A stretch of DNA of 21,947 nt from a virus: the IMG/VR virus record IMGVR_UViG_3300030117_002381, positions 1-21,947 of that record. One strand, given 5' to 3'. How positions within the stretch are numbered: the stretch's first letter is position 1; each line of letters opens with the position of its first letter. Under the pieces are notes generated by a model that made no database searches, was not told the origin of the DNA, and saw only the letters and a list, made by a program, of their open reading frames with translations. The position numbers and the translations under genes are program-made. This document shows, one piece after another, positions 1 to 21,947 of the stretch.

Positions 1-548
1 TATTGAGCAGGACAGACAGCGACTTTTGCACCGTTCGGTGTTTCGGTTTTCGTGCCTTCAAAATCATGGGGTAGTGTAACACATACTGGACCCGCCCCAC
101 TAGCCAGTAATTGGTCGGCGTGTTCGAGATTGTTTGCCGACAGATTAACGGTAAACCCGTTTTTGTTTGCCCATTTGACACTGGCCAATTGCGCGGGGGT
201 CGTGGTCTTGTGAGTGTAGGTAAACCCACGCTTGCCCGTGTTGGCTTTTACCAGATCGGAAAGCTTGCCCTTGTGGATCCGCTCGCCTACGCCCGGTAAA
301 TCGCCTGCTTGGTTATGGCGCCATATTTGCCCGTCGGGCAGGTTGGATATCCGCGCCATTGTCTCAGACCAGTTATCCGCGAATGCATCGACTTCGGCCC
401 AGCGGTGCTTGAGGGGGCCGTACTCAGCATAACACCCACCACCATTTTTTAGTGGGCAGCTCGGTGGGCAGCTTTTTTCCTCGGTCGTTGTAACGGGAAT
501 ATCGCCGGTTTTTATATTGCGCGATTTCTCAACAAATCTAGTTTTCAT
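1..548 (-). CDS. Conserved phage protein with Cys-rich N-terminus (partial, runs off left edge)
   Basis: The leftward frame is open from an ATG at 546-548 to the window edge, so about 182 codons are visible and the C-terminus is missing. The start MKTRFVEKSRN is followed by a cysteine cluster (C27, C31 in PPSCPLK, C39 in GGGCYAE) typical of a widespread uncharacterised phage family; I believe it is catalogued as a DUF7227-like family, but that name is from memory. Further conserved-looking parts are RHNQAGDLPG near residue 85 and a C-terminal stretch with VCVTLPHDFEG. The cysteines could bind a metal; no enzyme activity can be assigned. It probably has its own promoter (583-611), because a terminator at 611-640 separates it from the genes upstream on the same strand. 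Confidence 0.8.
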   Translation of the reverse strand, partial: MKTRFVEKSRNIKTGDIPVTTTEEKSCPPSCPLKNGGGCYAEYGPLKHRWAEVDAFADNWSETMARISNLPDGQIWRHNQAGDLPGVGERIHKGKLSDLVKANTGKRGFTYTHKTTTPAQLASVKWANKNGFTVNLSANNLEHADQLLASGAGPVCVTLPHDFEGTKTETPNGAKVAVCPAQ

Positions 549-582
549 AATACACCTATTCGGTTGTTGGTTGACTAAGTGC

Positions 583-611
583 AATGTACCACCATTTACC
601 AATCGGGGCAA
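583..611 (-). promoter_or_regulatory. Putative sigma70-type promoter for the leftward gene ending its start at 548
   Basis: On the minus strand a TTGCCC box (606-611) is followed after 17 bases by TACATT (583-588). Each box matches four of six consensus bases. It lies directly after the terminator at 611-640 and about 35 bases before the ATG. Just downstream the sequence AGTCAACCAACAACCGAAT resembles the inverted-repeat arm of the two divergent promoters further right, but has no partner arm here. Confidence 0.45.
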
Positions 612-640
612 ATAAAAAATGCCCCGTCGGGTCGGGGGCA
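611..640 (-). terminator. Intrinsic terminator for leftward transcription
   Basis: Read on the minus strand, TGCCCC pairs with GGGGCA across a nine-base loop (635-640 with 620-625) and is followed directly by TTTTTTATTT (610-619). It closes the leftward transcripts that contain 856-1167. An alternative stem, CGGGGCA/TGCCCCG (604-610 with 620-626), overlaps it. Confidence 0.7.
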
Positions 641-647
641 ATAGGTC

Positions 648-682
648 GGGTCGGGTCGGGTCCTAGTCGGGTCGGGTCGGGG
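648..682 (+). repeat. GGGTC tandem repeat, G-quadruplex-type motif (copy 1)
   Basis: Six runs of three or more G are separated mostly by TC (GGGTCGGGTCGGGTC, then CTAGTC, then GGGTCGGGTCGGGG). This meets the usual four-run, short-loop rule for a G-quadruplex on the plus strand. It sits in the 549-855 gap, which otherwise holds a promoter, a terminator and a degenerate stem-loop repeat but no supported gene. Related G-rich tracts occur at 3333-3371 and 4768-4811. Confidence 0.75.
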
Positions 683-822
683 CTTGTCTAAATTGACTAA
701 GGATCCCTAGCCAGTAATTACAGGCCCAGGCCCCCCCTGGTCGCCCCAGGTGTTCAAAGCTCGAGGTTTCCCGGACGATCCTCTCAAGGGCCGCAAGCCT
801 GCGGTTTCTTAGGGAACCCGCT

Positions 823-842
823 GGGGAGGCTTTCGCCCCCCC
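823..842. repeat. Stem-loop repeat GGGGGC-TTTC-GCCCCC, degenerate copy
   Basis: GGGGAGGC TTTC GCCCCCCC, followed by TTTGGTT, matches the better copies at 1235-1252, 1272-1291 and 2132-2149 but has one A in the left arm that breaks a pair. It lies 14 bases beyond the stop of the leftward gene 856-1167. Confidence 0.7.
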
Positions 843-855
843 TTTGGTTGGAATG

Positions 856-1167
856 TTAAACATCGGCTATTTCACGAATCATATCCGCAAAGCCTTCGGC
901 CATCGCGAATTTGAAAACATGACGTTCTAGTTCTTCTAGATTGTCGCTCGTTAAATTTGAACGGTCTATTGTGACTCCATACTTGTCCTGAGATCGCCAA
1001 GTCGCACCTTTCTTGATCTCAATAGACAGACATTCTTCAAGAAAATGTTCATACGTATCAAGATAAGCGTAACCTTTCATGACATGGTCGCCATGATAGG
1101 GTTCACTATCTTTTTTGTATTTGCGAGTCGATTGGAAAGCCTTGAATAATTTTTCTTGGTCATCCAT
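856..1167 (-). CDS. Hypothetical acidic phage protein
   Basis: This 103-residue protein starts with MDDQEKLFKAFQ; the ATG is preceded by AAAGGA at a good distance. It is rich in charged residues and probably mostly helical, with no membrane segment, cysteine motif or catalytic signature. I do not recognise the family. It is the last gene of the leftward cluster before the terminator at 611-640, and a well-formed promoter (1206-1234) sits just upstream, so it can be expressed apart from the genes to its right. The C-terminal end (IADV) resembles that of the product of 1994-2191 (VVADV), too short a match to mean much. Confidence 0.75.
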   Translation of the reverse strand: MDDQEKLFKAFQSTRKYKKDSEPYHGDHVMKGYAYLDTYEHFLEECLSIEIKKGATWRSQDKYGVTIDRSNLTSDNLEELERHVFKFAMAEGFADMIREIADV

Positions 1168-1205
1168 TTTGTTATCCTTTCTAAATGGAGATTGTTGGTC
1201 TGATT

Positions 1206-1234
1206 AATATACCAAAAACTAACCCATAAAACAA
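1206..1234 (-). promoter_or_regulatory. Putative sigma70-type promoter for 856-1167
   Basis: On the minus strand TTGTTT (1229-1234) is followed after 17 bases by TATATT (1206-1211). The -10 box is five of six; the -35 is weak. The -35 box overlaps the T-rich tail of the stem-loop at 1235-1252, so terminator and promoter sit back to back. Confidence 0.5.
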
Positions 1235-1252
1235 GGGGGCTTTCGCCCCCCC
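1235..1252 (-). repeat. Stem-loop repeat (copy 2), likely leftward terminator
   Basis: GGGGGC TTTC GCCCCC forms a six-base-pair GC stem. On the minus strand the loop is GAAA closed by C-G, a very stable tetraloop, and the stem is followed by TTGTTTTA, so this copy can serve as an intrinsic terminator for leftward transcription. Confidence 0.65.
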
Positions 1253-1271
1253 GCTGCCTCCCGAATCATAA

Positions 1272-1291
1272 GGGGGGCTTTCGCCCCCCCC
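1272..1291. repeat. Stem-loop repeat (copy 3)
   Basis: GGGGGGC TTTC GCCCCCC is a perfect seven-base-pair stem with CC and TTTGGTT after it, lying ten bases past the stop of the leftward gene 1302-1595 and only 20 bases from copy 2. On the minus strand the tail is TTATGATT, a weak terminator tail; the tandem pair 1235/1272 may act together. Confidence 0.7.
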
Positions 1292-1301
1292 TTTGGTTAA
1301 A

Positions 1302-1595
1302 TTACTCATCGCTGGGGCCATCAGGAAAAGGGTCAACGTCATCTATAACTTTTAAAACTTCGTCAAAAGTGTTGGCTTTTGCCGACCAAGCAGAAGGCTT
1401 CCCATAATCAGCCTCGCGAATAATCCAGAAACGGCTTAAATTTTTGTCGTCGTCTTCGCGTTTCTCTGGATTCGCATGATTAATAAAAACTTGGAAACCA
1501 CCGAAGGCCCATGAGGGGCAAACGTCATTACCGTATGAAACATCTTCCCAGCCTTCAGGCATTGTCAGATCAGAGACGCAATCATTGAAATCCAT
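1302..1595 (-). CDS. Hypothetical acidic phage protein
   Basis: The product has 97 residues, beginning MDFNDCVSDLTMPEGW, with a GAAGGA ribosome site about nine bases before the ATG. It is strongly acidic at the C-terminus (DDVDPFPDGPSDE) and rich in tryptophan and aromatic residues in the middle (PSWAFGGFQVF, RFWIIREADYG), suggesting a small folded domain. I do not recognise the family. It follows 1600-2001 by four bases in the same leftward operon and is closed by the tandem stem-loops at 1235-1291. Confidence 0.75.
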   Translation of the reverse strand: MDFNDCVSDLTMPEGWEDVSYGNDVCPSWAFGGFQVFINHANPEKREDDDKNLSRFWIIREADYGKPSAWSAKANTFDEVLKVIDDVDPFPDGPSDE

Positions 1596-1599
1596 TTTA

Positions 1600-2001
1600 T
1601 TATTCCTTCACAATTTCCAAATCGCTTTTGGTCAAAAAGTCGTAGGCTTCATTTAAGTCTATCATTTCACGGACCTCGTCCTTGTCGTCTTCGTCAAGGT
1701 CTTTGTCCAATAACAATAAATAGAGTTCGTGCGTATCGTCAGGTGGCCCTAAAAAGAAACCTTCGGCTTTGTTCTCACGATATACAGCGATAGTCTCCCG
1801 AATTGTTTTACCAATTCCTTCTGTTGGTACGGCACTCAAGTGATTTTGTATATGGGACATCGCTTCGCAAACTTCTGCCCACTCGTCGGCATATTCCATG
1901 CTGTCTTCATCTTGACCTATTTGATTTCCCAAGCAGGTTTCCGCATAAGAGTGTAACGCGTTCCAAATAACCTGCATGGCATCTTCTGGATTATCATACA
2001 T
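1600..2001 (-). CDS. Hypothetical acidic, helical phage protein
   Basis: This 133-residue protein starts MYDNPEDAMQVIWNALHSYAE. It is acidic throughout and looks all-helical. A DLDEDDKDEVREM stretch near residue 100 is charged, but it does not fit the EF-hand spacing well. No family is recognised. Its ATG overlaps the TGA stop of 1994-2191, so the two are probably translationally coupled, and 1302-1595 follows after four bases. It belongs to the leftward operon that begins at the symmetric promoter near 2.8 kb. Confidence 0.75.
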   Translation of the reverse strand: MYDNPEDAMQVIWNALHSYAETCLGNQIGQDEDSMEYADEWAEVCEAMSHIQNHLSAVPTEGIGKTIRETIAVYRENKAEGFFLGPPDDTHELYLLLLDKDLDEDDKDEVREMIDLNEAYDFLTKSDLEIVKE

Positions 2002-2191
2002 CTGCTACCACCTTAACCATTTTCCATGCTTCTTCAAATTCGTCGGCATCCTCTGGATATGGTCCCTCTCGTAAATTGAGCCAATGATTTTCTAGAACGT
2101 CATCCACGATTTGGATTGCGTCCTCAATAGAGGGGGCTTTCGCCCCCCCTTTAGTTTCAGCTAAATGAGCCACAACCTTCGTATCCCTCAT
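1994..2191 (-). CDS. Small hypothetical protein with a stem-loop repeat inside its frame
   Basis: This frame encodes 65 residues. The ATG at 2189-2191 lies inside the end of 2157-2573 (35-base overlap) but has a strong GGGAGGA site eight bases upstream. The stem-loop repeat at 2132-2149 is read in frame as TKGGAKAP around residues 13-20. The rest (from IEDAIQIVDDVLEN) is acidic and helical. A shorter form starting at the GTG in QIVDD, after the repeat, is possible, though its ribosome site is poor. No family recognised. The stop overlaps the start of 1600-2001. Confidence 0.6.
   Translation of the reverse strand: MRDTKVVAHLAETKGGAKAPSIEDAIQIVDDVLENHWLNLREGPYPEDADEFEEAWKMVKVVADV
2132..2149. 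repeat. Stem-loop repeat (copy 4), inside a reading frame
   Basis: GGGGGC TTTC GCCCCC plus CC, followed by TTTAGTT, lies eight bases past the stop of 2157-2573 and inside the frame 1994-2191, encoding GGAKA on the minus strand. The tail on the minus strand (TCTATTGAGG) is poor, so this copy is not an obvious terminator. Confidence 0.7.
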
Positions 2192-2573
2192 CTATATATC
2201 CTCCCGATATTTCAAGGTCTGGAAATTTCTTTTTCAATGCGTCGATAACTTTGAAAGGCGCAGACCATGCCGTGTTGAATTGGTATGTGATGGTTGTCCA
2301 TTTGCCGTTTCCATCTTCTTCAGAAGTAACATCGCAAGCGTTCCATTTGGTGTCCCAATTCTCGGATTGCCAATCGTACCAATTCGCAATGTTTTTCCTT
2401 TCGCATTCGGCACGTTCCTTGTCGCCAAGGTTTCCTTCAAACATATCGTTTGGTGGTGGCACAAGTTTCTTAAAGCAGAAACCGTTATTGTCTTCCCCCA
2501 TAAATTCCTTGAAAGAAGATATGGCTTCGGCTGTGTCCGTAATGTGAAGCGTGTTCATTGTCCAATTAGGCAT
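2157..2573 (-). CDS. Api92/YubB-like ferredoxin-fold phage protein
   Basis: The start is placed at MPNWTMNTLHITD (ATG 2571-2573) because GGAGG lies five bases upstream and because this opening is the family's usual N-terminus; a longer frame to 2612 would overlap the upstream gene more. The 138-residue product has the hallmarks of the Api92/YubB-like family (DUF1281 type): MPNW-N-L-I-T at the start, NWYDWQSENWDTKW in the middle, FNTAWSAP and a C-terminal YIDEGYEGCGSF. The family has a ferredoxin-like fold and no established function; it is common in phages and plasmids. The seven-base overlap with 2566-2784 indicates one operon. Confidence 0.85.
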   Translation of the reverse strand: MPNWTMNTLHITDTAEAISSFKEFMGEDNNGFCFKKLVPPPNDMFEGNLGDKERAECERKNIANWYDWQSENWDTKWNACDVTSEEDGNGKWTTITYQFNTAWSAPFKVIDALKKKFPDLEISGGYIDEGYEGCGSFS

Positions 2574-2784
2574 TTTTTCCTCCATCAACAATGTCCAGAA
2601 ATCCAGCACCATTGCCTTCAGGGTCCATTAGCACCCAAGCAATTTTTTTGCGCTTGCCGTCTTCCATGATTAGACCCATCCAAGGATCACCAAAATTGTC
2701 TTCGTCCGAATCATCCATCGCAATTCCTGTGACGGTGTACCCGACTAGTTGACTGTAATGTTTTTCAAAAGAACCGTTAGACAT
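2566..2784 (-). CDS. Hypothetical phage protein, first gene of leftward operon
   Basis: The preferred start is MSNGSFEKHYSQL (ATG 2782-2784), which has GGAG six bases upstream. The frame opens back to 2850, but that would run through the promoter at 2796-2850. The 72-residue product contains GYTVTGIAMDDSDED, a beta strand pair around WMGLIMEDGKRKKIAWVLMDPEGNGAG, and may be a small beta barrel-like domain. It is unrecognised. It lies right next to the leftward promoter and so should be the first gene transcribed. Confidence 0.7.
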   Translation of the reverse strand: MSNGSFEKHYSQLVGYTVTGIAMDDSDEDNFGDPWMGLIMEDGKRKKIAWVLMDPEGNGAGFLDIVDGGKNA

Positions 2785-2795
2785 AACTTTCTCCA

Positions 2796-2850
2796 TTGGT
2801 TGTTGACTATGTAAAGAATATCCCATATATTTGGAACAGTCAACAACCAA
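2796..2850. promoter_or_regulatory. Symmetric divergent promoter pair with 13-bp inverted arms (site A)
   Basis: Arms TTGGTTGTTGACT (2796-2808) and AGTCAACAACCAA (2838-2850) are perfect inverted repeats. Each contains a -35 box. Rightward: TTGACT 2803-2808, 17 bases, TATATT 2826-2831. Leftward: TTGACT 2838-2843, 17 bases, TATTCT 2815-2820. The two promoters read across each other and should interfere with or exclude one another. A CC-N8-GGAACA element (2823-2838) lies between the arms and recurs at 4156 and 6001. Confidence 0.8.
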
Positions 2851-2866
2851 ACTGGAGTATTAAGTT

Positions 2867-3277
2867 ATGGGATTAGATATGTATATGATAGGCCGAAAGT
2901 ATATTGGTGGGTCTCTTCAAGACTGGCCAGAGGAACCTAAATTCGTTCAAGATGGTTTCCCCGTTGAAAGGGTGGAATTAGAATTGGGCTGCTGGCGCAA
3001 GCATCGCAAGCTCCACGGCTATATTGTTAACACTTTCGCGGATGGTGTGGACGAATGCCAAGAGATACCTTTGGAAGCTCCCGACCTACGAAACATCGCG
3101 AAGGCCGTGAGGGAAAAGAATTTGCCCTATACGACGGGCTGTTTCTTTGGCAATGACGAGTTTGACAAAGAAGAGGAGAAACGGCGCGAGGAACATGCTC
3201 AAGTTCTTGAACATGCGGCAGAGTGGCTTGACAGTGGCGATTGGAAACGAACGGTCTATTACCAAGCCTCTTGGTAA
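2867..3277 (+). CDS. Conserved phage protein of the MGLDMY family
   Basis: This 136-residue protein begins MGLDMYMIGRKYIGG and contains ELGCWRKHRKLHGYIV, an acidic-polar middle, TTGCFFGNDEFD and a C-terminal YYQASW. This is the pattern of a widespread uncharacterised phage family (MGLDMYL start, ELGYWRK-N-H motif, GFFFG motif, terminal aromatic-SW). No function is known. A GGAG ten bases before the ATG sits in a leader (GGAGTATTAAGTTATGG) nearly identical to that of 4200-4505. It is a single-gene transcript between the symmetric promoter and the terminator at 3298. Confidence 0.85.
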   Translation: MGLDMYMIGRKYIGGSLQDWPEEPKFVQDGFPVERVELELGCWRKHRKLHGYIVNTFADGVDECQEIPLEAPDLRNIAKAVREKNLPYTTGCFFGNDEFDKEEEKRREEHAQVLEHAAEWLDSGDWKRTVYYQASW

Positions 3278-3297
3278 GGCAACCGCATAACAGAAAA

Positions 3298-3323
3298 GGC
3301 CCCCAAATCGGGGGCCTTTTTTT
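3298..3323 (+). terminator. Intrinsic terminator after 2867-3277
   Basis: GGCCCCC (3298-3304), loop AAATC, GGGGGCC (3310-3316), then seven T. Four A precede the stem, so it may also act weakly on leftward transcripts. Confidence 0.9.
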
Positions 3324-3332
3324 ATGTCCGTC

Positions 3333-3371
3333 GGGTCTGGGTCGGGGATCGTCGGGGATCGTCGGGTCGGG
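3333..3371 (+). repeat. G-rich repeat tract, G-quadruplex-type motif (copy 2)
   Basis: Six runs of three or four G, separated by TCT, TC or ATCGTC, include two direct copies of GTCGGGGATC. The tract lies between two back-to-back terminators. Just after it, CTGGGCGCCCAG (3387-3398) is a 12-bp palindrome, and further on CTGCCGGCCTCGAG (3431-3444) is nearly repeated at 4878-4891, so the two convergent gaps share parts. Confidence 0.7.
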
Positions 3372-3469
3372 AAATCTAGGCTAGGGCTGGGCGCCCAGTA
3401 GTAGAGGGAGATATAATATATAATTATAGGCTGCCGGCCTCGAGCCTGGTCTTGGCCAGCGGGTAAAAG

Positions 3470-3492
3470 AAAAGGGGCCGCTGGCCCCTTTT
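3470..3492 (-). terminator. Intrinsic terminator for leftward genes 4127-3492
   Basis: AAAAGGGGCC GCT GGCCCCTTTT is a perfect ten-base-pair inverted repeat with a three-base centre. On the minus strand the stem is followed by TTTTCTTTTA. It overlaps the stop codon of 3492-3665. Confidence 0.85.
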
Positions 3493-3665
3493 CATGCTTT
3501 CGCCTCCGTTATGAGGGATTCTTCTATGCCTAACAATTCGGCAAGCTGGTCGTCGTCATAATCAAGACACCTGCCGCAAACCCAATTATTATTAAAGATG
3601 TCGTAATCGGTATTCCGCACGTCAAACATACTATGGCAAACATCGCACGTTGCATTGTCACCCAT
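3492..3665 (-). CDS. Small double-CxxC zinc-ribbon-like protein
   Basis: A frame of 57 residues, MGDNATCDVCHSMFDVRNT at the N-terminus, with a second pair VCGRC about 20 residues later; the two CxxC knuckles suggest a zinc-binding ribbon. The C-terminus (ADEL-like, DDDQLAELLGIEESLITEAKA) is acidic and helical. The ATG at 3663-3665 overlaps the preceding stop as TGATG and has AAGGA eight bases upstream; an ATG two codons earlier (3671) is less well spaced. Probable DNA-, RNA- or protein-binding accessory protein; partner unknown. Last gene of the leftward operon from site B. Confidence 0.75.
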   Translation of the reverse strand: MGDNATCDVCHSMFDVRNTDYDIFNNNWVCGRCLDYDDDQLAELLGIEESLITEAKA

Positions 3666-3886
3666 CACCATATTCCTTTCGTCATGTCTTTGAGAAAGGC
3701 AAACAATGATTCCTCATCGTCAAAACCTTTCGTGTCAAAATGTTCGGATGGAGGATAATAGCCATCCTTAGATTCAAATATAACTACGTGATATCTGTCC
3801 CCTTCATAATTTTCAGTGACTTGAATATTGTAGTTTTCGCCTTCGGAACGTGGGCCGTATAGATACATATCAAAATTTCGTTCCAT
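3665..3886 (-). CDS. Hypothetical acidic phage protein
   Basis: The start MERNFDMYLYG (ATG 3884-3886) has GGAGG six bases upstream; a start four codons earlier overlaps the ribosome site itself and is less likely. The 73-residue product is acidic and seems to alternate beta strands (YNIQVTENYEG, YHVVIFESKDG) with a C-terminal helix (DEESLFAFLKDMTKG), consistent with a small alpha-beta domain. Not recognised. The stop overlaps the start of the zinc-ribbon gene, so the two are likely co-translated. Confidence 0.75.
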   Translation of the reverse strand: MERNFDMYLYGPRSEGENYNIQVTENYEGDRYHVVIFESKDGYYPPSEHFDTKGFDDEESLFAFLKDMTKGIW

Positions 3887-3887
3887 G

Positions 3888-4127
3888 TTAGCCTCCAAAC
3901 ATTCTAGTCATGGACGCACCGACCTTGGCATTTATTTCATCCAATACTTTTTGGCCGTCAGGCGTTTCCGCTAATTCCATTGGGCTTTTGCCTGTTGTGT
4001 TGTGTAGTTCCATTAAAGCGTTCCACGCATGAACCTTGGCATCAAACATAGAGTCCGTTGCACGTTCCTCATCGATTGCTTTTTGTAAGGCAAGCTCTGC
4101 ATCTAAAGACATAATAAAATCTTTCAT
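3888..4127 (-). CDS. Hypothetical helical phage protein, first gene of leftward operon
   Basis: The frame has 79 residues from the ATG at 4125-4127 (MKDFIMSLDAEL). The start is uncertain: this ATG would lie only about a dozen bases from the predicted transcription start and lacks a clear ribosome site. The next ATG (4110-4112, MSLDAELALQK) has AAAGA seven bases upstream. The comparable gene at site A also appears to use the second ATG after its promoter. The product is helical with a KSPMELAETPDGQKVLDEIN segment; unrecognised. Confidence 0.7.
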   Translation of the reverse strand: MKDFIMSLDAELALQKAIDEERATDSMFDAKVHAWNALMELHNTTGKSPMELAETPDGQKVLDEINAKVGASMTRMFGG

Positions 4128-4130
4128 TCG

Positions 4131-4180
4131 GTTGTTGACTATCGCTATTTTATTACCTAATATTAGGAACAGTCAACAAC
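4131..4180. promoter_or_regulatory. Symmetric divergent promoter pair with 10-bp inverted arms (site B)
   Basis: Arms GTTGTTGACT (4131-4140) and AGTCAACAAC (4171-4180) are perfect inverted repeats with 30 bases between, one more than at site A. Rightward: TTGACT 4135-4140, 17 bases, TAATAT 4158-4163. Leftward: TTGACT 4171-4176, 18 bases, TAAAAT 4147-4152. The centre holds CCTAATATTAGG (4156-4167), itself a perfect 12-bp palindrome, followed by AACA as at site A. The strong match between the two sites supports shared control. Confidence 0.8.
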
Positions 4181-4199
4181 AAATATGGAGTATCAAATT

Positions 4200-4505
4200 A
4201 TGGCTAATCCTTTAGGAAAGAAACGCGACATTGAAAACCCATACGCTAAGTTTGAGGTTCGCGTTCGTGACATTGGCACGATAGAGCATTGCATCCTGAA
4301 AACGTACAAGCTTCCAGAAAATGAAGGCGAGTATGCAACATGGCATACGGCAGGTCGTTCTGAGGCTACGGGCGGTTCATGGGAATATGGCGATATGTAC
4401 AAGGCAGATTTTGAGGAACACCACACTCTTACATATGCCTCGCCTGAATTTCAGAAGGCATATCCAAATCTTGTTCTTAATATGATGGTAGGGAACGTAG
4501 CGTGA
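4200..4505 (+). CDS. Conserved phage protein (LKTY / GDMY motifs)
   Basis: The start is set at MANPLGKKRD (ATG 4200-4202), preceded by GGAGTATCAAATT, the same leader as that of 2867-3277; the upstream in-frame ATG at 4185 overlaps the GGAG site. The 101-residue product has NPYAKFEVRV, CILKTYKLPENE, YATWHTA, SWEYGDMYKADF, a pattern I recognise from an uncharacterised phage family (NPYA, LKTY and GDtYv motifs) of about 90-110 residues. No function is known. The GTG of the next gene overlaps its stop by four bases. Confidence 0.8.
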   Translation: MANPLGKKRDIENPYAKFEVRVRDIGTIEHCILKTYKLPENEGEYATWHTAGRSEATGGSWEYGDMYKADFEEHHTLTYASPEFQKAYPNLVLNMMVGNVA

Positions 4506-4708
4506 GAACGCCACAAGTCACACCGTCATGGGCTACTGGCATCTACATCGGAAACGGTGTGGTTGCCACGCCACCCAAGGCGAAGGATACCGAATGCCCC
4601 GATTGCCAAGGCGAGGGTATCATTGAACGAGTCAATTGGAACGGACCTTTTGAGGAACCATGCCCTTATTGTTATGGAAGCATGGGTCGGGTAAACGTTA
4701 AGGCGTAA
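4502..4708 (+). CDS. Small DnaJ-type cysteine-rich zinc-binding protein
   Basis: This 68-residue protein probably starts at the GTG at 4502, which overlaps the preceding TGA (GTGA) and has AGGGAA upstream. Near the middle is ECPDCQGEGII, and near the end PCPYCYGSMGR. These are two CxxCxG-type knuckles about 20 residues apart, as in the cysteine-rich domain of DnaJ, so zinc binding is likely. There is no J domain. The role may be protein or nucleic-acid binding. It is the second gene of a two-gene rightward operon closed by the terminator at 4732. Confidence 0.8.
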   Translation: MRTPQVTPSWATGIYIGNGVVATPPKAKDTECPDCQGEGIIERVNWNGPFEEPCPYCYGSMGRVNVKA

Positions 4709-4731
4709 ACGAAATCACTCTCCTAAACTTC

Positions 4732-4758
4732 GGGTCACCTTCGGGTGGCCCTTTTTTT
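4732..4758 (+). terminator. Intrinsic terminator after 4502-4708
   Basis: GGGTCACC (4732-4739), TTCG tetraloop, GGTGGCCC (4744-4751) with one G-T pair, then seven T. Textbook form. Confidence 0.92.
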
Positions 4759-4767
4759 ATGGCCAGC

Positions 4768-4811
4768 GGGTCGGGCATCGGGTCGGGCATCGGGTCGGGC
4801 ATCGGGTCGGG
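4768..4811 (+). repeat. 12-bp tandem repeat GGGTCGGGCATC, G-quadruplex-type motif (copy 3)
   Basis: Three exact 12-bp units and eight bases of a fourth give eight GGG runs with loops of TC or CATC. Like the tract at 3333-3371 it lies between two facing terminators and is followed by AAATTTAG and CTGGGCGCC, matching the sequence after the 3333 tract (AAATCTAG, CTGGGCGCC). A nearby arm pair AGCTGGG/CCCAGCT (4820-4826, 4838-4844) may fold. Confidence 0.85.
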
Positions 4812-4900
4812 AAATTTAGAGCTGGGCGCCTTGCGACCCCAGCTGGTGGCTAGGATCGCCGGTTGCCGCTGGCCAGGCTGCCGGTCTCGAGGCCAGACAC

Positions 4901-4930
4901 AAAAAAAGGGGCGACCATTTCTGGTCGCCC
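4901..4930 (-). terminator. Intrinsic terminator for leftward genes 5903-4940
   Basis: On the minus strand GGGCGACCA, loop GAAA, TGGTCGCCC, then C and seven T (4901-4907). It is one of three related stem-loops on this strand (also 5376-5397 and 5610-5632). Confidence 0.9.
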
Positions 4931-4939
4931 GATAGACAG

Positions 4940-5167
4940 TTAAGTAATTGTTTCTTCTTTTCCGATTAGGGACGTTTCGCCATTTAATAAACGACGGATA
5001 TTTTCTGGATGGTCGCTTTGGTAAAAAGTTACGATAGTCCAGCTGGTCGCCCGCTGGCCAAATTCCTTGGCTTCATCATTGGCCAGCTTTTTGGTATGAT
5101 GCCAGTTAGTAGTATTAGATATCGTTGGCCAATCATTGTTTGCAAAATTCGCTCTATATAGTTTCAT
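4940..5167 (-). CDS. Hypothetical small phage protein
   Basis: The start MKLYRANFANNDW (ATG 5165-5167) has GGAG eight bases upstream in the leader GGAGACCGACAAATG, nearly the same as that of the next gene (GGAGACAGACAAATG). The frame extends further upstream, but only across the membrane-protein gene. The 75-residue product, with ATSWTIVTFYQSDHPENIRRLLNGE, looks like a small alpha-beta protein; unrecognised. Its ATG overlaps the upstream stop by four bases. Last gene of its operon, with the terminator at 4901-4930 just beyond. Confidence 0.75.
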   Translation of the reverse strand: MKLYRANFANNDWPTISNTTNWHHTKKLANDEAKEFGQRATSWTIVTFYQSDHPENIRRLLNGETSLIGKEETIT

Positions 5168-5355
5168 TTGTCGGTCTCCAAATAAATGCCGATTAATACA
5201 CCTGCAATGATAACGACCGAAAACACTTGGCCATAAATCATAGGTAATTGATAGTAGTTCGGTGCCAATAACATGATGAATATTGGTCCGAAAAACCCGA
5301 TAATGCACAGCACTAACAGCATGATCAAAATTTTATAGAATTCCCTAGATGACAT
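5164..5355 (-). CDS. Small two-TM membrane protein
   Basis: The start MSSREFYKILIML (ATG 5353-5355) is chosen for its GGAG site eight bases upstream; the longer frame to 5448 runs through a stem-loop. The 63-residue product has two hydrophobic segments, about 9-30 (ILIMLLVLCIIGFFGPIFIM) and 42-59 (VFSVVIIAGVLIGIYL), joined by APNYYQLPMIYGQ, and a short polar C-tail. It should sit in the inner membrane. The size would fit a holin-like or superinfection-exclusion protein, but nothing decides it, and it lies far from the three-TM holin. Confidence 0.75.
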   Translation of the reverse strand: MSSREFYKILIMLLVLCIIGFFGPIFIMLLAPNYYQLPMIYGQVFSVVIIAGVLIGIYLETDK

Positions 5356-5375
5356 TTGTCTGTCTCCAAAGTAAG

Positions 5376-5397
5376 GGGCGACCATTTCTGGTCGCCC
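5376..5397 (-). repeat. Intercistronic stem-loop GGGCGACCA-TTTC-TGGTCGCCC
   Basis: The stem is identical to the terminator stem at 4909-4930 but on the minus strand is followed by CTTAC rather than a long T tract, so it may act as a weak terminator or as an RNA-processing or stabilising element between 5412-5588 and 5164-5355. Confidence 0.75.
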
Positions 5398-5411
5398 ATG
5401 TTGATACCGAA

Positions 5412-5588
5412 TTACTCGCCGCGAAGGTGAGCCTGTAATTGATGCCATTTTTGCATAATCTCTTTTAGTTCTGGCATCTCATATTGGGCACGGCAAGGGT
5501 CGCATAAATCCTTGCCGTCAAACGGTGGTTCGAATGCTTCGAATTCTTCATTGCAATCAATGCATTCATAGATGAAATCATTATTCAT
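5412..5588 (-). CDS. Small double-CxxC zinc-ribbon-like protein
   Basis: The start MNNDFIYECIDCNEEF (ATG 5586-5588) has AAAGG seven bases upstream; a start five codons earlier is possible but would contain that site. The 58-residue product has CIDC near residue 9 and LCDPCRAQY near 29, two knuckles likely to bind zinc, followed by a helix (MPELKEIMQKWHQLQAHLRGE). This resembles other short phage zinc-ribbon proteins of unknown role. Stem-loops lie on both sides (5376-5397 and 5610-5632), so its message may be a separate unit. Confidence 0.75.
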   Translation of the reverse strand: MNNDFIYECIDCNEEFEAFEPPFDGKDLCDPCRAQYEMPELKEIMQKWHQLQAHLRGE

Positions 5589-5604
5589 GATAAAACCTTT
5601 CAAG

Positions 5605-5632
5605 AAAAAGGGGCGGTCATTTCTGACCGCCC
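5605..5632 (-). terminator. Stem-loop with T tail between 5640-5903 and 5412-5588
   Basis: On the minus strand GGGCGGTCA, loop GAAA, TGACCGCCC, then C and TTTTTCTT. Compared with the stems at 4909 and 5376, the AC of the left arm is GT here and the opposite arm changes to match, so the structure is kept while the sequence changed. Confidence 0.8.
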
Positions 5633-5639
5633 ATGTTGA

Positions 5640-5903
5640 TTAGAGGGCTACGATTTTATCGATACCGTATTTCCTCCAAGGTTTTACCTCGTAACCACCA
5701 CCTTTGCGAAGCTTGAAAGTTACGAGATGTTCGCCATTGTCAAGAGAACCTTTGTTCTCCTTGGCGACACCTTCCACTATTTCCAAGAGTTCTGCGCACT
5801 CTCCTTTTAATGCCCGAACCTTTTTTTCATGTTCGCGCATCTTAGAGGTTTTCTTAATGAGTGACGTTAACGCATCGGCTTGCGAGTTTGTAAGCTTAGT
5901 CAT
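5640..5903 (-). CDS. Hypothetical coiled-coil phage protein
   Basis: This 87-residue protein starts MTKLTNSQADALTSL with GGAGAG eight bases upstream. Residues 10-50 form a charged helix with heptad-like spacing (SLIKKTSKMREHEKKVRALKG), followed by a likely beta hairpin (HLVTFKLRKGGGYEVKPWRKYG). No family recognised; a DNA-binding or chaperone-like accessory role would be a guess. It is the first gene after the leftward promoter at 5995-6024 and has a leader of about 85 bases in which TCAAGG/CCTTGA can pair. Confidence 0.75.
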   Translation of the reverse strand: MTKLTNSQADALTSLIKKTSKMREHEKKVRALKGECAELLEIVEGVAKENKGSLDNGEHLVTFKLRKGGGYEVKPWRKYGIDKIVAL

Positions 5904-5964
5904 AGTAATACTCTCCTTTGTTATCGATTCAAGGCCTCATTGTCTTTTGGCCCCTTGACCGCGT

Positions 5965-5984
5965 CTCGTTTACGAGCTCGTTTA
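5965..5984. repeat. Direct repeat CTCGTTTA around palindrome CGAGCTCG, possible operator
   Basis: CTCGTTTA occurs at 5965-5972 and 5977-5984, with CGAGCTCG between and overlapping. It lies just downstream of the -10 box of the leftward promoter at 5995-6024, close to the expected transcription start, a usual place for a repressor site. Confidence 0.4.
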
Positions 5985-5994
5985 ATGTACACAT

Positions 5995-6024
5995 ACATTA
6001 CCATGATTTTGGAACATACGTCAA
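5995..6024 (-). promoter_or_regulatory. Leftward promoter with CC-N8-GGAACA element (site C)
   Basis: On the minus strand TTGACG (6019-6024), 18 bases, TAATGT (5995-6000). On the plus strand the spacer reads CCATGATTTTGGAACA (6001-6016), the same CC-N8-GGAACA element found at sites A and B. There is no second inverted arm, so this appears to be one-directional. Confidence 0.6.
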
Positions 6025-6066
6025 CAGTTTATTCTAACTTTTTCCAAATTATTTTCGCCCGATAAT

Positions 6067-6206
6067 CGCGCCCGAATTGTTGGCCGCGCCCGAATTTTTG
6101 GTCGGTGTCGGTGATCATGTAGCGGGGGTTTTTTGGTCGGTGTCGGTCGACCTAGGTACTTAGACGCCGATTCGATTTTTGCCGATTCGGCAGGTGTCGG
6201 TGTCGG
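6067..6206. repeat. Repeat-rich intergenic region upstream of terL
   Basis: The 5904-6314 gap has no supported gene. It holds CGCGCCCGAATTGTTGG twice (6067-6083, 6085-6101, one mismatch, period 18), TTTTTGGTCGGTGTCGGT twice, identical (6095-6112, 6130-6147, period 35), GCCGATTCG twice (6166-6174, 6181-6189) and GTGTCGG four times up to 6206. Iterated short repeats just before a terminase gene suggest a packaging, replication or regulatory site, but none is proven. Confidence 0.75.
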
Positions 6207-6223
6207 CCCCGTCGGGCGGGGCC
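6205..6223. other. GC-rich hairpin before terL
   Basis: GGCCCCG, loop TCGGG, CGGGGCC is a perfect seven-base-pair stem. The rightward tail is TTCTAGG, too short for a convincing terminator. It closes the repeat region and lies about 90 bases before the chosen terL start. Confidence 0.6.
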
Positions 6224-6314
6224 TTCTAGGAGAAGCCGGGTGAAAGCAGGGTTTTGGAAATATATTTCATTGTAATTGTCATTGGACCGAGTTGCGTGTA
6301 CTGTTTTCCGTCAA

Positions 6315-7778
6315 ATGTCATTAAATGCGCCTGAAGAAGTTATTCGAGAGATATTGGCCCTGGAGCAGGCGCAGAAGCGTCTTTCTGCCCGTGAGGGCGC
6401 CCGTGATTCTTTTTTGAAGTTTGTTCATCATGTTTACGATGGTTTTATTGAGGGATCGCATCATAAGAAGGTAGCGGAGCAATATGAGAAGTTGGCCGTG
6501 ACTCCCGGTTCACGGATCATTATTAATATGCCGCCGAGGCATACGAAGTCGGAGTTTGCGAGTTTTTTACTCCCGGCATGGTTAATTGGCCACAATCCGA
6601 AATTGAAGATTATTCAGACGACTCACACGGCTGAGTTGGCTGTACGGTTTGGCCGTAAAGTAAGGAACCTGATGGATGAGGAGCGGTACAGGGATATTTT
6701 CCCGGATGTTGACTTACGTGCGGATTCGAAGGCGGCTGGTCGCTGGGAGACGGGTCAGGGTGGTGAATATTATGCTGCGGGTGTGGGCGGTGCGATTACG
6801 GGCCGAGGTGCTGATCTTCTTATTATTGATGACCCGCATTCGGAACAGGATGCCTTATCTGAGACGGCTATGGAACACGCCTACGAGTGGTATACGTCAG
6901 GGCCTCGTCAGCGACTACAACCGGGCGGGTCTATTGTAATAGTCATGACCCGTTGGTCGTTGAAAGATTTGACGGGTAAGTTGATCAAGGCCCAGGGTTC
7001 GGATGTCATGTCTGACCAGTGGCAGATCGTTGAGTTCCCGGCGATTTTGCCGAGCGGCAATGTTCTGTGGCCTGAGTTTTGGAAAAAGGAGGAATTGTTA
7101 AGGGTCAAGGCTTCGTTGTCTTTGGGCAAGTGGAATGCGCAATGGCAGCAGAATCCGACTGCTGAAGAGGGAGCGATAATCAAGAAGGAGTGGTGGAACG
7201 TCTGGGAGAAGGATGATATTCCCCCTGTGAGTTATATTATGCAGAGTTATGACACGGCGTTTAGCAAGAAGGAGACTGCGGATTATTCGGCTATTACGAC
7301 CTGGGGTGTTTTCCAGCCAGAAGAGGGGGGTTCGGATCATATTATACTGATGGATGCGCACAGGGGCCGTTGGGATTTTCCTGAACTGAAGAGCAAGGCT
7401 CTTGAGGAGTACAAGTACTGGGATCCAGACATGGTTTTGATTGAGGCGAAGGCTACGGGTACACCGCTCACGGACGAGTTAAGGACGATGGGGATTCCTG
7501 TGGTGAATTACACGCCGTCGAAGGGAAAGGACAAGCACACGCGGATGCACATGGTTGCGCCTATATTTGAGTCTGGGAAGGTGTGGGCGCCTGAGAAAAA
7601 ATTTGCGGAAGAGGTTATAGACGAGTGCGCAGCGTTCCCGCATGGTGATTATGATGACTATTGCGATAGTATGTCAATGGCGTTAATAAGATACAGGAGG
7701 GGCGGCTTCCTGAGATTGAACAGTGACGAAGAGGACGAAGTCCCTGAGTACAAAACAAGACCGAGGCAGTATTACTGA
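6315..7778 (+). CDS. terL: Terminase large subunit
   Basis: This is the ATP-driven DNA packaging motor and nuclease that cuts concatemers and fills proheads at the portal. From the ATG at 6315 it has 487 residues. Walker A is MPPRHTKSE (about 72-80), Walker B LIIDDP (169-174, DD where DE is more usual), and the coupling motif is MTRW (211-214). The nuclease domain shows YDTA (D313), TADYSA (D323), LIEAKA (E377) and DDYCDSM near the C-terminus, the acidic residues expected of the RNase H-like fold. The start is uncertain: the frame opens at a TTG (6276), and no start has a good ribosome site. No small subunit is seen next to it. The stop overlaps the next ATG. Confidence 0.95.
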   Translation: MSLNAPEEVIREILALEQAQKRLSAREGARDSFLKFVHHVYDGFIEGSHHKKVAEQYEKLAVTPGSRIIINMPPRHTKSEFASFLLPAWLIGHNPKLKIIQTTHTAELAVRFGRKVRNLMDEERYRDIFPDVDLRADSKAAGRWETGQGGEYYAAGVGGAITGRGADLLIIDDPHSEQDALSETAMEHAYEWYTSGPRQRLQPGGSIVIVMTRWSLKDLTGKLIKAQGSDVMSDQWQIVEFPAILPSGNVLWPEFWKKEELLRVKASLSLGKWNAQWQQNPTAEEGAIIKKEWWNVWEKDDIPPVSYIMQSYDTAFSKKETADYSAITTWGVFQPEEGGSDHIILMDAHRGRWDFPELKSKALEEYKYWDPDMVLIEAKATGTPLTDELRTMGIPVVNYTPSKGKDKHTRMHMVAPIFESGKVWAPEKKFAEEVIDECAAFPHGDYDDYCDSMSMALIRYRRGGFLRLNSDEEDEVPEYKTRPRQYY

Positions 7779-8089
7779 TGGCTCAGAAAAAATTACAGGA
7801 TGACAGTCGGCACAACGACCTTGACATTGACGGCGACGGGGTTGTGTCGGATCAGGAACTGGCGTTAGCGAAAGTTCGTGATCAGCATGAGAAAGCGGAT
7901 GCCCAAAGACGCATGGCCTGGGTGGCGATGATTTCCATGATTGTGTTTACGTTGATGGTGTTTTTGCCGATATTCCCGGACGGGCGCATTAAGGCTCTAT
8001 CGGATTTGTTTGGTTTGTTCTATATTGGGCAAGCAGGAGTTGTGGGAGCCTATATGGGCATGAGTGCGTATATGGCGAAAGGTAAGTAG
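7778..8089 (+). CDS. EF-hand membrane protein
   Basis: The 103-residue product has a complete canonical EF-hand loop at residues 16-27 (DIDGDGVVSDQE: D1, D3, D5, G6, S9, E12), so calcium binding is likely. Two hydrophobic segments follow, about 48-66 (WVAMISMIVFTLMVFLPIF) and 77-98 (FGLFYIGQAGVVGAYMGMS). Between the loop and the first segment is a charged helix. The topology suggests a polar N-terminal calcium-sensing head on a two-TM anchor. I recall similar proteins after terL in marine phages, without a known role; holin-like or virion membrane roles are both possible. TGATG overlap with terL points to translational coupling. Confidence 0.85.
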   Translation: MAQKKLQDDSRHNDLDIDGDGVVSDQELALAKVRDQHEKADAQRRMAWVAMISMIVFTLMVFLPIFPDGRIKALSDLFGLFYIGQAGVVGAYMGMSAYMAKGK

Positions 8090-8090
8090 C

Positions 8091-8222
8091 ATGGATAAGA
8101 TACTGCGATGGTGGGAGGACACATTCGGCGGTAACTCTGCTATATGGAACTTGGATTATGGTAAAATCATTATTATTGGTTTGCTGCTTTATCATATGTT
8201 TTGGCAAGGGTGCGGTAGCTAA
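8091..8222 (+). CDS. Small single-TM protein overlapping the next gene
   Basis: A 43-residue frame, MDKILRWWEDTFGGNS at the start and one hydrophobic segment IIIIGLLLYHMFW near residues 26-38. The ATG lies one base after the preceding stop and has AAAGG eight bases upstream, a better ribosome site than that of the next gene. It overlaps 8158-8457 by 65 bases in a different frame. The size, single membrane helix and overlap recall lysis accessory proteins, though no lipobox or spanin signature is present. Confidence 0.6.
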   Translation: MDKILRWWEDTFGGNSAIWNLDYGKIIIIGLLLYHMFWQGCGS

Positions 8223-8457
8223 CGAAAAAGTTTTCGCTGGCTGGATATTACACATGTTTATATCTGGGCAGTTGAAAGAATACACGCCTCGCGGCGGCAT
8301 GGCAGAATGCCTAAAGGTAAAGCGCAAGATATTGCGAAGCCAAGGCCATGCGGTTGGCACACGGTGGGAGTGTGCAAAAGGTAAATTGGTTTTGCGTAAA
8401 TATGACACAGGAAAAACTGGCGATAAGTGGTTGCCTGTAGAACACCTTGGAAAGTAA
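8158..8457 (+). CDS. Secreted or periplasmic hypothetical protein with signal peptide
   Basis: The 99-residue product begins with MVKSLLLVCCFIICFGKGAVAN, a short basic n-region, a hydrophobic core and an AVA-N cleavage-like site, so export is likely. The mature part has two cysteines (MAECLK, WECAKG), which could form a disulfide outside the cytoplasm, and a basic C-terminus. No lipobox is present. The family is not recognised. The ribosome site (TTGGA) is poor, consistent with coupling to the overlapping small gene at 8091-8222. Context among membrane proteins suggests an envelope role such as lysis or exclusion; this is inference. Confidence 0.75.
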   Translation: MVKSLLLVCCFIICFGKGAVANEKVFAGWILHMFISGQLKEYTPRGGMAECLKVKRKILRSQGHAVGTRWECAKGKLVLRKYDTGKTGDKWLPVEHLGK

Positions 8458-8946
8458 ATGGCAGAGGAAGCTGGCAGAGGAAGGCGAAACAGTGACCAGA
8501 TAAGGGTAAGTGATAGTTCGGCTATTTCTATGCCCATCCGTAATTTGATTAGCATTGTCGCCGCTGTAAGCGTAGGGGTCTGGGGGTACTTTGGAGTTGT
8601 TGAAAGGCTCAACAAGCTAGAGACGTTTGAACAGCTCGTCCAAAAAGATTTAGAAACAGGATTGAAAGAGCTCCAGGCAGACATCGCTAAGAACAATGAA
8701 TTTCGTATTAAGTGGCCAAGGGGAGAACTGGGTCAAGCTTCGGCTGACCAAGAACAATATCTCCTGATTGAGCATTTAAGTGGGCAAGTTGAAAAGATTC
8801 AGAGCCGAATAGAAAAAGATATGAGCAACGGTGTAAATATTACTAGGTTACAAACGGATATGATGGAAGTTCGTAGTTCAATTGAAAAACTTAAAGATAA
8901 GCAGCGTAGCTTTATAAACGGGCGTGGAACGCAAAAGATCCATTAA
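8458..8946 (+). CDS. Membrane-anchored coiled-coil phage protein
   Basis: The 162-residue product has a polar, basic N-terminus, one membrane segment (about 29-48, NLISIVAAVSVGVWGYFGVV), then long amphipathic helices (ERLNKLETFEQLVQKDLETG and IEHLSGQVEKIQSRIEKD) with heptad spacing. Between them is FRIKWPRGELG near residues 81-91, a motif I recall in similar proteins of marine phages. It directly follows 8457 with no gap. The shape, an inner membrane anchor with an extended periplasmic or cytoplasmic coiled coil, resembles inner-membrane spanins, but no matching outer-membrane partner is identified. Confidence 0.8.
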   Translation: MAEEAGRGRRNSDQIRVSDSSAISMPIRNLISIVAAVSVGVWGYFGVVERLNKLETFEQLVQKDLETGLKELQADIAKNNEFRIKWPRGELGQASADQEQYLLIEHLSGQVEKIQSRIEKDMSNGVNITRLQTDMMEVRSSIEKLKDKQRSFINGRGTQKIH

Positions 8947-9097
8947 GGTCGGCAAAGTATGGTATCCACCTACGGAAGACGGGTATGGAAGAGCAAGGGA
9001 AGCGTTCAAGTGGTATTATAGGGGCTGGAAAAGTGAAGTGGCTAAACGGCGTAAATATAATAGAAATAAAGGTGTAGCATGGACCCCGTTACGATAG
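8924..9097 (+). CDS. Possible small basic protein filling the gap 8947-9078
   Basis: A frame from GTG at 8924 to TAG at 9097 gives 57 residues, rich in Lys, Arg, Trp and Tyr (KVGKVWYPPTEDGYGRAR, FKWYYRGWKSEVAKRRKY). It overlaps both neighbours by about 20 bases and covers the only noticeable gap in this block. The composition looks protein-like. No ribosome site is evident and the start is GTG, so it might be a remnant or be coupled to the gene before it. Confidence 0.45.
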   Translation: MERKRSIKVGKVWYPPTEDGYGRAREAFKWYYRGWKSEVAKRRKYNRNKGVAWTPLR

Positions 9098-9615
9098 GTT
9101 TGGCCATTGGTACACTGAAATCAGCCGTGTCTGCCGCGAAGAGCGTACAGGAGATTAGTCATGGGTTGGAAGATCTCTGGAAAGCGGAACAAGACCACCA
9201 TGAAAATAAAAAGAAGCCTAAAAAGAAACCACCAAAAACCCGAATGGAGCAAGTCCTCAGAATTAGAGCAGGAGATGGAGATGAAGAAGACGAAACGTCA
9301 ATCTCGTCTGTCGCGAATGATGTCTTGGTTGAAAAGCAAAACAAGCTGGCTTTGGAAGCTCTGGCCAGGGAAATAGATAAGAAATGGGGCGAAGGCACTT
9401 GGGAGCAGATTCAGTCAGAGCGGGATAAACGAATAAAGGCCCGTGACGAACGTATCGAAGAAGCCAAGAAAAAAGCAAGGGCAAAAGCTGAACATGACAG
9501 AAAATTACTTCACAAAGTACTTGTGGAAGGTGGAAAAGCTACAGTTATTGTTGTTGTAGTAGTGGGGATGATTTACTTTTTGTACTGGGCGGCTCAAAAA
9601 GGCGGGAGCATGTAG
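9079..9615 (+). CDS. C-terminally anchored, highly charged phage protein
   Basis: The 178-residue product begins MDPVTIGLAIGTLKSAVSAAKSV, an amphipathic small-residue helix, followed by a lysine-proline stretch (KKKPKKKPPK, 45-54), an acidic patch, a long charged helix (EIDKKWGEG to AKAEHDRKLL, about 97-145) and one C-terminal membrane helix (153-171, ATVIVVVVVGMIYFLYW). MDP-T-GL starts with a similar small-residue helix occur in several uncharacterised marine phage proteins. It may be a virion or membrane component; function unknown. AAAGG lies six bases before the ATG. Confidence 0.8.
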   Translation: MDPVTIGLAIGTLKSAVSAAKSVQEISHGLEDLWKAEQDHHENKKKPKKKPPKTRMEQVLRIRAGDGDEEDETSISSVANDVLVEKQNKLALEALAREIDKKWGEGTWEQIQSERDKRIKARDERIEEAKKKARAKAEHDRKLLHKVLVEGGKATVIVVVVVGMIYFLYWAAQKGGSM

Positions 9616-9619
9616 GCAG

Positions 9620-9976
9620 ATGGAACTTGGAGCGAGTCACGCGATACAGGGGGTTATGGTTTTAGCTACCATTGCAGGGGGGTATGCAGTCGTTAAGGCC
9701 AATTTATCCCGTGTTATGGAAGACTTAGAAGAACACATAAAGAAATCAGAAATCAATCGTGAAAAGTTTGACTCTAGACTAGATAACGCGGAACAAGAAC
9801 GCGGAAAGATTATAAACCAAGTGACCACACTGAAGGGCATAAACTCACCAAATGAATTAAAGCTTCTTCACAGGGAACTTGAAGGACTTCAAAAGGATGT
9901 TCATTGGATAAGCAAGCAGATAGATCAATTAAACCATATGCATAACGGTAAACATCCCCCCGTTGGAGACAAATAA
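9620..9976 (+). CDS. Membrane-anchored coiled-coil protein
   Basis: The 118-residue product has an N-terminal hydrophobic segment (about 7-28, HAIQGVMVLATIAGGYAVV) and then an almost continuous coiled coil (LSRVMEDLEEHIKKSE to QKDVHWISKQIDQLNH), ending in a short His/Pro tail. The ORF resembles an inner-membrane spanin or a membrane-tethered structural protein. TAATG overlap joins it to the candidate holin at 9976. It is the second coiled-coil membrane protein in this block. Not assigned to a family. Confidence 0.75.
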   Translation: MELGASHAIQGVMVLATIAGGYAVVKANLSRVMEDLEEHIKKSEINREKFDSRLDNAEQERGKIINQVTTLKGINSPNELKLLHRELEGLQKDVHWISKQIDQLNHMHNGKHPPVGDK

Positions 9977-10143
9977 TGGATTTAAAAGAAGATGCCCTAA
10001 CTTTAGCCCCTGGAGCTGCCGCCGTTATGGCGAGTTGGCTTGGTGTACTTGATACGTTGCTTAGTATTGCGTTTATTTCGGCGTCTCTGGCGTTTCTTAT
10101 CTGGCGCTGGAGACAGGCGGCAAAAAAGAAGGATACCGTTTAA
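9976..10143 (+). CDS. Small membrane protein, candidate holin
   Basis: This frame of 55 residues lies exactly between two TAATG overlaps, which strongly supports that it is real. A polar N-terminus (MDLKEDALTLAPG) is followed by a weakly hydrophobic stretch and a clear membrane helix (about 28-45, TLLSIAFISASLAFLIWRW) and a basic tail (RQAAKKKDTV). Small size, one or two helices and a positively charged C-terminus fit a holin, but antiholin or other membrane roles are equally possible since a three-TM holin-like protein lies 400 bases further on. Confidence 0.75.
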   Translation: MDLKEDALTLAPGAAAVMASWLGVLDTLLSIAFISASLAFLIWRWRQAAKKKDTV

Positions 10144-10550
10144 TGTATGAGTATGGATGCAAGATCGTTAGGGTCGTGGACGGTGATACCGTCGATGTGG
10201 ACATAGACTTAGGGTTTGGCATCTGGGTACACAAGGAAAGGATTCGTCTTTACGGCATGGACACTCCTGAAAGCCGTACCCGTGACCTTGAAGAAAAGAA
10301 ATACGGTCTGTTAGCCAAAGATAAAGTTCTGGAGTGGCTTCCCGAAGGTTCTTCGCAAATTTTGATTACAGTCAAGGACAAGGCTGGAAAGTTTGGAAGG
10401 GTGTTAGGCCAGTTTATAATTGACCATGAGCTTAACACGCTTAATGCGTGGATGATTCACAATCACTACGCCGCCGAATACTACGGTCAGTCCAAGGAAG
10501 AAATCGAGAAAATACATTTATCAAACAGAGAGTATATAACTATTGCGTAG
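10143..10550 (+). CDS. Staphylococcal nuclease-like (thermonuclease family) enzyme
   Basis: A 135-residue SNase-fold protein expected to hydrolyse DNA or RNA phosphodiester bonds with calcium. All catalytic positions are seen: VDGDT (D15, equal to SNase D21), IRLYGMDTPE (R35, D40, T41, E43) and KFGRVLGQ (R86, equal to SNase R87). There is no signal peptide, so it should act inside the cell, perhaps on host DNA or in recombination or packaging. It lies between a small membrane protein and a three-TM holin in one overlapping series. Length agrees with a single SNase domain. Confidence 0.92.
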   Translation: MYEYGCKIVRVVDGDTVDVDIDLGFGIWVHKERIRLYGMDTPESRTRDLEEKKYGLLAKDKVLEWLPEGSSQILITVKDKAGKFGRVLGQFIIDHELNTLNAWMIHNHYAAEYYGQSKEEIEKIHLSNREYITIA

Positions 10551-10559
10551 GATTATCTC

Positions 10560-11039
10560 ATGATTTCACTTTTAGGAAGTCTTCTTGGTTTCGGAACTTC
10601 TATCATCCCTGAAGTTATTGGGATTTTTAAGCAGAAGCAAGCGGATGCGCATCAGCTTAAAATGCTTGAGGCAAAAGCGAAATATGCGGATCAAATGTCC
10701 AAGCTTAAAATCGCGGAGCTCGACGCACAGGCTGAGATTGAAGAAACGAAGGGTTTGTATGAACATGATAAGTCTATCGATGCTGGAGCTTTTATCAACG
10801 GGTTGCGCGGTAGCGTCCGTCCTGTTGTCACTTACCTTTTCCTCTTAGCGTATCTAACAACAAAAGGTGTCATGATCTACGCCATGATTGCTGTCCAGAA
10901 TCTGGATTGGACGGCAGCGATAGATATGGCGTGGCGCGAAGAAACAGACGGTGTTATATTCAGTGCCATTATTTCATTTTGGTTCGGAAACAGAGCAATG
11001 TCAAAAGCACGGGCGTGGCAAAACGATAAAAAGCGATAG
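10560..11039 (+). CDS. Three-TM holin of gene-transfer-agent type
   Basis: The 159-residue product has a hydrophobic N-terminus (1-22, SLLGSLLGFGTSIIPEVIGIF), a long charged helix (23-70), a membrane segment after SVRPVVTYLF (86-112) and a last one at GVIFSAIISFWFGNRA (131-146). The SVRPVVTY and FWFGNR motifs are those of the three-TM holin family described for gene-transfer-agent release. Such proteins open the inner membrane at the end of infection. No endolysin is visible in the window, so the lysis cassette is incomplete or lies elsewhere. AGGA lies eight bases before the ATG. Confidence 0.85.
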   Translation: MISLLGSLLGFGTSIIPEVIGIFKQKQADAHQLKMLEAKAKYADQMSKLKIAELDAQAEIEETKGLYEHDKSIDAGAFINGLRGSVRPVVTYLFLLAYLTTKGVMIYAMIAVQNLDWTAAIDMAWREETDGVIFSAIISFWFGNRAMSKARAWQNDKKR

Positions 11040-11041
11040 TG

Positions 11042-11209
11042 ATGTTAGAAAAGATACACTGTGCGCATTGCGCCTCTGCCCAACAGGTTGTGGAAGTTCA
11101 TGGTCACAGGCAATGTCTACAATGTGGTATAAATCTGGAGCCTTGTTGTGAAGGAAGTCCACTTCCATATTCTTCCACCGATATTGACATATCGCTAAAG
11201 GACAGTTAG
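11042..11209 (+). CDS. Small zinc-ribbon-like protein
   Basis: A 55-residue frame starting MLEKIHCAHCASAQQ, with CAHC near residue 7 and CLQCG near 25, then a CC pair at 35-36. The two CxxC knuckles 14 residues apart separated by a short hairpin (VVEVHGHRQ) are a classical zinc ribbon. The C-terminus is acidic and polar. It lies two bases after the holin stop and nine before the portal start, in an otherwise tightly packed operon, which supports it being a gene despite a weak ribosome site. Function unknown. Confidence 0.7.
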   Translation: MLEKIHCAHCASAQQVVEVHGHRQCLQCGINLEPCCEGSPLPYSSTDIDISLKDS

Positions 11210-11217
11210 GACATACT

Positions 11218-13626
11218 ATGGCCAGAAACCCCGCCTCTTTAATTGATAGTGCGATGCCTGCTCAAGGCGAGCCCCTCGTTGAGGAAGACGAGGAGATTGA
11301 AGTTGAAGAAATATCAGAACCGTCCGAGATTATAGAGCAGGAGGATGGGTCTGTTATCTTGGACTTTGAAGGGGCCGTTAAAGAAGAATTGATGGCCGAG
11401 CAAGATGCTAATCTTGCGGAACTTCTTGATGAACGTGATCTTACCGCTATTGCACAGGAACTTCTTGGTTTCTACGAAGAAGATAGATCTGGCCGACAAG
11501 AATGGGAAGATGCCTATTCAGATGGCCTAGATTTGCTAGGAATTAAATACGAAGACCGTGAAGAACCTTTTCGTGGTTCCAGCGGCGTAACGCATCCCGT
11601 TATTGCGGAAGCTGTTACCCAGTTTCAGTCACAAGCGTATAAAGAACTGTTGCCGTCTTCTGGTCCTGTTCGCACCCAGATCGTAGGGGCAGCGACTCCT
11701 GAGACGGAATCACAGGCGCAACGTGTCAAAGAATTTATGAATTATGAAATTATGCACGTGATGCAAGAATATGATCCTGAAATGGACCGTATGTTGTTTT
11801 ATCTCCCTTTGGCGGGAAGCGCCTTTAAAAAGATTTATTTTGATGACATGCTGGATAGGGCCGTGGCACGGTTTGTCCCTGCGGATGATCTTGTTGTTCC
11901 ATATAATGCGACGGATTTAGCGTCTGCTTCCCGTGTCGCGCATGTGGTTCGGATGGACATGAATAATGTCCGTAAGAATCAGGCAGCCGGCTTTTACAGG
12001 GATATTGAGCTTTCCCCCTATGAGCAAGAAGATTCTCTTCGAGACAAGGAACGCGAACTGGTTGGCGTAGAGAAAACTACGGATGATCTGGACTGTACCC
12101 TGATTGAATTTCACGTTGATCTGGACCTGCCGGGTTTTGAACACAGGCACCCTCTGGATAACGAGGAAACAGGAATTAAGCTGCCTTATATCGTTACGGT
12201 TGACGAAGGAAGTTCAAAGGTTCTGGCCATTCGCCGTAACTGGAAAGAAGGCGACGAGTATTACAAGAAAAATCAGTATTTCGCGCATTATAAATTTTTG
12301 CCGGGGCTAGGATTTTACGGCCTTGGGCTTCTTCACATGATTGGTGGCCTTGGCCGTTCCGCAACTTCTATTTTGAGGCAATTGATTGATGCTGGTACTT
12401 TGGCAAATCTCCCTGCTGGTTTCAAAGCTAGGGGTATTCGTATACGTGATTCTGATGACCCTCTTGCTCCTGGCGAGTTTCGCGATATTGATGCTCCTGG
12501 GGGCGCTCTTAGGGATAGCATCATTCCCCTTCCGTACAAAGAACCGAGCCAGACTTTATTCGCCTTATTAAGCTTTGTTGTTGACGCTGGTCAGAGGTTT
12601 GCGGCAATCGCTGATATGCAGGTTGGAGATGGCAATCAGCAGGCCCCCGTCGGAACCACGGTTGCGCTATTGGAGCGTGGTTCAAGAGTTATGTCTGCGA
12701 TTCATAAGCGTCTTCACTATGCCCAGAAGCAAGAATTTAAAATGCTGGCGAAGATTTTTGCGGAGTCGTTGCCCCCTATATACCCGTATAACGTTTATGG
12801 CGCGGAAGCTGTTATCAAGCAGATGGACTTTGATGACCGTGTAGACATTGTTCCTGTTTCTGATCCAAACATATTTTCCATGTCGCAGAGGCTTGCTTTA
12901 GCGCAGTCGCAGTTGGAACTGGCGCAGTCCAATCCACAAATGCATAATTTGTTTGAGGCATATCGCCGTATGTACCAAGCCTTGGGCGTTCAGGATATTG
13001 AATCGGTCCTACCGACTCCGAAACCGCCACAGCCTACGGATCCAGCGATTGAGAATGCCAGAGCGTTGATTCAGGAGAATCTTCAGGCATTTCCGACACA
13101 GGATCATGATGCGCACATTATGTCACACATTGCCTTTATGAAGACTCCTGTGCCTGCTGGAACGCCCCCAGTTTTGGGTCTTTTGCAGGCTCATATTTGT
13201 GAGCATATTGCGTTAAAGGCAAGAGGGACTGTTCAAGCGAAGGTTATGGTGATGTCTGAGCAGGCGGCTGCTCAAGGGGCGCCCCCGCCACAAATTGATG
13301 TTGAGGCAGAGGTTGCGCAACTTATCGCGGAATATACGCAAGAGATCATGCCTCTACTGGGTCCACCTCCAGGTGCCGATGTTGATCCTCTGGTTAAATT
13401 GCGTGAGAAGGAACTTGATATCAAAGCCGCTGATATGGAGCGAAAGGCGAATGAGTTTTCGGCTCGTTTAGGGTTTGATCAAGAAAAAGAGGCTGAAAAT
13501 AACGAGATAACCAGAGAAAAAATTGATTCTCAGGAAGACATTGCACTCTTACGTGCGGATGTGAACATGCAACGCATAAATCAAATGGGCAAGGAGTACG
13601 GTAGCGTACCGGGCAGAGGGGAGTAG
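11218..13626 (+). CDS. Portal protein
   Basis: This 802-residue protein is the dodecameric ring at one capsid vertex through which DNA is packed and ejected and to which terminase docks. Family-like stretches are EPFRGSSGVTHPVIAEAV (about 120), LPLAGSAFKKIYFD (about 198), LPGLGFYGLGLLHMIGGLGRS with DAGTLANLPAGF (about 360-400) and QVGDGNQQAPVGTTVALLERG (about 470). The N-terminus (about 15-60) is very acidic, and the C-terminal 100 residues form a charged helix (REKELDIKAADMERKANEF), as in barrel-type portals of podovirus-like phages. It is larger than many portals, mainly through both extensions. AGGA lies seven bases before the ATG. Confidence 0.92.
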   Translation: MARNPASLIDSAMPAQGEPLVEEDEEIEVEEISEPSEIIEQEDGSVILDFEGAVKEELMAEQDANLAELLDERDLTAIAQELLGFYEEDRSGRQEWEDAYSDGLDLLGIKYEDREEPFRGSSGVTHPVIAEAVTQFQSQAYKELLPSSGPVRTQIVGAATPETESQAQRVKEFMNYEIMHVMQEYDPEMDRMLFYLPLAGSAFKKIYFDDMLDRAVARFVPADDLVVPYNATDLASASRVAHVVRMDMNNVRKNQAAGFYRDIELSPYEQEDSLRDKERELVGVEKTTDDLDCTLIEFHVDLDLPGFEHRHPLDNEETGIKLPYIVTVDEGSSKVLAIRRNWKEGDEYYKKNQYFAHYKFLPGLGFYGLGLLHMIGGLGRSATSILRQLIDAGTLANLPAGFKARGIRIRDSDDPLAPGEFRDIDAPGGALRDSIIPLPYKEPSQTLFALLSFVVDAGQRFAAIADMQVGDGNQQAPVGTTVALLERGSRVMSAIHKRLHYAQKQEFKMLAKIFAESLPPIYPYNVYGAEAVIKQMDFDDRVDIVPVSDPNIFSMSQRLALAQSQLELAQSNPQMHNLFEAYRRMYQALGVQDIESVLPTPKPPQPTDPAIENARALIQENLQAFPTQDHDAHIMSHIAFMKTPVPAGTPPVLGLLQAHICEHIALKARGTVQAKVMVMSEQAAAQGAPPPQIDVEAEVAQLIAEYTQEIMPLLGPPPGADVDPLVKLREKELDIKAADMERKANEFSARLGFDQEKEAENNEITREKIDSQEDIALLRADVNMQRINQMGKEYGSVPGRGE

Positions 13627-13773
13627 ATGCCTCTTACAGAAAAAGGTAAGAAGATACGCAAGAAAATGCGTAAGACCTATGGCAAAACTAAGGGGGAACG
13701 TGTTTTTTACGCTTCTATTAACAAAGGTAAGGTAAAAGGCGCGGAACGAAAGAGGAATAAACGGAAATCATAA
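13627..13773 (+). CDS. Small very basic phage protein (MPLTEKGKK type)
   Basis: The 48-residue product starts directly after the portal stop (TAG ATG). It begins MPLTEKGKKIRKKMRKTYG and has GERVFYASINKGK and a lysine-arginine tail. This matches a short phage protein often found near portal or head genes (MPLTKKGKK, YGKKKGEXVFYAS pattern). The charge suggests nucleic acid binding, maybe a virion DNA-associated protein. Function not established. A parS-like palindrome starts at its stop codon. Confidence 0.75.
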   Translation: MPLTEKGKKIRKKMRKTYGKTKGERVFYASINKGKVKGAERKRNKRKS

Positions 13774-13774
13774 T

Positions 13775-13790
13775 TGTTTCACGTGAAACA
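13775..13790. promoter_or_regulatory. Exact chromosomal-type parS (ParB-binding) site
   Basis: TGTTTCACGTGAAACA matches the 16-bp bacterial parS consensus (TGTTNCACGTGAAACA) at every position, and the palindrome extends perfectly to 22 bp (13772-13793). It lies in the 40-base gap between the stop of 13627-13773 and the ribosome site of 13814, outside any gene. No ParA or ParB gene is in the window. A T-poor tail and a four-base centre make a transcription terminator unlikely. Confidence 0.85.
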
Positions 13791-13813
13791 ATTTGAAACA
13801 TTAGGAGAACGTC

Positions 13814-13993
13814 ATGGATGATAAGGGCATGAAAGAAGGGAAAGTCTACGATGTGACCCACGGTACGGAAGATGTACCCGAAGAATGGGGTCGCGAGAAG
13901 TTGGACAGAGGAACGGAGAGCCTGATTAAAGGTACGGACTTTCAGGTTCGTGGACGTTATTTTAACAATAATGACGGAAAAGGTACGTTCTGA
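13814..13993 (+). CDS. Small hypothetical virion-module protein
   Basis: The 59-residue frame starts MDDKGMKEGKVYDVTHGTED with AGGAGA six bases upstream and ends by overlapping the next ATG as TGATG. It is polar and charged, with GREKLDRGTESLIKGTDFQVRGRYF in the middle and no membrane or cysteine motif. I do not recognise it. Good ribosome site and stop-start overlap make it likely real. It is the first gene after the parS site. Confidence 0.7.
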   Translation: MDDKGMKEGKVYDVTHGTEDVPEEWGREKLDRGTESLIKGTDFQVRGRYFNNNDGKGTF

Positions 13994-14232
13994 TGCCGGC
14001 TGGAGTTATTTATCCCGACAGAATGGCGGCACAGGTGTATGCTGACGAAGTTGGTGGAAGTGTTCGCCCTGTAGGTGGGGGGTATGTTGTTAAGACGGGT
14101 CGAGGTCCAATGCCTCGAGTGGTGGATGATTTAGGCTATGCACATGGGGGCTTGGCTTCTTTTAAACGTGAGCCCATTCGTTACTCCAAAGGTGGCGCCG
14201 TGAAAGGAAAGAGGTTTTCTGGGAGTTATTGA
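13993..14232 (+). CDS. Small hypothetical virion-module protein, Gly-rich
   Basis: The 79-residue protein MPAGVIYPDRMAAQVYADEVGG has a compact beta-like segment (SVRPVGGGYVVKTGRGP) followed by a basic, glycine-rich tail (HGGLASFKREPIRYSKGGAVKGKRFSGSY). Tails with YAHGGLA and SKGGAVKG are frequent in short phage proteins near head genes. No function can be assigned. It overlaps both neighbours by one base (TGATG twice), so translation is coupled. Confidence 0.75.
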   Translation: MPAGVIYPDRMAAQVYADEVGGSVRPVGGGYVVKTGRGPMPRVVDDLGYAHGGLASFKREPIRYSKGGAVKGKRFSGSY

Positions 14233-14429
14233 TGGAAGATACTTTGTCGTTTGCATACGGCATTTTAAAGACGGTAGAAAGTCGTATAACACTAACTGAA
14301 GAAAACATATTGCAAGGCGCTCCTTTGGACATGGAGTCATACAAGCAACTGGTAGGCGAACTGGAAGGCCTGCAATATGCGAAACGGGAAATTAAAGACC
14401 GCTTAGACAGATTGGAGAAAGAAGAATGA
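14232..14429 (+). CDS. Small helical phage protein
   Basis: Start taken at the ATG at 14232, which overlaps the preceding TGA; a TTG three bases earlier is not needed. The 65-residue product (MEDTLSFAYGILKTVESRITL) has a proline-broken pair of helices, the second (ESYKQLVGELEGLQYAKREIKDRLDRLEKEE) highly charged and coiled-coil-like. I recall close relatives with the same MEDTLSFAY start in marine phages, of unknown role. The next gene overlaps by four bases (ATGA). Confidence 0.8.
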   Translation: MEDTLSFAYGILKTVESRITLTEENILQGAPLDMESYKQLVGELEGLQYAKREIKDRLDRLEKEE

Positions 14430-14881
14430 GCAAGACACTACTTGTTCCAGATCATATTGCTAACGCCAAAGCTTCCGCAAAGGCGGCGTATGTAGCTAAA
14501 GAAGATAAAGTTTTAGATCCCTCTCTTTTAGAGCTCTCATTAAGCGAACGTCTTCCCCAGCCAACGGGTTGGAGAATTCTAGTAATGCCATATATGGGAA
14601 AGGCTACCACGGATGGTGGCGTTTTTATTCCTGATGCAGTACGGGATCGTGAGGCATTGGCAACGGTTGTTGCTTATGTCGTAAAGGTTGGACCACTGGC
14701 GTATAAGGATCCTCACAAGTTTGGGGAAGATCCAAAGCCGTGGTGCAAGGAAGGTCAATGGGTTTGCATTGGCCGATACGCTGGAGCCAGGTTCAAAATT
14801 GAAGAGGGCGAAGTCCGAATCATTAATGATGATGAGGTTATTGCTACGATTCTTGAACCTGATGATATTAAACATGTCTAG
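14426..14881 (+). CDS. GroES-like co-chaperonin (Cpn10)
   Basis: This protein is expected to cap the host GroEL ring and help fold phage head proteins, as T4 gp31 does. It has 151 residues, longer than bacterial GroES (about 96) because of an N-terminal extension of about 45. The Cpn10 core begins at PTGWRILVMPY, with the mobile loop region GKATTDGGVFIPDAVRDRE, the central ATVVAYVVKVGP strand, and the closing VRIINDDEVIATI. No GroEL is present in the window. Its position just before the scaffold and capsid genes fits a role in capsid folding. Confidence 0.9.
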   Translation: MSKTLLVPDHIANAKASAKAAYVAKEDKVLDPSLLELSLSERLPQPTGWRILVMPYMGKATTDGGVFIPDAVRDREALATVVAYVVKVGPLAYKDPHKFGEDPKPWCKEGQWVCIGRYAGARFKIEEGEVRIINDDEVIATILEPDDIKHV

Positions 14882-14910
14882 AAAGGAGAAGACGATATGA
14901 TGGACAGGAC

Positions 14911-15798
14911 ATGCCTGATACTGAAGAAACCAAAATAGATGTAGGGGACTCAGACGAATCTCCCATTGATGTTGATATTTCGGAAGGGAAGGAAGAACCT
15001 TCTAAGGAAGCGGAAAAGGTAGAAGTTGAGGCCGGGTCTGGCGAAAAGGACAAGGAACTTGAAGACTATTCCAGAAACGCTAAAAGCCGAATTAATGACT
15101 TAACTGCTAAATATCGCGAAGAAGAACGTCAAAAAAATACGGCGTTACAATTTGCAGATAATGTTCGCAAAGAAAACGAACAGCTCAAACAAAGGCTTGA
15201 CAATCTGGACAAAGGTTATCAACAAGAATTTGGTAACCGCGTAACGTCACAGATTGATTCAGCAAAGCGAATTCTAAAGGACGCTCATGAAAGCGGAGAC
15301 GTAGATAAACTGGTAGAGGCTCAAGAAGCTTTAGCCCAGTTAACTGCGGAACGTCAAAGATTGACTGTTGCTCAAACGGAAACAGAACAATCACAACCTG
15401 CTGAAACTCAAGCACCACAGCCTCAAGCACCGCAACCGCAACCCGCTCCTGATCCTCGCGCTCAAACGTGGGCCGAGGAGAATAAGTGGTTTGGCACGGA
15501 CGAGGCCATGACATACGCTGCTTTTGGCATTCACAGAAGACTTGTGGAAGACGAAGGATTTGACCCCAAGTCGGAAGAGTACTATAGTGAGATTGATAAG
15601 CGCCTGATGTCCGAGTTTCCACACAAACTTGGTCAGAAAGGTTCTTCCGGGGGAACTCAAAAGGTTGCGTCAGCCGAGGGTTCCAAGTCCCGCAATAAAG
15701 GTGGACGAAGAAAAGTGCGGTTATCTGCCTCACAGATTGCGATTGCCAAGAAGCTTAATGTGCCGCTTGAAGAATACGCAAAATATGTGAGGGATTAG
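14911..15798 (+). CDS. Capsid scaffolding protein
   Basis: A 295-residue protein that should guide major capsid assembly and then leave or be digested. The order is: acidic N-terminus (1-50), a long coiled coil (about 55-155, including AKYREEERQKNTALQF and RKENEQLKQRLDNLDK), a Gln/Pro linker (APQPQAPQPQPAPDP near 168-182), a small globular part (WAEENKWFGTDEAMTYAAFG), and a basic C-terminus (SRNKGGRRKVRLSASQIAIAKKLNVP). Acidic-helical body with a basic C-terminal tail is the scaffold pattern, as is the position upstream of the capsid gene. No protease is seen. Confidence 0.85.
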   Translation: MPDTEETKIDVGDSDESPIDVDISEGKEEPSKEAEKVEVEAGSGEKDKELEDYSRNAKSRINDLTAKYREEERQKNTALQFADNVRKENEQLKQRLDNLDKGYQQEFGNRVTSQIDSAKRILKDAHESGDVDKLVEAQEALAQLTAERQRLTVAQTETEQSQPAETQAPQPQAPQPQPAPDPRAQTWAEENKWFGTDEAMTYAAFGIHRRLVEDEGFDPKSEEYYSEIDKRLMSEFPHKLGQKGSSGGTQKVASAEGSKSRNKGGRRKVRLSASQIAIAKKLNVPLEEYAKYVRD

Positions 15799-15800
15799 CC

Positions 15801-16292
15801 ATGAAGACCGAGAACACTACTCGCCAAAAGTCACCCAAGACGCCAAGAGCCAATGAAACACGCGAACGGCAAAGACGTTCGACTCCGTGGAAACCACCGT
15901 CCATGTTGGACGCACCACCTGCACCGGAAGGTTTTCGGCATAGGTGGATAAGAGCAGAGGTCATGGGTTACGATGACCGAAAAAACGTATCATCTCGTTC
16001 CCGCGAAGGGTGGGAGTTGGTACGCGGGGAAGAGTTCCCAGACTTTGACATTCCTACCATTGAGGACGGCAAACATGCTGGAGTCATAGGGGTAGGGGGT
16101 TTGCTCTTAGCAAGGATCCCGGATGACATTGCCGAAGAGCGCAACGATTATTTCAAAGGCGTGGCTCAAGATCAAATGTTGGCTGTTGATAACGACTTAG
16201 CGCGGGAGCAACATCCAGCAATGCCGATCAGTAAACCTGAGAGGCAGTCTACTGTAACTTTTGGAGGTCCTCGAAGAGAGGGCCAGGAGTAA
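15801..16292 (+). CDS. Conserved phage protein between scaffold and capsid genes
   Basis: The 163-residue product has a basic disordered N-terminus (1-38), then FRHRWIRAEVMGYDDRKNV, REGWELVRGEEFPDF, a glycine-rich strand AGVIGVGGLLLARIPDDIAEER, and a C-terminal VTFGG. I recognise this pattern (HRWVR, DD-KN, REGWELV, GVIGVGGL-L-R-P) from an uncharacterised family that sits between scaffold and major capsid genes in marine phages. The context suggests a minor capsid or assembly role. No enzymatic motif. It begins two bases after the scaffold stop. Confidence 0.82.
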   Translation: MKTENTTRQKSPKTPRANETRERQRRSTPWKPPSMLDAPPAPEGFRHRWIRAEVMGYDDRKNVSSRSREGWELVRGEEFPDFDIPTIEDGKHAGVIGVGGLLLARIPDDIAEERNDYFKGVAQDQMLAVDNDLAREQHPAMPISKPERQSTVTFGGPRREGQE

Positions 16293-16299
16293 ATAAAAC

Positions 16300-16944
16300 A
16301 TGGCTAACTCTAATGGAGCTTTTGGCCTTCGTCCCATGTCAAAACTGGGTCAGGGCGCTAACTCCACTGGTACGTCAGGTTATACGCCATATGAAATCGC
16401 GAGTGACAACTCCAACGCCATCTATTATGGTTCCCCAGTTATTCCCCTTTCTACGGGGTATATCGACATTGTGGGTGCCGCAGCGGGTGGTTCGGTCAGT
16501 CTCGTCGGCGCTTTCATGGGGTGTAAGTATGTTTCCAGTACAACGGGCAAACCCGTCTGGAGCAACTATTGGCCTGGATCCGGTGCAGATAGTAATCATC
16601 CCGTAGAAGCTTTTGTGGCAGATGATCCTGACGATTTGTTCGTTATTGCGACGGATGCGTCTTGGACTAGTAAAGCAACTGCCCGTGCTTCTGTATTCGC
16701 AAATGCTAATTTTGCATCTGGCACCAGTGGAAGTACTTCTTCTGGTATGTCTTCCGCGACTTTGGGAATCAGTACCATTAACACAACCAATTCTCTTCAT
16801 TTGAGGATTATGGGTTGGGTTGATGACCCTGAGAACGCCGACTTCGCGGCAGCCGGCATAGGTGCAATCGTTAGGTTGAATAACAGTTTCAATGCGCCCA
16901 CTGGGTCCATTGCGGCTGGTACGCCTTCAACCACTGGCGTATAA
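16300..16944 (+). CDS. Probable head decoration-like protein
   Basis: The 214-residue product starts MANSNGAFGLRPMSKLGQG and is rich in Ser, Thr, Gly and Ala with beta-strand-like stretches (AIYYGSPVIPLSTGYIDIV, HLRIMGWVDDPENAD). MAN-NG-FGLRPV starts are common in proteins just upstream of the major capsid gene in tailed phages, thought to be structural or decoration proteins, though not proven for this one. AGGAG lies ten bases before the ATG. It lies 15 bases ahead of the capsid gene. Confidence 0.8.
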   Translation: MANSNGAFGLRPMSKLGQGANSTGTSGYTPYEIASDNSNAIYYGSPVIPLSTGYIDIVGAAAGGSVSLVGAFMGCKYVSSTTGKPVWSNYWPGSGADSNHPVEAFVADDPDDLFVIATDASWTSKATARASVFANANFASGTSGSTSSGMSSATLGISTINTTNSLHLRIMGWVDDPENADFAAAGIGAIVRLNNSFNAPTGSIAAGTPSTTGV

Positions 16945-16958
16945 GGAGACATTGAGAT

Positions 16959-17867
16959 ATGGCTATTTCTAGAGCACAACTAGCTAAAGAGCTAGAGCCT
17001 GGCCTCAATGCCCTCTTTGGACTTGAGTACGCTAGGTATGACAACGAAGCTGCTGAAATTTATGACACGGAATCCTCAGAACGTGCATTTGAGGAAGAGG
17101 TCATGCTCGCTGGTTTTGGCTCCGCGCCAGTTAAATCAGAGGGTTCAGCGGTATCATTTGATGATGCACAAGAGGCGTATACCGCTAGGTATACGATGGA
17201 GACAATCGCGCTTGCCTTTTCCATTACGGAAGAAGCAATCGAGGATAACCTCTATGACCGTCTCGCATCCCGCTATACAAAAGCTTTGGCACGTAGCATG
17301 GCCAACACCAAACAGGTGAAAGGCGCCGCTACGTTGAACAATGCTTTTGATAGTTCCTTTACGGGTGGTGATGGTCTGGAGCTCTGCTCCACTGCTCACG
17401 TTTTGGTTAATGGTAACACGTTTGCCAATGAGCCAAGCACAGCAGCCGACTTAAATGAAACCAGCCTTGAGAACGCCTTGATCGACATTGCAGGTTTTGT
17501 CGATGAGCGTGGTCTGAAGGTTTCTGTCCGTGGCATGAAGATGATCGTTCCACCAGCTCTCCAGTTTGTGGCAGATCGTCTTCTGGAATCCACACTACGT
17601 CCGGGAACTGCGGATAATGACATTAACGCTGTGAAGAACATGGGTATGCTCCCACAGGGTTATGTTGTTAACCACTATCTTACGGACACGGATGCATGGT
17701 TCGTCAAAACGGATGCCCCGCGTGGGTTTATCCATTTTGAGCGTCTCCCCATGTCTACGAAGATGGAAGGTGATTTCGACACTGGAAACGTGCGGTACAA
17801 AGCCCGTGAGCGTTATAGCTTTGGGTATTCGGATCCACGTTGCGTGTACGGTTCACCAGGAGCCTAA
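16959..17867 (+). CDS. Major capsid protein
   Basis: The main shell protein, 302 residues, probably of HK97 fold and close to the Mu gpT-like type. Signs: N-terminal helix (AQLAKELEPGLNALFGLEY), EAYTARYTMETIALAFSITEEAIEDNLYD typical of the E-loop and spine-helix region, MKMIVPPALQFVADRLLES and NMGMLPQGYVVNHYLTDTDAWFV in the P and A domains, and a C-terminal RYKARERYSFGYSDPRCVYGS. There is no N-terminal delta domain, in keeping with a separate scaffold. AAGGAGA precedes the ATG. An intrinsic terminator follows (17875-17901), as expected for a highly expressed gene. Confidence 0.93.
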   Translation: MAISRAQLAKELEPGLNALFGLEYARYDNEAAEIYDTESSERAFEEEVMLAGFGSAPVKSEGSAVSFDDAQEAYTARYTMETIALAFSITEEAIEDNLYDRLASRYTKALARSMANTKQVKGAATLNNAFDSSFTGGDGLELCSTAHVLVNGNTFANEPSTAADLNETSLENALIDIAGFVDERGLKVSVRGMKMIVPPALQFVADRLLESTLRPGTADNDINAVKNMGMLPQGYVVNHYLTDTDAWFVKTDAPRGFIHFERLPMSTKMEGDFDTGNVRYKARERYSFGYSDPRCVYGSPGA

Positions 17868-17874
17868 GAATACC

Positions 17875-17901
17875 GGGGGAGGGAAACCTCCCCCATTTTC
17901 T
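17875..17901 (+). terminator. Intrinsic terminator after the capsid gene
   Basis: GGGGGAGG (17875-17882), GAAA tetraloop, CCTCCCCC (17887-17894), then ATTTTCT. The T tail is short, so part of the transcripts may read through to the genes downstream. Confidence 0.8.
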
Positions 17902-17912
17902 GGGGGAACATA

Positions 17913-17975
17913 GCCCTAGCGACTGACCCAGCAGACGCTTACGAAGACTCTAGGGCAAAACCTTTCGTAAGGAGG
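17913..17975 (+). promoter_or_regulatory. Structured leader with possible H-type pseudoknot over the ribosome site
   Basis: Arms GCCCTAG (17913-17919) and CTAGGGC (17950-17956) pair, and CTTACGAA (17938-17945) and TTCGTAAG (17964-17971) pair. The arms interleave (1, 2, 1', 2'), so they form either a pseudoknot or two exclusive hairpins. The last arm shares its final AAG with the AAGGAGG ribosome site (17969-17975), eight bases before the ATG at 17984. No known riboswitch class is recognised. Confidence 0.6.
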
Positions 17976-17983
17976 TACTATAG

Positions 17984-18718
17984 ATGGGTAATACTCATTT
18001 CTCTGGTCCCGTGATGTATTCAGCAGCACGGCCAACTCTTGAAAATTTGAATATGTCGTTCTGGCCTGACCAAACGGTTTACCTTGATGACTTTACAGGC
18101 GTGGCCTTTGACAATACCAATGATTGGACTGTTGTTAAGGATTCTGGCGCTTCTGTAGCTATCGTTGCAGACACTTTGAATGGCTTTGTAGGGTTGAACT
18201 CTACTGCCACAACGGATAATGACGGTAGTTCTATCCAAGGTAATGAAATCTGGGCGCTTCCCTCAACAGCGGGCCAAAAGCTTTATTTTGAAGCCCGATT
18301 TCAAATTGCAGACGCAGATCAAATGGATGTGTTCATAGGAGTTTGTGAAAACTTTGCGACAAATCCTGAAAATTGTCTTGCGGCGGCTAATCGAATTGGA
18401 TTTCAAATAGATGATGGAGACGCAAGTCCTCACATTATTACAGAATCTGGTGGAACTGAAACGGACACAACGTTAGCAAGTACCTATGACTTATCGGATG
18501 CTACTAATGTTACTGTTAGTTTTGTAGCAACAAAAGGAACGGCTACGGATACGGTTAAGTTTTACGTAAACCGTTCTTTAGTAGGTACGCATACGACTAA
18601 TGTTCCTACGGCTAACATGGCAGCAGCAGCTATGGAAATTTCTGGTAACGCTTCGGGTACGAAAACGATGTACATTGATTATATCATGGTGGCGCAAGAT
18701 CGTGGTGTAAGTTATTAA
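17984..18718 (+). CDS. Beta-rich structural protein, lectin-like fold (probable head fibre or decoration)
   Basis: The 244-residue product has the look of a concanavalin A-type beta sandwich: VYLDDFTGVAFDNTNDWTVVKDSG, KLYFEARFQIADADQMDVFIGV, IGFQIDDGDASPHIITE, VSFVATKGTATDTVKFYVNRSLVGTH and a final TMYIDYIMVAQDR, strands usual in laminin-G or glucanase-like domains. It follows the capsid gene and its terminator and has a very strong ribosome site (AAGGAGG) behind a structured leader, so controlled, high expression is likely. It may be a capsid decoration or head fibre that binds surface sugars. Function is inferred from fold and position. Confidence 0.75.
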   Translation: MGNTHFSGPVMYSAARPTLENLNMSFWPDQTVYLDDFTGVAFDNTNDWTVVKDSGASVAIVADTLNGFVGLNSTATTDNDGSSIQGNEIWALPSTAGQKLYFEARFQIADADQMDVFIGVCENFATNPENCLAAANRIGFQIDDGDASPHIITESGGTETDTTLASTYDLSDATNVTVSFVATKGTATDTVKFYVNRSLVGTHTTNVPTANMAAAAMEISGNASGTKTMYIDYIMVAQDRGVSY

Positions 18719-18729
18719 GGAGAACTGTT

Positions 18730-18930
18730 ATGGCACGAACTAGGGCAAGAACTGAGTCTGGCCATTTTAAAGCAGATGATCCTTCAACGCCTGACGTTAA
18801 TGAGGCGTTTGTGGAAGAAGAGAAAAAGCCTGCTAAGAAGACTACTAAAAAGTCTTCTGCGCAGGATCTTCCTCCAAAAGGCAGTTCTGATTACAAAAGG
18901 CTGGTACTCCTTGGTGAAATTAAGGAGTAA
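18730..18930 (+). CDS. Small Lys-rich hypothetical protein
   Basis: The 66-residue protein MARTRARTESGHFKADDPST has a KKPAKKTTKKSSAQ stretch in the middle and a C-terminal SSDYKRLVLLGEIKE. The low-complexity, basic linker between two short ends suggests a flexible peptide, perhaps bound to the capsid or DNA. Small proteins with an AK-rich linker and a short ending of this type follow capsid genes in many phages. Good AAGGAG site seven bases before the ATG. Function unknown. Confidence 0.75.
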   Translation: MARTRARTESGHFKADDPSTPDVNEAFVEEEKKPAKKTTKKSSAQDLPPKGSSDYKRLVLLGEIKE

Positions 18931-18933
18931 GGG

Positions 18934-19332
18934 ATGGCTGATACTTTTACCGAAAAGGTTATAGAGGACGGCCCTCGCAAGTTTGTTAAGTCGTTTGCGT
19001 ATACGTATGTGGACACTGGGCAAAGTGCAGTCTTGGCTGTTGATGTATCAGGTCTTTCATCTAGGCAAGATGGGACCGCTTGTAGTAATCTCCGCATTAA
19101 CAAGATATGGTTTAGTACAATTGGCCTATCTTTAAAGGTGCTATGGGATGCAAGCACAGATACATTAGCTGTTGAACTTCCTGCTGATTATCAGGGCGAT
19201 TTTGATTTCTCCTCATTTGGGGGCCTTCTTAACAGTGCCACTAGTCCTACGGGAGATCTCAGGTTTACGACAGTGGGTCATGGGGCTGGTGACACTTACA
19301 CAGTGGTTCTCGAATGCACTAAGGAATACTAA
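18934..19332 (+). CDS. Hypothetical virion protein
   Basis: The 132-residue product starts MADTFTEKVIEDGPRKFVKSF with AAGGAG six bases upstream. It is beta-rich (AVLAVDVSGLS, NLRINKIWFSTIGLSLKVLWD, GDTYTVVLECTKEY), with no signal peptide or membrane segment. The alternation of strands ending in YTVVLECTK is in keeping with a small beta-sandwich structural protein. I recall similar proteins in this place in marine phages without an assigned role. Likely virion component. Confidence 0.75.
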   Translation: MADTFTEKVIEDGPRKFVKSFAYTYVDTGQSAVLAVDVSGLSSRQDGTACSNLRINKIWFSTIGLSLKVLWDASTDTLAVELPADYQGDFDFSSFGGLLNSATSPTGDLRFTTVGHGAGDTYTVVLECTKEY

Positions 19333-19337
19333 TTCTT

Positions 19338-20240
19338 ATGGCTACTTCAGGATCCGTTGACTTTAATTTGAACATGGCCGATGTGATTGAAGAAGCCTTT
19401 GAGAGATGCGGCCTTGAACTACGCACAGGATACGATGCGGCTACTGCCAGGAGATCCCTGAATCTTCTGTTCGCTGAGTGGGCGAACAGGGGATTGAACC
19501 TATGGACAATTGAGCAGATTACCCAGAATCTTGCTCAATTGTCCTCATCTTCTTCAGTTGCTACTTATCCATTAGGCACTATTACTATGACAGTAGGCGC
19601 CTCTGGGAGTTTTTCTATTGGAGAGACAATAACTGGAGGAACAAGTGGTGCTACCGCAAGTGTCATAACAAAACCTTCCAGTACTTCTATGACAATAACG
19701 GTTCCGTCAGGAACGTTTAGCGCATCCGAGACAATAACCGGATCTTCCAGTTCCGCTTCTACGACGGTATCTGCGGCAGTCAGCCTAATAGATACTCAAG
19801 CTACCGTAGATATGTTGGAAGCAGTGGTTAGAAGGTCTGGAACAGACATAAGTGTTAGTCGTATAGGAAGACAGGATTATCTCAATATTCCTGATAAAAC
19901 TTCCCAAGGCCGTCCTACGCAATTCTATGTGGATCGTCAGATTACTCCTACCGTGACGGTGTGGCCGACACCTGAAAATTCTACAGATCAATTGATTTAT
20001 TACCGTGTAAAAAGAATGGATGACATAGACACCTCTACCGATGACGCTGATATTCCTTTTAGGTTCTTACCGTGTTTAGTCGCTGGATTGTCTTATTATT
20101 TATCCGTGAAGAAGGCTCCTGAACGTATAGGTACGTTAAAGGATTTGTACGAAGAAGAATTCTATCGTGCCGCCTCAGAGGACGGGGAACGGGTGTCGCT
20201 TCGGCTTGTACCCAGTTATAGTTCTCTGAGCGTGACTTGA
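19338..20240 (+). CDS. Head-tail connector/adaptor protein with inserted beta-repeat segment
   Basis: The 300-residue protein has an N-terminal helical part (NMADVIEEAFERCGLEL, RRSLNLLFAEWANRGLNLWT), then a region with SVSRIGRQDYLNIPDK, GRPTQFYVDRQITPTVTVWP, IPFRFLPCLVAGLSYYLSVK and SLRLVPSY. I recognise this as the phage connector family placed after the head genes in podovirus-like phages. Between about residues 80 and 150 lies a Ser/Thr/Gly-rich segment with two imperfect copies (GSFSIGETITGGTSGATASV and GTFSASETITGSSSSASTTV) that is not part of the usual core. AAGGAA is upstream, slightly far from the ATG. Confidence 0.82.
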   Translation: MATSGSVDFNLNMADVIEEAFERCGLELRTGYDAATARRSLNLLFAEWANRGLNLWTIEQITQNLAQLSSSSSVATYPLGTITMTVGASGSFSIGETITGGTSGATASVITKPSSTSMTITVPSGTFSASETITGSSSSASTTVSAAVSLIDTQATVDMLEAVVRRSGTDISVSRIGRQDYLNIPDKTSQGRPTQFYVDRQITPTVTVWPTPENSTDQLIYYRVKRMDDIDTSTDDADIPFRFLPCLVAGLSYYLSVKKAPERIGTLKDLYEEEFYRAASEDGERVSLRLVPSYSSLSVT

Positions 20241-20743
20241 TGGCACGGTATGCTTCTGGTAAATACGCCCTAGGAACTTCAGACCGATCAGGTAGAGCCT
20301 ATAAACTTACGGACATGGTTTTGGAGTGGAACAAACTCTTAGTGGGCCGAGACGAGTATGAGGCTAAACAACCTCAATTATCTCCCCGTCGAGTGAAAGC
20401 GGATCCACAGGCTCTAAGAATCAGTCGTCCTGATCGTACAGAACCTGCGGTCACGGTTTTACTTCCATTTAATCCCTTTAAATCTGGATCAGGTGGGAGT
20501 GCTGTGATCACGGTCACACAACCAGGTCACGGGAGGAATACAGGAGATACCGTCAGGTTTAGATCTGTAGAGGCGTTTGATGGGTTTACCGCAGCGGCAA
20601 TTGAGGCTGATGCGGGTTTTTCTATTACAAAAGTGGATGATGACCGATATACTTTTACGTCTGGAAGTGGTACGGCCACATCTGGGAATGTTTTAGGTGG
20701 TGGCGGCACTGCTTCAGCCGGCCCTGTAACAGTGAGTGCGTGA
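20240..20743 (+). CDS. Virion protein with tail-type beta domain
   Basis: Start is the ATG at 20240, overlapping the preceding TGA; a TTG just upstream is not needed. The 167-residue product has an N-terminal MARYASGKYALGTSDRSGRA, then EAKQPQLSPRR, followed by a Gly/Ser linker and a domain VITVTQPGHGRNTGDTVRFRS to DDRYTFTSGSGTAT, ending GGGGTASAGPVTVSA. The PGHGxxTGDxVxF pattern is common in phage tail and structural proteins, usually repeated; here it is single. The N-terminal part resembles short neck proteins of marine phages. Role likely structural, near the connector. Confidence 0.78.
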   Translation: MARYASGKYALGTSDRSGRAYKLTDMVLEWNKLLVGRDEYEAKQPQLSPRRVKADPQALRISRPDRTEPAVTVLLPFNPFKSGSGGSAVITVTQPGHGRNTGDTVRFRSVEAFDGFTAAAIEADAGFSITKVDDDRYTFTSGSGTATSGNVLGGGGTASAGPVTVSA

Positions 20744-20744
20744 T

Positions 20745-21389
20745 ATGGCTTTTACTTTTACCACGTTAAAAACGGCGATTCAGGACTACACACAGAACAC
20801 GGAAACTACGTTTGTTAGCCAACTGTCTCGTTTTATCCTTAATGCTGAAGAAAGAATCTTGAAAGAATGCCAGTTGGATGTTTTTCGGAAATCTACGCAA
20901 GGTACAGCCACTAGTGGAAACACGTATTTGTCCAAGCCTTCGGATTTTTTGTCGCAGAATTCTTTGAGCTTTATAAGTTCTTCTTCAAAGACGTTTCTTT
21001 TGTATAAACAAGTAACCTTTTTACAAGACTATCATCCGAATCCCTCTACCACAGGGACACCTAAATATTATGCGGATTGGGACGATAATACCTTCTTATT
21101 GGCGCCTACTCCCGATAGCAACTACACAATGGAATTGCATTATATGTATCGTCCTGTCTCTATAACTACCTCTGAAGATGGCACCAGTTGGCTTGGTAAA
21201 AATGCCGAGCTGGGCTTGTTATATGGGTCTTTGGTTGAGGCGTATACCTTTATGAAGGGGGAGCCCGACTTGCTAACTTTTTATAACAACAGATTTATGG
21301 AATCCCTTCAGTGGTTGAAAAATCTTGGAGAAGGCTTACAAACTCGAGATCAATATCGTTATGATCGTGTTCGAAGGGATGTTGCGTAA
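20745..21389 (+). CDS. Head-tail joining / tail adaptor protein
   Basis: Start set at MAFTFTTLKTAIQDYTQN (ATG 20745); the frame also opens at a GTG nine bases upstream. The 214-residue product contains FILNAEERILKECQLDVFRKS, YLSKPSDFLSQNSLSF, TGTPKYYADWDDNTFLLAPTPDSNYTMELHYMYRP, SELGLLYGSLVEAY-like text (AELGLLYGSLVEAYTFMKGEPD) and RFMESLQWLKNLGEG. This is a conserved family in marine podovirus- and siphovirus-like phages that I recall as an adaptor or tail-tube-like head-tail joining protein. It abuts both neighbours, one base after the preceding stop. Confidence 0.85.
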   Translation: MAFTFTTLKTAIQDYTQNTETTFVSQLSRFILNAEERILKECQLDVFRKSTQGTATSGNTYLSKPSDFLSQNSLSFISSSSKTFLLYKQVTFLQDYHPNPSTTGTPKYYADWDDNTFLLAPTPDSNYTMELHYMYRPVSITTSEDGTSWLGKNAELGLLYGSLVEAYTFMKGEPDLLTFYNNRFMESLQWLKNLGEGLQTRDQYRYDRVRRDVA

Positions 21390-21679
21390 TGTTTGATGCA
21401 TCTGGTAATTCTGAGATTGGTGAAGTAGCGGTTTTTACTTCTACTAACAGGGGTCATTCCCCTGAAGAAATGGCAGACATGGCACTAAATAAGATTATGC
21501 TGGTTTCTGATGACGCACCACCTGTCATACGGGAACAGGCTTTGGCGTATAAAGCTAAGTTGAAGGAAATACTAATATTCTATATGAATAGAATGGCGCA
21601 GAGCGAACGAACTACTATTTGGGCATTAATGCGACAGCAGGGTCACGAAGACGTTGCTGAGATTATAAGGAGGTTATAA
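21389..21679 (+). CDS. Conserved small phage protein in the connector module
   Basis: The 96-residue product begins MFDASGNSEIGEVAVFTSTNRGHSPEE. A conserved-looking core is NRGHSPEEMADMALNKIMLVSDDAPPVIREQA, followed by a long helix and a terminal GHEDVAEIIRRL. I recall this family (VFTT-NRGFTPEE, ISVSD-APP-IR-QA) in numerous tailed phages without a known function. It overlaps both neighbours by one base (TAATG). Likely a virion or assembly factor. Confidence 0.8.
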   Translation: MFDASGNSEIGEVAVFTSTNRGHSPEEMADMALNKIMLVSDDAPPVIREQALAYKAKLKEILIFYMNRMAQSERTTIWALMRQQGHEDVAEIIRRL

Positions 21680-21947
21680 TGGCAGTTGGAAGTTCAGCAG
21701 TATGCGGGACATACAAAAAGGAGATCCAAGCGGGAATTCACCGTTGGACTACGGCAAGTCGCGGAGATTCAAGTGCGATAAGTGCTGACACATTTAAAGT
21801 GGCTATGTTTACGAATAGCTCCAGTATAGATGCGGATACTACGGGCTATACTACGAGTAACGAAGTCTCTGGTACAAACTACACGGCTGGAGGAGTGGCC
21901 TTAGGCAGTGTTACTCTTACTTTAGGTGACAACAGTAGTGCTGTTCC
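21679..21947 (+). CDS. Virion structural protein (partial, runs off right edge)
   Basis: The frame is open from the ATG at 21679 to the window end (89 full codons). GGAGG lies five bases before the ATG, and the start overlaps the preceding stop. The visible N-terminus, MAVGSSAVCGTYKKEIQAGIH, is followed by DTFKVAMFTNSSSIDADTTGY and TNYTAGGVALGSVTL. The FK-A-FT-SS-D--TT-Y and GY-AGG patterns are familiar from tail- or capsid-associated structural proteins of marine phages. The C-terminus cannot be judged. Confidence 0.8.
   Translation, partial: MAVGSSAVCGTYKKEIQAGIHRWTTASRGDSSAISADTFKVAMFTNSSSIDADTTGYTTSNEVSGTNYTAGGVALGSVTLTLGDNSSAV

Follow-up and report, generated by a model that had tools for sequence, protein, structure and literature searches.

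In the SAM-II and preQ1-II riboswitches the 3' strand of a pseudoknot is placed at the SD sequence, and in phage T4 the gene 32 protein, gp32, binds a pseudoknot of the simple H-type in its own leader and stops translation. The closest described relative of the RNA reported here is the Rfam motif Mu-gpT-DE (RF03012), which has been listed among the families without covarying pairs in the database structure (PMC7657543). Our RNA was found in a window of marine phage DNA, by which we mean the whole analysed stretch of 21,947 nucleotides (IMG/VR record IMGVR_UViG_3300030117_002381, positions 1 to 21,947), and is a new, more elaborate relative of this known but unexplained motif. A first-pass annotation of the same DNA had called the RNA possibly new, which holds in that Rfam does not recognise it, but a shorter relative present in sister phages is Mu-gpT-DE itself.

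Layout of the leader RNA

As modelled, the structured leader RNA spans positions 17897-17992 of the window on the plus strand, as do all features given below. The first helix, P1, joins CTGGG (17900-17904) to CCCAG (17927-17931), the latter lying inside the loop of P4. Helix P2 is formed by GCCCTAG(C)G (17913-17921) and C(T)CTAGGGC (17948-17956), and consists of a 7-bp part (GCCCTAG, 17913-17919, with CTAGGGC, 17950-17956), a C-U mismatch (C17920 against T17949) and a further G17921-C17948 pair. The short P4 is made of CTG (17923-17925) and CAG (17932-17934), and the 8 bp of P3 join CTTACGAA (17938-17945) to TTCGTAAG (17964-17971), which lies over the 5' part of the SD. The order from 5' to 3' is P1a-P2a-P4a-P1b-P4b-P3a-P2b-P3b-SD, with P1 crossing P2 and P4, and P3 crossing P2. 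The ribosome-binding site, recognised from its sequence AAGGAGG (17969-17975), has only about 3 nt, the AAG at 17969-17971, within P3.

The interleaved arm pairs of 7 and 8 bp reported by the first-pass annotation were found exactly where it had placed them, as P2 and P3, and its last arm does share bases with the ribosome site, namely the 3' AAG of P3b. Its assignment of an H-type pseudoknot is correct for P2 and P3, two interleaved and covarying helices, but P1 and P4 had been missed, and with four helices in all and the crossings of P1 the fold is more than H-type. A structure of the simple H-type only was ruled out, the support for P1 and P4 being equal to that of the reported stems. Minimum free energy folding of the single strand can neither model nor show the knot.

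The 7/8-bp motif alone would mean little, because perfect interleaved pairs of this size occurred somewhere in 174 of 200 random 22-kb windows. Chance inverted repeats, or an element acting as DNA and not as RNA, could therefore be put forward as an explanation. Within the 82-nt leader itself, the same motif was seen in 5 of 20,000 dinucleotide shuffles.

Covariation in homologous leaders

Viral contigs were scanned with the capsid and with sequence patterns as guides, which yielded about 375 homologous loci. In most of them the leader lies behind the capsid terminator and ahead of the following gene. The arms of these leaders are wholly different in sequence between clades and have kept their complementarity. 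A loose helix descriptor, tried first, told little, as it matched 49% of leaders and 40% of shuffles. The strict four-helix geometry that took its place was found in 159 of 249 distinct leaders picked solely by the N-terminal sequence encoded downstream, but in only 29 of 4,980 shuffles and in 2 of 486 leaders that belong to other genes at the same loci.

The helices were then compared pair by pair. When 108 window-type leaders were aligned by MAFFT alone, compensatory changes were present at 13 of 23 pairs, a number reached by none of 500 shuffles, and 92% of the cells could pair as compared with 34-53% when the partners were slid. P1 is misaligned there and was therefore assessed by a swap test, in which the 5 nt before P4b were taken by position alone and their exact partner was sought in the upstream leader. 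Such a partner existed in 183 of 184 leaders, as compared with 0.8% of swapped ones; 14 different P1b sequences occurred, 13 of them paired. Swap tests of P2 and P3 have a high background, many leaders sharing arm types, and counts from a second alignment, A1, are preferred for these helices. A1 contains 42 diverse leaders aligned without structure. It gave a covariation score for P2, P3 and P4 together of 0.544, against 0.175 after shuffling and 0.06-0.14 after sliding, the leaders having been chosen by descriptor with a bias to paired arms. Compensatory changes were found in A1 at 9 of 9 pairs of P2, at 7 of 8 pairs of P3 (5 of 8 in the alignment of window-type leaders) and at 2 of 3 pairs of P4, the third of which is an invariant C-G. 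Unaided, RNAalifold recovered P2 and P4. In the extended leaders, by which we mean those of the window's kind, P3b mostly shares bases with the SD or lies right next to it. Few unpaired positions are conserved beyond GA/AC/GA at the junction. Judged by these sequence comparisons, the leader fold is widely conserved and is one of four interlocked helices, with covariation that is very strong overall and present in all four.

The structured pseudoknot RNA that had been predicted at this site is thus borne out by the covariation of homologous leaders, both of the predicted stems carrying paired substitutions in related phages. The alternative offered with it, a two-state switch, was not adopted, as alternative pairings of P1a exist (with P2a in the window, and as a local CCGG hairpin in the CCGGG clade) but are not general.

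A covariance model, R1, was built on P2 and P4. Its match to the window scores 77.8 bits (E 2.9e-13), with the window itself included in the model's alignment, and the real test is given by held-out phages. Outside its build, R1 matched the cultured Pelagibacter phages HTVC023P and HTVC027P and phage DSL-LC04, and weakly phage 023Pt_psg01, in which the same layout can be seen by eye. Strong matches came as a single copy per genome, at this site. No R1 match was found in the compact relatives described below, nor in the regions searched of Pag-Yong1, an Alcaligenes phage and Caulobacter phage RW. A search of phage records for DNA similar to the leader returned partial matches only, mostly short terminator-like pieces from unrelated phages.

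Although interleaved repeats arise readily by chance in DNA of this length, chance repeats or a DNA-level element are hardly credible as an explanation here. Compensatory change affects all helices, the shuffled and slid controls contradict such an origin, and the element is present in one copy at one site with fixed orientation to the next gene. In addition, P2 in A1 contains about 19 G-U cells against 7 A-C cells, an excess that favours an RNA of the plus strand.

The gene served by the RNA

Upstream of the leader is the major capsid protein gene (16959-17867), assigned by PF25209 (51.6 bits) and PF10124, Mu-like_gpT (26.5 bits), both above cut-off, and by phrog_371, major head protein. The head gene cluster also contains a phage-encoded GroES co-chaperonin (14426-14881; phrog_3188), which is annotated in cultured relatives too. 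Behind this gene a pattern scan placed a GC-rich, terminator-like hairpin (17875-17894), followed by ATTTT. The capsid gene is thus followed by a hairpin, and the hairpin of the intrinsic terminator noted in the first reading is accordingly present, but its T-run is short.

In L075, HTVC027P and 023Pt_psg01 other sequence or genes separate the capsid gene from the RNA, which still stands directly before the F-x-G-P-V gene. Because the RNA stays with that gene when the capsid gene is separated from it, it is best read, on this comparative evidence, as the leader of the downstream gene and not as belonging to the capsid gene. Rfam types Mu-gpT-DE as an sRNA gene, whereas the evidence obtained here is for a leader. 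What had been proposed earlier, an RNA controlling the gene after the capsid, stands as far as the tie to the downstream gene and the contact with its ribosome site are concerned; an element of the capsid gene it apparently is not. In one clade (L231, L343-L345, L353-L363) a small conserved ORF (e.g. MKTFRVQIKAYGYYADF...) is inserted between the capsid and decoration genes.

A -10-like hexamer was found about 7 nt before P1a in 65 of 79 leaders of most clades, against 19% after shuffling, and before P2 in 24 of 35 compact leaders (L356 and L378 are examples of leaders with the hexamer in non-window clades). In most clades the transcript would therefore start with the RNA, at P1a, just behind the capsid terminator. 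Such a start would suit an RNA that mainly stabilises or insulates the 5' end of the decoration mRNA, shielding it from nucleases and setting it apart from the capsid transcript, while initiation is little affected. We consider this role unlikely, as the hexamer is nearly absent from the clade of the window (3 of 99 leaders), and a stabiliser would leave unexplained both the position of P3b on the SD and the covariation with the second codon described below.

The decoration protein

The gene behind the leader (17984-18718) encodes a putative capsid-decoration protein of 244 aa with an N-terminal arm, M..HFSGPV, and a body predicted to be a lectin-like jelly roll. Sequence searches gave no family and no solved relative. 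The AlphaFold2 model has a mean pLDDT of 78.6, with residues 1-28 below 50, and Foldseek matched it to GH16/lectin folds with E of about 1e-8. In phage DSL-LC04 the gene at the same place is annotated as cement protein. The arm, the jelly-roll body and this annotation make it very likely that the next gene of the window is a capsid-decoration gene, as had been supposed in the first reading. In cyanophage Pam1 an extended N-terminal loop of the cement protein contacts the capsid protein (PMC9698820), and by analogy the conserved arm may be a capsid-contacting loop of this kind.

The short arm, M..F.GP(V/I), is the only part common to all downstream proteins, which otherwise have several bodies of very different lengths. 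A single RNA type precedes unrelated bodies, and one body, MAVHFTGPI..., follows both the compact (L047) and the extended RNA (L022, L075). The decoration genes look as if they were modular, with bodies exchanged behind one leader and one arm. These observations bear on autogenous repression, in which the folded leader would be bound, and translation stopped once the supply suffices, by the capsid protein or by the N-terminal arm of the decoration protein. The leader is gene-specific and single-copy, and an arm shared by every downstream protein could supply the contact; the bodies, on the other hand, are unlikely partners of the RNA, since RNA type and body do not change together. Autogenous repression is a tentative possibility, and it would be a special case of an RNA limiting translation in cis.

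Relation to Mu-gpT-DE

RF03012 had no match in the window at its gathering threshold (49 bits), at E up to 10 or in a single-family search, and by score the window RNA was thus ruled out as a member of the known Rfam family; the other extended leaders tested were equally unrecognised by Rfam. At the same site in sister phages, however, RF03012 did match (L030, L048, L063, L056, L379 and Roseobacter phage CRP-901). Both RNAs are placed behind a Mu-gpT-like capsid gene and ahead of a gene of the F-x-G-P-V family. They also share a core, in which a P2 that ends in a G-C pair is followed by an A, a P4 that begins with C-G, the letters AC, a linker of variable sequence (P3a) and GA before P2b.

An inner hairpin is stacked on the outer helix in both RNAs, but P4 of the window has 3 bp as compared with 5 or more in Mu-gpT-DE. 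The outer helix of Mu-gpT-DE, CCUG/CAGG, holds the start of the SD in its 3' arm, whereas the 3' arm of the window P2 (GCCCUAG/CUAGGGC) stops at 17956, 12 nt ahead of AAGGAGG. Unlike Mu-gpT-DE, the window RNA possesses P1, a P3 on the side of the SD, and a P4 loop that is used by P1. In the compact RNA a linker of the UAGCCA type, outside the Rfam structure, faces the start codon; the linker of the window, CTTACGAA, pairs beside the SD instead. Hybrids combine window-type P1, P2 and P4 with the compact AGCCA linker (L247, L258 and others). The 51 leaders that failed both patterns mostly have, by eye, a related layout with other spacing. Four leaders of the same gene family (L287, L290, L296, L315) are neither extended nor compact and have inverted repeats of their own.

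The linker of the compact leaders is complementary to the start codon and codon 2, which points to a further helix past the 3' end of the Rfam model, which stops at AUG. Linkers with GCC occur with AUGGC, and those with ACC, CCC or CTC with AUGGG, in concordance for 40 of 40 distinct capsid types (matching of codon 2, GC. or GG., is exemplified by L030, L204, L210 and L379, positions 3994-4046). On the capsid tree the linker/codon-2 type changed about 8 times, and only three of the independent contrasts are well supported, all of them in one direction. The start-codon helix is an addition to the Rfam model, part of which may already stand in the original description of 2017. We lean towards a superfamily of leader RNAs with Mu-gpT-DE as its compact end, in which interchangeable pseudoknots, over the SD or over the start codon and codon 2, would control translation of the decoration gene and constrain its second codon.

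Proposed function

Four findings, namely the fold of the leader, where it lies, the gene it accompanies and its reach into the initiation signals, lead us to infer that the RNA is probably a pseudoknot that acts in cis and restricts or times the translation of the decoration gene. In the fold, P2 holds the short P4 hairpin, the loop of P4 is tied by P1 to the 5' end, and the linker between P4 and P2 is tied by P3 to the ribosome-binding site. The last strand lies against the SD in the window and over the start codon in the compact relatives. In the proposed mechanism the folded RNA would hinder initiation and the opened RNA would permit it, which would cap the amount of decoration protein in proportion to capsid protein, at a fixed or a regulated level. 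Occlusion in the window may be partial, since AAG alone of AAGGAGG is paired.

The sensing of a ligand, also suggested in the first-pass annotation, found no positive support. A small-molecule riboswitch would be in keeping with the 3' pseudoknot strand at the SD, a layout known from SAM-II and preQ1-II, but it is very improbable, given that a scan of the window against the whole of Rfam (4,227 families) listed no riboswitch, SAM-II and preQ1-II included, even at E up to 10, that few unpaired positions are conserved, and that the controlled gene encodes a virion protein and not a metabolic one.

Comparison with known systems

With a translation-limiting leader as the preferred reading, an unexplained Rfam motif acquires more relatives, a more complex structure and a probable role in the control of decoration-gene translation. 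We suggest retyping the RF03012 entry from sRNA to cis-regulatory and extending it past the start codon. RNAs of this family occur in marine phages, among them cultured ones that infect Pelagibacter and Roseobacter, and offer a clean test case for pseudoknots at the ribosome-binding site that tune the ratio of virion proteins.

The likeness to SAM-II and preQ1-II is the 3' strand of a pseudoknot at the SD; the comparison that had been proposed with these pseudoknots gave no covariance-model match for the window, and the window RNA differs from them in sequence and in the order of its helices. With the T4 gene 32 operator it shares the design of a phage leader pseudoknot controlling its own gene, but that operator is a simple H-type pseudoknot bound by gp32, whereas the window RNA has four helices.
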